DNA from: Candidatus Zymogenaceae bacterium
GTDB lineage: Bacteria; Desulfobacterota; Zymogenia; Zymogenales; Zymogenaceae
NCBI GenBank assembly: GCA_016931225.1
Contig: JAFGFE010000006.1
Span: forward strand, 62,001 to 126,000
Direction: 5' to 3'
DNA: 64,000 nt
Below, in pieces: positions 1 through 64,000 of the stretch (its first letter is position 1; the number at the start of each line of letters is the position of its first letter). The position numbers and the translations under genes were made by a program. The notes beneath the pieces were generated by a model, which saw only the letters and a program-made list of their open reading frames with translations, was not told where the DNA came from and searched no databases.

Positions 1-1
1 C

Positions 2-1600
2 CTGGAAAGACCCCTCGACCTGTTTTACTTCCTGACAAACTTCACGCCGGACGGATCGGTGATGTTCAACCCGGTCTATTTCTTCGAGCGCCAGCCGATG
101 GACCTCGCCATCACCCCCGACGAGTTCGTCGACTTCCTGGGAAAAATCTTTACGGTCTGGTGGCCCCACAGGGATCGCTACCCCACGATACAGCCCTTCT
201 ATTCTTTGACCAAGACGATCGTGGACGGACAGCCCTCGCTTATCTGCGGCGAATCCGGAGCCTGCGCCGATTCCCACATCAGCCTTGGACCGTCGGGGAC
301 CCTCTCCCAGTGCGGGAGATCTTCGGATTGGAACCTTATCCGACTCGGCTCCCTGGATGACATCACCCTCGACGAGGCGTTCGCCGCCGAGGGGAAGGAG
401 ACACTGAGGGAGAGGCAGGCAATCGTCCGTCAGGGCGATTGTGCGTCGTGCCGGTTCTGGGATATCTGCCACGGCGGGTGCCCGCTGGACGCGATGGTGG
501 ATACCGGCTCGTTCATGAACAGGTCCCCGCTGTGCGTCGTCAAACGCCGATTCATCGAGGAATACTTCGAGCCGATTACCGGCGTTCGGTATACTCCGGA
601 AGAAAAGCGGGAGATAACCGCCGCGCCTCACCCCGAATATCGACCAATGAGGCCTCATATGCCGCCGCCTCCCCCGGGGCGGATTCGGCCTGCGGATCGT
701 CCCGCTACAGGGAACATCTGGATCAATCCCATCGGGGGCCTCGGAGACGCGCTGATGCTCTCCGGCGTACTCAAGGCCGCCGTCGACCGGGACCCGACGA
801 GGAGCTTTAAATTGATCGCCCGGTCGCCCTTCGTCCCGATCTTTTCCGGGCACCCGGCGATTTCCGAGATCGGGCATCCGAAACCGAATTCTCCCATCAT
901 CGCCACGGCATACTGGGACGATCCCGATTTCAGAGAGGGACGCATGCGTGCCTACCAGGTGCTCGCCCGGCTCTTCAACCTGCCGACACCCATAGAGGAA
1001 ACACTATACCTCGCGGACGATCACGGCCCTGACCCGGACCTGTTGGCCCGAATACCGCTTAAGGAGACAAACATTCTCGTCGCACCGTCGGCGGGAACGC
1101 CCAGAAAGGAAATGCCCATAGAGATGTGGGAAGAGCTGGTAGGCCGAATGATCGATGAGGGATTCGGTGTCATTCAGGCGGGCACCTCAACCTCCCGCCA
1201 AATCAGGGGCGCCTACAGCCTTCGGGGTATCCTGACGATACCCGAAGCGGCGATGCTTCCCGGATACGTCGACGCGGTCGTCACGTCGGCCTCCTTCTTT
1301 ATGCACGCGGCCCACCTGTGCGACACCGCGGCCGTCGTCCTGTGGGGCCCCACCGATCACCGGCAGTATGGATACAGCGGTCAGGCACACCTCCAGGCAC
1401 ATTGCCCGACTGATCAGAATGTCCCCTGCATCAGAAGCGGCCGCGGCCCGGGATACGGCTCCCCCTGCCCCCTGGGGATGGATCACTGTATGCACCGTCA
1501 CGATATCGACGACGTATTCCGCTCACTCATTGAACTACTTGAAGGCACAAAAGACGCCCGCCGTCAGGCTGACCCGTCCGGCTCCCGGCCGGCACGATGA
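2..1600 (+). CDS. Radical SAM/SPASM domain fused to GT9 glycosyltransferase (5' partial)
   Basis: The reading frame is open from the window edge, so the radical SAM core lies upstream and only its end is seen. The first third carries a SPASM-type cysteine pattern (CGESGAC, a later CGRS, then CASCRFWDICHGGCP), which in this family binds auxiliary iron-sulfur clusters. The second half, from roughly base 700, looks like a glycosyltransferase family 9 (heptosyltransferase-like) domain: PIGGLGDALMLSGVL near its start, then LVAPSAGTPRKEMP, VLWGPTDHRQYGYS and a cysteine-rich tail ending MDHCMHRHDIDDVF. The fusion suggests a peptide or sugar modification enzyme that also transfers a sugar. Domain calls are from motifs; the substrate is unknown. 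Confidence 0.8.
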   Translation: MERPLDLFYFLTNFTPDGSVMFNPVYFFERQPMDLAITPDEFVDFLGKIFTVWWPHRDRYPTIQPFYSLTKTIVDGQPSLICGESGACADSHISLGPSGTLSQCGRSSDWNLIRLGSLDDITLDEAFAAEGKETLRERQAIVRQGDCASCRFWDICHGGCPLDAMVDTGSFMNRSPLCVVKRRFIEEYFEPITGVRYTPEEKREITAAPHPEYRPMRPHMPPPPPGRIRPADRPATGNIWINPIGGLGDALMLSGVLKAAVDRDPTRSFKLIARSPFVPIFSGHPAISEIGHPKPNSPIIATAYWDDPDFREGRMRAYQVLARLFNLPTPIEETLYLADDHGPDPDLLARIPLKETNILVAPSAGTPRKEMPIEMWEELVGRMIDEGFGVIQAGTSTSRQIRGAYSLRGILTIPEAAMLPGYVDAVVTSASFFMHAAHLCDTAAVVLWGPTDHRQYGYSGQAHLQAHCPTDQNVPCIRSGRGPGYGSPCPLGMDHCMHRHDIDDVFRSLIELLEGTKDARRQADPSGSRPAR

Positions 1601-1645
1601 CCAATTTATTTTGCATATCGGACCTGCGAGGATAACAGCCCGTCC

Positions 1646-2404
1646 ATGCATCCGGAATTATTCACTATCGGGGAAGTTGTCGTTCACTCCTACGGCGTCT
1701 TCGTCACCCTCGGACTGCTTGCGGCCGTGGTCTCGTTTCTGTGGGAGCTGAAACGGAGGGACGACTCGTTTTGGATCGGCGTCGACATCCTCCTATTGAT
1801 GATTTCTGCCGGGCTTCTCGGCGCGAAGTTATTCCACGTCTTGTTCTCTCTCTCGGACTACCAGGAGGGACCCCACACGATTCTCTCCCTCATCTTCTCC
1901 GGGTGGTCGGCGGCCGGGGGGCTGTTGGGGTCGCTCCTCGCCCTGGTCATCTATTTTCGGAAGAAGGGCCTTGACGGCTGGTATTGGATGGACACCCTCA
2001 TCCCGTCCGTCCCCCTGGCCCAGACCATCATGCGGGTCGGATGTCTGATGACGGGATGCTGTTACGGGAAGCCCACACACCTCCCCTGGGCGATTACGTT
2101 CACGAAGTCCACCGTGGCCCCGCTGGGCGTGCCCCTACACCCCACCCAGGCGTATCACCTGGCGGCGAACCTCCTGATTTATCTCTTCCTGACGATTCGG
2201 AAAAAACGGTCGGCTTTTCCCGGGGAGCTGACACTGGCCTATGTATTATTCTATACCATCCAGAGGAGCGTCATCGACGTGTTCCGGGCCGACCCCGGCC
2301 GCCTCTGGCTGTGGGATACGATAACAACCTATCAGCTCATCGGCACCATCGCCGTGATCGTCGTCATCTTCCTCTATCGCTCGCGAATGAGAACCGTCTC
2401 GTAA
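1646..2404 (+). CDS. Prolipoprotein diacylglyceryl transferase-like membrane protein
   Basis: 252 residues with about seven hydrophobic segments, an N-terminal Lgt-like stretch (LFTIGEVVVHSYGVFV) and the HPTQAYH motif, all typical of Lgt, which adds diacylglycerol to lipoprotein cysteines at the inner membrane. The central Lgt signature is altered: where the family usually has R-x-G-N-F-x-N-G-E, this protein reads RVGCLMTGCCYG, keeping Arg but not the Asn and Glu. It is therefore probably a divergent paralogue rather than the housekeeping enzyme. It starts 46 bases after the glycosyltransferase gene on the same strand. Confidence 0.75.
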   Translation: MHPELFTIGEVVVHSYGVFVTLGLLAAVVSFLWELKRRDDSFWIGVDILLLMISAGLLGAKLFHVLFSLSDYQEGPHTILSLIFSGWSAAGGLLGSLLALVIYFRKKGLDGWYWMDTLIPSVPLAQTIMRVGCLMTGCCYGKPTHLPWAITFTKSTVAPLGVPLHPTQAYHLAANLLIYLFLTIRKKRSAFPGELTLAYVLFYTIQRSVIDVFRADPGRLWLWDTITTYQLIGTIAVIVVIFLYRSRMRTVS

Positions 2405-2437
2405 GAATCCATCGCGACAGATGATGCATCCCCGCCA

Positions 2438-2959
2438 TCAATCCCGTCGACCCGCCGGGAAAAGGAAGCCGCCGTCGGTCGGCCGCCAGTTCTCCGAGGA
2501 CTCTGGGTCGATGGTATATCCTTGGTCGAATTCGTCCGAGAAGACGTGCATGGGCTTTTGTCTGTCGTAATCGGTGATCTCCCAGATATCGAGGGCGTCA
2601 TCGTCGTCCAGGTTTCCCCACGCCCGGGCGATGTATCCCCCGCACCCGGCGTGGACGATCGCCCACGAATAGTATCGCGGCCGATGCTTGGGAGAAAAGC
2701 CGATACGCTTCGGGTCCGCATCGAAGCATCCATGCTCCGTGAAGTAGGCCGCCTCCGCGTCGTATATCCCCACAAGAATCTCCGTCGCTTCGTCCTGGGC
2801 GGACTTCTCCTGATCCGATCGGAAGATAAACGTCGTGGAGACGAAAAATCCCGCCGCGATCAGCACGACCACCCCGACGGAAAGCGTCAGAACGCCGACC
2901 CAGAAGCGTCGGCCCCCCCGTTTTCGATCTGCTTTAATGCCCCGAGGTTCTTCGCTCAT
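2438..2959 (-). CDS. Pilin-like single-pass membrane protein
   Basis: 173 residues. A basic cytoplasmic N-terminus (about residues 1-18) is followed by one hydrophobic segment (about 20-45) and an outside domain. The pattern EATEILVGIYDAEAAYFTEHG, a YYSWAI stretch, paired cysteines and the ending GNLDDDDALDIWEI resemble the globular part of type IV pilin-like proteins common in deltaproteobacteria. No clear prepilin peptidase site is visible, so it is more likely a pilin-fold membrane protein than a pilus subunit. It converges with the Lgt-like gene. Confidence 0.6.
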   Translation of the reverse strand: MSEEPRGIKADRKRGGRRFWVGVLTLSVGVVVLIAAGFFVSTTFIFRSDQEKSAQDEATEILVGIYDAEAAYFTEHGCFDADPKRIGFSPKHRPRYYSWAIVHAGCGGYIARAWGNLDDDDALDIWEITDYDRQKPMHVFSDEFDQGYTIDPESSENWRPTDGGFLFPAGRRD

Positions 2960-3134
2960 GTACTTTTCCCCGCATTCTCACTCTCAGTATACCCGGGAAT
3001 CGATTAAAAAACACTCTCCGGCGCAACACGCTCACGGTCCGGTTGTTTCTTCACGGCGCGTACGCATGAGAAAGGCGTGCAGTGCGCCCTCTGTCTCTCT
3101 TCGATCGCTTCTTATCAGAAAGTTCGCATATCGG

Positions 3135-3164
3135 TTGTCAACCGTCCCGGTGAAAGAGTATACT
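3135..3164 (+). promoter_or_regulatory. Candidate sigma-70 promoter for the metallophosphoesterase
   Basis: TTGTCA at 3135-3140 and TATACT at 3159-3164 are separated by 18 bases, close to the sigma-70 consensus. The start codon of the metallophosphoesterase is 88 bases downstream. Judged by eye only. Confidence 0.5.
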
Positions 3165-3251
3165 ATATCCAAACATAAAATAAATATCTCTATCGATCGA
3201 CGAATCGAGAATTATATAATCGGCCCACAGAGTTTTTTCAGGAGCACTCCC

Positions 3252-4085
3252 ATGAAGATGTCCGGTCTCTGTTTTCGCCTCTTGGTGTCTCTTTTGCCCG
3301 TCATTTTATTTCTTTTGTCTCCGCCTGCGGCACACAGCCAGGAGGCCCCGGTAATCGTCTACGGAGACAGTCGACACAGTCACGACGTCCATCGTACCAT
3401 CGTGTCGGCGATCACGGCGGAAAATCCCTCAGCTGTCTTTCACACCGGCGATTACGTGACCGACCCCGGCCGGGAAGACCAGTGGAACACCTTTTTCGAG
3501 ATCATCGCCCCCCTCAACAACACGACATCATTCTATCCCGCAAGAGGGAACCACGACGGAGGCGGAACATCCTTCGCCTCCCGATTTTCTCTCCCCGGAG
3601 GGGTCACGTGGTACGCGGCGGATGTTTCGGACATGCGCTTTCTCGTGCTCGACAGCAATGCGTCCCTCTCCCCTACATCACCGCAATACCGCTGGCTCAC
3701 CGACGAGCTCTCCTCAGCGGATGCGCGGTATCTCTGTGTTGTGCTTCACCACCCGATCTACAACAGCACCGCCGGGGGGCACGTCGAGGATGAGAAGAAA
3801 TTGATCCCCTCCATCGAAGGCATATTGATCGACTCGGGCGTCGACCTTGTCTTCTCCGGTCATGTCCATGCCTACGAGCGGCTTGAGAAGAGCGGCGTGA
3901 TATACGTGATTTCCGGCGGTGGCGGAGCGGGACTCTACAGACAGGTCGAGCGAAGCAACTGCAGCGCGGTCTACGAGATGAAGCACCACTACGTGAGAAT
4001 ATTCCATAAAGACGACGGGCTTGTTGTAGAGGCGGTCGCCCTCGACGGGAGTGTCATCGATTCCTTCACCGTGGACGGCGATTGA
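3252..4085 (+). CDS. Secreted calcineurin-like metallophosphoesterase
   Basis: 277 residues from the ATG at 3252, chosen because AGGAG lies 7 bases upstream and a signal peptide follows directly (hydrophobic core, cleavage likely near PPAAHSQ). The mature part has the metallophosphoesterase motif series: GDSR, HTGDYVTD, GNHDGG, VLHHP and FSGHVHAYER, which bind a dinuclear metal centre. The layout matches purple-acid-phosphatase-like or phosphodiesterase members exported to the periplasm. It stands alone between a divergent pilin-like gene and a convergent nitroreductase gene. Substrate not predictable. Confidence 0.88.
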   Translation: MKMSGLCFRLLVSLLPVILFLLSPPAAHSQEAPVIVYGDSRHSHDVHRTIVSAITAENPSAVFHTGDYVTDPGREDQWNTFFEIIAPLNNTTSFYPARGNHDGGGTSFASRFSLPGGVTWYAADVSDMRFLVLDSNASLSPTSPQYRWLTDELSSADARYLCVVLHHPIYNSTAGGHVEDEKKLIPSIEGILIDSGVDLVFSGHVHAYERLEKSGVIYVISGGGGAGLYRQVERSNCSAVYEMKHHYVRIFHKDDGLVVEAVALDGSVIDSFTVDGD

Positions 4086-4129
4086 GCCGTTGTGAGAGGA
4101 TCGCATGCCTTACGTCTTGGCTCCCGGCA

Positions 4130-4639
4130 CTACCAGGTGTCCTTGTGCACCTTCTTCTCGTCGTACCGATCGACCCGCGGGTGGGACTCCGCCGGATGGC
4201 CGAGCGCCACCAGGGAAACCGGCACCACGTGATCGGGGATTCTCAGAAGCTTCCTGATCCCGGTCACCCGCTCCTCCCTGGGATGTACCCCCAGCCAGAC
4301 GGCCCCCAGCCCCAGGGCGTTGGCGGCCAGAAGGATATTCTGCGTGGCCGCGGCGCAGTCCTGAGGGAAGTATCCCTCTTTCGTCTCCGTCTCGAGGTTG
4401 CCGCACACCAGGACGGCCGCCGGCGCTTTCAGAAGCATTCGTGAATAGGGATGCACATCCGGGAGGGCGTTCAGTACCTTTCGGTCGGTGATGACGACGA
4501 ACTCCCACGCCTGCTGATTCCCGGCGGTGGGGGCGGCCATGGCGGCGGAGAGTATCTGCTTCACCTGGTCGTCTGTAATCGGTGTATCGGTATATTTTCT
4601 GATACTCCGTCTGGTCATGATGGCTTCAATGGCGTCCAT
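4130..4639 (-). CDS. Nitroreductase family flavoprotein
   Basis: 169 residues. Starts at the ATG at 4639, where GAGG sits 6 bases upstream; a longer frame exists but lacks this site. Family motifs: IMTRRSIRKYTDTPITDDQVKQIL at the N-terminus (FMN phosphate contact RRSIR), AAMAAPTAGNQQAWEFVV, AAATQNILLAANALGLGAVWLG and the end DRYDEKKVHKDTW. These proteins bind FMN as dimers and reduce quinones, nitro groups or other acceptors with NAD(P)H. It is the last gene of the 4-hydroxybutyrate operon and overlaps the CGGC gene by 14 bases, so an electron-transfer role in that pathway is plausible. Confidence 0.9.
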   Translation of the reverse strand: MDAIEAIMTRRSIRKYTDTPITDDQVKQILSAAMAAPTAGNQQAWEFVVITDRKVLNALPDVHPYSRMLLKAPAAVLVCGNLETETKEGYFPQDCAAATQNILLAANALGLGAVWLGVHPREERVTGIRKLLRIPDHVVPVSLVALGHPAESHPRVDRYDEKKVHKDTW

Positions 4640-4964
4640 ATATTTTACCTCGCTCTTCCGATAATTCTTTTGATTCGGCATCATCCGGCATCGCCCGAAT
4701 GCGCTTCACAAGATCGGTGACGCCTTCCGGACGGTCGATGAAGACGGTCGGGAGATCTGAAAATTCGTGTGTCCCCGCGCACCGCACGTGACAGCCGCAG
4801 ACGACCAGCAGCAGATCTCCTTTGCATTCTCTTCCGCCCGCGGGTACAAAGCGTGCCGTACCGAAAAGACGCTCCTCCAGCCGCCGCACCAAGGCGACCC
4901 GGTCATACAGGGGATTGCACCCCCCGCAGTATTTCACCACAATTGTTACGGGTTCGTCACTCAT
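4626..4964 (-). CDS. Small CGGC-motif protein of the 4-hydroxybutyrate operon
   Basis: 112 residues, not assigned to a named family. The start ATG at 4964 overlaps the stop of the dehydratase gene by 8 bases, so translation is probably coupled. The N-terminus reads VTIVVKYCGGCNPLYDR, a CxxC pair after a beta strand as in thioredoxin-like or [2Fe-2S] ferredoxin-fold proteins. Three more cysteines follow (REC, VVCGCHVRC). Placement inside the operon suggests a redox or cluster-maturation partner for the dehydratase; this is inference. Confidence 0.75.
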   Translation of the reverse strand: MSDEPVTIVVKYCGGCNPLYDRVALVRRLEERLFGTARFVPAGGRECKGDLLLVVCGCHVRCAGTHEFSDLPTVFIDRPEGVTDLVKRIRAMPDDAESKELSEERGKIYGRH

Positions 4965-6405
4965 CGATGCCGGCAAGCTTCCTGGCCCGCTTCATCTTTT
5001 CACTCATGTTGACGGAGCGGGAGATCATGATGCGCTGGGCTTGGGGCGAACCGGCGCCGTGCATCGATTCGGTCAGATACCCCACGGCCGCCGTGCCCAG
5101 CGTCAGGTTCTCGATAAGGCGCAGGATCCGAAGCCGGTGTTCCGTGGGCGCACCAGCAATCCCTCTGAAGTATTTCTCCATCCACTTCCCGACCGCCTCC
5201 GACCGCAGGTCCGCCTCGGATGGGAGCGTTACCATCAGCCCTCCGGCGATATCCTGGGCCAGCCGGGCGATCTCGTAGGGAAACCGGGTGACGTTCTGCT
5301 TGTGTACGTTGGCAAGGAGTGTGTTGACGCAGTAGGTTCCCGAGGGCTCTCTGCTCCCCTCCGACGCGCAGGCGATGCACCCGCAAAAAAGGGTCTCGTT
5401 GAGGTGGTTCATCTCGATGAGCTTGTCCTTGATGTGCGAGGCCCGGGCCACCCCGTTGTACTCGGCCGCGGCGGCCGCGGCGCCGATGAGGACGTCACCC
5501 ACCCCCACCTTGCAGGCGTAGCTCTGGCGGTGATAGGACGCGAACCGTTCCACCAGATCGCCGGCGAATTCATACTCCCCCAGCATGAAGATGCGCTCGT
5601 TCGGGACGAAGACGTCGTCGAAGACGACCAGCGCCTCGTGCCCACCGAAGAACTGATTCCCCCGATCCATCATTCCCGCTTCGAGCTTTCGGGTGTCGCA
5701 GGATTGCCTGCCCATGATGTAGACGATACCGTCCGTATCGCTGGGGAGGGCGAACGACACGGCGTAGTCGGTGTCCTCCTCTCTGAGCGCGATGGTGGGC
5801 ATGACGATGATCTCGTGGGAATTGACGGCCCCGGTTTGGTGGGCCTTCGCCCCCCTGACCACGATCCCGTCGGTCCGCCGCTCAACCACACGCAAAAAGG
5901 CGTCCGGGTCCGGCTGCTTGTGGGGGGGGAGTCCCCGATCTCCCTTCGGGTCGGTCATGGCGCCGTCGCACATCAGGTCGTTTTCCTGCACAAAGGCGAG
6001 GTAGTCGAGGAAGCGCCGGTGGTAGTTCGTGGCATGCTTCTGATCGATGTCGTAGGTGACGATGGAGAGGGCGTTGAGGGCGTCCATTCCCACACACCGC
6101 TGAAAACAGCAGGCGGTATGCGCACCCAGGAGGCGTCCCATCTTACTCTTTTTGACCAGGTCCTCGGTGGATTGATGAATATGACAGAATCGATTGATTC
6201 TATTCCCGGTCAGGTGGGAGACCGCCGACATCAGATCCTCGTGCTCCGGCCTGTGCAGCAGATCGTACGTGGCCGCCACCGCCTTCATCGACGGGCGGAT
6301 GATGGGGTCGTCCACCACGTTATGGATCCGCTCGCCGAACATATAGACGACGAGATTGAGCCTTCTCAATGATTCCTCGTACGCCTTTCCGTCCATGAGG
6401 GTCAT
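4957..6405 (-). CDS. abfD: 4-hydroxybutyryl-CoA dehydratase / vinylacetyl-CoA isomerase
   Basis: 482 residues, full length for the family. The enzyme dehydrates 4-hydroxybutyryl-CoA to crotonyl-CoA using FAD and an oxygen-sensitive [4Fe-4S] cluster. Visible ligand candidates are C100 and C104 (HTACCFQRCVGMDAL) and H292 with C298 (YHRQSYACKVG). Other family stretches are GRLLGAHTA, RGAKAHQTGAVNSHE and WMEKYFRG. As I recall, the Clostridium aminobutyricum enzyme has its His and last Cys ligands seven apart; here they are six apart, one residue short. The start has GGAG nearby. Neighbours upstream encode the CoA-transferase and the alcohol dehydrogenase of the same pathway. Confidence 0.92.
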   Translation of the reverse strand: MTLMDGKAYEESLRRLNLVVYMFGERIHNVVDDPIIRPSMKAVAATYDLLHRPEHEDLMSAVSHLTGNRINRFCHIHQSTEDLVKKSKMGRLLGAHTACCFQRCVGMDALNALSIVTYDIDQKHATNYHRRFLDYLAFVQENDLMCDGAMTDPKGDRGLPPHKQPDPDAFLRVVERRTDGIVVRGAKAHQTGAVNSHEIIVMPTIALREEDTDYAVSFALPSDTDGIVYIMGRQSCDTRKLEAGMMDRGNQFFGGHEALVVFDDVFVPNERIFMLGEYEFAGDLVERFASYHRQSYACKVGVGDVLIGAAAAAAEYNGVARASHIKDKLIEMNHLNETLFCGCIACASEGSREPSGTYCVNTLLANVHKQNVTRFPYEIARLAQDIAGGLMVTLPSEADLRSEAVGKWMEKYFRGIAGAPTEHRLRILRLIENLTLGTAAVGYLTESMHGAGSPQAQRIMISRSVNMSEKMKRARKLAGIDE

Positions 6406-6533
6406 ATCACATCTCCTATATTCCGGTAATTATCGACTCGGGTCCAAGCGTCGTTTCATGCCCGCTTCGATCCGCTCTCTGAGCATTCGGCCAATAACAC
6501 ACCGCTCTCCTCATCCGGCACCGGTCGCGGAAA

Positions 6534-7850
6534 TTAGAGCCATCCGTAAAGGCTTCGGCACTCCCGCTCAAGGGAATCTCGAAATTTCGGAGCGGCGATA
6601 TTGATGAGTGCCCGGGCCCGCTCCCTCATTGTCTTTCCCCACAGGTGTGCGACACCGTACTCGGTCACCACGTAGTCCACGTCGTTTCGCGACGGGGTTA
6701 CAGCCTGCCCAGGCAAAAGTGTAGCCACGATGCGGGATACCTCCCCTCCTTTCGCGGTGGCCGGAAGGGCGATAATGCTTCTTCCCCCCTTCGACGCCGC
6801 GGCCCCGCGTATGAAATCGACCTGTCCCCCAACGCCGGAGTACTGCCGGGGGCCGATGGACTCCGACGAGGCCTGTCCCAGAAGATCGACGGAGATGCTT
6901 GAGTTGATGGCGACCATATTATCGTTCTGGGCGATGACGCACGGATCGTTCGTGTAGTCCACCGGATGGGCGTCGATCATCGGATTGTCATCGAGCCATC
7001 GGTAGAGCCTCTCGGTTCCCATGACGAATGTGAGGACAATCTTTCCCGGATGAAGCGTCTTCCTGGCCCCCGTGATCACCCCCTTCTCCGCCAGGGTCAT
7101 CACGCCGTCGGATATCATCTCCGTGTGGATTCCCAGATCCCTCTTTCCTCCCAGGAATTCGAGGACCGCTTCCGGTATCGCCCCGACGCCCAACTGCAGG
7201 CAGTCCCCATCCCGGATGAGTTCCGCAACGTGTCTTCCGGTTTTCTCCGCCACCTCGTTGATGCCCGGTGGGGTGATGGTGTAGAGCGGAAGTTCGCTCT
7301 CTACGAAGTAATCGATATCGGTCACCGGGATTCGTGAGCAGGGACCGGTTCGGGGCATATTCGGATTGACCTCTGCTATGGTAATTTCCGCGGCTCGGAC
7401 GGCCTGGATGGCGTAGTCAACGCTGATACCCAGACTCACGAAACCATCATTATCCGGTGGAGAAACCACGATCATCGCCACATTCACGGGCAGCGCCCCG
7501 TCCTGAAAGAGCCGGGGAACCTGATGAAAATAGCAGGGGGTATAATCCGCCGTTCCCTCCCACACTGCCTTTCTGGTGGCGGTGTTGGCGAACATGCCGT
7601 TGAATCGAAACGAATCTTTGTATTCCGGCAGGCAGTAGCGGGCCTCCCCTACGGTGAACACGTGGACGATCTCTACGTCCCGAAGCTCGTCCGCTCGATC
7701 AATCAGGGCATCGATGAACAGCCGCGGCTCCCCACAGGCATGGCCGGTCACCACCCGATCTCCCGATTTTACAACCCCGACCGCCTCCCGGGGCGTCGTC
7801 CGCCTCTTCTCGTAGTGCTCCTTCCAATCGCTTACTGTTAATTCCAACAT
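6534..7850 (-). CDS. abfT: 4-hydroxybutyrate CoA-transferase / acetyl-CoA hydrolase family
   Basis: 438 residues from the ATG at 7850, which has AGGAG 8 bases upstream; a TTG three codons earlier is less likely. The protein belongs to the acetyl-CoA hydrolase/transferase family: VVSPPDNDGFVSLG in the N-terminal domain, QLGVGAIPEAVLEFL, then GIHTEMISDG with the likely catalytic Glu near residue 244, and IIALPATAKGG with TEYGVAHLWGKTMRERA near the end. It would move CoA from acetyl- or butyryl-CoA to 4-hydroxybutyrate, feeding the dehydratase encoded next. Confidence 0.88.
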   Translation of the reverse strand: MLELTVSDWKEHYEKRRTTPREAVGVVKSGDRVVTGHACGEPRLFIDALIDRADELRDVEIVHVFTVGEARYCLPEYKDSFRFNGMFANTATRKAVWEGTADYTPCYFHQVPRLFQDGALPVNVAMIVVSPPDNDGFVSLGISVDYAIQAVRAAEITIAEVNPNMPRTGPCSRIPVTDIDYFVESELPLYTITPPGINEVAEKTGRHVAELIRDGDCLQLGVGAIPEAVLEFLGGKRDLGIHTEMISDGVMTLAEKGVITGARKTLHPGKIVLTFVMGTERLYRWLDDNPMIDAHPVDYTNDPCVIAQNDNMVAINSSISVDLLGQASSESIGPRQYSGVGGQVDFIRGAAASKGGRSIIALPATAKGGEVSRIVATLLPGQAVTPSRNDVDYVVTEYGVAHLWGKTMRERARALINIAAPKFRDSLERECRSLYGWL

Positions 7851-7879
7851 GACATTCAACTCCTGAGAGAAATGTTTGC

Positions 7880-9022
7880 CTACCGGTGGTAGGCGTCGGT
7901 ATAGATGGTCCTCGCGTCGTCCAGATCGATCTTTCGCGGATTGTTGGACAGAAGCCGTGTTACCTGTATGGCGCCGTTCGCCATCTCCTCGATGGCGGAT
8001 TCGGGGATATCAAGGGCCTTGAGATTCCTGGGAATGTCAAGATCGTCCGAAAGGGCGTTGATACACGTCACGGCCGTCTCAGGACCGATGTCGTCTATAT
8101 ATTCATTGTTCATGGCCCGGGCCAGCTCGATATACTTCTTCTCACTTCCCGCCATATTATATTTCATGATTACCGGAAGCATGACGCTGTTGGCGAGACC
8201 GTGGGGAATGTGAAAAATCCCCCCCAGCGGATATGCAAAGGCGTGCACCGCCGTCACTCCGGCGTTCCCGAAGGCGATGCCCGCCAGCAGACTTCCCAGC
8301 ATCACGGCCTCCCTCGCTTCTCGGTTCTATCCGTCCGCGAAGGCATCTCTCAGATGTTTCGATATCAGCCGCACCGCACGGAGGGCGACGGCGTCTGAGA
8401 AATCGGTGGCGTTCACCGAGGTGAAGGCCTCAAGGGCGTGGATCATGGCGTCCATGCCGGTATACGCGGTCACCGACGGCGGCATCTTGACGGTAAATTC
8501 CGGATTCAACAGTGCAACGCGGGGGATGAGCATCCGGGAGGCGACCCCCTTTTTCATCCGCGCCTCTTCGTCGGTGAGGACGGCCACCGGGGTCACCTCG
8601 CTACCGGTGCCGGCGGTGGTGGGGAGGACGATCGTCGGGAGGCTCGGCTTCTTCAAGAGTTCGATGCCGATGTAGTCACGCACCGATCCGTCGTTTTCGA
8701 CCAGCGCGGCGGATACCTTCGCCGCATCAATCGAACTGCCGCCGCCCAGGGCGATCACCGCATCCACCCTCTCCGACCGGGCAAGCGCCACCACCTCTTC
8801 CACAACATCGATACTCGGATCCGGCTCCACCCGGTCAAAGAGGACAATGCGCCGATCGGCCGCATCGAGGATTTCCCTGACCTGGCCGTAGATGCCCGCA
8901 TCCACGATGCCCGGGTCGGTGACCACCAGCACCTTTTCAGCGGACATTCCCTTAAGTGAGGGTATGAGCATATCCAGAGATTCCGTACCGATATGTATCT
9001 CGGGAAGAGGCAGTATTTTCAT
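7880..9022 (-). pseudogene. Iron-containing alcohol dehydrogenase (4-hydroxybutyrate dehydrogenase-like) interrupted by in-frame TAG
   Basis: Two pieces in the same frame form one type III alcohol dehydrogenase of about 380 residues: 9022-8327 (231 codons) and its continuation to 7880, divided by a single TAG at 8329-8327. Without the stop the join reads DAFADG-stop-NREAREAVMLGSLLAG, which fits the family, where a Lys or Arg is usual at the stop position. The N-terminal part has the GGGSSIDAAK and PTTAGTGSE nucleotide sites and the first two metal ligands (GMDAMIHALEA); the other two His ligands (AVHAFAYPLGG, HIPHGLAN) lie after the stop, so the truncated product should be inactive. Nonsense mutation, base error and UAG readthrough are all possible. 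Confidence 0.85.
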
Positions 9023-9178
9023 GTATCTTTTGTTCCAGCCGGTGGAAGTGAAATAGGATATTATACTACACTGCGGTCGGTTTGGGAAGACGATAAGCGA
9101 AAGTGGGTGTGAAATTAATTACATCTGTGAAGCATGGAGGTTCACACCCCCGTATTTTGTCAGTCGATATGCTGTGGG

Positions 9179-10030
9179 TTACCGATCCTCGGTGATGGGG
9201 GGATGCTGACGGTAGAGTCTTGGATGAACCCCTTGCGGCCCATGCCCTTCCGTATCACGATGGGGCAACTCCGCGATCTGTTTCATGGTGACGGCCGACT
9301 CGGGACACACCGAGACGCACAGGCCGCACCCGTAGCAGTTATGCGCCGTTCTGCTTTTTTTGTCTTCAATGATCCTGGCGTCGAAGGGGCACACGGCGAT
9401 GCACTCACCGCACCCTGTGCATCGGGCTCGATCGGTCATCGCGAGAAAAAAACCATCGATGAGGGGATAGTTGAGCTGCCCCAGCTCCCTGTTGATGATA
9501 TACGGGACGCACCCGCAGGTGCAGCAGTTGCAAATGACATATTCGTTGTACAGATTCACCGGACAGTGGATGAAGACCATGTGCATCATCCGTAATTCAT
9601 GACAGCGAGTGACGATGTCCTTTGCCTCTTGTTTTGTAATGGTGCGGTATTCCTTCGGAAACGCCCTGGTCCATGCGTCGTAGCCTGTCCGCATAACGAT
9701 GTCCGTCTCAATAGGATGGTCACAGGCCCTATGACCGATGCGACAGCGGCACGGGCCGACGGCGATGGGGCCGTCCAGGGTGTCGATATATTCCAGCACC
9801 TCTGCATAGGGCACCGGCTTTCCGGTATCACCCAGGTAGCCAAAGGGACGGGCAAGGAAAAATTTCGCGAGCTTTCGAAACAGGGATTTATCACCGATGT
9901 GCTTCAAATCCCCCCGGAGAAACCGGTAGCAGATCTTGAGAAGCGGCACCTCGATGAAGCGTGCGAAAATAAAGAGCAGCAATTTCCTGAAGGGGCTCTC
10001 CTCCCCCACGATCACGGTGTGAAGAAACAT
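9179..10030 (-). CDS. 4Fe-4S dicluster ferredoxin-type protein
   Basis: 283 residues. The C-terminal third has two classical [4Fe-4S] motifs, CTGCGECIAVCP and CYGCGLCVSVCP, as in bacterial ferredoxins. Upstream are additional cysteine groups, GPCRCRIGHRACD and CNCCTCGC, seen in larger ferredoxin-like proteins of anaerobes. The first 50 residues are basic and hydrophobic and may contact the membrane. Start at the ATG at 10030 with GAGG 5 bases upstream. It precedes the 4-hydroxybutyrate operon on the same strand, so an electron-transfer role there is possible but not shown. Confidence 0.82.
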   Translation of the reverse strand: MFLHTVIVGEESPFRKLLLFIFARFIEVPLLKICYRFLRGDLKHIGDKSLFRKLAKFFLARPFGYLGDTGKPVPYAEVLEYIDTLDGPIAVGPCRCRIGHRACDHPIETDIVMRTGYDAWTRAFPKEYRTITKQEAKDIVTRCHELRMMHMVFIHCPVNLYNEYVICNCCTCGCVPYIINRELGQLNYPLIDGFFLAMTDRARCTGCGECIAVCPFDARIIEDKKSRTAHNCYGCGLCVSVCPESAVTMKQIAELPHRDTEGHGPQGVHPRLYRQHPPITEDR

Positions 10031-10054
10031 GATACCTCGATCGCCTCTCGTATT

Positions 10055-10939
10055 CTATCCGAAGGTGCAGCCCGGCGTCCGTTTCGCCCGTTCCAGGAGC
10101 AGACTCTTTTTCTTCTCCAGTCGATCGAGGCGGGGGTCATTCTCCCCCTTTCCCGGGTAATCGAGGATTTCATCCAGACGGAGAAACGTATCGTACGGGA
10201 ATCCCGAGGTCATGTGACGCGGGTTGTTTTTGCCCCATGCCACGCCGCCGGTACAAAAATAGCTGATGTTCGCCCTGTGTGTCTGAAAGGGGATGACGGT
10301 GCTGTTTCGACACATGGACATGTTGGCCATGTACCTGGTAATGAACCTGTCGAAAATCCTGGTGATGAAGGTGCTCCTAAAGAGAGTGGTCGTGATTATC
10401 TGCCACAGGCTGAATCGATTGAGAACATCCAGTATTCTGTTGATGTTCTTCACGGCCCATTTCGAAAATCCGGAGGGGGGACTCTTCTGAAACGTCGCAA
10501 GGCCGGTCATATCCAGCCCCTTCCCATCAAGTTCGATGAAACCGTCCCAGCCCAGAAAATCGATGATCACCCGATAACTATCGGGATCGGTGCGAATCAG
10601 CACCACATCGGGGGTGACATCTTTCCTGAACAGAAACAGCGGCGCTATATAAATCCCCTCAGTCGGGAACGGCAGGTGACCGGTGATGGACCGCTCAAAC
10701 TCGTTTTCGGCCTCCTTGAACCCCATGACGATGGGCACCCACTGACAGACCTGTATCGATTCCGGGACGACCAAGAGTTCCATCCCGAAGGTGGCGCCGA
10801 ACACCGCCTGGCAGTATGAAATGCCTTTAAACCGGGTGATGTCTTCATACCCTGAAGCGGAGTCACACAGAAACTTCACCCCGACCGGCGGGAGATCTAT
10901 CTCGATCGTATCCCTCCCGGCTGATTTCCCCTGGGACAT
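10055..10939 (-). CDS. DUF169-like protein
   Basis: 294 residues. The N-terminus (LPPVGVKFLCDS, then ISYCQAVFGATFGMELLVVPES and VCQWVPIVMGF) resembles DUF169 proteins, an uncharacterised family common in anaerobes. Conserved cysteines in this part and two more later (SMCRNST, YFCTGG) could bind a metal or cluster. It ends 24 bases before the ferredoxin-type gene and is probably cotranscribed with it. No enzymatic role can be assigned. Confidence 0.65.
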   Translation of the reverse strand: MSQGKSAGRDTIEIDLPPVGVKFLCDSASGYEDITRFKGISYCQAVFGATFGMELLVVPESIQVCQWVPIVMGFKEAENEFERSITGHLPFPTEGIYIAPLFLFRKDVTPDVVLIRTDPDSYRVIIDFLGWDGFIELDGKGLDMTGLATFQKSPPSGFSKWAVKNINRILDVLNRFSLWQIITTTLFRSTFITRIFDRFITRYMANMSMCRNSTVIPFQTHRANISYFCTGGVAWGKNNPRHMTSGFPYDTFLRLDEILDYPGKGENDPRLDRLEKKKSLLLERAKRTPGCTFG

Positions 10940-11035
10940 AACGGCATGCTCCTTGAGACATGGAAACTAATCTGAATATACACCCGCATATTGCTTTGCG
11001 GTGACACATGTCCGTACCCTGTGTGTGTGATGTTT

Positions 11036-11146
11036 CTACAACAGCGTGGTGAAGATGAGCCAGTAAAACAATCCCGCCGCACCGAGCACCGCCAGCCAGA
11101 ATATCCAGGTTACAACGCTCCATAGTTTTGTATCGTAAAACGCCAT
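11036..11146 (-). CDS. Tiny single-pass membrane peptide (36 aa)
   Basis: A 36-codon frame starting at the ATG at 11146 with AAAGGAG 7 bases upstream. A short polar N-terminus (MAFYDTKLW) is followed by a single hydrophobic helix (VVTWIFWLAVLGAAGLFYWL) to the end. The good ribosome binding site, clean membrane profile and position before the DUF169-like gene support it as real. Function unknown; possibly a small subunit of a membrane complex. Confidence 0.6.
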   Translation of the reverse strand: MAFYDTKLWSVVTWIFWLAVLGAAGLFYWLIFTTLL

Positions 11147-11180
11147 GATTCGACTCCTTTCGTCCAAAAGATCGGCCCGG

Positions 11181-11294
11181 TCAATGGATCAAGAAATATC
11201 TTCCGTACAGGAACAACGGATAGACGACCAGAAGGCCGATCACCAGCGAGAGAACAATGCGAATCAAAACGCCCATCGTACTTTTTGTTGTCAT
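11181..11294 (-). CDS. Tiny single-pass membrane peptide (37 aa)
   Basis: 37 codons from the ATG at 11294, preceded by AGGGA. The product starts MTTKSTMG and then has one hydrophobic helix (VLIRIVLSLVIGLLVVYPLF) with a basic end. It lies 34 bases upstream of the other tiny membrane gene in the same direction, so the two form a pair. A longer frame from 11384 exists but has no clear ribosome binding site. Confidence 0.5.
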   Translation of the reverse strand: MTTKSTMGVLIRIVLSLVIGLLVVYPLFLYGRYFLIH

Positions 11295-11352
11295 GAGAGA
11301 ATCCCTTGCTTTTCGTGCCTGAATGAATATGTCTCGGACCAACCGCCGCGTA

Positions 11353-12648
11353 TCACCGATTCCCTGCGGCGATCCGGTCCGCATACGTCACCAGTCCCGA
11401 TGCGCTGATACGCGCCATGCGCACCTCGGTCTTGGGCAAAAAACAAACCCCGACGACCCAGGGATAATCCTTGTCGACGGGACAGGTGTAGTAGCTGATG
11501 AATATGTCGTCTCCCCGTATGACCACGCCGGTATAGGCGGTGTCGCCGTTGCTGGGGAGGTCAAACAGGTGCACCAGCCGATCCTCTTTGACCTCGAAGA
11601 GCGCCGTACGTTTCGTCGCCATATGGTTTCCCATATCGAACCGGGGTCCCAGATGATTTCTTCCGGCCGCGAACATGCGGTCGCCGACGGTAAAGAGCGT
11701 GGCGCCGTCGAGCCGGGTGATGAAACTCGGGGCGTACGACCATTCCTCATAGGGCGGCAGGGCGGTGGCGATGAGGGTAGAGGAGGTGGGATTTCCGAAT
11801 GCGTAACCGGCGGTACCCATGCTGCTGATCCTCAGGGTGGAGACCGCGGTTTCGTCCGGCAGGAACTCGAGCGTCGCCTCAAAGGATTCGAACACCGAGT
11901 ACACCTCCGACACCTCCTCCCAATGAATGCCGTCGGTGGATGAGAAGAGTACCGACAGCGGCATCATCCCCTCCTCCTTGACGGAGTCACCCTCGATGAG
12001 TCCCGTCACTTCCATCTGGGGCCCTATGACCGGTTTTTTCCCGCTGGCGACGACATACCAGGTCTCCCCGTCCATCGTCTTCGGACGCCACATGTTCCAC
12101 CCTCCCCCGGTGACGTATCGCTCGGTACCGTCATTATACCGATAGATGACCGTCATGGTATCCATCTCCCGGGGAGTCTCCCAGGTAATCCCGTCATCGC
12201 TGACCGTCCAGTAGGTGGTTTGCGGCATGGGGTCAAAGTATTCGTTCGGAAGAAAGTAGAGAAAGAGCCTGCCGTTGATGACGGCGAATTTCGGATCCCG
12301 AACGTCCGTTTCGGGAACGGTAATGCGGGCGACCTCCTCCCACTCCCGGGCGTCTCGGGATCGCTTCACAAGAAGCGCCCCATTGACATCCTCCAGGTGC
12401 CATTTCGTCTGGGCGTGAATGAGATAGAAATACCCGTCGAAAAAAATCAGGTCCGTGTTGGAGTTATGCTGGGTTCTCACATCATCCAAATTGGGCGTCA
12501 CCGACCAGGTCTCCACGTTCAATATCGCATCGGTCTCAAACGACGGCGGCGTGCGCACATTCCAGTATATGAGGAGACATGAGATCAACAGTACGGGAAA
12601 GAGAAATAGTGCGGCCACAATGCGAAAAAACCATGTAATCAGTTTCAT
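11353..12648 (-). CDS. Membrane-anchored beta-propeller (sialidase/GH43-like) protein
   Basis: 431 residues. Residues 1-30 form an N-terminal membrane anchor or uncleaved signal (MKLITWFFRIVAALFLFPVL). The rest shows repeated propeller-blade patterns of the sialidase and glycoside hydrolase 43 type: short Asp-rich turns before strands, such as RSRDAREWEEV, TVSDDGITWETP and FSSTDGIHWEEV, which match Asp-box-like repeats. It probably sits outside the inner membrane and binds or cleaves a glycan. No catalytic triad can be named from the sequence alone. It is not clearly in an operon. Confidence 0.6.
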   Translation of the reverse strand: MKLITWFFRIVAALFLFPVLLISCLLIYWNVRTPPSFETDAILNVETWSVTPNLDDVRTQHNSNTDLIFFDGYFYLIHAQTKWHLEDVNGALLVKRSRDAREWEEVARITVPETDVRDPKFAVINGRLFLYFLPNEYFDPMPQTTYWTVSDDGITWETPREMDTMTVIYRYNDGTERYVTGGGWNMWRPKTMDGETWYVVASGKKPVIGPQMEVTGLIEGDSVKEEGMMPLSVLFSSTDGIHWEEVSEVYSVFESFEATLEFLPDETAVSTLRISSMGTAGYAFGNPTSSTLIATALPPYEEWSYAPSFITRLDGATLFTVGDRMFAAGRNHLGPRFDMGNHMATKRTALFEVKEDRLVHLFDLPSNGDTAYTGVVIRGDDIFISYYTCPVDKDYPWVVGVCFLPKTEVRMARISASGLVTYADRIAAGNR

Positions 12649-12744
12649 ACTGCCACCTCTGCAAAACGTTTCACATAATATTTAAATATACTATCTCATT
12701 ACATATTGTCTTCATTGTCCGATCTTGACATGCTTTCGGCCGCA

Positions 12745-13620
12745 TCAGCCCCTCAGACGCGCAATGAACTCCCTCACTTCGGCGCCGTCGGCGGGATCGA
12801 CGCAGTGCGGTGCGACAAGCCAGTGTTCGGAATGAGTCAGCGGCTCGCCGGGAGAGAACGTCACCAGCGGACTCAGTGTTTCCAGCTCGGTGAAATAAGG
12901 CCCGGTGTAGCATTCGGCGGCGCAGTTATCGTCCGGGTAGGAATCGACGGGCATACGCTCAAAGGTCTTGACAAAGGTGAAGTCACGGGCACTCACCCCG
13001 ATAAAACCCTCCCGGCAGGCGGAACCGACCTTTCCCTCCCGGCCGGCGGGCGTTACGAGAAAGAGGTCGTCGGTCGGCGTAAATTGTGTGTCGTTGATTT
13101 CCGATGCGTGATCCATCCATCGGTGCCAATACACGACCTTCTTCAGATCCCATGATCCTCCCGTTCCCCACGGGAAGAAGGCCGTGCCGACGTTGTTCAC
13201 GCACGTCAGCGCCCATACGGCGCCGGGTATCAGGGTGTCTCCTTCATTTGTGATCGTGTGGTCGACGCGGATGAGACCGTTCTCATCGACGATTGTTATC
13301 GTCTTCTTGATGCCCGTACACTCATCCCGGGACAAGACCGACAGGAAGTCGTCTCCCGTTTCAACGAGACACCCGTCATTATCCGGAGCGTAGGTGGTTT
13401 CCGTCTCTGGGGCGATCCAGAGCCGATGTCCGCCGTAAAGTCGCCAATCTCCGCGGCCCAGGGTTTTTCCCGTATCGACAAACAGGATGTTTTCTGTTCC
13501 TTTGGTCGAAAGCGATAGGATTCGCGGCCCGAAGCCGGTCGTAATGATCAGCTCGGCGTCACCGACGACGCACCGGTAACAATCCTCATACCCCTCCCAG
13601 GTGACCTTTTTATATTCCAC
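12745..13620 (-). CDS. Galactose mutarotase-like fold protein (DUF4380-like)
   Basis: 291 residues, GTG start at 13620 with only a weak ribosome binding site, so the start is tentative. The protein has the pattern of aldose-epimerase-fold proteins: LIITTGFGPRILSLSTKG with a following ILFVDT, YGGHRLWIAPETE and a late HSEHWLVAPH. DUF4380 proteins share these and are thought to bind sugars. No enzymatic His/Glu pair can be assigned with certainty. It precedes the propeller protein gene on the same strand, about 100 bases away, suggesting a shared carbohydrate theme. Confidence 0.65.
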   Translation of the reverse strand: MEYKKVTWEGYEDCYRCVVGDAELIITTGFGPRILSLSTKGTENILFVDTGKTLGRGDWRLYGGHRLWIAPETETTYAPDNDGCLVETGDDFLSVLSRDECTGIKKTITIVDENGLIRVDHTITNEGDTLIPGAVWALTCVNNVGTAFFPWGTGGSWDLKKVVYWHRWMDHASEINDTQFTPTDDLFLVTPAGREGKVGSACREGFIGVSARDFTFVKTFERMPVDSYPDDNCAAECYTGPYFTELETLSPLVTFSPGEPLTHSEHWLVAPHCVDPADGAEVREFIARLRG

Positions 13621-13798
13621 GTATTGTTTCCGTTTTTGAATCCACCGAATATCGGCACGATAATACCAGACTTCCCGCGGATATTCAAGGGAGGAAAACC
13701 GCGGAAGACCGAGAGGGTTCCGGATATGCTGCTTCGAAACGTGAGATAACTGTTTCTCATAACATATCGCGTCGGGCCCTCCCTATCGCTCATGAAAA

Positions 13799-13829
13799 AC
13801 GGGATATCTTCCTTTTGGAGATATCCCGT
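13799..13829 (-). terminator. Rho-independent terminator after the superoxide reductase gene
   Basis: ACGGGATATC (13799-13808) and GATATCCCGT (13820-13829) form a perfect 10-bp stem with an 11-base loop. Read on the minus strand the stem is followed by a run of five T, the classical intrinsic terminator layout, 30 bases after the superoxide reductase stop. Confidence 0.85.
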
Positions 13830-13858
13830 CATGTTGACGCTTCTATCCGTCGAACCCG

Positions 13859-14251
13859 CTATTTCAGCTCGATTCGCTTTTCGGACTCCCACAGGCCGTG
13901 TATATTACACAGGGCCAGGGCGATAATGCTCCCCGGCTTTGCGGCCTTGAATGAAAAGGTCACCTCGTGATGGGTATGGACCGGTCCGGTATTCGGCCCC
14001 TCGGTGGATTCGCCGTGGGCGTTGAATTCGAACCGGCCGATCTCGTAGGTGAACTTGTCACCGTCGGGACAGAAAAACGCCGCGACCCATCGGATATGGT
14101 GCTCCGTGGTGTTCGGATGATCCACGGCCTTTCCCAGGCCGATGGTGACCTTCGTCCATGTATCTTTCTCAACGGCATCGGGGCACTCAATGACCGGGAC
14201 GTGCTTCTCCTTTTTCCAATCCGCTTCCTGGATTTTTTCTCCCAGACTCAT
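13859..14251 (-). CDS. sor: Superoxide reductase (neelaredoxin, one-iron desulfoferrodoxin class)
   Basis: 130 residues from the ATG at 14251, with AAGGAG 7 bases upstream. The Fe(His)4Cys centre motifs are present: EKHVPVIE with the conserved Glu/Lys and His, HPNTTEHHIRW with paired His, and CNIHGLWE with Cys and the last His. The N-terminal rubredoxin-like centre of desulfoferrodoxin is absent, so it is the shorter neelaredoxin type. The enzyme reduces superoxide to hydrogen peroxide without making oxygen and is typical of anaerobes. Its gene follows the ferritin-like gene in the same direction. Confidence 0.93.
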   Translation of the reverse strand: MSLGEKIQEADWKKEKHVPVIECPDAVEKDTWTKVTIGLGKAVDHPNTTEHHIRWVAAFFCPDGDKFTYEIGRFEFNAHGESTEGPNTGPVHTHHEVTFSFKAAKPGSIIALALCNIHGLWESEKRIELK

Positions 14252-14283
14252 TATATCGCTCCTTGACAAAATATATATTGACG

Positions 14284-14568
14284 CTATGAGCCGATCAGTT
14301 CCTCGACTTCCTCCCGTCCCGCGGCCAGCTCCTCCTCCTGTTCCGTATCGAACCGGAGCAGCAGGGCCTGGAACTCTCCGACGTGGGTCTTTTCCTCCCT
14401 GGCGACGTCCAGCAAAATCTCCTTGATGTGTTTATCCGTCGCCAGGGACGCCATCTCCTCGTAGAGATTGATGGCGTCAAGCTCTGCGATCAATGCCGCG
14501 CGCAGAATTTCCCTGTCGATATTCTCCTTTTTTACCTTGCCTAAATCAATCGGTATCTGTGACAGCAT
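14284..14568 (-). CDS. Ferritin-like protein of the encapsulin-cargo type
   Basis: 94 residues from the ATG at 14568 (AGGAG 8 bases upstream). The core AALIAELDAINLYEEMA, then LDVAREEKTHVGEFQALLL and a Glu-rich tail EEVEELIG closely resembles, as I remember it, the ferritin-like domain at the N-terminus of the Pyrococcus furiosus encapsulin. Such proteins have two helices per chain and assemble a di-iron site at the dimer interface to oxidise Fe(II). No encapsulin shell gene is visible in the window. The superoxide reductase gene follows 33 bases downstream, so an iron and oxygen-defence pair is likely. Confidence 0.82.
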   Translation of the reverse strand: MLSQIPIDLGKVKKENIDREILRAALIAELDAINLYEEMASLATDKHIKEILLDVAREEKTHVGEFQALLLRFDTEQEEELAAGREEVEELIGS

Positions 14569-14867
14569 ACGACATCTCCTTTTTATAGTACTCAAGCCAT
14601 AGTCACTTCGCACTACATGAGATCCGTCGGGCCCTCGGACACCTCGGGCCGCCGGGCACCACCAACATCCGTCGCGGATAAGAGCATGAGTGTTCGGCGG
14701 AGAACGGTAACAGACAAGACAAAATCAACACGCACTGTATCAGAGAGCATGATGGTGATACGCCGTTGGGACACACCACAAGAACGGGCGCATCATTCCG
14801 ATAGGTCGACGACGCTCATATATGAGAGCGTGTGCAGGGTGTACACGAATCCTTCGGCACAACGGCT

Positions 14868-16295
14868 TCAGGGTGTGTCATTACTTATCCCGCATCCCTC
14901 AAGGTAGTTGTCGAGTATCATCGATCTGACCCCTCCCACCACTATCTCTGCGGCAAATTCGATGCTGTCGGCCAGTGCGGGATCGATCTTGAAACGGGTG
15001 GGCGTGGCCTTGAAGTTATTAACGATGTCCCCCAGCTCCGGCGGCATGAAGCTTTTCGGGTAGGGGCTCTCATCGACACGCTCGATGAGCTCCGGATCTT
15101 CAACCAGGTAGGGGGAAATATAGACAAAGGAGATATCGTTGAACCGGGGATTGCTCTGGATGAACATGATGGCGTAATACGCCAGTGTCTTGCCCCGATA
15201 CGCATACACCACCCTGGTTCGCTCGACCATCCCCTCCAGACCGAAGGCTCGAATGACCTCCTCCGTATCAGTCGGATCGATGCGCTGATTGGCGTCGATG
15301 ATAATGACCATCCCCTTTTTGTAGGGACAGTCCTTCTGGCAGAATCGTTTCATGGCAAGCTGCATGATCGACTCGAGTCCCAGGGTATCGCCGATGCCGC
15401 CGTCGTTGAGGTGCACGTACACGGGTTCCTCGGGAGTCGACCGGGTCTTATCCTCGATGAGGAGCGGTCCGAACACGAGCGGGACGGCCGAGGACGCCAC
15501 GACCGCCCTGGACACCTCGATCTCTCCGATATTCACCCCGATATCCCTGCAAAACATTGTGTTCAGTATGCCCTCTTCGAAGAGGATATTGCTGCTCAGG
15601 ATTCCGGATTCCAAAAAATGTCCAAAGAGTTCTTCCTGATCCTCTTGCGTCATTTCGAACTCTTTCGGCGGAATGGTGCTGAAGAGAAACTTCGCACCGC
15701 TGTCCATATGGGTGGTGTTGATAATGAGCGTGGGACACAGACCTTGGACCTGTCGTTTGTAGAGATCGTCGAAGGTTGCGGTCCCGTAGAATTTCTTCTC
15801 AAAATGCCACTTGAGAAAATACGCCTTTTCCTCCGGCTCCAGGAAGACGCGGTACCAGTTGGGGGGGCGATAAAAGACCGCCGCCTCGATGTTGCTTCGC
15901 ATATCCTTCAGGTATTGTTCGAAAAAAAGTTTGTACTCCTCCTCGTGCGTGGTATCCACATCAGGCTTGTTGAGACAGTAATACGCCGACGAGACGCTAC
16001 CTCCGGACACGCACGATATGTAGTCGATCTCATCGAGTATGCTCCGGCCGTCCGGCAGCTTGACCTGCTCGAACAACTCGCGAAACACCGCAGCGCTCCA
16101 CACCGCCGATCGGCTCCCCCCTCCGGAAACCGCCACAGCCAGAAAATAGTCTCCATCTTCGAGCAATCTATAGTTCGCCAGTTGCGGCACATCCTGAGTG
16201 TAGACGAGGAAGTTTGTGCCGAGGACGCTACACCCGGAGAGGACAAATACGAGACAGGCCATTATGGTGAGGCCTTTTATTCTTCTCAATGGCAT
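14868..16295 (-). CDS. Patatin-like phospholipase lipoprotein
   Basis: 475 residues from the ATG at 16295 with GGAG upstream. The N-terminus is a lipoprotein signal (IMACLVFVLSGC), with the lipobox Cys near residue 22. The patatin-type catalytic parts are an oxyanion-loop-like AVSGGGSRSA, the nucleophile Ser in ISCVSGGSV (Cys replaces the usual first Gly of GxSxG) and the Asp in HLNDGGIGD. It should be a membrane-tethered serine lipase or acyl hydrolase, in the periplasm or at the outer membrane. It is divergent from the sigma factor gene, with 241 bases between the two starts. Confidence 0.83.
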   Translation of the reverse strand: MPLRRIKGLTIMACLVFVLSGCSVLGTNFLVYTQDVPQLANYRLLEDGDYFLAVAVSGGGSRSAVWSAAVFRELFEQVKLPDGRSILDEIDYISCVSGGSVSSAYYCLNKPDVDTTHEEEYKLFFEQYLKDMRSNIEAAVFYRPPNWYRVFLEPEEKAYFLKWHFEKKFYGTATFDDLYKRQVQGLCPTLIINTTHMDSGAKFLFSTIPPKEFEMTQEDQEELFGHFLESGILSSNILFEEGILNTMFCRDIGVNIGEIEVSRAVVASSAVPLVFGPLLIEDKTRSTPEEPVYVHLNDGGIGDTLGLESIMQLAMKRFCQKDCPYKKGMVIIIDANQRIDPTDTEEVIRAFGLEGMVERTRVVYAYRGKTLAYYAIMFIQSNPRFNDISFVYISPYLVEDPELIERVDESPYPKSFMPPELGDIVNNFKATPTRFKIDPALADSIEFAAEIVVGGVRSMILDNYLEGCGISNDTP

Positions 16296-16536
16296 ACAAA
16301 ACTCCAAAATAAATCCATTAAAAAATATGTGTATGTTGATATACTATACGACACAGGTCCCGAACGGTCAAGAATTATCATGAACGTATCTGTATATCTC
16401 CATGCCCCGACCGCCAATATACTTCGTCAATCGGGCATCCGGACGATATAAACTGCGAAACATCATTCCATATTGCACCCGAAAGACATTTCTTCTATGA
16501 TTGCAATAAACGGACAACACTGTCGTCTTAAGAAAC

Positions 16537-17100
16537 ATGAGTACCGATACACAAAACATGAATATCGCCGGGTTCTTTGAAACAGAAAAAAACCGCCTTG
16601 TTGGATACGTCAGGCGGCTGTTTGGTGAAGATGCGGACCGGGACAGCGAGGACATCGTCCAGGACGTGATGCTCGGTATCTTCAGCCGTTCCGATGAACT
16701 GGAGGCGATAGAGAACATCTCGGCATATGTGTATCGAGCCGTCAGAAACAGGGTGATCGATGCCCTGCGCGCCAGAAAACCAACGGTATCCCTGCATGGG
16801 AACAACACTGATGATCGAGCCCCGGCGCTGGAAGACATACTGGCGGACAATCGATATAACGCCTACGACGAAACTCATCGCTCCGAGATCAGACGCCGTA
16901 TCACTGAGGCCATTGACGATCTCAGCGAGGATCAACAGGCGGTGATCATCGAAACGGAATTCATCGGTAAAAGCTTCCAGGAGCTGTCTGAGGAGTGGGA
17001 CATTCCGATCGGCACGCTCTTGGCGCGAAAATCCCGGGGCATCGTTAAAATCAGAGAGGCGCTCAGCGATCTTTCACCGACACCAGAGAGAAAGGAATAA
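16537..17100 (+). CDS. ECF-type RNA polymerase sigma factor
   Basis: 187 residues with the two domains of group 4 sigma factors. Region 2 is seen at about 13-80 (DSEDIVQDVMLGIFSR, then NISAYVYRAVRNRVIDALR) and region 4 at about 125-175 (LSEDQQAVIIETEFIGKSFQELSEEWDIPIGTLLARKSRGIVKIR), a helix-turn-helix that reads the -35 box. It is followed after 3 bases by a membrane protein gene, likely a partner that controls it. Target promoters are unknown. Confidence 0.88.
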   Translation: MSTDTQNMNIAGFFETEKNRLVGYVRRLFGEDADRDSEDIVQDVMLGIFSRSDELEAIENISAYVYRAVRNRVIDALRARKPTVSLHGNNTDDRAPALEDILADNRYNAYDETHRSEIRRRITEAIDDLSEDQQAVIIETEFIGKSFQELSEEWDIPIGTLLARKSRGIVKIREALSDLSPTPERKE

Positions 17101-17103
17101 AAA

Positions 17104-17571
17104 ATGACATCACATACTGACACATCACCAAAACCTTCCCGCTCGAAGCGCTGCCGAATCGCACACAAAGGCGCCCATGTCTTTTTCGGCATGCTGGCGG
17201 TCGTCGGATTTGCGCTGTTGTTCGGCCTGGTGGTCATGTGGTTGTGGAATTGGCTGCTGCCGGAACTTTTCGGCATAGCCGCCATCGGCTACTGGCAGGC
17301 CTTCGGTCTGGTGATCCTGGCTCGGATCCTCTTCGGCGGGATCCTGCCTGGATTCCACCCCAAATCAAAACACCGGTCCCCGTGGCCTCCCATACCGCCC
17401 CGTCCCCACGACCCGGACGTCAACGGCGGCGATATTTGGGGCCATATGGACAGGCGTTCTCATCGCTGGTGGTATTACAAAAAATTCTGGAAGGATGTGG
17501 GCAAAACCGCATTCGATGAATACATGAAGCAGTATGAGGAGAAAACTCCTCCCACCGACGATGATAAATAA
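17104..17571 (+). CDS. Membrane protein paired with the sigma factor
   Basis: 155 residues. Two hydrophobic segments at about residues 22-47 and 52-75 (FFGMLAVVGFALLFGLVVMW, then FGIAAIGYWQAFGLVILARI) are followed by a polar, Pro- and His-rich cytoplasmic tail. Small proteins with the MWLWNWLLPELFG pattern often sit next to ECF sigma genes in Gram-negative bacteria. It may act as an anti-sigma factor or envelope stress sensor; this is inferred from position only. Confidence 0.7.
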   Translation: MTSHTDTSPKPSRSKRCRIAHKGAHVFFGMLAVVGFALLFGLVVMWLWNWLLPELFGIAAIGYWQAFGLVILARILFGGILPGFHPKSKHRSPWPPIPPRPHDPDVNGGDIWGHMDRRSHRWWYYKKFWKDVGKTAFDEYMKQYEEKTPPTDDDK

Positions 17572-17585
17572 CCACCCCTTACAAT

Positions 17586-17609
17586 CCGGCCCGCCAAAAG
17601 GCGGGCCGG
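17586..17609 (+). terminator. Strong hairpin after the sigma factor operon
   Basis: CCGGCCCGCC and GGCGGGCCGG form a perfect 10-bp GC-rich stem with an AAAA loop, 14 bases after the membrane protein stop. No T-run follows, so it may act as a weak terminator or as an mRNA 3'-end stabiliser. Confidence 0.6.
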
Positions 17610-17631
17610 TGGTCGCGAGGGACGTATCACA

Positions 17632-18267
17632 ATGAAGTACACACACAGTGCGGAACATGTCACGATGTCCATCCCGGATCAGGCCCACACGTATGATATG
17701 CGCCATCGCGGTATCTCCCGGATCATGTACGCCCCCTTCCTGAGGCGAATCACCTCCCTCAACCCACAGGGGACGTGCCTTGAAGTGGGGGCCGGGACCG
17801 GGCTTTTCACTCGTCTCTTCGCAAAAAGATTCCCGGACGCCCGGATTACCGCCATCGACATCTCAAAGAACATGGCCGAGCGGGCGATACACATGATCGA
17901 GGAGACAGGCCTTTCAAAACGAATCGAGTATCTCATCTGTGACGCCGCCGATTCCGAGGTCATCACCTATCTCGGTCCCTTCGACTTCATCTGTTCGGTC
18001 TATTCACTGCATCACTGGGAGGAACCGACAAAAATCATGGAAAACCTGATCGGCTCACTCAATCCCGGCGGGATCCTCTTTATCGGCGATTTGCGTCGGA
18101 CGGCGCTGTTCTCTCCGGTTCACGGACGAAGGGCGAATCCCGATTCCCCCATCGCTCCGTACAGCCGTGCGGAACTTGCCCGCCTGGCGGCCCTCCTGCC
18201 CGCGGGTAAATATGAAATCCATTCGACGTTCCCCTACCTGATACAGTCGCTGACCATAAAAAAATAA
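17632..18267 (+). CDS. Class I SAM-dependent methyltransferase
   Basis: 211 residues with a Rossmann-type methyltransferase core: motif I CLEVGAGTGLFTRLFAKRFP at about 49-68, an acidic strand ITAIDISKNMAERA, motif II/III around FDFICSVYSLHHWEEP, and the post-motif LNPGGILFIGDLRR. This layout is that of small ubiE-like or type 11 methyltransferases that act on small molecules or lipids. Substrate cannot be told. It lies downstream of the GC-rich hairpin and may be transcribed separately. Confidence 0.85.
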   Translation: MKYTHSAEHVTMSIPDQAHTYDMRHRGISRIMYAPFLRRITSLNPQGTCLEVGAGTGLFTRLFAKRFPDARITAIDISKNMAERAIHMIEETGLSKRIEYLICDAADSEVITYLGPFDFICSVYSLHHWEEPTKIMENLIGSLNPGGILFIGDLRRTALFSPVHGRRANPDSPIAPYSRAELARLAALLPAGKYEIHSTFPYLIQSLTIKK

Positions 18268-18633
18268 CGTTTTTTTGAAAAGAGAGGCTTGCGCTACCCG
18301 TCCCGGTCACCTGCTCCACGACCTGAGAGCATATTCACATTTTGATTTCCAAAAATCTCCATCGACACAGGGAGGCGCCATATCCATACATCCCTGATGG
18401 ATCAGGGATTCTCCGCACCACGTGATTACGGATGTCCGCTCGGGTCTCTACCTTATCCCGTGTACGCACTGTGTCGTTTTTCCGCAACCGGGTGTCGATC
18501 GCTCCGGAAGCCGGCGTATGTCGTCCGAATTTAATCGTTATCGAAATAATTGTCTTGTCACACCCTTTCTTTTGATGATACAATTTGATGCACGGTACAT
18601 GACATTTTCACAATCCTCTCGTGGAGCGATGCA
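18268..18633 (+). promoter_or_regulatory. Intergenic region with palindrome and candidate promoter
   Basis: A perfect 8-bp inverted repeat TCCCTGAT-gg-ATCAGGGA lies at 18391-18408 and could be an operator. A candidate promoter, TTGTCA (18555-18560) with an 18-base spacer to TACAAT (18579-18584), is 50 bases before the oxidoreductase start. No open reading frame with a good start is seen in this stretch. Confidence 0.45.
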
Positions 18634-19851
18634 ATGACAAAACGAGGCAAGGAGTTTAAGAGCAATTTCTGGGCACGCAATCCGTTGTTCGATTATGTAC
18701 CCCCCGAAGACAAGTATCTCTTCGCCCTGGATGAACCGACCTATTCGTTCAATATCATCGGCTGCGGCATCATGGGTCAGGAGCACCTGCGCATGACCAT
18801 CTTCGAGGGACGGGGCACCGTCCACGGCGTGTACGACACGAGTCCCCTGAGCATCGAAAAGACGAAGCTGGCCTTCGGCGCCCTCTGTCCCGGTAAAGAG
18901 CTTGTGGTGTATGACTCCCTTGAGGCGGCCTGTAACGATCCCGATGTCGATGGATTGATCATCTGCACCCCGAATTACAGCCATATCGACATCGTTCGGG
19001 TTGCGGCGAAATCGGGAAAGCACATCCTTCTGGAAAAACCGATGGCGACGACCGTCCGAGACGCCCACGAAATACTGAACATAGCGCAAAACCATCCGGC
19101 GGTCTTCCAGCTCGGCCTGCAGTATCGCTACAAGGCGATATACGTGGAGTCCATCCACGAGGCTTTAGAGAGAAAGGCCGTGGGAGATATCAAGATGATA
19201 ACCATCATGGAGCACCGGGTCCCGTTTCTCGACAAGGTCGACCAATGGAACAAGTTTTCACGATACTCCGGCGGCACCCTGGTTGAAAAATGTTGCCATT
19301 ACTTCGATCTGCTCAACCTCTTCGCCCAGTCGAAGCCGAAGAGTGTCTTCGCCACCGGCTCTCAAGCGGTCAATTTTATCGACTTCACCCGCGGAACCCA
19401 ACGATCGGACATCATCGACAACGCCCTGGTGACGGTGGTGTATGAGAATAATGTTCGGGCGAGCTTCAACCTGTGTATGTTCTCCCCGATGTTCTACGAA
19501 GAGATCGTCATCTGCGGAGACGAGGGACGCCTCAAGGCCTTTGAACACGATACCTTCATCCCGGCGGAGCGTCCCAAGACGTACCTGGAGATACTTCGGG
19601 GCGAGCTGAAGCCATCCCGGATCACCACTCCCCTCTATCCCGGCTACATCGAGGAGGGGGGCCATAACGGCGCCACTTATTACGAACATGTCTATTTCAT
19701 CGACAACATCGAGGGGAAGACCACAAACACCCCCACCGCCCTTGAGGGTTTCTGGTCCATCGTCGTGGGGGCCGCGGCCGAGGAATCTGCGGCCACAGGG
19801 AAGATCATCGAGATCGATGACTATCTGAAGAGAAACGAAATCACGATCTGA
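18634..19851 (+). CDS. Gfo/Idh/MocA family oxidoreductase
   Basis: 405 residues. A Rossmann NAD(P) site is seen near residues 30-50 (SFNIIGCGIMGQEHLRM), followed by DGLIICTPNYSHIDIV and the family's EKPMATTV motif with its Lys (LLEKPM). The second domain has the alpha/beta sheet with GGTLVEKCCHYFDLLN, which holds the catalytic His. Members oxidise or reduce sugars, inositols and similar compounds. It stands alone with its own candidate promoter. Substrate unknown. Confidence 0.88.
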   Translation: MTKRGKEFKSNFWARNPLFDYVPPEDKYLFALDEPTYSFNIIGCGIMGQEHLRMTIFEGRGTVHGVYDTSPLSIEKTKLAFGALCPGKELVVYDSLEAACNDPDVDGLIICTPNYSHIDIVRVAAKSGKHILLEKPMATTVRDAHEILNIAQNHPAVFQLGLQYRYKAIYVESIHEALERKAVGDIKMITIMEHRVPFLDKVDQWNKFSRYSGGTLVEKCCHYFDLLNLFAQSKPKSVFATGSQAVNFIDFTRGTQRSDIIDNALVTVVYENNVRASFNLCMFSPMFYEEIVICGDEGRLKAFEHDTFIPAERPKTYLEILRGELKPSRITTPLYPGYIEEGGHNGATYYEHVYFIDNIEGKTTNTPTALEGFWSIVVGAAAEESAATGKIIEIDDYLKRNEITI

Positions 19852-20024
19852 CACGCCGGCGACAATCACCGGATTCCGATCAACTCCACAGGGTCAATCG
19901 CACCGAGCGCGCCTCAATCGATCCCGAAAGCAAGGACGTATTCACCGTTCATCCCGCACCAACGCCGATACTCCCCGCTTTCGTTCTGTGTGACTGAATA
20001 CGGGAGACAACGCCACTCCCCGCC

Positions 20025-20882
20025 CTACCCGAATCGATTCACCACAAACACGCCGAACAGGACGACGCCTCCCCCGACGAGGGAGACGACGGTGGGCATT
20101 TCATGGATCACCAGGAATCCGAGCACTATGCTCAACACCGGCACGACGTAGAGGAACGTCGCCGCCCGGGACGCAGGCATCCGGGAGAGCACGAACGACC
20201 ACGCCACGTACGCCACCACCGCCGGGAACACACCCAGATAGACGACGGCCAGGGTAGAAAACAGCGACGCCCCCGCCACTTCCTCCCCGATGCCGATCAG
20301 TCCGGGGAGCATAAAAAGTGTGCCGAACCAGATGGCGTACGTCACGACCTCGAGGCTCGAGTACGTCACCAGCAGCGGTTTTTGAACCACGAAGTAGATG
20401 CTCGTGCAAATCGCCGCGATAAAGACAAAGAGGCTCCCCACATCGGCGCTTACCCCCCCCTCGCCCTCTCCGAAGGCGATAACCCCCACTCCCGCAAGGC
20501 TTACCAGCATCCCCAGCCATCCCACACCGCGCACCTTTTCTTTGAGAAACAGCACCGATATGACCGCGGTAATCACGACGGCGGTGTTGATGATGAAGCA
20601 CGCAGACGCCGCGGTGGTTGTTTTCTCGCCGATGTTGAGCAAGATATTATATATACTAATGCCCGAAACGCCGATGAGCAGAAAGCGGGGTAACTCGGAG
20701 AGGGTGGGTATCCGGATCTTCCGAAACACGGCCACCGGCACGAGAACGATCGAGGCAACCAGATAGCGAAACACCGCCAGGTGCACCGGGGAATAGTCAA
20801 CCAGCGCCGCCTTGATGCCGACGAACGCCGACGCCCAGAGCGTCACGGTAATGAAGAGAGCAATGAAGATGGAGAGGTTCAT
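20025..20882 (-). CDS. DMT-superfamily (EamA) transporter
   Basis: 285 residues with ten hydrophobic segments arranged as two EamA repeats. The first starts at LFITVTLWASAFVGIKAAL, and the second at AGASLFSTLAVVYLGVFPAVVAYVAWSFVLSRM. The pattern is that of drug/metabolite exporters of the inner membrane (RhaT/EamA-type). A near-perfect inverted repeat lies upstream of its start. Substrate unknown. Confidence 0.9.
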   Translation of the reverse strand: MNLSIFIALFITVTLWASAFVGIKAALVDYSPVHLAVFRYLVASIVLVPVAVFRKIRIPTLSELPRFLLIGVSGISIYNILLNIGEKTTTAASACFIINTAVVITAVISVLFLKEKVRGVGWLGMLVSLAGVGVIAFGEGEGGVSADVGSLFVFIAAICTSIYFVVQKPLLVTYSSLEVVTYAIWFGTLFMLPGLIGIGEEVAGASLFSTLAVVYLGVFPAVVAYVAWSFVLSRMPASRAATFLYVVPVLSIVLGFLVIHEMPTVVSLVGGGVVLFGVFVVNRFG

Positions 20883-20918
20883 TGTATCGGTCTCATGATC
20901 CCCACGTCATAAAATACA

Positions 20919-20951
20919 CGGGATATTCCCGACATACACCGGAATATCCCG
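20919..20951. promoter_or_regulatory. 11-bp inverted repeat between divergent genes
   Basis: CGGGATATTCC and GGAATATCCCG form a perfect 11-bp dyad with an 11-base centre, 37 bases upstream of the transporter start and about 110 bases upstream of the dehydratase operon promoter. It fits an operator or a terminator-like attenuator; no T-run follows it on either strand. Confidence 0.5.
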
Positions 20952-21060
20952 ACCATGATTACCTCTACACCATTATCAGGTAAATGTCAAAACATTTCAT
21001 CCTCGAAAACACACAAGCGGTAATGCGTTCACTTTTCAGGCGGCCGAGTGAAATATTTTC

Positions 21061-21101
21061 TTGACATATAATCATGTGTTGTGTATAGTGAACAATGTTC
21101 A
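21061..21101 (+). promoter_or_regulatory. Sigma-70 promoter with overlapping operator for the dehydratase operon
   Basis: TTGACA at 21061-21066 and TATAGT at 21084-21089 are spaced by exactly 17 bases, an excellent sigma-70 promoter. The palindrome TGAACA-A-TGTTCA at 21089-21101 covers the likely transcription start, so a repressor could block initiation there. The leader to the first start codon is about 190 bases. Confidence 0.72.
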
Positions 21102-21288
21102 GCATAGTATATACTGTATCATCTATTTAAATAAATCGTCACCCTGTCAATTTTTTATACTGCACGCTGTATGTTCTGTATGCGTATCATCGTTAGACCG
21201 AGAATTTCTCTTCGGCATGTATCGGTATCGCTTCTCAAACACGGCGAATCATACAGATTATATTCCACATACAGTCATCGGAGGATAT

Positions 21289-22359
21289 ATGAAAAACGTT
21301 CTGTATGCGTGTTCATACGTTCCCGTTGAAATCGTGACCGCCTGCGGTCTCACTCCGGTCTGGCTTTTGCCCGAAGGCGAGCCGCAAAACGCCGATCAGT
21401 ATATCCATTCTCTCCTCTGTCCTTACGTGAGAAAGCTCTGCGCCGCCGTCATGTCCGATATCGCAGACATGCCGGTTGGAGTAATCCTGACCAACTCCTG
21501 CGACGGGATGCGACGCCTGGCCGACGTCATCCGTGTCTATCGTCCGGACCTGCCCCTCCTTTTTCTGGATGTGCCGCACAAGACGGATCCCGAATCCGTC
21601 GATCTGTTTGCAGTGCGACTCCGCCAATTCGCCGATAAACTGGCATCGACTTTTCAGGGGAGACCGGCGGACGACGACGCCCTGTGGCGGTCGATCGGCA
21701 GGCACAACAGCGTCCGCCTCGACATGCAGGAGCTTTTCATGCAGCTCAGAACGGCGACTCCCATCGTCTCGGGCTCCGAGGTTTTCCAGTTTTCAAAGGA
21801 GGCGATCACATCGGACATCGACGACTTCCTCCCCTCACTGCATCGTTTCCTTGCACACATCAGCGGGCGAAAACGGTCGATGGCCTCCCGGCCGGCTTCT
21901 CGGATCATGATTTATGGAAACATCCTGACCACACCGGATCTTGTCCGAATTATTGAAAATTCCGGCGCCGTCGTGGTGTCTCTGGATCATTGTTTCGGCG
22001 AGCGTTGCTTCGATCTTCCCGTCTCAACCGACACCGATTCCCCCTATACCGCCCTCGCCCGGCGATACCTCACCCGTTCTCCCTGTCCCCGCATGGGGGG
22101 GCTTTTGGACCAGCGGATAGTCGACATCGCATCCCTGGCCGAAGAAGCACGGGCCGACGGCGTGATCTACAGCAGTGTCATGCATTGCGACCATTTTCTC
22201 TACGACGCACCCTCTACCATCGGCAGCCTCAAGGGACGGGATGTGCCGGTTCTTTTGCTTCGGCACGACGGTGAATGGAATGCTCTTGGACAGGTCAAAA
22301 CCCGTATCGAGGCGTTCCTTGAGACAATAGAGAATCGAAAGGTGCACCGCTATGCTTAA
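21289..22359 (+). CDS. 2-hydroxyacyl-CoA dehydratase subunit (HgdB/BcrC family), first of pair
   Basis: 356 residues from the ATG at 21289, which has a GGAGG site 6 bases upstream; the longer frame upstream reads through the promoter and leader. Family marks are CSYVPVEIVTACGLTPVWLLPEG at the N-terminus, a cluster-ligand-type TNSCDGMRR and late cysteines GERC and VMHCDHFLYD. Such subunits bind a [4Fe-4S] cluster and, with a partner and an ATP-driven activator, remove water from 2-hydroxyacyl-CoAs or reduce aromatic CoA esters. The partner gene overlaps its end by 8 bases. No activator gene is in the window. Confidence 0.85.
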   Translation: MKNVLYACSYVPVEIVTACGLTPVWLLPEGEPQNADQYIHSLLCPYVRKLCAAVMSDIADMPVGVILTNSCDGMRRLADVIRVYRPDLPLLFLDVPHKTDPESVDLFAVRLRQFADKLASTFQGRPADDDALWRSIGRHNSVRLDMQELFMQLRTATPIVSGSEVFQFSKEAITSDIDDFLPSLHRFLAHISGRKRSMASRPASRIMIYGNILTTPDLVRIIENSGAVVVSLDHCFGERCFDLPVSTDTDSPYTALARRYLTRSPCPRMGGLLDQRIVDIASLAEEARADGVIYSSVMHCDHFLYDAPSTIGSLKGRDVPVLLLRHDGEWNALGQVKTRIEAFLETIENRKVHRYA

Positions 22360-23572
22360 AACCATGCTTTCCGAGATGAAAAAACGGTCTCGTGCGGCGC
22401 TGGAAAAACGGTGGAGTCCCCGATTCTTTTGGTTTTCCCAGTGGGCGGAGACGATGCTTCGAGCCTTCGAGAAGGATATGCCGACAGTATTCACCACTTA
22501 TTACACATTTCCGATGGAAATCCTGGCCGCCTTTGATGTCGCCCATTTTGATTTCGAGCTGGCCGCTTCCATGCTCGCATCAACGGAGCTTGCCGAGCCC
22601 CTGCTGGTGCGTGCCGACGACCTGGGATACGATACAGACATCTGCTCATTTCATCGGGCGAGCATGGGCGCCCATGATATGAGCCTCTACCCGGAATCCA
22701 AACTGTTTCTGACCACGTCGTCATTCTGTAACGGCAAGTGGAAAGTCAACGAGGTCCTGAGCAGATCTATGAATGCGGAGCCCTACCTGGTATCCATCCC
22801 CCAGGATATGTCCGTCGAATCGATTCGGTATGTGGCGACCCAGCTCAGGGAGGCTGCGGAAAAGATCTCCGTGGTTTCGGGACAGGCCTTTGATATCGAC
22901 AGGCTCAGGGAGGCGCTTCGTATATCAAATCAGGCTCGAACGGCGCATCTGAGGATGCTGGAGTGCCTGAAACACCGTCCCGCCCCCTGGGGCGGCATTC
23001 AGTTGATGCAATATTCAATATTTTCCCGGATGTTTGCCGGAACGAAGACCCAAAAAACCATTCACGAAGCCTTCGCCGATGCGCTTGGGGAGCGGATCGA
23101 ATCAGGAACGCTTCGACCGGAAAGTAGAAGGCTCTATTGGTTCGCCTGGGTTCCCACCTATCAGACGAATATCTTCGATACCTTCGCCCGATATGAAACC
23201 GCCGTCGTTCATTTTGAAACCCTGAACGTCTTCTGGGACGAACTGGACGAGAGGAATCCGTTTGAATCCCTGGCGCTGAAATGCCTCCAGGATCCCTTCC
23301 AGGGGCCGACGGAACACAGGCTCTCGGGGCTTTCGGGCCTCTTCGAAGATTTTTCCATCGACGGGGCCGTATTGTTCGCCACTCCGGGATGTCGCCACTC
23401 CAGCGGTGCATACGGCATCATCAGGGACGCCGTGGTCGATCAAGGACGTCCCTTCCTCATGCTGGATGTCGACATCGGTGATCCCAGGAAATATGCGCCC
23501 GAACAAACCGGCATCAGGCTGGAGGGATTTATGGAACTTCTTCACAACAACGAACGGGCTTTTCCGTCGTGA
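22352..23572 (+). CDS. 2-hydroxyacyl-CoA dehydratase subunit, second of pair
   Basis: 406 residues. N-terminal TYYTFPMEILAAFDV, DICSFHRASMG and TTSSFCNGKWK are the usual cysteine-bearing stretches of 2-hydroxyacyl-CoA dehydratase D-components. A late FATPGCRHSSGAYG supplies the third cysteine region, and PFLMLDVDIGDPR closes the fold. It overlaps the first subunit gene by 8 bases, implying coupled translation and a heterodimer. Whether the substrate is 2-hydroxyglutaryl-, lactoyl-, phenyllactyl- or aromatic CoA cannot be told. Confidence 0.85.
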   Translation: MLKTMLSEMKKRSRAALEKRWSPRFFWFSQWAETMLRAFEKDMPTVFTTYYTFPMEILAAFDVAHFDFELAASMLASTELAEPLLVRADDLGYDTDICSFHRASMGAHDMSLYPESKLFLTTSSFCNGKWKVNEVLSRSMNAEPYLVSIPQDMSVESIRYVATQLREAAEKISVVSGQAFDIDRLREALRISNQARTAHLRMLECLKHRPAPWGGIQLMQYSIFSRMFAGTKTQKTIHEAFADALGERIESGTLRPESRRLYWFAWVPTYQTNIFDTFARYETAVVHFETLNVFWDELDERNPFESLALKCLQDPFQGPTEHRLSGLSGLFEDFSIDGAVLFATPGCRHSSGAYGIIRDAVVDQGRPFLMLDVDIGDPRKYAPEQTGIRLEGFMELLHNNERAFPS

Positions 23573-23645
23573 CCGTATCCGGTCGGAGACGGAAAAGTCG
23601 CCTTACATACATATGATACGTAACCCATGAGAAGGGAGAAATCGA

Positions 23646-24077
23646 ATGAAAATCACAGCAGAAATGTGGGACATGCTCCAGGAACATCTGGGCTACACCG
23701 ACGAGCAGATGAAGATGTTTAAAGATCTTCCTCGAAACACCGACGTGATGGTGAAGGCGCCCGATCTTATGAACAAAACCATCACCTGCACGGTTGTCGA
23801 CTCCCACGGCTGCAACAGCCGCCACAGGGTCGGCGAGACGTTCTATTTCGACGGGGTGGGAAACCTCCTGACAAAACTCAGTCCGAAGCGCATTTGCGTC
23901 CACGCCCTCAATGCCATGTCGCCGTTGATCTTTACCGTAAATGAACTGATCTATGCCGGCGTCGATCCCAATGACATCCGCTTCAATCGTCTCGGCTGCC
24001 TTGATGTGGGCGTCAAGTGCGGCGGATGGGGGAGAATCGTCCTGGAAATCAAAGTCATCGATCGCATAAAAAAGTAA
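23646..24077 (+). CDS. TIGR04076-like small protein
   Basis: 143 residues. The C-terminal two-thirds (ITCTVVDSHGCNSRHRVGETFYF, then KRICVHALNAMSPLIF and LGCLDVGVKCGGWGRIVLEI) match the pattern of TIGR04076 proteins: a cysteine after a beta strand, HxVG, and a C-A-hydrophobic helix. Function is unknown. Ribosome binding site GAAGGGAGAAA lies just upstream. It sits between the dehydratase pair and the acyl-CoA dehydrogenase, so a role in that pathway is likely. Confidence 0.65.
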   Translation: MKITAEMWDMLQEHLGYTDEQMKMFKDLPRNTDVMVKAPDLMNKTITCTVVDSHGCNSRHRVGETFYFDGVGNLLTKLSPKRICVHALNAMSPLIFTVNELIYAGVDPNDIRFNRLGCLDVGVKCGGWGRIVLEIKVIDRIKK

Positions 24078-24098
24078 GAGCATACATAGGAGTGAGAC

Positions 24099-24605
24099 AT
24101 GAATCGTCCCGAAACATCCGCCGTAAAGGAACTCATCATCAAAAACTGGATGACCCATGACGCCATGTGGTTCTTCCACTCGATGAATGAAATCGGCATC
24201 GAGACCACGAACAAGATCAACCGGCAGGCGGTCAGATCGATGTCGGTCATCGAGATAAAACGGTTGAAAAAATTATATGGTGTGTCATCCATCGAAACCT
24301 TCGAAGAGTTTGCCGACTTTTTTCCCCGAGCCTTCGAGACGATTCTGGGGGAGTTCATGGAACTGGAGTACTCTTTTCCGGAGCATAATCGGCTCCACGG
24401 TGAATGGAAACAGAACAGGTGCTTTGCCTATCAGGGCATCAAGAATATCGGTGTCATCGATCAATACAAATGCGGCATCTTTCAGCGAATCGAGGGATGG
24501 TTCGAAGGATTGGGAATCAAATACACCGTTGAGCCGAAGGTGACCACATGCATAATGCACACCAACGGACGGTGTTATCAGGATTATCAATTCTTCTTTA
24601 AGTAG
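24099..24605 (+). CDS. Uncharacterised protein of the dehydratase operon (DUF6125-like)
   Basis: 168 residues, mostly helical at the start (HDAMWFFHSMNEIGIETTNKIN) with a C-terminal half holding three conserved-looking cysteines (DQYKCGIF, TTCIM, GRCYQDY). The layout resembles DUF6125 proteins, which are found with CoA metabolism genes in anaerobes; this match is from memory and uncertain. It begins 21 bases after the TIGR04076-like gene. Confidence 0.6.
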   Translation: MNRPETSAVKELIIKNWMTHDAMWFFHSMNEIGIETTNKINRQAVRSMSVIEIKRLKKLYGVSSIETFEEFADFFPRAFETILGEFMELEYSFPEHNRLHGEWKQNRCFAYQGIKNIGVIDQYKCGIFQRIEGWFEGLGIKYTVEPKVTTCIMHTNGRCYQDYQFFFK

Positions 24606-24681
24606 CCCGTACTGACGATTTTTTTGGATGTCGTTCTGAGCGAACCATGAGTCATATGTCCATTGCCGAAAGGAGAAAGGT

Positions 24682-26553
24682 ATGAAGAACTATCTAGTAG
24701 ACCCTCGGGACCAGCAGTTCGTGCTGTATGAACAGTTGGGGCTGGACGAACTGTGCGGAACCGAACCCTTTGAGGAGCATACCAGAGAAATATTCGACAT
24801 GGTCTTGAAGGAGGCGGAGCGATACGCCGTTGAGGTGATTGAGCCGACTATCAAGGACGGGGAGGATGAGGGGTGCCGCCTCGAGGACGGTGATGTCCTG
24901 GTACCGAAGTCGTTTCACCCCGCATACGAGCGATATCGCGAGGGCGGTTGGATTTCGATGAGCCGTGAACCCTCTGTTGGGGGGCAGGGCCTGCCGTATC
25001 TTCTGGAAGTCGCATCCCGGGAATTTTTGAACTGTAACGCGGCGTTATGCGCCTATCCCGGTCTTGCCGAGGGAGCGGCACACCTGATTCAGGAATTCGG
25101 CACCGAGCAGCAGAAGCGCGTGTACATGGAGAAGATGTTCGCCGGCGCCTGGGGCGGCACCATGGTGCTGACCGAGCCTGGGGCCGGGTCGGACGTTGGG
25201 GCGCTGACCACCACCGCCAAAAAAGAATCTGACGGCCCATACACCATCACCGGCACCAAGATATTCATCACCGGCGGCGATCAAGACCTCACCGAGAACA
25301 TCGTCCACATGGTGCTGGCCCGTATCGAGGGGGCCCCAGCGGGAACCCGCGGCGTCTCCCTGTTCCTGGTTCCCAAGTACCTGGTCAACAACGACGGCAC
25401 ACTGGGACGCCGAAACGATTATACCATCGGAGGCATTGAGAAGAAGATGGGATTTAAGGGCTCGGCGACGTGCCTGATGAACTTCGGCGACAACGGCGCC
25501 TGTTACGCAGAGCTTCTGGGAGAGGAAAACCGGGGTATGAGGAACATGTTCGTCCTGATGAACGAGGCCAGGATCGGCGTCGGCCTCAAGGGTCTTTCGG
25601 CCGCATCGCGATCGTACATGCTCGCCCTCAAGTACTCCCGGGAACGTATCCAGGGCACGGACCTTGCCAACTTCAGGAATCCCGAGGCGCCCCGGGTGCC
25701 GATCATCAACCACCCGGACGTCCGCAGGATGCTTCTCTGGATGAAGTCCCATACCGAGGCACTCAGGGCGATGATCTATTTTGCCGCCTGGTGTGAGGAC
25801 AAAGTCAAAACAACACGGGATATTGACGAGCAGGAAAAATGGCACGGCCTTTTTGAACTGCTCACACCCATCGTCAAGTCGTATGGATCGGACATCGGTT
25901 TCTCGGTGGCGGACCAGGCCATCATGGTGCACGGTGGATACGGCTACATCAAAGAATACCCGGTGGAGCAGATCCTGCGTGACGTGAAGATTGCGGCGAT
26001 CTTCGAGGGAACGAACGGCATCCAGGCGTTGGATCTTGTGGGAAGAAAATTGGGCCAGAAACAGGGGGCGCACTTCGCTGGTCTCATGGAGCACATGCGA
26101 AAGACCCTGAACACCGATAAGGAATCGACAAATGGTGTGACACCTCTCATCAAAGAGGCACAGTCGGCGGTGAATACCCTTGAGGAGATGGCAGAGTTCT
26201 TCGCCCGGTGCAGCAAGGAGGGAAAATTCCTGGTACCGATCAGCAACGCGTCGCCCTTTTTGAGCATGACGGCGACAATCATATCCGCCTGGATGCTGGT
26301 CTGGCAGGCTGCTATCGCACAGGAAAGGCTCGATTCCCTCTCCCGTGAAAAGAATGTTACGCCGGACGACTGGGTCAACTGGGCGCGGTTTCTCAACGAT
26401 ACGCCCGATGCCGCGTTCTACGCAGGGAAAATCGCCTCGGCCACCTACTTCATCAACAACATACTCCCACAGGCGGACGCCATCGCCCGGGCCATAAAGA
26501 CCGAAGATTTGTCACTCATCGAAATCGCCGATGCGTCATTCGGACCCGATTGA
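24682..26553 (+). CDS. Acyl-CoA dehydrogenase (long, ~620-residue type)
   Basis: 623 residues, longer than the 380-residue short-chain enzymes because of a C-terminal extension of about 180 residues. FAD and substrate motifs are clear: GAWGGTMVLTEPGAGSDVGAL, ITGTKIFITGGDQDL, LKYSRERIQG, MVHGGYGYIKEYPVEQILRDVKIAAIFEGTNGIQA, with the catalytic Glu in FEGTNG. The enzyme oxidises acyl-CoA to 2-enoyl-CoA (or runs in reverse in fermenters). AAAGGAGAAAGG precedes the start. It is the last gene of the operon and borders the integrated element. Confidence 0.93.
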   Translation: MKNYLVDPRDQQFVLYEQLGLDELCGTEPFEEHTREIFDMVLKEAERYAVEVIEPTIKDGEDEGCRLEDGDVLVPKSFHPAYERYREGGWISMSREPSVGGQGLPYLLEVASREFLNCNAALCAYPGLAEGAAHLIQEFGTEQQKRVYMEKMFAGAWGGTMVLTEPGAGSDVGALTTTAKKESDGPYTITGTKIFITGGDQDLTENIVHMVLARIEGAPAGTRGVSLFLVPKYLVNNDGTLGRRNDYTIGGIEKKMGFKGSATCLMNFGDNGACYAELLGEENRGMRNMFVLMNEARIGVGLKGLSAASRSYMLALKYSRERIQGTDLANFRNPEAPRVPIINHPDVRRMLLWMKSHTEALRAMIYFAAWCEDKVKTTRDIDEQEKWHGLFELLTPIVKSYGSDIGFSVADQAIMVHGGYGYIKEYPVEQILRDVKIAAIFEGTNGIQALDLVGRKLGQKQGAHFAGLMEHMRKTLNTDKESTNGVTPLIKEAQSAVNTLEEMAEFFARCSKEGKFLVPISNASPFLSMTATIISAWMLVWQAAIAQERLDSLSREKNVTPDDWVNWARFLNDTPDAAFYAGKIASATYFINNILPQADAIARAIKTEDLSLIEIADASFGPD

Positions 26554-26563
26554 TGTAAAAAAG

Positions 26564-26580
26564 CGTTCTTTTAAAGAACG
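26564..26580 (-). terminator. Terminator downstream of the integrase gene
   Basis: CGTTCTTT-t-AAAGAACG is a short perfect dyad. Read on the minus strand it is followed by a run of T, so it fits a rho-independent terminator for the integrase transcript and may also stop the acyl-CoA dehydrogenase transcript from the other side. The left attachment site should lie between here and 26656 but cannot be delimited without the right end. Confidence 0.65.
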
Positions 26581-26655
26581 TAATGCGTCGATATCCTTTT
26601 ATTTGACTAATGTTCTCCCCACAATGAAATTTATAGCAATATGCAATAATATCGG

Positions 26656-27741
26656 CTATTTATCTTCTCCCACCTTTTTGTCAATTCTCAATGTTTCCAA
26701 AATTCTTCCAAAATTTTTTTGATCTCTGGTATCTACCAAACTCTCTATCGCCTCTTTCATATGATCCGGCTGAGGGTGGGAATATCTCTTGAACATTTCA
26801 AAGGTTTTATGACCGGAGAATTCCATTATAGTCCGTATATCTACTTTTGCTTGCTGCATGTCGGTTATAAAAGTATGCCTGAGATCATGTACCCTGGCAT
26901 AAGGAATCCCGGCACGATGAACAGTCGCGGCGAAACCCTTTTTCATTGTTGCCATCTTATTCCCATTGTGCGATATTATCCAGTCACATTTCTGATCTTT
27001 CTCGGCTTCTAATAAAACTTGAAGCAGATGACTGTTTATAGGGATAGTACGAGAATCACCGGTTTTGCTCGTGCGTACAAATAAAGAGCCGTTCTTGAAA
27101 TCTATATCGTCCCACCTCAGATTCAATATCTCACCGTGCCTCATACCCGTGTTCAATGCCAACTCGATAAACAGACGTGTCCTGGGATTGGCATTTTCAA
27201 GCAGCATTACTTTTTCTCCGGCTGAAAGAACTCGTACCGGAGGCCGATCCTCCTTGAAATAACGAACGTGCTTAAATGGATTTGTCTCAATATACCCGAC
27301 CTTCTCACACCAGGACGTAAAAGCCTTGATTTTTATGATATCAATATTTGCCGAACTCTTTTTGTTTTTTTTCAAACGCTCATGTTTATATTTTTCGAGC
27401 ATAAAACCGCTCAGATTTTCCATGTCTAAATCACCGACATACTCAAGAAAACGGTTGAGTACAAGATCGTCCTGCTTGTAGGTGTTTTGGGCTTTATTCT
27501 CTTTCGAGTAATTCAAATACTCATGAATCAACTTTGATATTCTGTACTTCTTCTTTTTCTTAACATACTTCCCCGCATAGATCTCATTCACCCTCGTGTT
27601 CATGAAATGTCGTGCCTCATGGATCGTTACACCATGCAATCTCTTCTTCGACCCCATGCTCACGCCATCTACCATCACACGGTAATCAACCTCATAAACG
27701 GTGTTGCCGTGCTTATCTTTCAGTGTTTTGATTCGGGGCAT
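26656..27741 (-). CDS. int: Phage tyrosine integrase
   Basis: 361 residues from the ATG at 27741. The N-terminus (about 1-60) is an arm-binding-like region, followed by a SAM-like core-binding domain (YRISKLIHEYLNYSKENKAQ). The catalytic domain has Arg in NTGMRHGEILNLRW, Lys in RTSKTGDSR, HDLRHTFI, GHKTF and the nucleophile Tyr in MFKRYSHP. This is the full set for a tyrosine recombinase of phage-integrase type. Its place at the border of the element and pointing towards the chromosome is typical for the integrase of a prophage. Confidence 0.95.
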   Translation of the reverse strand: MPRIKTLKDKHGNTVYEVDYRVMVDGVSMGSKKRLHGVTIHEARHFMNTRVNEIYAGKYVKKKKKYRISKLIHEYLNYSKENKAQNTYKQDDLVLNRFLEYVGDLDMENLSGFMLEKYKHERLKKNKKSSANIDIIKIKAFTSWCEKVGYIETNPFKHVRYFKEDRPPVRVLSAGEKVMLLENANPRTRLFIELALNTGMRHGEILNLRWDDIDFKNGSLFVRTSKTGDSRTIPINSHLLQVLLEAEKDQKCDWIISHNGNKMATMKKGFAATVHRAGIPYARVHDLRHTFITDMQQAKVDIRTIMEFSGHKTFEMFKRYSHPQPDHMKEAIESLVDTRDQKNFGRILETLRIDKKVGEDK

Positions 27742-27771
27742 GGTCAATAGCCTTTGATTCGTATTTCGTCA

Positions 27772-27993
27772 TTATACCTCAAAATAAAGACCATCTATAA
27801 TTCTTCGATCAAATTCAAATTTGTCACCCATACCGTCTGTGATTTCAAAAATATCCATGTCTTTCCATTTAATAAAAACCGGACCAGCAAACATTGCCAC
27901 CTTCTCTTCGATCGTCACATAGGCCCAATTGAATGATGAAAGTGGAAGATTCTTTTGGTTTTTTTCCCATTTTTTTGCGTCCATATCAATCAT
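27772..27993 (-). CDS. Small uncharacterised phage protein
   Basis: 73 residues from the ATG at 27993, preceded by GAAAGGAGGGG at good distance. Acidic-basic mixed sequence without membrane segments (KKWEKNQKNLPLSSFNW, VFIKWKDMDIFEITDG). It starts 31 bases upstream of the integrase gene and likely shares its transcript. Position would fit an excisionase or regulator, but no helix-turn-helix is visible. Confidence 0.55.
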   Translation of the reverse strand: MIDMDAKKWEKNQKNLPLSSFNWAYVTIEEKVAMFAGPVFIKWKDMDIFEITDGMGDKFEFDRRIIDGLYFEV

Positions 27994-28299
27994 TTTATAT
28001 CCCCTCCTTTCATGTTTTCTCAAATTTTTGAAAAAATTTCATACACCCATGCGTCTTTTTACATACTTGCAGCGTGATTTGAAAAAATTGTCCCATGTGA
28101 GATAAGGGGTCGGTAAGGCCCTGGGGGTTAAGCCGTTTTCCTGGCTAAATCACCCGATCGATTCGATGATAATGATTACTATTAATGTGATATCTATCTG
28201 AAATCATAGAAACAAACCACACTTTGTTTTTAATCTCCGGATCGGCGTGCCATGAGGGCAAAACTCGTGATGCCCTGAGCCGTTGCCCAAGAAACAAAA

Positions 28300-28358
28300 T
28301 GTTACAATTTTGTAACATCCTACCATATGGTATCTTTTCGTATCCCCGCGCGCGGGAT
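28300..28358. promoter_or_regulatory. Cluster of three palindromes
   Basis: TGTTACAA-tt-TTGTAACA (28300-28317), the perfect 12-bp palindrome TACCATATGGTA (28321-28332) and ATCCC-cgcgcgc-GGGAT (about 28342-28358) follow one another within 60 bases. Such stacking suggests operator sites or a structured transcript end. Confidence 0.5.
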
Positions 28359-28585
28359 GATGTTGTTGTGTGCTTTGCGTGTCTGTGTGGTTTTCATTTA
28401 ATGATATCATTTATAATAATTGCTTTTATGTCCCCTGGTCATTGTACCAGCTCCCCCGGTCCCGGATTACCTGGGCCGTGGTGATCGCGTCCCCCTGGTG
28501 TTTTTCTGCTGGTGACGTCCTGGTGTTTTGTGTGGCGTGTCTTATGTTCTGATTATATCATGCCCTGGGATATATCCGCCGTTGT

Positions 28586-28601
28586 TTCCAAACTTTTGGA
28601 A
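28586..28601. repeat. Palindrome TTCCAA-ACTT-TTGGAA
   Basis: Copy 1 of the 16-bp element TTCCAA-N4-TTGGAA. It lies in noncoding DNA of the left control region. Confidence 0.7.
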
Positions 28602-28884
28602 TATCTTTTTTTTCTTCCCGGTGTTCTCTCTCTCCTGGTTCACTCTCTCCCTGTCCCCTTGTGTGTCTCTCCCTCTGGGCGTGTTCACTCTTCCCCGGTC
28701 CCGTGTCTTCCCTCGCCCTGGTGCGTTTCGTGTATCGTCCGCCCCTGGTCAATCTCTCCCCCTGGTGCAACTCCCCGGTTTATCGTTTCTCCCCGTTTCC
28801 GTTTTCCTGGAATGATCGCGGCGTGTCTCTCTCTCCCGGTTTATCGCTCCCCCTGGGGGCGTGTTCTGTTCTCTCTCTCTCAGT

Positions 28885-28900
28885 TTCCAATCTTTTGGAA
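28885..28900. repeat. Palindrome TTCCAA-TCTT-TTGGAA
   Basis: Copy 2, 299 bases from copy 1, at the edge of the AT-rich island. Confidence 0.7.
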
Positions 28901-28977
28901 TGATCCCGCGCCCGTGTAATGTTGTCCTTTTTTACTACTACTATTAGCAGAAAAAGACATCATATAGTTACCTTTTA

Positions 28978-29106
28978 AGATTTTTATTAAATCTTTAAAA
29001 TGCAGTTTTATGCTTGAGCGTTCAGGCATATTTTGAATTGTTGACACATTTGTCAATTTCTCAATTTCCCTAACTAATATGATATTAGCTAATCATATAT
29101 TAGTTA
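28978..29106. promoter_or_regulatory. AT-rich island with nested inverted repeats
   Basis: Within 130 bases are AAGATTT-N5-AAATCTT (28978-28996), TTGACA-catt-TGTCAA (29041-29056), and the nested set TAACTAATAT (29071-29080), ATTAGCTAAT (29084-29093), ATATTAGTTA (29097-29106), in which the outer arms are perfect complements. The surroundings are very GC- and pyrimidine-rich, so this island stands out as an operator array, divergent promoter or replication origin candidate. Confidence 0.5.
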
Positions 29107-29233
29107 AGTAAATCATTGGTGGTGTAGTGTTTCCAGGGATGCGCTCTCCCCGGTGTTTTGTTTTTCTCCTGGGGGCGTTTCCATTTTTTTGGCCTGGTGT
29201 CTTTTTCCCGGTGCATGATCCCGCGCCCGTGAT

Positions 29234-29479
29234 TCACTCTCCCCACTCCATGTATACATTCTCTACCTGGGGATCAATCCCGCACTCCCGGAGCACGTCC
29301 GGTAATGTTCCCCGCTCATGACACGAAACAAAAAACAACGCGATTGTCTCTTGTAGATTCTCTTTTGCTTTTTCTTCCGTCTCTCCCTGGGCGAATACAT
29401 CCAGGGCGGGACATGAGGATATCCAGGTTGATGGTGTTTTCTTTTTAACCGTACAGGGCAAGCTAACACTTTTTTTCAT
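29234..29479 (-). CDS. HicB-like antitoxin/regulator, orphan
   Basis: 81 residues with the HicB-type partial RNase H fold: an edge strand near STWISSCPALDVFAQGETEEKAKENLQETIALFFVSC and the ending RGTLPDVLRECG. HicB normally pairs with a small HicA toxin; no HicA-like frame is visible on either side, so it may be an orphan regulator. A TTCCA-N6-TGGAA palindrome lies 11 bases upstream of the start codon. The ribosome binding site is weak. Confidence 0.75.
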   Translation of the reverse strand: MKKSVSLPCTVKKKTPSTWISSCPALDVFAQGETEEKAKENLQETIALFFVSCHERGTLPDVLRECGIDPQVENVYMEWGE

Positions 29480-29489
29480 TTATCGCCGT

Positions 29490-29505
29490 TTCCAGTCTTT
29501 TGGAA
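29490..29505. repeat. Palindrome TTCCAG-TCTT-TTGGAA
   Basis: Copy 3, one base off the consensus, in the leader of the HicB-like gene. Confidence 0.65.
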
Positions 29506-29686
29506 TATCCCCGGACGTTTTTTTATTCTCTCCCTCCTGGCCGTTTCGCTCCCCTGGTCCCGGCGTTTCTCTTTTTTCCCGCTCCCGGTGTTTTGTCTCC
29601 CGCTCCCCCTGGGGCGTGACGCGCCGGCCCTGGGCGGTGTTTCGCCCCTGGTGGTTTTCAGCTCCCCCGGCGTACGATCCGCGCGG
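29506..29686. other. Noncoding GC-rich repeat stretch
   Basis: On the minus strand this 180-base stretch is a chain of short units such as ACCAGGGGCGAA, CCAGGGGGAGCG and ACCGGGAGCGGG, similar in wording to the Shine-Dalgarno leaders of the plus-strand early array. No gene is seen. Confidence 0.45.
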
Positions 29687-30002
29687 TCAATAAAACATAT
29701 TCACCATGCTTGTAATAACTGATCTAATTTGATCTTTTGAGTAATCATAACCGGCGGCGTGTAAATGTAATTGCACGTCCTGGATCATTTCATTATCTGA
29801 TTTTTCAATGTCGTGATGATCATAATACTCGATCACGTTAAAAGCTGCGGTGATGATCCGGGAAACGTCCGCATCAGACAAGGGCGCTGTTTCCGTGTTT
29901 TTCGCCCGCGTGATAATACCGATGATACACGCGATGATAAGCGGCGTGATGATTACCAGGGCAATAATACGGTTTTTCCTTTTTTATGTTTTCTGTTTTC
30001 AT
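29687..30002 (-). pseudogene. Small membrane protein gene with a one-base frameshift
   Basis: The ATG at 30002 gives MKTENIKK and then runs into a run of A and G; in that frame the product stops soon. Shifting by +1 within the A-rich tract joins it to KNRIIALVIITPLIIACIIG, a textbook membrane helix, followed by the soluble 64-residue part MSDADVSRIITAAFNVIEYY (TTG, 29881) to the stop at 29687. The parts together make one N-terminally anchored protein of about 104 residues. An assembly error in the homopolymer, a real mutation or programmed frameshifting could explain it. Confidence 0.55.
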
Positions 30003-30024
30003 TGTGTACCATCCCGTTTACGTT

Positions 30025-30040
30025 TTCCAATCTTTTGGAA
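30025..30040. repeat. Palindrome TTCCAA-TCTT-TTGGAA
   Basis: Copy 4, perfect, 23 bases upstream of the start codon of the frameshifted membrane gene. Confidence 0.7.
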
Positions 30041-30083
30041 ACAACAACACGCCCGGTCATTGTCTCCCCGGTCCCCGGTCAAT

Positions 30084-30269
30084 CTATCTGAACTCTACTT
30101 CTCCTCGATCCAGGCGGGACAGATAATCATGTACCATCATGCGAATAACTTTTGAATTATCCCGATACGTGTTGTCGGCCATTTCTGAAATACGGGCTTT
30201 TTCTTCCCGTGTAAATCGAACCGTGATTGTATCTGTTAATTGTTCTTTTTCAGTGTTGCCTTTTACCAT
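30084..30269 (-). CDS. Ribbon-helix-helix DNA-binding protein
   Basis: 61 residues. The pattern LTDTITVRFTREEKARISEMADNTYRDNSKVIRMMVHDYL has the beta strand (TITVRF) and two helices of the CopG/Arc family, which bind DNA as dimers. AAGGGAGA lies upstream. The divergent promoter region with repeated GTACACATAA sites lies between this gene and the early array, so it may regulate itself and the early genes. Confidence 0.82.
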   Translation of the reverse strand: MVKGNTEKEQLTDTITVRFTREEKARISEMADNTYRDNSKVIRMMVHDYLSRLDRGEVEFR

Positions 30270-30309
30270 TCTTTTTTATCTCCCTTAATCCATAATTCAT
30301 TTTTAAAAT

Positions 30310-30592
30310 AGTACACATAATATGTCAAGGTGTATTTTGCACACTATGATTTTTTAATCTAATTTTAATCTAATTTTAATCTTTTTTTTCATTTTTTTCT
30401 TGACAGAATATACAGCATGACCATTTGTCGCATCGTGCTTTATAACATATTGATATTATTAACATAATGGATGATTACAATGTACACATAAAACACCTTA
30501 TACTACGCCTAACATGTTGTAATTATTAGTGTATTTTACAACTCTTTTTTTGTGCTATAATGTACACGTAGTAAGACATAGAACACATAACA
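30310..30592 (+). promoter_or_regulatory. Early control region: repeated sites and promoter
   Basis: GTACACATAA occurs at 30311-30320 and 30482-30491, with variants GTACACGTAG (30562-30571) and GAACACATAA (30581-30590). A second direct repeat GTGTATTTTRCA is at 30330-30341 and 30529-30540. TTTAATCTAATT-type units repeat in tandem at about 30353-30382. A candidate -10 TATAAT at 30556-30561 with TTTTAC 16 bases before it would start the early transcript between two operator-like sites. The first gene starts 46 bases later. Confidence 0.55.
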
Positions 30593-30606
30593 CAAAGGGG
30601 GATGTA

Positions 30607-30741
30607 ATGAGTTACCTGGTAGAGATCACGCGGCGGGGAGCGATCAGGCGTTACCGTGTCGACAATGCGGCGCTCGTGAAAATGATCATGGAGATCGCCG
30701 GAGATGCGGAAACTGATTTTGACATTCTCGACGTCGCATAA
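30607..30741 (+). CDS. Early array gene 1, small protein
   Basis: 44 residues (MSYLVEITRRGAIRRYRVDN) with a strong AAAGGGGGATG ribosome binding site. Short basic N-terminus, acidic end DAETDFDILDVA. No family recognised. First gene after the candidate early promoter. Confidence 0.6.
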   Translation: MSYLVEITRRGAIRRYRVDNAALVKMIMEIAGDAETDFDILDVA

Positions 30742-30827
30742 AACACCGGGCGCCGTGTGGCGCCCCCAGGATCGACCGGAGACGGTCGGCCCTGGGGGAT
30801 TCATACAAAACAAAAACGGGGGATGAA
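30742..30827 (+). promoter_or_regulatory. Two-hairpin leader module 1
   Basis: Hairpin A is GGGCGCC-gtgt-GGCGCCC (30748-30765), right after the stop codon. Hairpin B pairs CCCCAGG with CCTGGGG and, inside, CGACCG with CGGTCG (30764-30797). Then come GATTCATACA, an A/C-rich spacer and GGGGGATG before the next start. Confidence 0.7.
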
Positions 30828-31037
30828 ATGATTGACAGAGAAAAAATTATTGAGGAATTGAGCAGGGGAACAGACGCGGAAAAAAGAGACGCGCGGATCG
30901 CGGCGGCCTATTGGGCCGGGGTTCTCGAAATTGCAACGCCGGACCAATTCTGTGAGCTGCTGGCGGAGCGCCCATCTGGGGAGATTACCGAGGTAGGCGC
31001 CGAATGGGGCGGCCCGCCGTTGGGGATGGACAATTAA
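30828..31037 (+). CDS. Early array gene 2, small protein
   Basis: 69 residues, helical and acidic (IDREKIIEELSRGTDAEKRD, AAYWAGVLEIATPDQF). GGGGGATGA ribosome binding site. No family recognised; predicted soluble. Confidence 0.65.
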   Translation: MIDREKIIEELSRGTDAEKRDARIAAAYWAGVLEIATPDQFCELLAERPSGEITEVGAEWGGPPLGMDN

Positions 31038-31119
31038 AAAAACCGGGGAGTGATCCCCGGCGGGATCATCTACCAGGACGATTCCGCCGGGACTTACTCA
31101 CACACAAAAGGGGGATAAG
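31038..31119 (+). promoter_or_regulatory. Two-hairpin leader module 2
   Basis: Hairpin A CCGGGGA-gtga-TCCCCGG, hairpin B GGCGGGATC...GATTCCGCC, then ACTCACACACAAAAGGGGGATA before the start. The stems have different bases from module 1 but the same order and spacing. Confidence 0.65.
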
Positions 31120-31356
31120 ATGGGGCGTTTTTGTTATCGAGTTTTTGAGCATCAACGGGATGACAACGGTTTTGTTCCGTCCATTCTTTTCGAGGGTGAA
31201 AAAGGACACCGCCCGCTCGTGGGTCAAGGTGTCGGGGCGTCACCCTGGTACTGGGGTAAAACCTGGAAAACGGCACAAGAAACGTGTGATGCAAAAAACA
31301 AAAGCTTGGGATTGACGCGGGTTGATGTGGAAGAGATCACAGCGTCAACACTGTAA
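31120..31356 (+). CDS. Early array gene 3, small protein
   Basis: 78 residues (MGRFCYRVFEHQRDDNGFVP, then YWGKTWKTAQETCDAKN). AAGGGGGATAAG ribosome binding site. Mixed alpha/beta, two cysteines, no recognised family. Confidence 0.6.
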   Translation: MGRFCYRVFEHQRDDNGFVPSILFEGEKGHRPLVGQGVGASPWYWGKTWKTAQETCDAKNKSLGLTRVDVEEITASTL

Positions 31357-31369
31357 ACGGGGGGATGTG

Positions 31370-31579
31370 ATGACACGACAAGAAACACGGGAATTTATGA
31401 CGGCTGCGCGAATTTTCGCGGCGGTCCTGATCCTGGCGGTCAAAGACTATTACGCCGGGACGCTGGAGCGGGAATGGTTTTTCAGTGAACGCGCAACGCT
31501 CTTGATGACCGTTGTGATTGTCGCCGGCCTGGTCAATGACGTAATAGCGGAGATCGAGACGATCCGGGCGGCGGCGTAA
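31370..31579 (+). CDS. Early array gene 4, small membrane protein
   Basis: 69 residues from the ATG at 31370 (GGGGGATGTG upstream). Two hydrophobic stretches, FMTAARIFAAVLILAVKDYY and ATLLMTVVIVAGLVNDVIAE, suggest a small two-pass inner-membrane protein. No family recognised. Confidence 0.62.
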   Translation: MTRQETREFMTAARIFAAVLILAVKDYYAGTLEREWFFSERATLLMTVVIVAGLVNDVIAEIETIRAAA

Positions 31580-31672
31580 ATTCCACCAGGGGGGAGCGGT
31601 CCCCCCAGGATGCACCGGCGGGCGTGTCCTGGGGGAATCGTTCACCACACACAATAAGGGGGATACCATACC
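31580..31672 (+). promoter_or_regulatory. Two-hairpin leader module 3
   Basis: Hairpin A GGGGGGA-gcgg-TCCCCCC, hairpin B CCCCCAGGA...TCCTGGGGG, then TTCACCACACACAATAAGGGGGATA before the start at 31673. Confidence 0.7.
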
Positions 31673-31831
31673 ATGAGAAACAGAAAAGAGACCATGACGC
31701 CGGGGATGATCCGCTCCCGGATCGAATCCATGAGGGCGGAGATCGACGCGCTCATTGCGCGCACGACGGCCCGCATGGGCGTTGATCAGCTTTGTCATGA
31801 AACCGGCACCATCATCACGGCGGGGGTGTAG
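31673..31831 (+). CDS. Early array gene 5, small protein
   Basis: 52 residues, one helical run (GMIRSRIESMRAEIDALIAR) with many Met and Arg. AAGGGGGATA site 12 bases before the ATG. Ends with TAG. No recognised family. Confidence 0.55.
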   Translation: MRNRKETMTPGMIRSRIESMRAEIDALIARTTARMGVDQLCHETGTIITAGV

Positions 31832-31833
31832 TC

Positions 31834-32040
31834 ATGGGAAAAAAGAAACGGGAAAAGCTAAACAAGGAAACAAAGAACATCATTAAATGGATCATCGGCC
31901 TGATGGAGCAATGCCGGGACGGCCTGGAGCTATACGAAAACTTGGAATTACTCACACAGATGATCAGCGCCGAATTTTTCGCCCGGATTGACTGGCGGGC
32001 GGTGATCCTGGCGGAACGGGAATATTGGACGGGGACATGA
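31834..32040 (+). CDS. Early array gene 6, small protein
   Basis: 68 residues starting 2 bases after the previous stop, with GGGGG in the end of the upstream gene as ribosome binding site. Lys-rich N-terminus (MGKKKREKLNKETKNIIKW) then an amphipathic helix. No recognised family. Confidence 0.6.
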   Translation: MGKKKREKLNKETKNIIKWIIGLMEQCRDGLELYENLELLTQMISAEFFARIDWRAVILAEREYWTGT

Positions 32041-32122
32041 TCCCCAGGGGCGCCCGGTGTGGCGCCCGCGAAACGCTCCCGGACCTGGGGAGTTTTTCGC
32101 GGGATTCACACAAGGGGGAGAT
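32041..32122 (+). promoter_or_regulatory. Two-hairpin leader module 4
   Basis: Hairpin A GGGCGCC-cggt-gtGGCGCCC, hairpin B CCCGCGAAA...TTTTTCGCGGG, with an alternative pairing CCCCAGG/CCTGGGG, then GATTCACACAAGGGGGAGAT before the start at 32123. Confidence 0.65.
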
Positions 32123-32446
32123 ATGAAAAAAACCAATAATAAAAAATATGCCGGGTGTTGCAATATGTTTGGCCCTATTGGAGACGACATTAAAGGGCGG
32201 CTTGATTCCTTTTTTAAAAATCCGGATGAGGCGACATGGGATGACGTCAGCGGCATCATTATCGGCGGTGATGGTCACACCACATTTTGGCAAGCGGTAA
32301 TTGCCGTTGATCCGTCTTTTCCCAAAAGGGCGTCATTACGTGATCCGCTTCCCGATGAACCGCCCTTTTCAATATGGGAACGCATACCGGATGAATTCAC
32401 CGCCCGGCGTGCTCTTGAATATGCGAAAACTCTAAACACCAAATAA
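32123..32446 (+). CDS. Early array gene 7, uncharacterised
   Basis: 107 residues from the ATG at 32123 (AGGGGGAGAT). It contains KYAGCCNMFGPIGDDIKGRLD and DEATWDDVSGIIIGGDGHTT. No family recognised; predicted soluble. Confidence 0.65.
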   Translation: MKKTNNKKYAGCCNMFGPIGDDIKGRLDSFFKNPDEATWDDVSGIIIGGDGHTTFWQAVIAVDPSFPKRASLRDPLPDEPPFSIWERIPDEFTARRALEYAKTLNTK

Positions 32447-32456
32447 AGGGGGAGAC

Positions 32457-32633
32457 ATGAAAAACGTCGACATGAAAACCGATGGAAACACCTTGACGAT
32501 CACCATTGACTTGTCGAAAAACTACGGGCCGTCCCGGTCCGGGAAAACTCAGATCATTGCCACAACGGAGGGCAACGAAAAGGTCCCAGGCCGTGACGGC
32601 GTGATGATCGGCGTGAACGTCTATCAGAAGTGA
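32457..32633 (+). CDS. Early array gene 8, small protein
   Basis: 58 residues, beta-rich (NTLTITIDLSKNYGPSRSGK, ending VMIGVNVYQK). AAAGGGGGAGAC ribosome binding site. No recognised family. Starts 10 bases after the previous stop. Confidence 0.58.
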   Translation: MKNVDMKTDGNTLTITIDLSKNYGPSRSGKTQIIATTEGNEKVPGRDGVMIGVNVYQK

Positions 32634-32722
32634 TCACCGGGGGGGCGTGTATGGCGCCCCCAGGATCGACCGGACCGGGGCCGGTCCTGGGAGATTCATA
32701 CACCACAATACAAGGGGGTTTT
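32634..32722 (+). promoter_or_regulatory. Two-hairpin leader module 5
   Basis: Hairpin A GGGGCG...CGCCCC (32642-32660), hairpin B CCCAGGATCGACCGG with CCGGTCCTGGG (about 32658-32691), then GATTCATACA and ACAAGGGGG before the DUF3560 gene. It is nearly identical in layout to module 1. Confidence 0.75.
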
Positions 32723-33535
32723 ATGGGTAATTGGTACGAGGAAAAACAGGACGCCCGGCGGGAGCGATACCTTGACCGGGCGGACAAAGCGGACCAGGAA
32801 AAGGAAAACTACTGGAAACGAACGGACGATATCGCCCGGTTTATCCCGCCTGGTCAACCTATTTTAATCGGTCACCATTCCGAAAAACGGCACCGGCGGG
32901 ACCTGGAGCGCATGGACAATTTGACAAGAAAAGCGATAGACGCAAAAGAAAAAGCGGACCATTACCGGCGCAAGGCGGACGCGGTGGGCCTGGGCGGGAT
33001 CAGCTCCGATGATCCGGACGCGGTGGAAAAACTCCGGGACCAGTTGGACGCCCTGGAGGAAAAGCAGCGTTTCATGAAACAGGTCAACGCGGCCTGGAAA
33101 AAAGCGGGATCGCCGGCGGCGGACAATACGGACGCATGGCGCGCGATCGCGGACGCCCTGGGCGTTGATATGGCGGACCTGGAGCGAACCAGAGAAAGCC
33201 TGGCGCGGGGATTCATTAACCGACCGTTTCCCGGTTATGAGCTCACAAACAACGGCGCGAATATCCGCCGGATCAGGGAGCGGATCGAGGAGCTGGAAAA
33301 CCGGACCGCAGCGGCGCCGGATATCGAGGGCGCCGGATATCGCATAGTAGAAAACGCCGACATGAACCGGATTCAATTCTTTTTCGACGATAAACCGACA
33401 CCGGAGATCAGGGCGATATTAAAGCGGAGCGGCTGGCGCTGGGCGCCGTCTGTCGGGGCCTGGCAGCGGCACCTTAACAACAATGGCCGGTATAGCGCCG
33501 GATACGTGGAAGAAAAGATAAAAGAATTTTTGTAA
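32723..33535 (+). CDS. DUF3560 family protein
   Basis: 270 residues from the ATG at 32723. The N-terminal half matches DUF3560, a family of phage and plasmid proteins: WYEEKQDARRERYLDRADKA, then FIPPGQPILIGHHSEKRHRRDLERM. The C-terminal 80 residues (MNRIQFFFDDKPTPEIRAIL, GWRWAPSVGAWQRHLNNNG) look like the part often found at the end of plasmid antirestriction-island proteins. Function is unknown. Highly charged, coiled-coil-prone middle. Confidence 0.82.
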   Translation: MGNWYEEKQDARRERYLDRADKADQEKENYWKRTDDIARFIPPGQPILIGHHSEKRHRRDLERMDNLTRKAIDAKEKADHYRRKADAVGLGGISSDDPDAVEKLRDQLDALEEKQRFMKQVNAAWKKAGSPAADNTDAWRAIADALGVDMADLERTRESLARGFINRPFPGYELTNNGANIRRIRERIEELENRTAAAPDIEGAGYRIVENADMNRIQFFFDDKPTPEIRAILKRSGWRWAPSVGAWQRHLNNNGRYSAGYVEEKIKEFL

Positions 33536-33623
33536 TTTCAACCGGGGGGGGGCGTGCGGGTCCCCCAGGGGGCGCATGGTACGGCGTCCCCTGGAAGATT
33601 CACACACAATACAAGGGGGAGAT
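33536..33623 (+). promoter_or_regulatory. Two-hairpin leader module 6
   Basis: Hairpin A GGGGG...CCCCC, hairpin B CCAGGGGGCGC...GGCGTCCCCTGG, then GATTCACACACAATACAAG and GGGGGAGAT before the start. Confidence 0.7.
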
Positions 33624-33872
33624 ATGGATTTTTTGAGAAGTAAATACACTTTCACCATGACCAGGGAAAACATGAAACGGATCAAGGAATTTATGAAAAA
33701 GCACAAGGTCCCGCATCGCCTGGATGCGGACGTAAAGAGAAATCAAAATTGGGGTCATTATGTTTTAACTATTTTCGGCGATTCAATAGTAGGCCGGACC
33801 ATGAACGGCGAATATTATCATAAAAATATCCTGGTCCCGATACGGCGCATGATTGATCAATTCAGCACGTAA
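33624..33872 (+). CDS. Early array gene, small basic protein
   Basis: 82 residues (MDFLRSKYTFTMTRENMKRI, MKKHKVPHRLDADVKRN, YYHKNILVPIRRMIDQ). Strongly basic, possibly nucleic-acid binding. GGGGGAGAT ribosome binding site. No recognised family. Confidence 0.65.
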   Translation: MDFLRSKYTFTMTRENMKRIKEFMKKHKVPHRLDADVKRNQNWGHYVLTIFGDSIVGRTMNGEYYHKNILVPIRRMIDQFST

Positions 33873-33974
33873 GTATCCCTTGTGGCCCGGATCACCGGGC
33901 CGGGCTCACGTCGTCGCATTAAAGGGAGAATGAGCCGAAAAAGCGGCGGCACAATCATCTTTATAGGGGGAAAC

Positions 33975-34202
33975 ATGGAGATCATCATTGTGTGGTTTAG
34001 GCGTTCAATGCGCGGGAGATCATGCGATATTGTGCGATCCGAGCGGCGGACGTTTGAAAACGTGTACCAGGCCGCATTACACGCAGAGCATATAATTGAC
34101 GGCGCCCTGGGCGGCGCCGGGAACGGAAACGCCACGCAATACCTGATGTTTTCCCAGGATGACCGGGGGGAGATAATCGGCGTATCACTCCCGGAGAAAT
34201 GA
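33975..34202 (+). CDS. Early array gene, small protein
   Basis: 75 residues from the ATG at 33975 (AGGGGGAAAC upstream). Beta-alpha mix with MEIIIVWFRRSMRGRSCDIV and AALHAEHIIDGALGGAGN. No recognised family. A hairpin GGCCCG-gatca-CCGGGCC lies between it and the previous gene, in place of a full leader module. Confidence 0.6.
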   Translation: MEIIIVWFRRSMRGRSCDIVRSERRTFENVYQAALHAEHIIDGALGGAGNGNATQYLMFSQDDRGEIIGVSLPEK

Positions 34203-34509
34203 TAATCGCCGGGGCGGGGATCACTCCCCGCCCGCACCGTGAAATATCCCCCAGGGGGAGCGGCGCCGGCACGGTGTCGGACGTCGCCCCCCCGTCCCCC
34301 AAAAACACCGGGGACCGGGGGCGCCGGGGAGCTGGGCGCCGGGGGGATGATCCGGGGGGACCTGGGGCCGGGGGCCATATTCCCCCCGTATCCGGGGCCT
34401 CTGAATTTCTGCAAGATTTCCCCGTATTCGGGCCGTATCCGGGACGGCAAATTTTCCCAAAAATTCCCGTATCCGGGGCGACAGAATTTCCCAAAAACCG
34501 GGAGGAAAC
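34203..34509 (+). repeat. GC-rich noncoding stretch with CCCGTATCCGGG cluster
   Basis: 307 bases without a gene. The first part has a hairpin CGGGGA-tcac-TCCCCG and long G/C runs. The last 125 bases hold two perfect copies of CCCGTATCCGGG (34385, 34466) and two one-mismatch copies (34421, 34432). The copies are followed by similar A/T-rich tails of the type GAATTTCCCAAAA. The ParB-like gene starts directly after, with GGGAGGA. Confidence 0.75.
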
Positions 34510-35523
34510 ATGACGTATCAGTGTGACATATGCGGAAAAAAGATAGACGCCGCCGGCGTATGCGACACGTGCGGCACCTGGGCCGCCGATCAGGTCCATC
34601 GCGTGATAGACGATCGCGTGTACCAGGTCCCGGTATCGGAGATCGAGGCGATCCCGGAGAAATTCCAATTCAAGCTGGATGTGGACGCCGACGGCGTGCA
34701 GCGCCCCTTGTCCGGCGTGTGGGACGTGTGGGCCGCCGGGGTGATCCTGGTCTATGAGGACCGGACCGGGCGGCTTTTCGTGGCGAACGGTCACCACCGC
34801 CTGGCCTATGCCCGCGCCCTGGGGGTGGACGTTATGGCGTCTCACCTTATCCGGGAGATCGAGGGATACACCGTATCCGACGCCCGGCGCATCGCGGCGG
34901 AAACAAATATCAAGGACAACAAGGGCACCGTGTACGATCACGCAGAATTTTTCAGGATGGATAAGTCATATTCGGATGAGACCGTAAGTCACCGGGGCAT
35001 TAAGTCAAAAGGCTATACTATCGGAAAGTCCAGTACCGACAACACCTATTCCCATTTCAGGGCAAAGCGGATCACGCCGGACCAGGCGCACGCGATCGCG
35101 GACGGGGCGCCTGGTGATGATACGTACCAGGTGGCCGGCGTGAAATTCGCCCTGGATAATCCCCGGTCAAAACCGGAGGAAATCCGCGCGTTCATCGAGG
35201 CGCTGCGGATTGTGGACCGGGCGCCGGTGCAGGATAATCTTTTCGGGTTCGACGACGCCGCCCTGGTGGACGCGGAGCACATGGGCCGGGAGGTCCGCCG
35301 TATCAGGGCGGAGATAAACGACAAGATCACGGCGGTGCGATCCGCCGCGAAACGCCCGGACACCGCCCGAAAGCTGGGGGTGGACGTGCGGGATCCCGGC
35401 GGCATCCTGAAACTGGTGGACGGGCTGAAAGCGGAGCTGGCCCGCTGGGAGAAGTGGTTTACCGATCCGGAGTTGACCACGCACGTCCGGGGACGTGTTC
35501 GGATGCGGGCGGCTGTGGCGTAA
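34510..35523 (+). CDS. ParB-like nuclease-domain protein with zinc ribbon
   Basis: 337 residues. An N-terminal CxxC pair set (CDICGKKIDAAGVCDTCGTW) looks like a zinc ribbon. A ParB/sulfiredoxin-type domain follows: VYQVPVSEIEAIPEKFQFK, then a catalytic-looking RLFVANGHHRLAYARALG and VMASHLIREIEGYTVSDARRIAAETNI. The rest is helical. Phage ParB-like proteins often modify or process DNA, or serve as regulators; it is not a partition ParB because no ParA is nearby. Confidence 0.75.
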   Translation: MTYQCDICGKKIDAAGVCDTCGTWAADQVHRVIDDRVYQVPVSEIEAIPEKFQFKLDVDADGVQRPLSGVWDVWAAGVILVYEDRTGRLFVANGHHRLAYARALGVDVMASHLIREIEGYTVSDARRIAAETNIKDNKGTVYDHAEFFRMDKSYSDETVSHRGIKSKGYTIGKSSTDNTYSHFRAKRITPDQAHAIADGAPGDDTYQVAGVKFALDNPRSKPEEIRAFIEALRIVDRAPVQDNLFGFDDAALVDAEHMGREVRRIRAEINDKITAVRSAAKRPDTARKLGVDVRDPGGILKLVDGLKAELARWEKWFTDPELTTHVRGRVRMRAAVA

Positions 35524-35577
35524 TCCGGGAATACCTGGGAATCGGTGGGATTCCCTGGGATGCGGTGGGAATACCCC

Positions 35578-35611
35578 CCCGTATCCGGGACCTTGTAATT
35601 TCCCCAAAAAA
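35578..35611 (+). repeat. CCCGTATCCGGG repeat with A/T tail
   Basis: Perfect copy followed by ACCTTGTAATTTCCCCAAAA, just before the start of the next gene. Upstream are two tandem units reading CCTGGGAATCGGTGGGATT and CCTGGGATGCGGTGGGAAT (about 35533-35571). Confidence 0.75.
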
Positions 35612-35621
35612 GGCGGTCATC

Positions 35622-35969
35622 ATGGCGGAAAAAACTGAAAACATGACACAATATAGGTTAGAGGCCCAGGACGCCACGCCCACACGCTCCAACCGGTGCG
35701 CTGCGTGCGGCGTCCCCCTCCCCCCGGTCAAGGCCCGGCCGAAGAATCACCGGAATATGTGCGATTACTGCCGCAAGGTGATCTCCGGGGAGCGGGGCCT
35801 GTTTCCCGTATCCGGGGATGACACGCCGGTGGAATATGACTATGCGTTTGATCGATACCGGGACCGGGTGGCCATTGAGGACAAAAAGCGGCGGACGTCC
35901 CGCCCGTCCCCGGACGGGGGAGACGTGGGCGATTTGCCGTTGTTTGAAAAACAGAATGATTTGTTTTAA
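35622..35969 (+). CDS. Zinc-ribbon phage protein
   Basis: 115 residues from the ATG at 35622. Four cysteines, CAACGVPLPPV and MCDYCRKV, form a zinc ribbon like those of phage regulators; the rest is charged and probably disordered. One repeat copy lies inside the gene, encoding PVSG (35805-35816). Confidence 0.65.
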   Translation: MAEKTENMTQYRLEAQDATPTRSNRCAACGVPLPPVKARPKNHRNMCDYCRKVISGERGLFPVSGDDTPVEYDYAFDRYRDRVAIEDKKRRTSRPSPDGGDVGDLPLFEKQNDLF

Positions 35970-35990
35970 CCGATCATAAAGGGGGTAGAC

Positions 35991-36206
35991 ATGGATCATA
36001 TTCAATTTCTTTTACAGGGCGTTTCCGAAATGGAGTATGACTTCACTGCCGAAGTCAAAAAGGAAATGGAGCGCCTGTGTCGATCCGGCGGCGTCGGTGA
36101 TACGAAACTCAATACGGTGCTGCGCGTCGCCCTGGAGAACATCGCCGGTCGATTCCGTATCATTGAATCGGAAAAGGAAAACTACGAAAACCTGCAATGC
36201 TTTTAA
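35991..36206 (+). CDS. Small uncharacterised phage protein
   Basis: 71 residues, mainly helical (DHIQFLLQGVSEMEYDFTAE, LNTVLRVALENIAGRFRIIE). AAAGGGGGTAGAC ribosome binding site. No recognised family. Confidence 0.65.
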   Translation: MDHIQFLLQGVSEMEYDFTAEVKKEMERLCRSGGVGDTKLNTVLRVALENIAGRFRIIESEKENYENLQCF

Positions 36207-36217
36207 GGGGGGTAGAC

Positions 36218-36402
36218 ATGGCAAAATTCAGATTCGAGGTGTTCATCTGCGCCGGGGGCGTGGAGGTGGAGGCGAAGGATCAACGCGAGCAGGCAAGCTG
36301 GCCGAAAAGAAAATCAAGGAGCTGGCGGGCGGCGCAGAAAACATCAACGTGGATGTCCTGGAGGAAGGCGAAAACGGCTGGTTCTATCACGGCCAGTGGT
36401 AA
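36218..36402 (+). pseudogene. Small phage protein gene with apparent frameshift
   Basis: The ATG at 36218 follows AAGGGGGGTAGAC and reads MAKFRFEVFICAGGVEVEAK, then degrades after about base 36295. A shift there joins it to KLAEKKIKELAGGAENINVD ending FYHGQW at 36402, which has normal composition. The whole makes one protein of about 61 residues. Base error or mutation; both frames are needed. Confidence 0.5.
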
Positions 36403-36405
36403 AGG

Positions 36406-36440
36406 CCCGTATCCGGGACCATCAAGATTCTGAAATTTAG
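36406..36440 (+). repeat. CCCGTATCCGGG repeat before the Imm-5-like gene
   Basis: Perfect copy at 36406-36417, followed by the tail ACCATCAAGATTCTGAAATT and the ribosome binding site of the next gene. Confidence 0.7.
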
Positions 36441-36449
36441 GAGGGAAAA

Positions 36450-37040
36450 ATGCTAACTGTCAGGTATCAAGATTTATGCAAACACCGGGAGGCTGGCTGT
36501 CACCACGATCTCTTGTGGCGTCTGTGTTTTGCGAAGCGCAGAGACATTCGTCTGCGAAAAATACTCAAGCTCAAGGGGTGGTTCTACACCCTGTACGCCC
36601 TGCACGTCTGCAATCACCCCGAGGTAGTGCCGATCATAGCCGCAGATTTTGCGGAACGGACACTCCCTGTTTACGAGGAATGCCGACCAGACGACGACCG
36701 CCCCCGAAGGCTTCTCGAGTCCGTGAGGAACGGAACGGTTACACATGCAACGGTCGAAGCGGTAGGCGAATCGCTCGATGATCTTATCAAGGACAGCTCT
36801 CTGCCGTTTTTATCGCTGATATATAACGCCGGGAAGGCCGTTTATTTTGTCGGCTGCATAACGGAAGAACGTGATACGGTTCGATCTGCTCACTATTTTT
36901 CCCACGTTAGCTACGATGCAATAAGCGGCGCAAAATCACACACATACGACTCTGCGGTTTTAAGAGAAAAAGAAAAACGCGAACGTGAGTGGCAGGTTCA
37001 GCGCCTTTTCTGGTACTGCGATAACTACGAACCGAAATAA
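36450..37040 (+). CDS. Imm-5-like putative immunity protein
   Basis: 196 residues. The helical block LYALHVCNHPEVVPIIAADF and AERTLPVYEECRPDDDRPRR matches the pattern of Imm-5-like immunity-type proteins found in bacteria and phages. The rest contains an Ala/Asp-rich linker region and a basic C-terminus. GGAGGGAAAA precedes the start. In a phage it could protect the host from a toxin or superinfection; that is inference. Confidence 0.6.
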   Translation: MLTVRYQDLCKHREAGCHHDLLWRLCFAKRRDIRLRKILKLKGWFYTLYALHVCNHPEVVPIIAADFAERTLPVYEECRPDDDRPRRLLESVRNGTVTHATVEAVGESLDDLIKDSSLPFLSLIYNAGKAVYFVGCITEERDTVRSAHYFSHVSYDAISGAKSHTYDSAVLREKEKREREWQVQRLFWYCDNYEPK

Positions 37041-37051
37041 TGGAGGATGAT

Positions 37052-37438
37052 ATGGGCAATATCAGGTTTTGAGAAAAAACACGTTTCGGGTATTTGGGCC
37101 GGAACGGATACGGTCACTGCGTCGGCATTACTGTGTATCGTCTGGGTGATGAGATTATCTTTTCGCCAACGAACACCAGGGGTGTGGCCCGGTGCTCTAT
37201 CTCTTTGCCGGAGGCACAGATTGACGAGCTGATTTCCGCGCTCAAAAACCAGAGTACAACGGAGACTGATGAAAGAACGGATAAAGTCAAGATTTCCTGC
37301 AAAAATTGTAACTCTCAGAACACCACTGTGCATGATACGGTTGATTTCGCTGACAGAGGGTATGACGCCTATGTCTGCCGTGACTGCGGCCACGAGGGCA
37401 AGGTATGGTATGTGGTGAAATACACCGAGATCGAATGA
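37052..37438 (+). pseudogene. Zinc-ribbon protein gene with in-frame TGA after codon 6
   Basis: The ATG at 37052 has a GGAGG site and gives MGNIRF, followed by TGA at 37070-37072 in the same frame that then continues EKTRFGYLGRNGYGHCVGIT to 37438. The body has a beta-rich N-terminal half and a C-terminal zinc ribbon (SCKNCNSQNT, VCRDCGHEG). The gene could instead start at the TTG at 37094, but that has no good ribosome binding site. Base error, mutation or UGA readthrough are possible. Confidence 0.55.
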
Positions 37439-37517
37439 CGGGGCCGTGGCCCCGCCGGATGCCGTGCGCTACGTGGTATCCGGCGGTATCACGGACTACA
37501 AGGAGGGATAGCATACA
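37439..37517 (+). promoter_or_regulatory. Two-hairpin leader module 7
   Basis: Hairpin A CGGGGCC-gt-GGCCCCG directly after the stop, hairpin B GCCGGAT...ATCCGGC, then a short spacer and AAGGAGGG before the start at 37518. It repeats the early array layout 4 kb downstream. Confidence 0.65.
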
Positions 37518-38324
37518 ATGGATTTTCAAGACTTTGATCGTATCGTGAATGAAACAGTGGAAGCGTGGAAAAAGGAGGCGGAAAAAGGCGACGGCGACTG
37601 GGCGCAGATTTTTGCAGACCAGTTTGTCAAGGATGTTTTTGCCGCCCCCGTAGACTGCACATGTGCGTGGCACAAAGAAATAACTGGGGACCAGCCGGGG
37701 AAATTTGTCGGGATCATAATCACGGCGTGTGACAGTCTAAACGTGCCGGTCCCGGTCGATGCGACGGAAGAAGAGGTGAGGCGTTACACGCTGCAATGCT
37801 TACCCAACATCCAATTGGAGAGAGAGGCCCACGATAAAATCAAAATAGAGGTGGCGGGGAGAGAGAAAAAAAGGCAGGATGAGTTTCTTCTGAACACGCA
37901 AAACAAAAATTTTAAATTGTATATGAGGGAATTAACCGATCTCATATCCCGCTATTCCTCCCCCCGTCCTTCCGGCGATGCCCTGCGGGACTGGAAAGGG
38001 GCATGGGAAAACGTCGATCGTTTTGAATCGTGCGAGAAACACCTTGCAGACGCACGCTCCTATCATGTTGCGATTTGTGCGTCCCGCATCGTCAAAGGCG
38101 TGGCCGACGGCGATCACGTAAACCTCGATGAAATCAACAACGATCCGGTATTCGAGAAATCATGGATTGATGATTTGGTTGTGTTGTATCAATCAATCCT
38201 ACATGACACGTCTGCGTCTGTTGAACAAGCTGTTGCCGCCATTTTTTCCGAAATCCAGTACAGGGTTTTTAAAAAGGAAATCGAACGCCAGAAATCGCGC
38301 AAAGAAGAACTGGGGTTACATTGA
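37518..38324 (+). CDS. Uncharacterised phage protein
   Basis: 268 residues, helical and charged (FDRIVNETVEAWKKEAEKGD, EREAHDKIKIEVAGREKKRQ). One Cys-rich spot DCTCAWHKE. No recognised family or motif. Ribosome binding site AAGGAGGG. Confidence 0.65.
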   Translation: MDFQDFDRIVNETVEAWKKEAEKGDGDWAQIFADQFVKDVFAAPVDCTCAWHKEITGDQPGKFVGIIITACDSLNVPVPVDATEEEVRRYTLQCLPNIQLEREAHDKIKIEVAGREKKRQDEFLLNTQNKNFKLYMRELTDLISRYSSPRPSGDALRDWKGAWENVDRFESCEKHLADARSYHVAICASRIVKGVADGDHVNLDEINNDPVFEKSWIDDLVVLYQSILHDTSASVEQAVAAIFSEIQYRVFKKEIERQKSRKEELGLH

Positions 38325-38705
38325 TTTATCCCCCTGGGGGTCCGGGCGTGTTCCCCCTTTGCGTCCGGGCCCCCGTATCCGGGGCCTCTGTATTTTTCCA
38401 AGGTTTTGGAAGGGGCGCGTAAAAAAAACGATGAAGAAACCAGCAAATTGCCATATGATAATTATACCATGTTAAGTAAAGTTATATATGAATTATATGA
38501 TACTATTATATAAAAGCATGTTAAGTATGCAATATTTAATTGACAATCGTTTTGTAAATAGTATATGATGTCGTTAAATTTTTCTATGGGTGACATGGCG
38601 GATTTTACGAGATACGTGATACGATACTATGTAGTGGTATTTTAATTTTCTCCATATACATGTTGACGTGTGCTCTGTTTACGTACATATTATTAGGATA
38701 TTTGT
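38325..38705 (+). promoter_or_regulatory. Intergenic region with repeats and candidate middle promoter
   Basis: A perfect CCCGTATCCGGG copy (38372-38383) and the palindrome TTCCAA-GGTT-TTGGAA (38396-38411) lie together. Then an AT-rich stretch has ATGTTAAGTA twice and a promoter candidate: TTGACA at 38540-38545 with TATGAT 18 bases on (or TATATG at 16). A 14-codon ATG frame (38430) could be a leader peptide. No larger gene. Confidence 0.55.
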
Positions 38706-38939
38706 ATGAATAAATATGTAACGAAAATGCGCCGGCAGTACTGGCGGTATGCACGGGGTGAAATAAGCCTGGAACGGCTCCAGGCTCGTATCGACCGGCT
38801 GGCGTGTTGTATGAATAGGAGGGGTATGGATGAAAAAAATTTTCAAGCATTTCATGGAGGTGAAAATGAAACGGAAGAAGTACACGATCATTCTGATGAA
38901 GAAGGTGAATCGGCATTGCATGGCGCCGATTCTGGTTGA
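38706..38939 (+). CDS. Small basic phage protein
   Basis: 77 residues, start MNKYVTKMRRQYWRYARGEI, AGGA upstream. It overlaps the next gene by 110 bases in another frame, and its second half loses normal composition; the true end may be earlier or the frame may be spurious. Lower confidence than its neighbours. Confidence 0.4.
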   Translation: MNKYVTKMRRQYWRYARGEISLERLQARIDRLACCMNRRGMDEKNFQAFHGGENETEEVHDHSDEEGESALHGADSG

Positions 38940-39075
38940 GGACGATCTTTTTTCCAGTCCCTCCCAGGCCGGACTCATGGCCCGGAACATGCTCGACGAG
39001 CTGTGCCCTGACGGGTTTTTCCTGGTCATGGACGAACACAACAAGCCGGTTGAGTTTTTCGAGGAGGCCGCGTGA
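38830..39075 (+). CDS. Small uncharacterised phage protein
   Basis: 81 residues with AGGAGG 7 bases upstream. Basic N-terminus (MKKIFKHFMEVKMKRKKY), then LVEDDLFSSPSQAGLMARNM and an acidic end. Its stop overlaps the start of the DUF3310 gene (ATGA), so the two are coupled. Confidence 0.65.
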   Translation: MKKIFKHFMEVKMKRKKYTIILMKKVNRHCMAPILVEDDLFSSPSQAGLMARNMLDELCPDGFFLVMDEHNKPVEFFEEAA

Positions 39076-39383
39076 TGGCCACGTTCCGCAGCATCCCGAA
39101 AGAGACCGACGATTCCTGGTACACGAAGGGCGGCATTGAGCCGATCGATTTCATCGCGTCGCAAAACATGGGATACCGGGAGGGGCGGATCGTCATGTAC
39201 GTCACCCGGTATCTCCACAAGAACGGCCTGGAGGACCTGAAAAAGGCCCGCTTCCACCTGAATCATCTCATCGATGAGATGGAGGCGGAACAAAAGGGGC
39301 GGCCGGTTATAGAACAATCTGAGGGTGTATGTTCCAACCCCCATCTGGACCCCGTGCAAATCAGGAGTTTCGAGGAGGAATAA
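39075..39383 (+). CDS. DUF3310 family (SaV-like) phage protein
   Basis: 102 residues. The core IEPIDFIASQNMGYREGRIV, MYVTRYLHKNGLEDLKKARF, HLNHLI is the usual DUF3310 pattern, found in many tailed phages near replication genes and possibly a nucleotide kinase-related or DNA-binding protein; function is not proven. Start at the ATG that overlaps the previous stop. Confidence 0.85.
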   Translation: MATFRSIPKETDDSWYTKGGIEPIDFIASQNMGYREGRIVMYVTRYLHKNGLEDLKKARFHLNHLIDEMEAEQKGRPVIEQSEGVCSNPHLDPVQIRSFEEE

Positions 39384-39386
39384 CCC

Positions 39387-40250
39387 ATGAAAAATCCGAT
39401 CCCCGCATTTATCACGCACCTCAAAAACCAGGGCAAGCGCCCCGGCACGTGGCGGCTCTACGGCAAAATCCTGATGCGGCTCCAGGAGCATAAAAACACC
39501 TGGGGTCCCGTCACCGGCCGCACCACCGCCCAGATCGAGGACTTTCTGTCCTCCATCGGGGGAACGGGAAAGTGGCGGAAGGTCAACACGATCGCGGTGA
39601 AAAACTTTTACCGCTGGCTGCACGAACGGGGCGCCATCCCGAACGACCCCACAGCGGAGATTGGAACACCGAAGGTTCCCGAACGGGAATACCTGCCCCC
39701 CACCGAGGCGGAGGTGGCCCGTATCCGGGCCGCCGCCGGACCTCGAATCGCCGCCCTTCTCTTTCACCTGGAACACACGGGCCTCCGGATATCCGAGGCC
39801 CTGGGCACGCGCCGGGAGGATGTGCTGCTCGACCGGGTGGAAAACGGGAAGCTGCGCCCCGCCCTGTTGGTGGAGGGGAAAGGTGGAAATCGGATCCACC
39901 TTCCCCTCCTCAACGCGCAGCACGTCGAATGGCTCCGGCGCCGTCTCCGGCACATGGAGCCGGGCGATCGCCTGTTCCGCTTCACGTACAGCACGGCGTG
40001 GTACGGCATCCACCACGCGGCGGTCCGGGCCGGGGTCCAGCGGGTGGTGTATGACGACGAGAACCGAAACCAGTATCACATATCCCCCCACTCCCTGCGC
40101 CGGTTCTTTGCGAAGCGCCTGGTGGATCGGGGTGTGCCTATCAACACCGTGCAGTATCTCATGCGGCACCGGTCGGTGGAGACCACCGCGAAATACGCCC
40201 GTGCGTCCGAAGGCGACGCCTGGCGGCAGATGGAGGCGGTGAATGGGTAA
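39387..40250 (+). CDS. Second tyrosine recombinase (XerC/D-like)
   Basis: 287 residues. SAM-like core-binding domain (FITHLKNQGKRPGTWRLYGK, FYRWLHERGAIPNDP) and catalytic domain with Arg in TGLRISEAL, Lys in EGKGGNR, HSLRRFFA, MRHRSVETT and Tyr in AKYARAS: all catalytic residues are present. It has no arm-binding domain. With the integrase at the left end this makes two recombinases in the element; roles in dimer resolution, inversion or a captured element are possible. One CCCGTATCCGGG copy lies in-frame (VARIRAA). Confidence 0.9.
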   Translation: MKNPIPAFITHLKNQGKRPGTWRLYGKILMRLQEHKNTWGPVTGRTTAQIEDFLSSIGGTGKWRKVNTIAVKNFYRWLHERGAIPNDPTAEIGTPKVPEREYLPPTEAEVARIRAAAGPRIAALLFHLEHTGLRISEALGTRREDVLLDRVENGKLRPALLVEGKGGNRIHLPLLNAQHVEWLRRRLRHMEPGDRLFRFTYSTAWYGIHHAAVRAGVQRVVYDDENRNQYHISPHSLRRFFAKRLVDRGVPINTVQYLMRHRSVETTAKYARASEGDAWRQMEAVNG

Positions 40251-40276
40251 ATGCAGCTGCTCGTAAGGAGATTATG

Positions 40277-40621
40277 ATGAACATTCTGAAACGAGATGAA
40301 CTGAAAACCCTGCGACACGCGGTAATCGTTTCTTTTTCTCCACACGTGTTCCGCTTTGCAGTGTGGAATGAAACGACCCTGGTGCACACGGTCGGGAGCA
40401 TCGAACCGGAAATGCGATTGCCCCAGGTCCGCTTTGCGTGGTACGACGACGTGGCGGAGCTATTCAGGGTTGTATTTGAGCATGAATCATTCCCGGAAAT
40501 ACCCGAGGGAGAACCGATTCCAAAAATTGAGGATGTGTTCGACTCATATCATTGCAGGCTAACCACGGTTTGTGAATCCACGATACCCGAAATCAAAAGG
40601 ATACTCGAGATCAATGACTAA
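40277..40621 (+). CDS. Uncharacterised phage protein
   Basis: 114 residues from the ATG at 40277, AAGGAG 6 bases upstream. Mixed alpha/beta (LRHAVIVSFSPHVFRFAVWN, PEMRLPQVRFAWYDDVAELF). The end overlaps the next gene by 8 bases. No recognised family. Confidence 0.65.
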   Translation: MNILKRDELKTLRHAVIVSFSPHVFRFAVWNETTLVHTVGSIEPEMRLPQVRFAWYDDVAELFRVVFEHESFPEIPEGEPIPKIEDVFDSYHCRLTTVCESTIPEIKRILEIND

Positions 40622-40883
40622 CCAACCCCACCACACCCCCCGCCAGGCGTGCGTCGCCATCCGGATCGCCGATTACTACCGCTATCTGAACGCGGGGGAA
40701 ACCTATTTGATGCGGACGAAAAAACTCCCCCCGGACGCGGAATGCACCGGCGCGTTCATCAACAAGCGCACCAACATGCTGAATATCATCTACGAAAGCG
40801 ACCGGTTCGATCCCGTATCCGGGAACCAATCGCCCCCGGTGATCTATACCTGGGATGTTATTCTATCTCCACATGTGAGGTGA
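40614..40883 (+). CDS. Uncharacterised phage protein
   Basis: 89 residues starting inside the end of the previous gene. ACVAIRIADYYRYLNAGETY and MRTKKLPPDAECTGAFINKR. The repeat CCCGTATCCGGG is read in-frame here as PVSG (40812-40823). No recognised family. Confidence 0.6.
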   Translation: MTNQPHHTPRQACVAIRIADYYRYLNAGETYLMRTKKLPPDAECTGAFINKRTNMLNIIYESDRFDPVSGNQSPPVIYTWDVILSPHVR

Positions 40884-40887
40884 TCTC

Positions 40888-41349
40888 ATGGAAAAGGAAA
40901 ACGAAAAACCGGTAAACCGGGAAATCGTCGACCGTATCCGGGGGGGCTATGATCCCACACCCGAAAACATCGAATCCCTGCTTGTTGCCGTTGCTTACCT
41001 GGTGGAAGATCAAGGCGGTATCATGTTCGGCTCATATTTTCCAAACAATAGCAATGATGGGTTGATCGCAACACAGGGTGATGCTGAAAGCATAAGTGCT
41101 CTATTGGCTGCGGCATTCAGCACTGAAAAATATTTCGGCATATTCTATGGAATCATACGGAAATTGGTGGAACACCCGGAGACCAAGCGCAAACTTCACG
41201 ACATTTGTCTCCTTGTTTTACTATACTATTATGATGAAAAGTCGCCATTGGAATTGATGAAAAAACTGAGTTCCAAAGAGGTTGTAATAAAGACGCACGA
41301 ACAAAACAAGATAAAAAATATCTTTACAAAGGAGGACGACCATGGATGA
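40888..41349 (+). CDS. Uncharacterised phage protein, paralogue of the next gene
   Basis: 153 residues. The central part PTPENIESLLVAVAYLVEDQ and SYFPNNSNDGLIATQGDAES aligns with the next protein, so the two are tandem paralogues. A one-mismatch repeat copy encodes RIRGG. Ends in an acidic/basic tail. Function unknown. Confidence 0.65.
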   Translation: MEKENEKPVNREIVDRIRGGYDPTPENIESLLVAVAYLVEDQGGIMFGSYFPNNSNDGLIATQGDAESISALLAAAFSTEKYFGIFYGIIRKLVEHPETKRKLHDICLLVLLYYYDEKSPLELMKKLSSKEVVIKTHEQNKIKNIFTKEDDHG

Positions 41350-41779
41350 AAAAACAGTAGAGAAGAACAAGAAAAGGGTTATGAAGGTCATCAACAAGCA
41401 TTTCGACGAAACGCCGGAAACCATTAGCGGCATGATCGCCGCAATCCGAGACATGGTGGATAAAACCAACGGGCACGCCGTTCTGGCGTACTACCCGAAG
41501 GACAGCGACACCGGTTTCGCCCTTCTTCACGGCAGTAGGGATCGTCTCTCCCAGGGTCTCGCCCAGGTGTTCAACGAGGCCCGGAACAAGGAAGGAGGAA
41601 TGGCGTTGTTCGCATCCACACTGCTTGTAATGACGAAAACGCTCAACATCCCCGGCGCAAAGGACATCGTGATGAATATGGCTTCGCTGATCGCCATCCA
41701 GGATACCGTTCTGCCGGCGCTTTTGAAGGCATACACCGAAACGGAAAAGGAGGAAAGCAATGAACCGATTATCCAGTAA
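41342..41779 (+). CDS. Uncharacterised phage protein, paralogue of the previous gene
   Basis: 145 residues, overlapping the previous gene by 8 bases. ETPETISGMIAAIRDMVDKT and AYYPKDSDTGFALLHGSRDR match the paralogue; then an Ala/Leu-rich helix region (MALFASTLLVMTKTL). Function unknown. Confidence 0.68.
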   Translation: MDEKTVEKNKKRVMKVINKHFDETPETISGMIAAIRDMVDKTNGHAVLAYYPKDSDTGFALLHGSRDRLSQGLAQVFNEARNKEGGMALFASTLLVMTKTLNIPGAKDIVMNMASLIAIQDTVLPALLKAYTETEKEESNEPIIQ

Positions 41780-42005
41780 CCCGATGTCCCCCGTATCCGG
41801 GGCGATTGAAACTCCCGAAAAGCGGGACGTCATGGCCGATGAGATCGTGGAGACCTACCGGCAGATGGGCATCCTCATGAACGACGAGGACGAGGCCCGT
41901 ATCCGGGCGTCTCTGGATACCCTGAATGACAAGATCGGATCCGGCAATTCCATCCTCATCACCGGGGATATGATCCTCACCGCAGACGTGGAGGTGCTGA
42001 CGTGA
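41760..42005 (+). CDS. Small phage protein containing two repeat copies
   Basis: 81 residues; the ATG at 41760 has AGGAGGAAAG, so it is preferred over the ATG at 41832. The N-terminus contains the repeat-encoded stretch [14 protein letters not shown]; a second copy inside reads RIRASL. The body is acidic ([20 protein letters not shown]). It overlaps the SSB start by 4 bases (GTGA). Confidence 0.6.
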
Positions 42006-42451
42006 GCGGAGTAAACAAGGCCATCCTGGTGGGAAACCTGGGAGCCGACCCCGAGGTGCGTTATACGGCCCAGGGCACCGCCGTCACCACGTTCAACATC
42101 GCCACAAACGAGAAGTGGACGGACAGAAACACCGGCGAAAAACAGGAGCGCACGGAATGGCACCGTATCGTCGCTTGGGCCAAGCTGGGCGAAATCTGCG
42201 GAGAATATCTCTCCAAGGGGAAGCAGGTCTATATCGAGGGCCGCATCCAGACCCGCTCCTGGGACGACCGGGACGGCAACAAGCGGTACACCACGGAGAT
42301 CATCGCCCGGGAAATGGTCATGCTCGGCGGCAGCGGAGAAAGTCAAAACCGCCCGCCCCGCCCGGCCACAACCGAAGGCGGGTACAACGATCAGTACAAC
42401 ACACCGCCGCAGTCGTCCGGACCGCCGGATGATGACGATATTCCGTTTTAG
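42002..42451 (+). CDS. ssb: Single-stranded DNA-binding protein
   Basis: 149 residues with a GTG start overlapping the previous stop. OB-fold pattern [69 protein letters not shown]; the flexible tail ends in the acidic tip DDDDIPF that binds partner proteins. Typical bacterial/phage SSB used in replication and recombination. Confidence 0.96.
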
Positions 42452-42460
42452 GAGGAGTTC

Positions 42461-42955
42461 ATGGCAGCGAGAATCAATGTAATAAGAATAGCAAAGGCGA
42501 TGCGAAATCTTTTCGTTGAAGGCATTCCCAATTCCGAGAAGAGAAACGGGGTGATCGAGGATGCTATCTCCTGCATACAGCAGGATCCTCAAGGTGCCTT
42601 TCTCCAGGGATATCTTGGCGTCAAAAATTATAGCAGCTTTGGAGACCAGCGATGTGACTGTGACTACGGCTATGGACCAAAACATGGCCACATTCGTTTT
42701 TCGGTCGGGAGGACTGTTGAAGCCCGGAATGATGATGTCGTTCTCGGTCCGGACGAAATCTACCTGCTTGAATGTGTCAGAGATTTTGGTTTTATCAGCT
42801 ATAAAGAAAGTATGAAAAGCAGGGAGAAAACAGTCAATCTATGCGAAGCACTTGACCTGATCGCCGAGCGCCAGCGAGTTATCACCATGATCAAAACAGC
42901 CATTGATGAGCGCCTGGGAGAGATAACGATCGAAACGCACGAAGGCGTATCATAA
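42461..42955 (+). CDS. Uncharacterised phage protein
   Basis: 164 residues, TTAGGAGGAG ribosome binding site. Helical N- and C-termini with a central beta region (DQRCDCDYGYGPKHGHIRFS). No recognised family. It follows SSB, so a role in DNA metabolism is possible. Confidence 0.65.
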   Translation: MAARINVIRIAKAMRNLFVEGIPNSEKRNGVIEDAISCIQQDPQGAFLQGYLGVKNYSSFGDQRCDCDYGYGPKHGHIRFSVGRTVEARNDDVVLGPDEIYLLECVRDFGFISYKESMKSREKTVNLCEALDLIAERQRVITMIKTAIDERLGEITIETHEGVS

Positions 42956-42996
42956 TGGGTTCAGTATCCATATTGACGTAAGAGGTATAGCCATCC

Positions 42997-43224
42997 ATGA
43001 TATCATATTCTCTTCCTTCCAATCTGTCCCCCGATGAGATCATCGAGCGGATGGAGAACACCTACTGCGTCAAGACCGATGAGTACATTGAGTCAGGCTT
43101 CTTCTTCATCCGTGGAATCGACCTGGCCCTGTGGCGCCTGGCCTGGAAGATGAAACGGGGCGTGGCGCTGAACGAGGAGGATCGGATGCACATGGAAAGG
43201 TTCAATATCAGAAAGGAGAAGTGA
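42997..43224 (+). CDS. Uncharacterised small phage protein
   Basis: 75 residues (LSPDEIIERMENTYCVKTDE, GIDLALWRLAWKMKRG). The ribosome binding site is weak (AGAGG 14 bases upstream), so the start is uncertain. No recognised family. Confidence 0.55.
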   Translation: MISYSLPSNLSPDEIIERMENTYCVKTDEYIESGFFFIRGIDLALWRLAWKMKRGVALNEEDRMHMERFNIRKEK

Positions 43225-43294
43225 CCCCAGCCCCCGCCCTTCACGGAGGGCGGACCTGGTGTCATTTAAGGAAGTAAATATTAAGGAGGAAGAA

Positions 43295-43771
43295 ATGGAA
43301 ATGATTACCTGCAAACATTGTGGTGAGAAATTTATACATCCAGACGACGAGACAAATCCTTATAAGATGGAGGGGAGGGGGTTTAACTACTATAGTTCTC
43401 GGAAGGGTGGGAATTACATCCAATGCCCCCACTGCATGAAGGACAGTCGGGGGGAACAAATTATAAACCTCACACCCCACCCTATCCACATCGTCGATGC
43501 TGACGGCCTGGAACTTCGTCAATTTGCCTCGGCAGGAGCGGCAAGATTGGAAGTATTTTCGAATCCAGCGGGAGATATTGATGGTATTCCATGCACGATC
43601 AACGAGTTTGGAGAAGTTTCTGGTCTCCCGGAGTTTTCTCCCGGAACGTATTACATTGTATCTCAGATGATAAAGTCTGCGTATCCGGAACGAAAAGACC
43701 TCCTTGTTCCTGCGGGTGTTGTTCGGAATTCTGATGGTCAGATAGTCGGCTGTCGGTCTTTGGGAAGATAA
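43295..43771 (+). CDS. Zinc-ribbon protein with LTPHPI-type C-terminal domain
   Basis: 158 residues from the ATG at 43295 (AAGGAGGA). N-terminal zinc ribbon (ITCKHCGEKF, YIQCPHCMKD), then a beta-rich domain INLTPHPIHIVDADGLELR, GEVSGLPEFSPGTYYIVSQM, RKDLLVPAGVVRNSDGQIVG found, unnamed, in many phage and actinobacterial proteins. Function unknown. Confidence 0.72.
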   Translation: MEMITCKHCGEKFIHPDDETNPYKMEGRGFNYYSSRKGGNYIQCPHCMKDSRGEQIINLTPHPIHIVDADGLELRQFASAGAARLEVFSNPAGDIDGIPCTINEFGEVSGLPEFSPGTYYIVSQMIKSAYPERKDLLVPAGVVRNSDGQIVGCRSLGR

Positions 43772-43840
43772 CACGAAACACCCTTTGTATCCCGGCGTGG
43801 TGGCCGGGGCCTTATGAGGAGCCAATAAAAGGAGAGAAAA

Positions 43841-44020
43841 ATGCAAGAACCCACCGTGGGAAGATCCAGAAAAGAGAGGCTGGGAGATTTGAGGGACAAT
43901 CTTATGGAACTGCTCAAAGAGGGAAGAGAGGAATCCTGGATGATAATGGCGCCGGAGATCGAAATGGATGACGCCGAACTTCTCATCGAGCTTCTGAACT
44001 CCGTCATATCGGCCAAGTAG
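43841..44020 (+). CDS. Small acidic phage protein
   Basis: 59 residues, helical (RKERLGDLRDNLMELLKEGR), AAAGGAGAGAA upstream. Ends with TAG. No recognised family. Confidence 0.55.
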   Translation: MQEPTVGRSRKERLGDLRDNLMELLKEGREESWMIMAPEIEMDDAELLIELLNSVISAK

Positions 44021-44050
44021 CTTTCCCCAAGGAGCCTGGAAGAAGGAATC

Positions 44051-44296
44051 ATGGACGAAGAAACAAAACGGGCGTTGAAGTGGGCGTTGAATCAGAAATA
44101 CCACTCCGTGGCGGCAGAATACGCAAAAATACTTGCAACCCACATTGAAAGAACAAATGACGTATACGAAAGCGTTATCAACTCCCTTGTTGAACATGGA
44201 TATCTCGAAAAGGATTGTCAGGAAATTGATAGAGTAAAAGGGGCTTTTGACAGGGCGATGAGGGACTCTCGAAAGTATAGATGGCGGCCACATTAG
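44051..44296 (+). CDS. Small uncharacterised phage protein
   Basis: 81 residues, helical with basic end (LKWALNQKYHSVAAEYAKIL, KGAFDRAMRDSRKYRWRPH), GAAGGAATC upstream. Ends with TAG. No recognised family. Confidence 0.6.
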   Translation: MDEETKRALKWALNQKYHSVAAEYAKILATHIERTNDVYESVINSLVEHGYLEKDCQEIDRVKGAFDRAMRDSRKYRWRPH

Positions 44297-44366
44297 CAGT
44301 AGCTTCCCCCCGTGGCTTACTGAGCCTCGGGGAGAATCTATTAAGCGTGCCGCACAGGAGGTATAA

Positions 44367-44537
44367 ATGTTTTATTTACAATGGTTGGTACTCAACTATG
44401 TCGTTCTGGTTCTTTTCTACGCCCTTTTTCACATTTACTTTCAGGGAAAACTCCTCAAGACGTACAAGAGGAACATGACTGAAATAAAGAACCTGGTAGA
44501 CAAAATCTACAATACCCTCAAAAAACGGGAGGAATAA
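44367..44537 (+). CDS. Small single-pass membrane protein
   Basis: 56 residues (MFYLQWLVLNYVVLVLFYAL as membrane helix, then LLKTYKRNMTEIKNLVDKIY) with AGGAGGTATAA. The ATPase gene starts one base after its stop. Confidence 0.6.
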   Translation: MFYLQWLVLNYVVLVLFYALFHIYFQGKLLKTYKRNMTEIKNLVDKIYNTLKKREE

Positions 44538-44538
44538 A

Positions 44539-45858
44539 TTGGAAGAAGAAAAACTCTGGATAGTCGGACTGTACGTGGAAAACATCAAGAACATCCGCGT
44601 CGTGCACATCAGGCCGGACGGAAACGCGGTGATCCTCACCGGGGAAAACGGCGCCGGAAAGAGCGCCGCGCTGGATGCCCTCGAGGCCGCCCTCACCGGG
44701 AAAAAGTACGAGGACATCATCAGGCATGGAGAAACCCGGGCCGAGGTCCGGGTGGACATGGGCGACTATATCGTCACGAGGGTGTGGACCGAAAAGGGCG
44801 ACCGCTTGAAGGTCAGCAGGAAGGGAGCGAGTTTATCCAGCCCCCAGACGTTTCTCAATGAAATCTTCAAAAAGATCTCATTCGACCCGACCAAGTTCAT
44901 CCGCATGGACCAGGAAGAACAATACAAGACCATGCTGACGCTGGCCGGCGTCTCCCTGGAAAAGTGGAAGGCCGCGCGCAAGGAAGTATACGACAATCGC
45001 ACCGAGGCCAATCGGGAGGCGAAGCGTCTCGAAAACGTCCTGAGCACGCTTACCCGGTCCCAGGGGGACGTCCCGGATGAAGAGATCGACGCCGCGGCAC
45101 AGGCGGCGAAGGTGAACGGCCTGAAAGAACAGCAACGGGCATTTGAAAACGGAAGAAAGGAGATTGAGGCCCGCAAGGCGAGGATCGAGACGATCGAGCG
45201 ACAGATCGCCGTCCTGGAGGCCGAGGCTGCAAAGCTGAAAACCGAAAAAGACAATCTTGAATCAGAAATCCCGGCCAGGGTTGAATATGTGGTTATCCAG
45301 GCCGAGGAGGAAAAACTTTCCCAGATCTCCGTTATCAACGCGGCGGTCCAGAATGCCAAAACATGGAACCGGACGGAAACCGAGCTGAACGAGGCGAAAC
45401 GAAACGCCGATGAGCTCACGCGGAAGATCGACGAGATCGACCACGCCCTGAAAGAGAAGGTGTCGTCATTGCAGCTCCCCATCGACGGCCTTTCCCTCGA
45501 GGGTGAACAGGTAACCTACAACGGGATTCTTCTCTCCCGGCTCTCCGACGCCGAACAGATCCTCGTATCGACTGCCATAGCGATAGCGATTCACTCGACG
45601 CTTCCCATCGTCATCATCCGCGACGGGTCGTTTCTGGATTCCAAAAGTCTGGAAGCGGTTCTTGATCTGGCAACGAAACACGGTCACCAGGTATGGGTGG
45701 AAAAGGTGGACGAAACCGGGGAGGTCGGCATCGTATTCGAGGACGGGGTGATCGTATCCGGGGGTGTTCCGCAGGGGGAAATCCCGCAGGGAGATGTCGT
45801 CGACACCACGTCAGCGCCGCAGGATCAGGAGGACGGCACGCTGTTTGACGAGGGATAA
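44539..45858 (+). CDS. AAA/SMC-like ATPase (RecF/SbcC family)
   Basis: 439 residues, TTG start with GGGAGGA upstream. Walker A GENGAGKS at 35-42; a coiled-coil middle from about 150 to 310 (LKEQQRAFENGRKEIEARKA, RIETIERQIAVLEAEAAKLK); then the ABC signature-like LSDAEQILVSTAIA and a Walker B/D-loop IVIIRDGSFLDSKSL. Such short SMC-like phage proteins act in recombination or DNA end processing, often with a nuclease; no nuclease gene is obvious next to it. Confidence 0.85.
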   Translation: MEEEKLWIVGLYVENIKNIRVVHIRPDGNAVILTGENGAGKSAALDALEAALTGKKYEDIIRHGETRAEVRVDMGDYIVTRVWTEKGDRLKVSRKGASLSSPQTFLNEIFKKISFDPTKFIRMDQEEQYKTMLTLAGVSLEKWKAARKEVYDNRTEANREAKRLENVLSTLTRSQGDVPDEEIDAAAQAAKVNGLKEQQRAFENGRKEIEARKARIETIERQIAVLEAEAAKLKTEKDNLESEIPARVEYVVIQAEEEKLSQISVINAAVQNAKTWNRTETELNEAKRNADELTRKIDEIDHALKEKVSSLQLPIDGLSLEGEQVTYNGILLSRLSDAEQILVSTAIAIAIHSTLPIVIIRDGSFLDSKSLEAVLDLATKHGHQVWVEKVDETGEVGIVFEDGVIVSGGVPQGEIPQGDVVDTTSAPQDQEDGTLFDEG

Positions 45859-45876
45859 AGTTTGGGGGGAGGATTA

Positions 45877-45956
45877 CATGGGGTGGTGTAACTGGCAGCA
45901 CGCCCGATCTCTTACATCGGGATCGGGAGGTCGCGGTTCAAATCCGTGTCCCATGC
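45877..45956 (+). tRNA. Unusual tRNA, best read as tRNA-Lys(CTT)
   Basis: Acceptor arms CATGGGG and TCCCATG pair, the D-arm GTGT/GCAC and the T-arm CGCGG-TTCAAAT-CCGTG are clear, and a CCGAT/ATCGG anticodon stem encloses CTCTTAC with anticodon CTT. The region after the anticodon stem has ATCGGG duplicated in tandem (45915-45926), making the variable region too long, and one base is extra between D- and anticodon stems. It may be nonfunctional. No CCA is encoded. Confidence 0.55.
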
Positions 45957-45982
45957 CTCCGCCTGAAACATAGGATAAAATC

Positions 45983-46225
45983 ATGGAACTACTCATGTTT
46001 GAATTTTTGATGGGACTGATCACTGGTCTCATTGTCGGCTGGATCGTTGGTAAGTGCATGGGGGCTGTAAAGGGAAGCAAATCTTCCCCTGACGAATTGT
46101 TCTGGCACCGTGATCATTCAATTTATTCTGATCACTCAGGGATGATTCGCAGTCGTTTTGAGAACCCGAATCTGAAACCGCTCACGACAATTCCGGGGGT
46201 AATAGATGAACCGAACGAAAATTGA
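45983..46225 (+). CDS. Small membrane protein
   Basis: 80 residues. N-terminal membrane helix (LLMFEFLMGLITGLIVGWIV) and a polar, possibly cytoplasmic, tail (FWHRDHSIYSDHSGMIRS). Start at the ATG at 45983. No recognised family. Confidence 0.6.
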   Translation: MELLMFEFLMGLITGLIVGWIVGKCMGAVKGSKSSPDELFWHRDHSIYSDHSGMIRSRFENPNLKPLTTIPGVIDEPNEN

Positions 46226-46946
46226 ATGGTGCCAAAACCCCGACGGCACGAAGGGATTTACCTGGAATCCCGTCACCGGCTGTTTCCACGGCTGTTCGTA
46301 CTGCTACGCCCGTCGTTTTGCCGAAACCCGTCTCCGTGGGCGGTGCGGGTATCCGGCCGACGATCCGTTCAGGCCGACATTTCGCCGGGACAGGCTGTAC
46401 GAACCGCTTCAAGTCAAAAAGCCCTCCCGAATATTCGTATCGTCAATGGGGGATCTGTTCGGTGAATGGGTGCCCGCGAAATGGATTCAGGATGTCATCG
46501 ATGTGTGCAAGCTCAACGAGAAGCGGCATAACGGGGGAGCTTCCCGCCACACATTCATTTTCCTCACTAAAAACCCAGCCAGATACGCCGAGTTTGACTT
46601 TCCCCCGAACTGCTGGCTGGGGGCCACGGTAACGAGTGGGGATGACTGGACCGGGTACGTTCGTAATCACTATGGGGCGCTCACGAGAACCGCGACCTAT
46701 AACGTGTTTTTTCTCTCCTGGGAACCGATCCTTGATTATGACTGGTATTGGGACTACACCCCAAAATTCGACTGGCTCATCATGGGCGCTATGACCGGCC
46801 CGAAAGCAAAACAGCACCGCCCCGATCCGGGGTGGATAGAGGCGGCGGTCCGGGCGTGTCGATGGCGAGATATTTCCATATTCACAAAGGATAGTATCGC
46901 CCCATACCATGAGTTGATCCGAGAATGGCCGGAAAGGAGGTCGTGA
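46206..46946 (+). CDS. Phage Gp37/Gp68 family protein (DUF5131)
   Basis: 246 residues. Matches the DUF5131 pattern: KIEWCQNPDGTKGFTWNPVT, GCFHGCSYCYARRFAETRLR with CxxxCxYC of radical-SAM type, then SSMGDLFGEWVP, HTFIFLTKNPARY and LSWEPILDYDWYWD. These proteins are common in phages and mobile elements; their reaction is not established. The end overlaps the start of the next gene. Confidence 0.9.
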   Translation: MNRTKIEWCQNPDGTKGFTWNPVTGCFHGCSYCYARRFAETRLRGRCGYPADDPFRPTFRRDRLYEPLQVKKPSRIFVSSMGDLFGEWVPAKWIQDVIDVCKLNEKRHNGGASRHTFIFLTKNPARYAEFDFPPNCWLGATVTSGDDWTGYVRNHYGALTRTATYNVFFLSWEPILDYDWYWDYTPKFDWLIMGAMTGPKAKQHRPDPGWIEAAVRACRWRDISIFTKDSIAPYHELIREWPERRS

Positions 46947-47212
46947 TGTCAAATGTTATTCCACGAATCCCGGGAACTCATATCATAGAGCAGGTTCTTC
47001 TCGTCACTGATATCGCCATCTTTACATTCAACAAATTCCATCAGAGCGGCGTTGCCGCCCTCCCCTCTCTTCTCCTCTCTCACAGGGTTTTGTGCGATCT
47101 ATTCTCGAAGGATACCGACGTCATAGACAAGGTATTCAAAAACGAATCTTCGGTAATATGCAGGGGTGAAAAACTCATTACCTGGGAGGAAGGAGATTGT
47201 GATGGATTTTGA
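46946..47212 (+). CDS. Uncharacterised phage protein
   Basis: 88 residues from the ATG at 46946 that overlaps the previous stop (TGATG), AAAGGAGG upstream. Helical (THIIEQVLLVTDIAIFTFNK). No recognised family. Confidence 0.6.
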   Translation: MSNVIPRIPGTHIIEQVLLVTDIAIFTFNKFHQSGVAALPSLLLSHRVLCDLFSKDTDVIDKVFKNESSVICRGEKLITWEEGDCDGF

Positions 47213-47399
47213 TATCGGTGGTTTCTGCATCTATGGGAGAAAAATGTGGGGCGTTTATCTCTTTCGCTACTCGAACTACGACGGCTCTTTTGAGGGCTGG
47301 TTGTTTCGCCTGTCCCACTTCGAGGGCATGGCCGGTTTTAACTGGGATTTCCTCTTTCTCAACGGCCTGTATCGGTACATCAAGGAAAGGGAGAGGTGA
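47202..47399 (+). CDS. Small uncharacterised phage protein
   Basis: 65 residues from the ATG at 47202 (GAAGGAGATT). Aromatic-rich, beta-like (YGRKMWGVYLFRYSNYDGSF). No recognised family. Its stop overlaps the next start. Confidence 0.6.
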   Translation: MDFDIGGFCIYGRKMWGVYLFRYSNYDGSFEGWLFRLSHFEGMAGFNWDFLFLNGLYRYIKERER

Positions 47400-47626
47400 T
47401 GTTTTTGCTTAAAATAATCGGTTTTTTGTATCTTTCCTTTTTCTGTCTTTGGACCGTTATGGAAATTACAGTGGAATTTAAAGATGTTCTGCAATCTAAA
47501 GAAAATTTTAGAAAATCATTTAGAGAATGGGCAGTGGTTTGCGGAGTCGGGGCTATCGTTGTGCCCCTTGTGGTTGTTGGCTACTGGTCGTTTTATAAGA
47601 TGTTTTCTATAATCTTTTCTTTTTAA
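47399..47626 (+). CDS. Small two-pass membrane protein
   Basis: 75 residues, two membrane helices (FLLKIIGFLYLSFFCLWTVM and AVVCGVGAIVVPLVVVGYWS) with a short polar loop. AAAGGGAGAGG upstream. No recognised family. Confidence 0.6.
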   Translation: MFLLKIIGFLYLSFFCLWTVMEITVEFKDVLQSKENFRKSFREWAVVCGVGAIVVPLVVVGYWSFYKMFSIIFSF

Positions 47627-47630
47627 ACGA

Positions 47631-47975
47631 ATGAGACACATCACCATCAAGAGACGGTGGTTCGATCTCATCAAGAGCCGCCGGAAGAACGCGGAAGTCC
47701 GCATGGCGATCCCGATGTTCCGGAATATCCAGCCCGGGGAACACGTCATGTTGATGTGCGGGAAGGACCGTCTGGAGGTCCATGTATACGGTAGGTGCGT
47801 CATGGATTGTCGGGAGTTGGATGCCTGGGGCCGTTTTGCGAACGCCCGCTATGGGATCCCCACGTTTGACTTTATAGATGAATTGATCGACATCTATTCC
47901 CGGGAGAGACTTAAAAAAGAGCCGGTGGTGGTGCTGATGGTATCGCCGGTGTTAAAAGAGAATTTGGAGGTGTGA
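47631..47975 (+). CDS. ASCH-domain-like protein
   Basis: 114 residues. The pattern MRHITIKRRWFDLIKSRRKN with EVRMA, then IQPGEHVMLMCGKDRLEVHV and a late hydrophobic strand resembles the ASCH beta-barrel that binds RNA or nucleotides. No good ribosome binding site precedes it. The assignment is by pattern only. Confidence 0.6.
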   Translation: MRHITIKRRWFDLIKSRRKNAEVRMAIPMFRNIQPGEHVMLMCGKDRLEVHVYGRCVMDCRELDAWGRFANARYGIPTFDFIDELIDIYSRERLKKEPVVVLMVSPVLKENLEV

Positions 47976-47978
47976 GCG

Positions 47979-48191
47979 ATGAAAGAAGTAATCGGAGAGT
48001 GGGAGGGACCGGTCCCGGAAGGGGAGCCGATATACAACGCGAATGAAATTTGCTGGAATTGTCCAACCTGCGGGCAGAAATGGACATCATTTCGTACTTT
48101 TATAAGACACAACGCAATCCGGTCAAAATGTGATGTTTGCGGAGAAAGGGTGCGGGTTGTTTTCGAGGAGGTAACCGATGACGACGATTAA
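47979..48191 (+). CDS. Zinc-ribbon phage protein
   Basis: 70 residues. Two CxxC pairs (CWNCPTCGQKW and SKCDVCGERV) form a zinc ribbon, ending in an acidic DDDD tail. Starts 3 bases after the previous stop. No recognised family. Confidence 0.62.
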   Translation: MKEVIGEWEGPVPEGEPIYNANEICWNCPTCGQKWTSFRTFIRHNAIRSKCDVCGERVRVVFEEVTDDDD

Positions 48192-48218
48192 ACCCAGCGC
48201 GGATAAGGGGTGTGAGGG

Positions 48219-48557
48219 GTGAAATTAAGACTATTTTATAAGCTGACAGTCACATATGAGAACGAAGTCATATGGGAGGGTTATGAAACGGAGGAGGTCG
48301 AAATCCCAAAACTTGACGTAGAAAAACATGCGACTGAAAAGTGGAATACGGCATATTATGTCTTGGGCGGGGAATGGCTCGAACATGATGAATTGCAAGT
48401 TCTTTTTGAGCGCATTCTTGAAAATCATGGCGATGCAACTTTCGGAGGGAAAATACATAAATCGGCAATAGTGCAAACATCAAAAAAAGAACGTGGTTAT
48501 AACTACACTGTCATCGGCGGTGAATGGATAGAGGAGGCAAACAATGACGACGATTAG
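48219..48557 (+). CDS. Uncharacterised phage protein with internal repeat
   Basis: 112 residues, GTG start. The motif YVLGGEWLE and a later YTVIGGEWIEE are short internal repeats. The C-terminus NNDDD resembles the previous gene's DDDD end. Overlaps the next gene by 14 bases. No recognised family. Confidence 0.58.
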   Translation: MKLRLFYKLTVTYENEVIWEGYETEEVEIPKLDVEKHATEKWNTAYYVLGGEWLEHDELQVLFERILENHGDATFGGKIHKSAIVQTSKKERGYNYTVIGGEWIEEANNDDD

Positions 48558-48765
48558 GGAAAAAATAAGAAGAATTTTTTGTCCGGTGGCTACTGCAATT
48601 GAGGATGATCTCAAAAATATAACGCAAAAAACGATCACCCCTTGTGGCCTCTGTCTTTGGTGGCACGCCATAGATGTGGACAGGGAAATAGGGGAGTGTC
48701 GTATTTATCCAAAAACAATAGAAAAAAGATCAACGGATTTTTGCTCCTTTGGACATAGGAAATGA
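48544..48765 (+). CDS. Small cysteine-rich phage protein
   Basis: 73 residues with GAGGAGG upstream. Six cysteines (CPV, CGLCLWWHA, CRIYP, CSF) suggest a zinc or iron-sulfur site. No recognised family. Confidence 0.55.
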   Translation: MTTIREKIRRIFCPVATAIEDDLKNITQKTITPCGLCLWWHAIDVDREIGECRIYPKTIEKRSTDFCSFGHRK

Positions 48766-48768
48766 ATC

Positions 48769-48960
48769 ATGAGCGATCCCATCTGTAAATATGCCCTCTT
48801 CGCACTTATTGCCGTCCTGTCCCTCCTGTTCTGTGCGAATCACCGTATCTGCAAGGACAAGACCCTGTTCGATGGTGTCGACGAACTCCGCCTGGAGATC
48901 GCGGAGATGGAGGCGGATATGGATGAATTGTTAATGAGGATTGAGGAGGCGATTCGATGA
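48769..48960 (+). CDS. Small membrane/coiled-coil protein
   Basis: 63 residues. N-terminal membrane helix (YALFALIAVLSLLFCANHRI) and a coiled-coil tail (VDELRLEIAEMEADMDELLM). Its stop overlaps the next start (ATGA). Confidence 0.6.
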   Translation: MSDPICKYALFALIAVLSLLFCANHRICKDKTLFDGVDELRLEIAEMEADMDELLMRIEEAIR

Positions 48961-49244
48961 AAAAACGATTTTGCGATATGTGCGGGAAGGAAATTGATTA
49001 CACAGTTGATCCCCTTCCCAATAAAGCCAAGTGGTCTTTGACAAATTATAAAATCGGTAATCGTTATGATCTCAAGGTGTCAGTTGGCATTTCTATTACT
49101 GTAAACAGATTAACAGATTTGATAGATCCCGAAATTGATCTTTGCAATAAACATGCTGCGGAACTTGTAATAAAAGTAATTAAAGAAAGTGAAAGACTGA
49201 GAAACGAAAAACACCGTCCCACACCTGGGACAGTCGAAAGGTGA
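48957..49244 (+). CDS. Zinc-finger phage protein
   Basis: 95 residues. N-terminal CxxC (FCDMCGKEIDYT) and a later DLCNKHAAELV suggest a zinc site. Overlaps the previous gene by 4 bases. No recognised family. Confidence 0.58.
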   Translation: MKKRFCDMCGKEIDYTVDPLPNKAKWSLTNYKIGNRYDLKVSVGISITVNRLTDLIDPEIDLCNKHAAELVIKVIKESERLRNEKHRPTPGTVER

Positions 49245-49306
49245 GTATTTACTTACACTTATGCGGCTTCACACATATATTGTCCCAAGCTTTACGAAGG
49301 TGAATC

Positions 49307-49864
49307 ATGGAGACATTGAGCATATCGGACGACACAATGGATATCCTGTTGGACAGGGTAAACGACAACCTGCCCGCCGGGAAAAGCATCAGCAGGTCAA
49401 CCCTGTATCGGTGCATCAAGTATGGCACGTCCGACAACGAGATCAGGTCCGCCGTCGTGAAGGTCCTGGGCCGGGCCGCCGGCGCCTGTTACGACTGGTG
49501 CACCGCCTGTGAGAGTGCGGAAAAGCAGAACAACGAGCTCCGGGAGATGATCACACAGATGAATTACAACCAGGTTTTCGCCTTCCACCGCCTCACGCCG
49601 CGCATCGTCGGCATGTGGATCACGTTCCTTGTGATCTTCCTGTCCCTGATCTACGGCCGCCCGGGCCTCAATAATCTGGCACTCACCAGGACCGATAGTA
49701 TCATTGCCCACACATGCGAAGTGGAGGCGGAAAACGCCATCCTCCAGGCCCAGGCGGAAGTGATGAACGACAGGCTGGAAAAACTGGTGGAGTATGTTGA
49801 GGACCTGGAAGCCCAGATACAGGGCATGGACGGGGAAATAGAGGAGGTGGAGGATGAGCAATGA
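49307..49864 (+). CDS. Membrane protein with coiled-coil end
   Basis: 185 residues. A helical N-terminal domain (MDILLDRVNDNLPAGKSISR, AAGACYDWCTACESAEKQNN), one membrane helix (GMWITFLVIFLSLIYGRPGL) and a long C-terminal coiled coil (AILQAQAEVMNDRLEKLVEY). GAAGGTG lies upstream. Overlaps the next gene by 4 bases. Function unknown. Confidence 0.62.
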   Translation: METLSISDDTMDILLDRVNDNLPAGKSISRSTLYRCIKYGTSDNEIRSAVVKVLGRAAGACYDWCTACESAEKQNNELREMITQMNYNQVFAFHRLTPRIVGMWITFLVIFLSLIYGRPGLNNLALTRTDSIIAHTCEVEAENAILQAQAEVMNDRLEKLVEYVEDLEAQIQGMDGEIEEVEDEQ

Positions 49865-50235
49865 ACCAGGAAGATCAGGCAGTAATTCCAAGCCTCAACT
49901 TTTTCCACGAAACGGCGATGAGCATTGCCTGGAGGGCATACATAGCGAAGGGATTGGGGGATGTTGAAAAATCAAAAATATTATATGCGGAAGCCCTTCC
50001 CTGGGAAACCCGGGCGGCCGATCTTGTCAAAGATCATCATAACATGGAGCCGACCCGGTCCGTTCTCTACCGGAGCGCCGCATCCATGGCGATGAACTGT
50101 GGAAAATACGACGAGGCCGAACGCCTGATCAAGATCGCCCTGGAGGGCACCCCCCCACCGGAAATAAAGTGGGAGCTGCGTGATCTTCGGAGAGAAATAC
50201 GGAAAAAGAGAAAGGAAGAAGTATGGCAACGGTAG
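49861..50235 (+). CDS. TPR-like helical protein
   Basis: 124 residues. Helical hairpins of TPR type (IAWRAYIAKGLGDVEKSKIL, LYRSAASMAMNCGKYDEAER, LIKIALEGTPPPEIKWELRD). It begins within the end of the membrane protein gene and overlaps the next gene by 13 bases. Possible adaptor or scaffold. Confidence 0.55.
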   Translation: MNQEDQAVIPSLNFFHETAMSIAWRAYIAKGLGDVEKSKILYAEALPWETRAADLVKDHHNMEPTRSVLYRSAASMAMNCGKYDEAERLIKIALEGTPPPEIKWELRDLRREIRKKRKEEVWQR

Positions 50236-50426
50236 AGGCAAAAATGTCACGCAGTGCGCGGATCCGGTGGCGGCTCCGGGTCCTTTACAGACGTCGGATA
50301 AAGCCCTGTTTCAAGTGCTTCATATGCGGTTTCGTGGATTGCCATACCTGCATCCACGAGGATCCATATGAGCAGTACCACAGGATGGTGAAAGACCTTA
50401 TGAGGGAACTGAAAATCAAATCATGA
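50223..50426 (+). CDS. Small basic cysteine-rich protein
   Basis: 67 residues. Arg-rich N-terminus (MSRSARIRWRLRVLYRRRIK) followed by four cysteines (CFKCFICGFVDCHTC), likely a zinc site. Overlaps its neighbours on both sides. Confidence 0.55.
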   Translation: MATVEAKMSRSARIRWRLRVLYRRRIKPCFKCFICGFVDCHTCIHEDPYEQYHRMVKDLMRELKIKS

Positions 50427-50500
50427 CGGCCACCCTCCTCAAGATAATCATTATATGCCTGGTGGTGGTCCTCATCCTGAGTGTGACGGGGAGTGATTGA
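50423..50500 (+). CDS. Tiny membrane peptide (25 aa)
   Basis: 25 codons with ATGA coupling to the previous stop and again to the next start. One hydrophobic helix (TLLKIIIICLVVVLILSVTG). The double overlap supports it as real. Confidence 0.45.
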   Translation: MTATLLKIIIICLVVVLILSVTGSD

Positions 50501-50721
50501 TGAGAAAGATCAACCTTAAACTCTCATATGGATCTTTTGTCTTTTTTTGGTTGTTCATATGGCGGGAGTACGCTGGTTCGGTGTGGCATAGGAATTTCCA
50601 TCTTTCGTTTCTTGGTTTTGATATGAATCCAAAAGAGTTTTACCTGTTTGGCATAGAAAGATTTAACAAAAGATGGTTCCTATGGCTTTTTTGGTTTTTC
50701 AAGTTTTACACTCCTTTGTGA
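50500..50721 (+). CDS. Small aromatic-rich protein
   Basis: 73 residues, Phe/Trp-rich (SFVFFWLFIWREYAGSVWHR, NKRWFLWLFWFFKFYTPL), likely membrane-associated. The start overlaps the previous stop. No recognised family. Confidence 0.5.
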   Translation: MRKINLKLSYGSFVFFWLFIWREYAGSVWHRNFHLSFLGFDMNPKEFYLFGIERFNKRWFLWLFWFFKFYTPL

Positions 50722-50772
50722 CGGGAATTAAAACATGAAAATAGTTGAAATCATCGGACGGGCGATAATGGA

Positions 50773-51306
50773 ATGCGAAAAGCAATCATCATAATCCTTT
50801 TACTCCCCGCCCTCTGTTTCGGTGGGGATCCGACCGACGTCCTGGATGCCACCCGGCTGATGTATCGGGCGTCCCGGGCCGTCGACGGGGCCCAGAAGAT
50901 GCTCAAGCGGGATGACTTGGCGAACATCCCCATGGGCTGGCCGTGCGAAGGGGGGATAACCTCTCCCTTCGGCTACCGAGATCATCCCGTGTGGCACACA
51001 TGGAAACACCACAACGGGATTGATATCGGCGCCCCGTATGGCGCCCCGGTATGCGCCACAGGCGGGGGGACGGTGACGTTCACGGGGTGGAAATGGGGGT
51101 ACGGGCGAACCGTGGATATCGAACACTCCCCCCACCTCGTTACGAGATACGCCCACCTTTCCGAGATCACGGTCCGGGTGGGGGATGTGGTGAAGCGGGG
51201 CGACTGGATAGGCGATATCGGCACAACGGGCACCGTCACCGGCCCGCATTTGCATTATGAAGTCCGGATCAACGGCGAACCGGTGGATCCGGCGGGGTGG
51301 TTATGA
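50773..51306 (+). CDS. M23-family metallopeptidase, secreted
   Basis: 177 residues. Signal peptide MRKAIIIILLLPALCFGG, then an M23 (lysostaphin/DD-endopeptidase) fold: GITSPFGYRDHPVWHTWKHH, HNGIDIG with H80 and D84, AHLS, and PHLHYE with H159/H161, the usual zinc and catalytic residues. It cuts cross-links in peptidoglycan; in the phage it could help lysis or entry, or alter the host wall. It lies away from the lysis cassette. Confidence 0.88.
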   Translation: MRKAIIIILLLPALCFGGDPTDVLDATRLMYRASRAVDGAQKMLKRDDLANIPMGWPCEGGITSPFGYRDHPVWHTWKHHNGIDIGAPYGAPVCATGGGTVTFTGWKWGYGRTVDIEHSPHLVTRYAHLSEITVRVGDVVKRGDWIGDIGTTGTVTGPHLHYEVRINGEPVDPAGWL

Positions 51307-51713
51307 ACATTGATGAATACTGCGCAGAAAATCTTGACGTGTACTGCGAAAAATTCAAGACAAGCATGACCAGACAGGGATGTATCAATTACAGTCGGAT
51401 GCACCCGGAAGAATGTCACGGATGCGAGCGGGCGGCTCCGGAGGCTGATGTCTCCGAACGTCTGAGAAATAGAACCTTTAAAAGAAACACAGAAACAAAA
51501 AGGAGAAATCCCATGGAAAAACACGGAATCAAGAGGCTCTTTGAAGAGCCGGAAACGGTGGAAATCACCCCACTCGGCCAGGTGAAGGTCAACCGGGAAA
51601 TCAAGGACAGGATCGGCGCGATCTCCCAGAAAACCAAGTGGTCGTTCTCGGAGGTCGTCGAGGCCCTGCTGGAAGAAGGACTGAGGGTGTACGACGAGCA
51701 GAGAAAGGAATAA
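51303..51713 (+). CDS. Cys-rich N-terminus fused to RHH-like C-terminus
   Basis: 136 residues. The N-terminal half has five cysteines (YCAENLDVYCEKF, GCINYS, CHGCERA); the C-terminal half (ITPLGQVKVNREIKDRIGAI, WSFSEVVEALLEEGLRVYDE) resembles a ribbon-helix-helix protein. A strong AAAGGAG lies inside, before the in-frame ATG at 51513, so a shorter RHH-only product may also be made. Confidence 0.6.
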   Translation: MNIDEYCAENLDVYCEKFKTSMTRQGCINYSRMHPEECHGCERAAPEADVSERLRNRTFKRNTETKRRNPMEKHGIKRLFEEPETVEITPLGQVKVNREIKDRIGAISQKTKWSFSEVVEALLEEGLRVYDEQRKE

Positions 51714-51721
51714 CCGTCCAC

Positions 51722-51796
51722 GGGCCCATAGCTTAACGGCAAAGCGGCCGGCTCATAACCGGTTTTATCCGGGTTCAAATCCTGGTGGGCCCACCA
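51722..51796 (+). tRNA. tRNA-Met(CAT) or Ile2
   Basis: Acceptor GGGCCCA/TGGGCCC, D-arm GCTT..AAGC, anticodon stem CCGGC/ACCGG region with loop CTCATAA (anticodon CAT), T-arm with GGTTCAAATCC, discriminator A and encoded CCA. A CAT anticodon can be Met or, with modification, Ile; no initiator features are evident. Confidence 0.9.
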
Positions 51797-51820
51797 TGAT
51801 TACGATGTTAAAGGAAAAAA

Positions 51821-52069
51821 ATGATTCTAATATTCAACATATTCATCGGCCCTGTTCTTCGTACCTTGCTTGATATCCTCATTCTTTTTACAGTATTTCC
51901 TCTTCTTGTGATTGTCCTATCGATCTGTATTGCTTATGGTGCAATAGAGCATTTTCTTACGGATACAATCCCGTTCGAAATTCGTTGGTGGTGTCTCGAA
52001 ATCTCTTGGTGGTGGAGAGATATAAAGGAATGGTTTTCTAACAAGGCGGCGAAGCATGAGAAAACGTAA
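51821..52069 (+). CDS. Small membrane protein
   Basis: 82 residues. Two hydrophobic segments (LIFNIFIGPVLRTLLDILIL and FPLLVIVLSICIAYGAIEHF), then a Trp-rich amphipathic stretch and a Lys-rich end. It overlaps the next gene by 14 bases. Confidence 0.6.
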   Translation: MILIFNIFIGPVLRTLLDILILFTVFPLLVIVLSICIAYGAIEHFLTDTIPFEIRWWCLEISWWWRDIKEWFSNKAAKHEKT

Positions 52070-52355
52070 AATCAGATTGTGGTTTCAGTTCCTTCCCATC
52101 TATGCGGGTATCTTCCGCGACAACTACGCCACCTTCGATCGAGATGAAGGGTACGTTGCGAAGTGGGAATTTCATCTGTTTTTGATAGGCTTCCTTTTCG
52201 ACAGGCCCCGCTATCTGATAGGCGGTATGTGGGGCCCCAAGTTTATAGCGATTGACATATTCTTCTTGAAGTTTTTATACAACCGCCACAAAAAAGTTCT
52301 TCGGTTTGATGAAACCGAGATTTACTTTCGACAGGAAGAAAATGATCACTCCTGA
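52056..52355 (+). CDS. Uncharacterised phage protein
   Basis: 99 residues, aromatic and basic (LWFQFLPIYAGIFRDNYATF, FLIGFLFDRPRYLIGGMWG). Possibly membrane-associated. Overlaps its neighbours. Confidence 0.55.
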   Translation: MRKRKIRLWFQFLPIYAGIFRDNYATFDRDEGYVAKWEFHLFLIGFLFDRPRYLIGGMWGPKFIAIDIFFLKFLYNRHKKVLRFDETEIYFRQEENDHS

Positions 52356-52716
52356 AAAGAAACTCCTTTTCTCCGTCACCGCAAAGGACTGCCGGTGGGA
52401 CTACTACCGCGGCTCCGGAAAAGGCGGTCAGCATCGGAACAAGAAAGACACTGCGGTCAGGTGCACTCACATCGAAAGCGGCGCCGTCGGTCAGTCGGAA
52501 GATCAGAGAAGCCAGGCGCAGAATAAGAAGTTGGCCTTCCGGCGCATGGCGGAATCCGCCACGTTCAAAGCCTGGCACAAGCGAAAGGTGGCGGAGTTGA
52601 ACGGGATGTCGCAGCGTATCGAAAGCGACATCGAACGGGACCTGGCGGATCCCAGTGTGACGAAAATCGAAGTGCTTAGAAACGGTGAATGGGTTGAGGG
52701 AAAAATAAAATGTTGA
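52342..52716 (+). CDS. Stand-alone GGQ release-factor-like protein
   Basis: 124 residues from the ATG at 52342 (CAGGAAGAAA). The catalytic GGQ motif is intact in YRGSGKGGQHRNKKDTAVR, followed by the typical THIESGAVGQSEDQRSQAQN and KKLAFRRMAESATFKAW. The codon-recognition and other domains of RF1/RF2 are absent, as in ArfB/ICT1-type or phage release-factor-like proteins. It could rescue stalled ribosomes or end translation at unusual sites. Overlaps the previous gene by 14 bases. Confidence 0.88.
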   Translation: MITPEKKLLFSVTAKDCRWDYYRGSGKGGQHRNKKDTAVRCTHIESGAVGQSEDQRSQAQNKKLAFRRMAESATFKAWHKRKVAELNGMSQRIESDIERDLADPSVTKIEVLRNGEWVEGKIKC

Positions 52717-53117
52717 ATTATGACAGAAACCCTATGATTCGTGAAGGTATATATCGAGGAGAACACATAATAATCACAAGGTTCTGGAGTGAGCATGTCG
52801 GGCATATGATAATAGAGGTTTATCATGAAGAATATAAACCCCAGAATAGAATTTTTCGATTTAAAGGGTTACCATATGAAGAAGGTTTCCGCCTTGATAG
52901 AACAGGTAGAACTAAGTTTGCAGTCGATAAAGCAGAGTATTATTTCTGGCAAGATTTGGATAAGATTTTAGACGCAAGAAAATATGCACAAGAAAGGAAT
53001 GAACTTGACAATGGAAACCACAGGCTACTGGAAGGTCGAATACACGTGCCCGGTTTGCCGGGAGGAAAACGAGATCACCAGCAGCGACGATTCCGAGTGG
53101 GATACTCCGGACAGTGA
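52710..53117 (+). CDS. Uncharacterised phage protein, long overlap
   Basis: 135 residues. The first ~100 (REGIYRGEHIIITRFWSEHV, DKAEYYFWQDLDKILDARKY) look normal; the last 35 overlap the next gene in another frame and are probably not conserved. The start overlaps the GGQ gene end by 7 bases. Confidence 0.5.
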   Translation: MLNYDRNPMIREGIYRGEHIIITRFWSEHVGHMIIEVYHEEYKPQNRIFRFKGLPYEEGFRLDRTGRTKFAVDKAEYYFWQDLDKILDARKYAQERNELDNGNHRLLEGRIHVPGLPGGKRDHQQRRFRVGYSGQ

Positions 53118-53199
53118 AAAACCCTGGATGATCGAAACGGAGTGCTCATTCTGCGAAAAGACGATCACCATCAACCTCATTAGCGCACTGATGGGTTGA
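52999..53199 (+). CDS. Zinc-ribbon phage protein
   Basis: 66 residues from the ATG at 52999 (AAAGGA just upstream; 53011 is an alternative). Two CxxC pairs (YTCPVCREENE and TECSFCEKTI) form a zinc ribbon. Last plus-strand gene before convergent late genes. Confidence 0.62.
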   Translation: MNLTMETTGYWKVEYTCPVCREENEITSSDDSEWDTPDSEKPWMIETECSFCEKTITINLISALMG

Positions 53200-53203
53200 G
53201 ATA

Positions 53204-53374
53204 TCAGGTAACCGCCTCCTCCATCATGATCTCTCCGCCCTCCCTCCAGATCACATATTCGTGGAAACACTTGGAGCAGATCACCCGGGCTTGCCAGTCT
53301 GTGGGGATCCCCACGGGGTCTATCCGCTCGGGGTAGGAGCAGAAAGGGCAGATGATGGTTGTTTTCTGCTGCAC
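53204..53374 (-). CDS. Small zinc-ribbon protein
   Basis: 56 residues from a GTG at 53374. CxxC pairs TIICPFCSYPE and RVICSKCFHEY form a zinc ribbon. It overlaps the 3' end of the acyltransferase gene by 55 bases. The start is tentative. Confidence 0.55.
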   Translation of the reverse strand: MQQKTTIICPFCSYPERIDPVGIPTDWQARVICSKCFHEYVIWREGGEIMMEEAVT

Positions 53375-54396
53375 GGCTGTTTTCCCTTTTCCGGTCGTTG
53401 CACGAGGAAACGCCCCCGGATCGCATTCCGTGAGGGTTTTTCGATGAAGTGATAGGATGCCGCCGAAATGCCGATCGTCAGGGCGAGACAAATAAAAAAG
53501 AAAAGCACCGGCATGTCACGCGCGGGGTTTTTTAACATATTTACTACGGGCAAATGAAGCAGATACATCGAATAAGATATTTTCCCGAGATAATCACCAA
53601 ACCTGTTTGCAAGGATAGGGTTGTTGTCAGGAACGAAAAACAGAATCACGAAAAAGACGAACGAGAGACAGAGCAGGCACAGAACCCCCTCCCACATATT
53701 ATGATAGGTTTTAAAAACAGGGCCGAACACACCGGGAAATAGCACGGGGACAATTAATAAGGCGGAAACGAATACTCCGCTTTTCATTCGAGGGGTCCAG
53801 TTTCGATAGAGCTGTCCGAAGATCACCCCGGCAAAGAAGAACGGAAAAAACTGTGGAAACACTACATGGTAATCAATCAACAGGGATCCTTTGAATGTGG
53901 GGTATCCGGTAATCGTTACAACGTAGAAAACTGCAATCATAAGAAACATGGCGTACAGCCATCGTTTGGACGCGAACCACCAGATAAGCACAAAGAAAAA
54001 ATAGAAGTGTATTTCAATCGGCACAGTCCACAACACCGACGGGCAATTTAAAAGCGTGAGATTTTCAACGAAACCGGAAAACGAATCAACCCTATATACC
54101 GTACCCGCGCCTATCAAGTGGGAGTAATACGCAAACACCACAATTAACAAAAATAACGGATACACTCTCGCAAACCGCGCCACGGCGAAATTCCTCACCT
54201 CTCTTAACTCGAATTCTCGATTCATATAGAGGTATGACATCAAAAAACCAGAGAGGATAAAAAAGAGCATCACCCCTATTTGAGGTGAGCCGTTTCCGAA
54301 AATATTTACCAACAATTTCGCTTGATGGCTGTAGTGACCAACGAAAACTATGAGCGCCGCGATAGCACGAATTGTATTAAGTTTGCGAATCTCCAT
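53320..54396 (-). CDS. Acyltransferase-3 family membrane protein
   Basis: 358 residues with about ten membrane helices. Family features: LNTIRAIAALIVFVGHYSHQ with the conserved His, IGVMLFFILSGFLMSYL and RFARVYPLFLL near the start, and SMYLLHLP near the end. These enzymes O-acetylate cell-surface sugars. In a prophage this suggests lysogenic conversion of the host surface. A TTTCCA/TGGAAA palindrome lies 56 bases upstream of its start. Confidence 0.9.
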   Translation of the reverse strand: MEIRKLNTIRAIAALIVFVGHYSHQAKLLVNIFGNGSPQIGVMLFFILSGFLMSYLYMNREFELREVRNFAVARFARVYPLFLLIVVFAYYSHLIGAGTVYRVDSFSGFVENLTLLNCPSVLWTVPIEIHFYFFFVLIWWFASKRWLYAMFLMIAVFYVVTITGYPTFKGSLLIDYHVVFPQFFPFFFAGVIFGQLYRNWTPRMKSGVFVSALLIVPVLFPGVFGPVFKTYHNMWEGVLCLLCLSFVFFVILFFVPDNNPILANRFGDYLGKISYSMYLLHLPVVNMLKNPARDMPVLFFFICLALTIGISAASYHFIEKPSRNAIRGRFLVQRPEKGKQPCSRKQPSSALSAPTPSG

Positions 54397-54451
54397 CGTC
54401 GTGATCGTTTACATTATGACCAAAAAAATAACGATTTACACGGATCGTGAT

Positions 54452-54471
54452 CTTTCCAATATTCTGGAAAG
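54452..54471. repeat. Palindrome CTTTCCA-N6-TGGAAAG
   Basis: Variant of the TTCCAA-type palindrome, in the leader of the acyltransferase gene. Confidence 0.55.
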
Positions 54472-54526
54472 AGTGTAACATAAAAAAACATCGGCAGTCA
54501 ATCAAAAAATCCTCTCTTAACGGATA

Positions 54527-54934
54527 TCATGCCGTCTGCAATCCGACGTCGGCTTCCACCAGGAGGATCAGTACCACCGCCAGGGCGGCGAAAACCGCGC
54601 CCAGCCCCATCCCTTTCAGGTAGGCCATGGCCTCCCGTTTCCCCATCTCTTTGACCACCTCTTTCAGCGCCTCGTTCTCGGCCAGGGCCACCACCAGAAG
54701 GTCCCGATCCACGTTCGCCCGCAGCAGCACCTCACTGAGCGCCGCCTTCCCTTCTTCCGTCAGCACGCCGTCCGCCACGTACTCCGGACCGATATAATCG
54801 CTGTTCGCCGTTTCTACATAATGGCGCGTCAGGTCTCCCGCCATCACGTCATAGTCAACGTATTCCATCACCGGCATACACGCCGCTGTCACGATACAGC
54901 TCATCAACAAGATGGTTGATATAATCGTCCTCAT
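54527..54934 (-). CDS. Spanin-like lipoprotein (u-spanin topology)
   Basis: 135 residues from the ATG at 54934 (GGAGG upstream). A lipoprotein signal (IISTILLMSCIVTAAC, lipobox Cys near residue 19) is followed by a periplasmic helical part and a C-terminal membrane helix (MGLGAVFAALAVVLILLVEA). This outer-membrane anchor plus inner-membrane helix is the topology of unimolecular spanins. It overlaps the upstream membrane gene by 80 bases in another frame, like Rz/Rz1 pairs. No sequence match is claimed. Confidence 0.5.
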   Translation of the reverse strand: MRTIISTILLMSCIVTAACMPVMEYVDYDVMAGDLTRHYVETANSDYIGPEYVADGVLTEEGKAALSEVLLRANVDRDLLVVALAENEALKEVVKEMGKREAMAYLKGMGLGAVFAALAVVLILLVEADVGLQTA

Positions 54935-55109
54935 GTCCCGCCTCCGGGGGTTGATAATGTTCATAAAATGCGTCGTCGATCACGTTGTAGACGGTATGAC
55001 CGGGGATTTCAGGTCTCGACAGATCCCGCCGAAACAGAAAAAAGCCGGCAACAGCGATGCCCACCGTCAGCACAACCCCGACGACGATCCACGCAATCCA
55101 TCCTTTCAT
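54855..55109 (-). CDS. Membrane-anchored lysis-cassette protein
   Basis: 84 residues with GGAGG upstream. N-terminal membrane helix (IAWIVVGVVLTVGIAVAGFF) and a polar periplasmic domain. It overlaps the spanin-like gene in another frame, so an inner-membrane spanin partner is possible. Confidence 0.5.
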   Translation of the reverse strand: MKGWIAWIVVGVVLTVGIAVAGFFLFRRDLSRPEIPGHTVYNVIDDAFYEHYQPPEAGHEDDYINHLVDELYRDSGVYAGDGIR

Positions 55110-55124
55110 ATGTTACCTCCACCG

Positions 55125-55304
55125 TTACGATGCCCGCTTAAACTTCACGACAAGACACCTCCGGCATGTCGGCATGGGGTCCCTGGTGTAGTCCAGATCG
55201 TGCCGTTTCTCCCATCCGCCGCAGTGAATGCACCGCCCATACCCGAGATCATGCAGTGCGCGCTCCGCCATGGCCAGCCGCCTTCTCATCTCGTCATTCG
55301 TCAC
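55125..55304 (-). CDS. Small zinc-finger protein (TraR/DksA-like spacing)
   Basis: 59 residues, probable GTG start at 55304 overlapping the holin-like gene end. Helical N-terminus (MTNDEMRRRLAMAERALHDL) and C-x2-C-x18-C-x2-C (GRCIHCGGW...PTCRRCL), near the spacing of TraR/DksA fingers. The ATG at 55289 is an alternative start. Confidence 0.55.
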   Translation of the reverse strand: MTNDEMRRRLAMAERALHDLGYGRCIHCGGWEKRHDLDYTRDPMPTCRRCLVVKFKRAS

Positions 55305-55497
55305 CGGACGCCCCCATCATTTTCCCCAACACCTTTTCCAGCACGGCAGGGTATTTCGTCAATACGTTTGCGAACATATAGAAACCGAAAACGGCGGTCA
55401 GGCTCCAGGCAAACTCCCTCGTATACAGATACACCCCGCAGGCCAGCAGGAGGGCGAGAAATTTCCGCCCCCCTATCGCCTTCCAGACCTTTTTCAT
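55294..55497 (-). CDS. Holin-like small membrane protein
   Basis: 67 residues; its ATG overlaps the stop of the upstream gene. Basic N-terminus, two hydrophobic segments (KFLALLLACGVYLYTREFAW, SLTAVFGFYMFANVLTKYPA). Size, topology and place in the cassette fit a holin; not proven. Confidence 0.55.
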   Translation of the reverse strand: MKKVWKAIGGRKFLALLLACGVYLYTREFAWSLTAVFGFYMFANVLTKYPAVLEKVLGKMMGASGDE

Positions 55498-55868
55498 TCA
55501 TCTCCCCCGTATTTCTCCGGCAGCCACCATAAAAAGAAATCAACCGCCCCCACACATGCCACGGCGATCAGTATCATGAAGTAGCACCACAGGCTCCACC
55601 CGGCGTGCGCCATCAGCGCATATAAAAATCCCAGGATGAACCCACCGAACACGACGACGGTCACAGCCCGCTTCACCGCGTAGTACAATGTAATGACATC
55701 CCGGGGCTCCCGGTCCAGGTAGAAATCCGCGGCCCCAGCGGCGCACACGGCCACCGCAGCCACCAGGTAGTCGATGAACGTCCACCCGGGCAGCCACGCC
55801 GTTACCAGCCCCAGCACGGCCAGGCCGGCCAGGGTCCTCAGTATCGATCCCACAAGATTCTTCAACAT
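55494..55868 (-). CDS. Four-helix membrane protein of the lysis cassette
   Basis: 124 residues from the ATG at 55868 (GGAGG). About four membrane segments (SILRTLAGLAVLGLVTAWLP, IDYLVAAVAVCAAGAADFYL, AVTVVVFGGFILGFLYALMA, SLWCYFMILIAVACVGAVDF). May be a second holin or pinholin-like protein. No recognised family. Confidence 0.55.
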   Translation of the reverse strand: MLKNLVGSILRTLAGLAVLGLVTAWLPGWTFIDYLVAAVAVCAAGAADFYLDREPRDVITLYYAVKRAVTVVVFGGFILGFLYALMAHAGWSLWCYFMILIAVACVGAVDFFLWWLPEKYGGDE

Positions 55869-55922
55869 ATCGTCCTCCATGTTTTCACAAAAAAACCCGG
55901 CATATTCGCCGGGGTATTTATC

Positions 55923-55997
55923 TGGTTGCGGGGGGCGGATTTGAACCGCCGCATTACGGCTCATGAGACCGTCAGGCTACCGCTGCCTCACCCCGCT
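55923..55997 (-). tRNA. tRNA-Met(CAT), initiator-like
   Basis: On the minus strand: AGCGGGG acceptor with the end CCCCGCA-A-CCA. The first base pair (1-72) is a mismatch, as in initiator tRNA. Loop CTCATGA gives anticodon CAT; T-arm GGCGG-TTCAAAT-CCGCC; CCA is encoded. The anticodon stem has two of the three G:C pairs of true initiators. It lies between the endolysin gene and the four-helix membrane gene. Confidence 0.85.
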
Positions 55998-56005
55998 TTT
56001 TTCAG

Positions 56006-56491
56006 CTACCATTCCCCTCCCCTCACCCAGTTACGCCGCATCTCCTCATGCACCATATACGGGTGATTGAAGGCGAAATCGAAGTGGCAGAAGGTGTTGT
56101 ATTTCTTCCACCCGATGCGGACGTCCGGATCCAGCGTGCGCGCCTCGTCCCGCATCTGGCGGGGCGAAGAGAAATGTCCGATGATGGAAACATCGATGGC
56201 ATACGCCTGCTTCTTTCCGTCCTTTGTTCCCAGCTTCCACACCATATGAGGCGAATACCGCACGCCCCCCACCGCATGATTGTGTGGGCTGCACCGTATG
56301 GCGCTGTTGATGGAAAGCGGCCGTCCCCCCAGATGCGCCCGCAGTCGTTCATAGAAGTCCAGGACGCGCGGATCAATCACGTTGATGATCTGCTCCCGGG
56401 TCTTGTAGGGGCACAGCTCGTTGTCGCACCGGCATGCAATCTCATACACATAGATATGCGGCCACCGGCTTTCGTCCAGCAATTCGTGCAT
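56006..56491 (-). CDS. M15-family peptidase (endolysin candidate)
   Basis: 161 residues from the ATG at 56491, GGAG upstream. Matches the peptidase M15 pattern: LSINSAIRCSPHNHAVGGVR, SPHM, AIDVSI and FCHFDF supply the zinc His/Asp/His set. These enzymes cleave peptidoglycan cross-links, and in phages they serve as endolysins. Located between XhlA-like and holin-like genes. Confidence 0.85.
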   Translation of the reverse strand: MHELLDESRWPHIYVYEIACRCDNELCPYKTREQIINVIDPRVLDFYERLRAHLGGRPLSINSAIRCSPHNHAVGGVRYSPHMVWKLGTKDGKKQAYAIDVSIIGHFSSPRQMRDEARTLDPDVRIGWKKYNTFCHFDFAFNHPYMVHEEMRRNWVRGGEW

Positions 56492-56492
56492 G

Positions 56493-56864
56493 TTACTTGT
56501 CTCCAAAAGTTTGTATCAGCAGTATCACGGCGGACACAAGACCGGGCGACGCGGCGGCAACGGCGATAATCAGGGTGGACCGAAGGGAAATCCTGTCTTT
56601 CAAAACGGCGAGCGTTGTATCCTGCTTGCCGTTCAGCCCTGCCCGCTGCTCCCTGTAATCGGAAAAATCTTTTCTCATCTCATCGATCTTATCAAACAGC
56701 TTGCCGAAACCCCGCTCCATTCCCTGTTCAAGGGTGTTGAGACGTCGCTCCGTGGCGGCGTCCCGCTCCTCCTGACGCCCCCGCATCTCGCTCACATCCG
56801 CGGATATCCGATCCACGCAGTCCTCCACCCGGCCCACCCGGGCCGTCAGCGTATCACCGTTCAT
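56493..56864 (-). CDS. XhlA-like coiled-coil membrane protein
   Basis: 123 residues from the ATG at 56864. A coiled coil (VEDCVDRISADVSEMRGRQE, RLNTLEQGMERGFGKLFDKI) is followed by a C-terminal membrane helix (LIIAVAAASPGLVSAVILLI), the layout of phage hemolysin XhlA proteins that help lysis. Confidence 0.72.
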   Translation of the reverse strand: MNGDTLTARVGRVEDCVDRISADVSEMRGRQEERDAATERRLNTLEQGMERGFGKLFDKIDEMRKDFSDYREQRAGLNGKQDTTLAVLKDRISLRSTLIIAVAAASPGLVSAVILLIQTFGDK

Positions 56865-56878
56865 ATGTTGCCCCCCCG

Positions 56879-57142
56879 TTATCCATGTCGCACCACCGTC
56901 TCGGCCGTTCTCCGATCTGTCCTCCCCACGATGGACCACCTCCCGTCCCTGTGTTCCTTCACCAGCCGCACGTTCATACCGGCAAACAGCGCCTCCCCCG
57001 ACGCGTTCACCACCGTCACCTCCAGACCGCTGCGCTTCCGTACAAGGATTCTCCCGTCCGCATCCACGCTCAGGACCTCACCGGTGTCATACTGATCATA
57101 CTGTTCCTGCCGGGCAATGTGCCGGACATCTCTCACCCGCAT
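56879..57142 (-). CDS. Small beta-rich structural protein
   Basis: 87 residues, beta-strand pattern of an OB-like or SH3-like barrel (TGEVLSVDADGRILVRKRSG, GMNVRLVKEHRDGRWSIVGR). Its start overlaps the previous stop. Position suggests a tail or baseplate accessory. Confidence 0.55.
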   Translation of the reverse strand: MRVRDVRHIARQEQYDQYDTGEVLSVDADGRILVRKRSGLEVTVVNASGEALFAGMNVRLVKEHRDGRWSIVGRTDRRTAETVVRHG

Positions 57143-57456
57143 CACTCAAACCTCCGGGAGCTCTCCACATCAACGGTCATGGTCCGGGACGATTGCGTGA
57201 TGGTTTTCGTCACCCGCCTGATCACCCCGTTCGCCGTCACGCCTATCCGGGGGTTGTTGATCTCCACCGCGTCCCCTTCCGTGTCCGCCGCCGCAAAGGG
57301 CACCTCCAGCGTCCGGGTGACCGCCACATACCACTGGGAACGCAGCTCCGCCAGCCCCCGGCGAAACGCCACGTCCTCGTTCGCAATCAGCGCGTCGGTA
57401 ATCGAGTGCATCCTCCTGGTGCCGTCGCCCAGGACCACTTCAACGGATATTGCCAT
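57142..57456 (-). CDS. Uncharacterised structural protein
   Basis: 104 residues, beta-rich (MAISVEVVLGDGTRRMHSIT, EINNPRIGVTANGVIRRVTK). No recognised family. Overlaps the start of the next gene by one base and follows the Ig-like protein gene. Confidence 0.55.
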   Translation of the reverse strand: MAISVEVVLGDGTRRMHSITDALIANEDVAFRRGLAELRSQWYVAVTRTLEVPFAAADTEGDAVEINNPRIGVTANGVIRRVTKTITQSSRTMTVDVESSRRFE

Positions 57457-57458
57457 CG

Positions 57459-59348
57459 TTAAAACAACGCCCCTTCCCGCTTGATACGCCAGCGGATAAT
57501 CCCGTGATACGTCACCGGCACCCCCTGGATGTCATAATCAAGATATGACGCCCGCGCCTTCGCCACATAAAATTTCTGGGCGAGCGGAATCTCCCCGGTC
57601 AGGACGTCATACTCGCTGATGCTGATGCTCTGAGGCTCGTACTGTGTACCGTCCCTGTCGGTCACCAGAACTTCATGGGTTCCCACCCGCCCGTTTGTAA
57701 ACCTCGTAATGCCGTCGGTATCGGTTTTCGGACATATTTCCACTGCATCCGGATCATCTTTCCATCCAGGCATTTCACCCCACTGCTCCCACGCGATGAT
57801 CACGCTGCAACCGGGCAGCGGCGGAAAGGTGGTTTCACCCTCTCCCTCCACCTTTTTCTGCACCAGGATCTTCCCGCCAAAGGGCTCGGCAATGCCGTAT
57901 TGCGTCTCGCCGGTGACGATGGTTTTTCCGTAGACCGTCGCGTAATACATGCCGCTGATCGGATCCACCCGGATGGAAAGATGATCGCTCTTCACTATTT
58001 CGTATTCCAGCTCCTCGCCGTCGTTCGGCTTCTGGAGCAGGTTCGATATCACGCGCTTCTTCTCCGTCGGCGTCCAGGTAAACTCCCCGGGCCCAATCAA
58101 CGTCTCCCGCCACTCGCCCAGCCCCGCCTCAGCGCCCTCGTCGTCGCTCCCGGATCCGCCGCCGGCGGACGTCCCCTTCACGCCGGTCCCGTCCGTCCCG
58201 ACGACCACCGAACAGACGCAGGACTCCTGCCCCGCCCGGCATACCACCACGGCCTCCCCCTGCTTCGACGGGTCAAACTCCACCGTGGCGATCCCCCCGG
58301 TCGCATAGGTCACATAACAGAGCATCTTCGAGAGCGCCACCTGCTCGCCGTCGTCCCCCAAAGCCCACAGCGGCTCATCCAGGATGATCGTATTGCCGTC
58401 CACCGTCGCCCCATCCGCGAAGTTGTAACCGCTCTCATCCTTGGTGGTCCGCACGGATATCAGCTCCGTGATCGGGTAATAGGTGTTGACGGTGATGTCG
58501 TTGGCGCTCCAGTTTTCCTCGTTCTCTATGGTGTCCGTCTGGGTCTGGGCGCTGGCCGCGGAGAGGACTCCGATCACATCGGCCCCCGGGTAAAAGCTGA
58601 AATAGACATTCTTACCGTCCGGAACCGGGAGATCGTCCGGGCCCGTCACCCGGGCAATAATCTGCGACGTCTCATTCATGTCGATGTTGCCGGGGTTTGC
58701 TTCCGCGGTGATCGCCCCCACGGTCGCGTCGTTGATGGTGATCACGAGATCATCGTCCACCCCCATCAGGTTCCCGGTCACGGTGGCAAGCCCGCCGCCG
58801 GACGCCTGGGCGGTCAGTGTCGTCTCGGCAACGCCGTTTACCACCGGCACCTCCGTCGGCGCGATGTCCGCAAGCTGGTCCACGGAAAAGCTCACCGTCT
58901 CCGTTCCCTCGTACACCACGATATGCTCGACGTACTCCATATCGACGGCGGTGGTGATTTTCCTCCCCTCCCAGAACGCCACAGGGATCTCGTCGCCCAG
59001 CTCGTCGTCGCCGATCTTCACGTACACCCGGGGCGGCGTTCCGGGGTCCTCCAGTATCCACGCGGACACCGTTATCTCGTTGACGGGCCAGTAGGGCGTC
59101 ACCGTCTCCCGCCTGCTGGTGGGTGATATCCGATCCCCCGAGGCGTACCGGCACTCGGCCCACACCCTGGTCGCGTCCACGCCGTTGCTGTCCAGGTTGC
59201 TCCTGTTGGAAAACAGCGTGATCTGCGGCCTCCCGTCGCTGATCACCCCGCGATCGTCGTCCTCAACCCGCACCCGGTTGTCCCCCACCGGCTGGGTCAC
59301 CTTCTGATCAAGAAGGATGATATCGGCCTTTTCGTCGTATCTCGCCAT
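57459..59348 (-). CDS. Large phage structural protein with Ig-like repeats
   Basis: 629 residues, beta-rich throughout. Repeated bacterial Ig-like stretches (VVNGVAETTLTAQASGGGLA, ITAEANPGNIDMNETSQIIA, KPNDGEELEYEIVKS), a Gly/Ser-rich linker (SAGGGSGSDDEGAEAG) and a C-terminal domain (EPQSISISEYDVLTGEIPLA). Such proteins decorate the tail or capsid. It sits next to baseplate-like genes, so tail surface is likely. Confidence 0.65.
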   Translation of the reverse strand: MARYDEKADIILLDQKVTQPVGDNRVRVEDDDRGVISDGRPQITLFSNRSNLDSNGVDATRVWAECRYASGDRISPTSRRETVTPYWPVNEITVSAWILEDPGTPPRVYVKIGDDELGDEIPVAFWEGRKITTAVDMEYVEHIVVYEGTETVSFSVDQLADIAPTEVPVVNGVAETTLTAQASGGGLATVTGNLMGVDDDLVITINDATVGAITAEANPGNIDMNETSQIIARVTGPDDLPVPDGKNVYFSFYPGADVIGVLSAASAQTQTDTIENEENWSANDITVNTYYPITELISVRTTKDESGYNFADGATVDGNTIILDEPLWALGDDGEQVALSKMLCYVTYATGGIATVEFDPSKQGEAVVVCRAGQESCVCSVVVGTDGTGVKGTSAGGGSGSDDEGAEAGLGEWRETLIGPGEFTWTPTEKKRVISNLLQKPNDGEELEYEIVKSDHLSIRVDPISGMYYATVYGKTIVTGETQYGIAEPFGGKILVQKKVEGEGETTFPPLPGCSVIIAWEQWGEMPGWKDDPDAVEICPKTDTDGITRFTNGRVGTHEVLVTDRDGTQYEPQSISISEYDVLTGEIPLAQKFYVAKARASYLDYDIQGVPVTYHGIIRWRIKREGALF

Positions 59349-61493
59349 CTATTCCTCGATATACAGCATGTCCTTTATCACCAGGACGTCCCCGCCGCCG
59401 CTCCGGGCGTAGCACCCGTCCACTTCACAGAGCGTCTTGATCACATCCAACGGATACTCGTTTTCCACCTCCAGGGCGCCGGCCAGGATCGCAAAGTCCG
59501 GCACCCGGTAGTCCAGAGAAAGACCGCACGCATCGCACAGTTCATTGATGACCGCATATCTGGTGGTCACGGCGTTCCAGACCCGCGTGATCTTCGACGC
59601 ATAGGGATAATAGAGCAGCGCCGCCCGGTTCCGCCCCCAGATCCGCCCCGTCGTCTCCCGGGAGCGCTCCGAGAGGTTGTCGTTGTCCCAGAAATAGGTG
59701 TCGTAGAGGTCGCCATCGATATACACGGCGATCCGCGGCTGACTGAAATCGCTGTCCGCCCGGGTCCGCATCCGCCCCATCGCCAGCCGATATTCGTCAA
59801 CAATGGAAAGACGGACACTGTTGGGCGCCGTGTCGGAAGCCTCGGTCAGCTCCACCGAGTCCACGGCGTCGGTCCAGTCCTCCCCGTCAATGATCACGAA
59901 GAACGTCCTCACCGCATACGTCACGCCGTCGATGGTCACCGCCGAATCAATGACGTCATAGGTCTCGCCCCCCACGGTCACCGTGCCGTCGGTTACGGGG
60001 TAAGTAGTGCCGCTGATGTAGATGAACCCGTCGGCGGTGTACGTCTCTGTATCTTCGCCGATGGAGTTGACCAGGAGCAGATCCGCGCTGTCGTACCTGA
60101 CGCCGATGTCGTTGATAAGCTCCAGGTCCGCCGACGCCCGGGAACGGATGGCGTTCTCCAGCAGCAGGGAATCGCCCCCCTCGTGCCGCGTCTGCTGGCC
60201 GCCGGGCCCCACCAGGCGGTTGACCAGCTCCAGCGCCGGCGCGCTCTCCACCACCGTCCGCCCCCAGATCATGTCGTAGATGCACGACCGGTTGATCAGC
60301 TTGATGGTGCCTGAGTTGATTTTCAGATTATCGATCTCGTATACATTACTGGCGGCGTTTGAATCGCATCTGAGCATGAAAACAACATCATTGTTAAATC
60401 CTGAGATATCATTTCCAATCTGCACCCATGATGACCCATTCCAGTAAAATCCCTTAAATGTCCCCTCATCCCGAATAATTCGTAATTTCCCCGATGTGTC
60501 TGAAGTGTTTACTATTTCATCTCCGGCTAACGACCCACCGACATATACTACAAAATAGTATCTGTGAATCGATGATGATTTTTGAAGCGTAATAATAACC
60601 GAATTGTTTGCAGTCAAACGACCATCATTCACTGATATGAGATAAAACATTATTGCTCGCACGGCACCGGTGCCGGCATTCAATGTTGAGCAATTAAAAT
60701 CAATCTGAACGTCAAAATCACCAGAAAGTCTTAGTGCTCGATCAGACCAAACCCGTCCCTTCATCTCGGCACCGCCACTATCAAAAATAAATTTATCATC
60801 CAGGGAAAAAACATTACTCGATTGTTGCCACTCATTATCCACGCACCAAAATATCGGCTCAATCTGCGTCCCGTCAAACCCGTAGCCTGTGGAGAACGGC
60901 TCGTCGGTGAAGGGATACCCCGCCACAAACCAGGTGTCCTCGTGGACGTTCGCCCGGTACGGCTCGATGGGATCCGTCTCGATCAGGGTGCCGCCACCGT
61001 CATCAAACAGCGTCAGCGTCACCTTCCGGTCGCCGTCCTTTCTCATCACCAGCCGGAACATTCCTGCCTGGGTAAATCCGCTGGCGGAAAAGGGCACCGT
61101 GTCCGTCGTCCAGGCCCCGGCGGGGCTCCAGGCGTATACGTCTCCGGACGTGTCTCTCACGCACAGATGCACCGCGTCCCATCCGCAGCGCCACGCCCAC
61201 ACCCGGCGGTTTTCCCGAAACTCGGCCAGCGTCATGAGGCCCGGCTGTTCACTCCCGGCCACCACCGCCCCCATCACGCCCACGGTTTCGGTGGGGATCA
61301 TGTCGATGGTGATCTTCCAGGATGCGGGGAGTTTTTTCTTCGAGTCCAGCATCCCGGCGTTCCCGACATCGTTCTCGATCGCTATCAGGCCGGACCCCCC
61401 GGAAAATACGTATGTCGCCCCGGTGTCGGAGATCTCATGCGCCAGGCCGATGTCCGACCCGATAAAATTTTCCTGAAAAATCACGCTTCCCAT
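59349..61493 (-). CDS. Large tail/baseplate protein with lectin-like and hub-like parts
   Basis: 714 residues. The N-terminal 400 look like two concanavalin/LamG-type beta sandwiches (WKITIDMIPTETVGVMGAVV; DFDVQIDFNCSTLNAGTGAV). The C-terminal 200 (VELTEASDTAPNSVRLSIVD, IAVYIDGDLYDTYFW, YPLDVIKTLCEVDGCYARS) resemble tail hub or baseplate proteins. It may link a baseplate to sugar binding. Directly adjoins the Ig-like gene. Confidence 0.62.
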   Translation of the reverse strand: MGSVIFQENFIGSDIGLAHEISDTGATYVFSGGSGLIAIENDVGNAGMLDSKKKLPASWKITIDMIPTETVGVMGAVVAGSEQPGLMTLAEFRENRRVWAWRCGWDAVHLCVRDTSGDVYAWSPAGAWTTDTVPFSASGFTQAGMFRLVMRKDGDRKVTLTLFDDGGGTLIETDPIEPYRANVHEDTWFVAGYPFTDEPFSTGYGFDGTQIEPIFWCVDNEWQQSSNVFSLDDKFIFDSGGAEMKGRVWSDRALRLSGDFDVQIDFNCSTLNAGTGAVRAIMFYLISVNDGRLTANNSVIITLQKSSSIHRYYFVVYVGGSLAGDEIVNTSDTSGKLRIIRDEGTFKGFYWNGSSWVQIGNDISGFNNDVVFMLRCDSNAASNVYEIDNLKINSGTIKLINRSCIYDMIWGRTVVESAPALELVNRLVGPGGQQTRHEGGDSLLLENAIRSRASADLELINDIGVRYDSADLLLVNSIGEDTETYTADGFIYISGTTYPVTDGTVTVGGETYDVIDSAVTIDGVTYAVRTFFVIIDGEDWTDAVDSVELTEASDTAPNSVRLSIVDEYRLAMGRMRTRADSDFSQPRIAVYIDGDLYDTYFWDNDNLSERSRETTGRIWGRNRAALLYYPYASKITRVWNAVTTRYAVINELCDACGLSLDYRVPDFAILAGALEVENEYPLDVIKTLCEVDGCYARSGGGDVLVIKDMLYIEE

Positions 61494-62267
61494 CTATGTG
61501 TACATCCGTATTTCGCCGATCTTGGTAAATATATTGTTAGGAGACGAAAAGTAATTTCTCTCTATATGGATCGTCCATATATTGCCGGTATGCCCGGAAA
61601 TATTCGCCACCACCAGACTGTTGTCATCCGGGTGCGTGCCGCTATAAACTTCCATACCATCACAGAAAATATAAAAAGTTTTTACATAGCTATGTGTCTC
61701 AAAAACCGGCAAAAACTCTATGCGTGTGATCGTCACTGGCCCGGAGAAATGATATCTCCACTCCGCACTCACCGTCGTCCACGACTCAAGCCCCAAGGAT
61801 TTCCAGTAGGTACTGTCGTTCCCATCCAGCGGTAATGTTTTGGTATCATCCCCCGACGACACGCTGATCTTGTCCGCATTTGCTTCTTCTCCGCCGTATC
61901 CCATCGTCGGCGTGCCGCCGCCGCTTTCTCCCCCGCCACCGCCGCCGTACACCTTGGCCCAGGCGCTTTCAAATTCAGTCAGGGTTCCTTCTCCCAACGT
62001 CTTTTCGTCGTCGCTGTCAAGGGTGATAACATAAAGCCCCGGATCAATCCGCGGCTTTTCCACGGTGATCACATACGGCCCCGGGTTGCTCTTTTTTTGA
62101 GGGTTCTCGGGGACGGTGACCACCCACAACCCCCTGGAATCCTTCACCGCCCCGTCGGGCGAAATCCCCAGGGCCTTCAGTTCGTTCAGCCAGGCGTTCA
62201 GCTTCTCGGCGTACTCGGGATCGTTTACATCGACGGTAAAATAGAGCTTCAGGTCTAATAATCCCAT
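61494..62267 (-). CDS. Tail protein with discoidin-like C-terminus
   Basis: 257 residues from the ATG at 62267, overlapping the upstream gene end. A Gly-rich linker (GGGGGGESGGGTPTMGYGGE) separates an N-terminal domain from a C-terminal F5/8-type C (discoidin)-like sandwich (ESWTTVSAEWRYHFSGPVTI, FIFCDGMEV-like strands). Likely a tail or fibre part that binds a carbohydrate. Confidence 0.55.
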   Translation of the reverse strand: MGLLDLKLYFTVDVNDPEYAEKLNAWLNELKALGISPDGAVKDSRGLWVVTVPENPQKKSNPGPYVITVEKPRIDPGLYVITLDSDDEKTLGEGTLTEFESAWAKVYGGGGGGESGGGTPTMGYGGEEANADKISVSSGDDTKTLPLDGNDSTYWKSLGLESWTTVSAEWRYHFSGPVTITRIEFLPVFETHSYVKTFYIFCDGMEVYSGTHPDDNSLVVANISGHTGNIWTIHIERNYFSSPNNIFTKIGEIRMYT

Positions 62268-63541
62268 ACCGCCTTCAACCCGAATCGATTCGGCGACTGG
62301 CGGCCGCACGCCGCCGGGCCGATGTTTTTCACCCATACGCCGGCGTATCTGCCGGCGGTGTCAAATATCAGGGTGTCGCCTGTTGCGAAGCTCCCCGTCC
62401 ACCCTTCCTTTGGAATGATGAAGTACACGCCGCCCCAGTGCGCCGGGGCAATGTTATTGGTAATCGGCCCGGTATAGACCACACCACAGAGCGCCCCGGA
62501 AATGGAGATTTCCGTGCTCGACGTAAATGTCACCGTCCAAGAATCGCCCACCGTGCCCGCGCCGTTCGGATCGCCCAGTATCGGGTACAATGAATTGTTG
62601 AAGCTCCCGCCGCTCGCCGCCACGGTCATGGTGACGCCCGAGACCTCAGCCTCCAGCGTTCCCACGGGCACGCCGCAGGCCACAACCGTCCCGTCGCTCC
62701 CGGTATGAATATCGGTATCGAACCCCAGCTCGCTCACGGCGTCGCCCGCGATGATCTGGAAGGTATGATGCTTGTAGTACAGATCGTGGGTGATCACCAC
62801 CCTCCCCGCGTCGTCGCCCGCCGTGATCTCGCACCCGGTCACGCCGCTTGCCGCCCCGTTGATGGCCGCCGCCACCAGGCTTGCTGTGGTGTGGGCCGAC
62901 GTAAAGGACACCGTAAAGGTGTATGCCCCGTCCACCCGAAAGGTCAGGTACGTTCCGTCCAGGCTGAAGGTCTCGGTCTCGGTGCCTGTCATGCCCGCCC
63001 TCGTCTTAACCGGATAGGCGTACTGAGTCACGGCGCTGGCGGCGGTCAGGGTCGCTTCCGTGTCGTCCCAGGCCACCCCGCCGCTTTCCGCCAGGACCAG
63101 CCTTTCGTACTTCCCGTTTTCCCGGTTGTGCAGGAACATCATGGATGCGTCAAAGATGGTGTTCGCCGCCTCGAACTCCGCGATAAAGGACGACGCCCCC
63201 ACGTTCGCGGAAGCCGCCAGCTCCCCGGCGCCGGCCCACTCGGAATAGGCGCTCGCCTCCAGTTGTGTGTCCTGTGCGGTGCCGATGTGCGTCAGGAAAT
63301 AATCATCCCCTTCCGATATCCGGTTCTGATACACCCACCCGTTGGCGAAGGGATCCGCGCCCTCCGGCCGGCAGAACGCCTTTCGATACAGCTCCCAGCC
63401 GTCGATGCGGGTGTCCTCGTCGATGTCGGGGAAAAGATTCTGCGCGACCCCCGTCCGGATGTCATTGTTGGTAATCGCCCCGCCGCACGAGGACCCGCCG
63501 GATTCCACCGCGGCGTGCTTCCACTTTACGTTCAGACTCAT
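62255..63541 (-). CDS. Phage structural protein (tail-associated)
   Basis: 428 residues, Ala/Thr/Gly-rich with many beta strands (ETFSLDGTYLTFRVDGAYTF, TVSFTSAHTTASLVAAAING). The N-terminus has a small cysteine cluster (GGSSCGGAI). No named family; composition and place indicate a tail structural protein. Overlaps the next gene by 13 bases. Confidence 0.6.
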   Translation of the reverse strand: MSLNVKWKHAAVESGGSSCGGAITNNDIRTGVAQNLFPDIDEDTRIDGWELYRKAFCRPEGADPFANGWVYQNRISEGDDYFLTHIGTAQDTQLEASAYSEWAGAGELAASANVGASSFIAEFEAANTIFDASMMFLHNRENGKYERLVLAESGGVAWDDTEATLTAASAVTQYAYPVKTRAGMTGTETETFSLDGTYLTFRVDGAYTFTVSFTSAHTTASLVAAAINGAASGVTGCEITAGDDAGRVVITHDLYYKHHTFQIIAGDAVSELGFDTDIHTGSDGTVVACGVPVGTLEAEVSGVTMTVAASGGSFNNSLYPILGDPNGAGTVGDSWTVTFTSSTEISISGALCGVVYTGPITNNIAPAHWGGVYFIIPKEGWTGSFATGDTLIFDTAGRYAGVWVKNIGPAACGRQSPNRFGLKAVWDY

Positions 63542-63544
63542 GCC

Positions 63545-63970
63545 CTATACCCTCACCATATGTATCGTGCCGTAGCACATCCGTTTTTTGTAGGTGTCCG
63601 TGTACCGCATGTCCAGCGGATCGACGGAATAGTCCGCCTCCACGGAATACGTGGTTGCACCGTCGTCCTCGGAAAACTCCATCACGATCCCCTCTGAAAA
63701 GAGCTCCCGCAGCGCCTCCACGCCTGTCGCCCAGATCAACCCGTCGGTTTCGTTTCCCGCGAGCGTTATCGGAAGCCCGATCGCAGACCGAGAATACGAC
63801 TGCCGATGAACGCCGCCCCCCACCGTCTCGAATTTCGAACCGATCCTGAGCACATGCAGATGCCGATCCTCCCAGAGCGGAGCCGTCACGAAGCATATCC
63901 GGTCCCCTTCCGCCGCACCCGGCCGGGCGATGTAGGTGCCTGATTTGATATCTTCATTCGCATACAGCAT
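63545..63970 (-). CDS. Phage structural or joining protein
   Basis: 141 residues, beta-rich (MLYANEDIKSGTYIARPGAA, DRHLHVLRIGSKFETVGGGV). Resembles small tail-terminator or tape-associated proteins only by position. No recognised family. Confidence 0.55.
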   Translation of the reverse strand: MLYANEDIKSGTYIARPGAAEGDRICFVTAPLWEDRHLHVLRIGSKFETVGGGVHRQSYSRSAIGLPITLAGNETDGLIWATGVEALRELFSEGIVMEFSEDDGATTYSVEADYSVDPLDMRYTDTYKKRMCYGTIHMVRV

Positions 63971-63971
63971 G

Positions 63972-64000
63972 TCAGATCCTCTCCCACTTCACCGTCATCA
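63972..64000 (-). CDS. Partial structural gene at the window edge
   Basis: Only the last 8 codons are seen (MTVKWERI and stop at 63972); the rest lies beyond the window. The stop is next to the start of the downstream gene. Confidence 0.4.

Follow-up and report, generated by a model that had tools for sequence, protein, structure and literature searches.

A single in-frame TAG in an iron-containing alcohol dehydrogenase gene of Candidatus Zymogenaceae bacterium: a probable recent nonsense pseudogene

Introduction

The pyrrolysine proteins of anaerobes include MtmB, MtbB and MttB, and in these genes an in-frame TAG is followed by a conserved continuation. The same appearance can be produced by a different cause. 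In single-nonsense pseudogenes of bacteria, one stop interrupts a gene that is otherwise full-length and conserved within its family; the arginine decarboxylase genes of Chlamydia trachomatis are an example (PMC2720952).

The gene described here encodes a metabolic enzyme of an anaerobic bacterium, Candidatus Zymogenaceae bacterium (assembly GCA_016931225.1, contig JAFGFE010000006.1), and it resembles both systems. It shares the in-frame TAG and the conserved continuation with the pyrrolysine proteins, and the single stop in an otherwise complete gene with the chlamydial type of pseudogene, from which it differs in that the lesion is known from sequence alone. It lies in a stretch of 64,000 nucleotides, which is called the window below. 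An earlier note on this DNA had offered three readings of the TAG: a sequence error, a fresh pseudogene, or UAG decoded as pyrrolysine.

The interrupted gene

The alcohol dehydrogenase (ADH) gene occupies 7880..9022 on the minus strand, comprises 380 codons, and is recognized by profile matches and gene order. Frame reading and the alignment of relatives confirm that codon 232 (8327..8329, minus strand) is a single in-frame TAG in an otherwise intact alcohol dehydrogenase, as had been claimed. The ATG at 9022 opens the frame in which it lies and the TAG at 7880-7882 closes it; no further internal stops or frameshifts occur. The 231 codons before it (8330..9022, minus strand) encode the NAD-binding domain, with a match to the iron-containing ADH family (PF00465, E 4.2e-49), and continue into profile positions 1-47 of ADH_Fe_C. 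The 148 codons past it (7883..8326, minus strand) match positions 49-194 of the same profile (PF25137, E 5.8e-36). Only one profile position is skipped at the TAG, which fits one changed codon without an indel. Thus, the flanks are in frame and family-like, and the gene is one codon away from a normal one, both as the earlier note had stated. Codon scores are gene-like on either side of the TAG (0.39 before, 0.33 after), and the chance of 147 open codons past it from base composition alone is about 0.002.

When the frame is read through the TAG, a full-length domain match is obtained together with four Asp/His positions, each conserved in 30 of 30 relatives. Two of them, Asp191 and His195, precede the stop; the other two, His260 and His274, follow it. 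By comparison with FucO-type enzymes, these would be the four metal ligands, and on that assumption the stop does remove two of the four, as had been predicted. The gene resembles the iron-containing ADH family in that the profile matches run up to the TAG and resume past it, and it differs from the family by the break at codon 232 and by an Asn at codon 173.

Relatives at the TAG site

Two sets of relatives were aligned. In the closest set, all 28 non-self places were used. In the wider set of 30, loci were available for 29 of 36 non-self places (7 were left out) and L032 was added; this set includes L025, a paralog from the organism's own genome. L003 and L004 are common to both sets, which leaves 56 distinct relatives. 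None of these 56 has an internal stop in the matched stretch; a TGA flagged in L021 proved to be the natural end of that gene. The position of the UAG is not conserved among the homologs. The residue at codon 232 is variable, both in the wider set (K 11, D 5, S 4, Q 3, T 2, N 2, E 2, G 1) and in the closest set (E 8, S 7, A 3, D 3, Q 3, T 2, N 1, K 1). The statement that Lys or Arg is usual at the site was not borne out: Lys occurs in 11 of the 30 wider and 1 of the 28 closest relatives, and Arg in none of either set.

Nearer copies were also sought. A near-identity search for the gene in plasmids gave no match. One scan of genome contigs, which may omit near records, returned a single relative of 34% identity (L032), and the genomes scanned for ADH relatives included none of the same genus.

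Search for UAG decoding

The earlier note had proposed a search for pyl genes. PylS, PylD, PylB and tRNA-Pyl were sought in the organism's own genome (G000), a draft of 3.73 Mb in 46 contigs that is 99% complete, and none of them was found. The one weak PylS match reaches 26.7 bits against a cut-off of 178.15 and is a LysRS by eye. The weak PylD match reaches 21.4 bits against 150.05; it appeared to have one TAG inside, but by eye it is Trk-type, and the TAG ends a TrkH-like gene that precedes a TrkA-like gene. No PylB was found at E 1e-30, and the tRNA-Pyl pattern had no matches. The Rfam tRNA model gave 46 matches, with 44 over the cut-off; for the two weak ones, ARAGORN gives one tRNA-Sec (TCA) and no tRNA in the other. 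No CTA anticodon occurs among the 45 tRNA genes found, a list that is incomplete and lacks Cys and Ile anticodons. A general CTA-tRNA pattern hit four places, none of which is a CTA tRNA by ARAGORN. On these own-genome searches, a suppressor tRNA for UAG was rejected. Selenocysteine at the TAG was rejected as well, since the anticodon of tRNA-Sec is TCA and the site is never Cys in the 56 relatives. The tRNA-Sec itself lies at L083:99-196 (G000:C10), so that some of the organism's genes may use UGA for selenocysteine.

Release factor 1 (RF1) is present in the genome, over its cut-off. The gene call for the window was crude and missed several genes, such as the dehydratase gene described below; among the 34 gene-like ORFs that it kept, 10 end in TAG, the ADH fragment included. 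Together with RF1, these TAG-ended genes uphold the earlier argument against wide UAG recoding. The three MttB-family genes of the genome contain no in-frame stops.

As a control, PylS was sought in 395 sampled genomes of the phylum. Five of them (G161, G278, G298, G339 and G354; loci L114-L123) have it over the cut-off, and all five also have PylB over the cut-off and exactly one match to the tRNA-Pyl pattern; ARAGORN names tRNA-Pyl in 2 of the 5 PylS loci. One of the five, G298, holds an ADH relative (L086), which has a sense codon at the TAG site.

Conservation and age of the lesion

The closest copy of the ADH, L085, is 60% identical, with 57% identity before the TAG and 65% after it. The mean identity difference (after minus before) was compared with that of pairs of intact genes. 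Among the 28 closest relatives, the window gave 0.02 and intact pairs gave 0.04; among the 30 wider relatives, the values were -0.04 and -0.03, respectively. The window is slightly below the intact pairs in both sets and well inside one standard deviation. In a relative-rate comparison with L097 and L100 as outgroups, window-only and L085-only differences in the ADH numbered 32 to 26 (19 to 17 before and 13 to 9 after the TAG). For the neighbouring CoA-transferase gene, the counts were 33 to 28, and this resemblance indicates no general acceleration of the ADH. Conservation is much the same on either side of the TAG, and the part past it has changed no faster than in L085, so the stop is either young or an error. 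Synonymous divergence between the window and L085 (dS, NG86) is saturated and consequently gives the stop no date.

The gene thus presents one disabling change with the rest conserved, with one reservation. Across 104 columns in which 26 orthologs show no variation, the window has 12 departures and L085 has 3. The same test applied to the 26 other orthologs gave 0 to 4 departures of 104 to 108. None of the window's 12 departures has a negative BLOSUM62 score, and two are also changed in L085. These departures hint at somewhat weaker constraint on the window copy; such a relaxation, or else a change of function within its lineage, may lie behind them. One of the 12 is at codon 173 (8504-8506, minus strand), where the window has Asn and 56 of 56 relatives have Asp.

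The 4-hydroxybutyrate module

Two genes lie downstream of the ADH on the same strand, both as open, full-length frames. A 4-hydroxybutyrate CoA-transferase occupies 6534..7859 (minus strand; best solved relative 3eh7, E 1.8e-139), and a 4-hydroxybutyryl-CoA dehydratase / vinylacetyl-CoA isomerase occupies 4957..6405 (minus strand; 1u8v, E 5.9e-207). Another genome, G157, has the three genes in identical order and orientation, and its ADH (locus L113), the closest copy introduced above, is intact. Identity between the window and this module is 60% for the ADH (57% before and 65% after the TAG), 66% for the CoA-transferase and 79% for the dehydratase. Neither half of the ADH, scanned separately, attains an NCBIfam equivalog cut-off, so the substrate is read from the gene context: with the shared gene order and the 4-hydroxybutyrate neighbours, the interrupted ADH is probably the module's 4-hydroxybutyrate dehydrogenase. 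Three further iron-containing ADH genes exceed the family cut-off in the genome; their frames, 395 to 412 codons long, are open. Functional redundancy is therefore possible, and these genes may make the loss of the interrupted copy bearable.

Other features of the window

Single TAGs in frame are also found elsewhere in the window. At 57459-62336 (minus strand), three ORFs of 280, 714 and 629 aa lie in the same frame with single TAGs between them (61494-61496 and 59349-59351) and an ATG directly after each separating TAG. For the middle ORF, a match to PHROG 6079, a phage tail family, was obtained (E 1.5e-6), and the three are probably separate abutting phage genes. A probable prophage lies at 26656-63541 and includes an integrase (26656-27747) and phage-like genes at 59-63.5 kb. 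In addition, two adjacent genes at 21061-23572 (plus strand) match the 2-hydroxyglutaryl-CoA dehydratase D-component family.

Discussion

The interrupted ADH is best explained as a recent single-nonsense pseudogene, with a probability of roughly two in three. A recent single-base nonsense mutation would have hit the dehydrogenase gene of the 4-hydroxybutyrate module. RF1 would read the UAG as a stop, and the resulting 231-residue fragment, deprived of the second pair of metal ligands, would be expected to be inactive. The lesion would be too young for the remaining gene to have decayed. The TAG, the intact frame on either side of it and the conservation of both halves are observed, and no UAG-decoding genes were found in the assembly; that the TAG is present in the organism, rather than in the assembly alone, is what we infer. 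No new mechanism is needed, and the case is an ordinary one of an already known kind.

The main rival is an error of sequence or assembly, or a minority variant in the consensus, with the organism's gene intact. This is possible, though on the evidence rather unlikely. A consensus error would look the same as a real stop, and the lack of decay fits a misread intact gene equally well: both halves are conserved without acceleration, the two downstream genes of the module are open and full-length, only a single codon is changed, and the assembly is a draft of 46 contigs. However, the site lies about 70 kb into a contig of 160 kb, away from its edges, and single-base errors in deep short-read assemblies are generally rarer than real nonsense changes. 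The Asn at codon 173 also suggests that some real change may have happened in this gene. Fresh pseudogene and sequence error give the same picture, so both of these earlier readings remain, and of the three only pyrrolysine has fallen. The presence of pyrrolysine in the phylum, seen in the five sampled genomes with PylS, speaks for a decoded UAG, as does a pyrrolysine tRNA reported from marine Deltaproteobacteria (PMC8318568). Nevertheless, the pyrrolysine reading is contradicted, and hardly any weight is left to it or to decoding by another suppressor tRNA. The organism's genome lacks PylS, PylD, PylB and the tRNA-Pyl pattern in the searches made, whereas all five PylS genomes have PylB and the pattern; neither the tRNA genes found nor the general CTA-tRNA pattern yields a CTA anticodon; the MttB-family genes are free of in-frame stops; and even a PylS genome has a sense codon at the site. 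Unlike the known pyrrolysine proteins, the interrupted gene is no methyltransferase, its site is variable, and no relative has a TAG there.

The TAG might also be bypassed, or the ADH might be made in two pieces, through low-level readthrough of UAG or through a restart that gives two assembling chains. The TAG would then be a tolerated working feature of a split or tuned 4-hydroxybutyrate dehydrogenase. A suitable layout exists in the sequence: past the TAG, the eighth codon is GTG and the ninth is ATG, and both stand behind a Shine-Dalgarno-like run, GGGAGG; the C-terminal half, moreover, is still conserved. The same letters, however, encode a stretch conserved in the family, and the layout may be incidental. 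The RNA past the TAG folds no better than shuffled sequences (z -0.24; 78 of 200 shuffles equalled or surpassed it), the break separates the two pairs of conserved ligands, and no stop appears in the matched stretch of any of the 56 relatives. Such a bypass or restart is accordingly judged highly improbable.

The reading as a recent nonsense pseudogene has little significance beyond this genome. It does illustrate that, before the decoding genes have been sought, an in-frame TAG followed by conserved sequence is not evidence for recoding. This caution applies even to a phylum with some carriers of pyrrolysine genes. Should the stop be real, the dehydrogenase step has probably been lost from this strain, while the genes for the CoA-transferase and the dehydratase of the module are still open.
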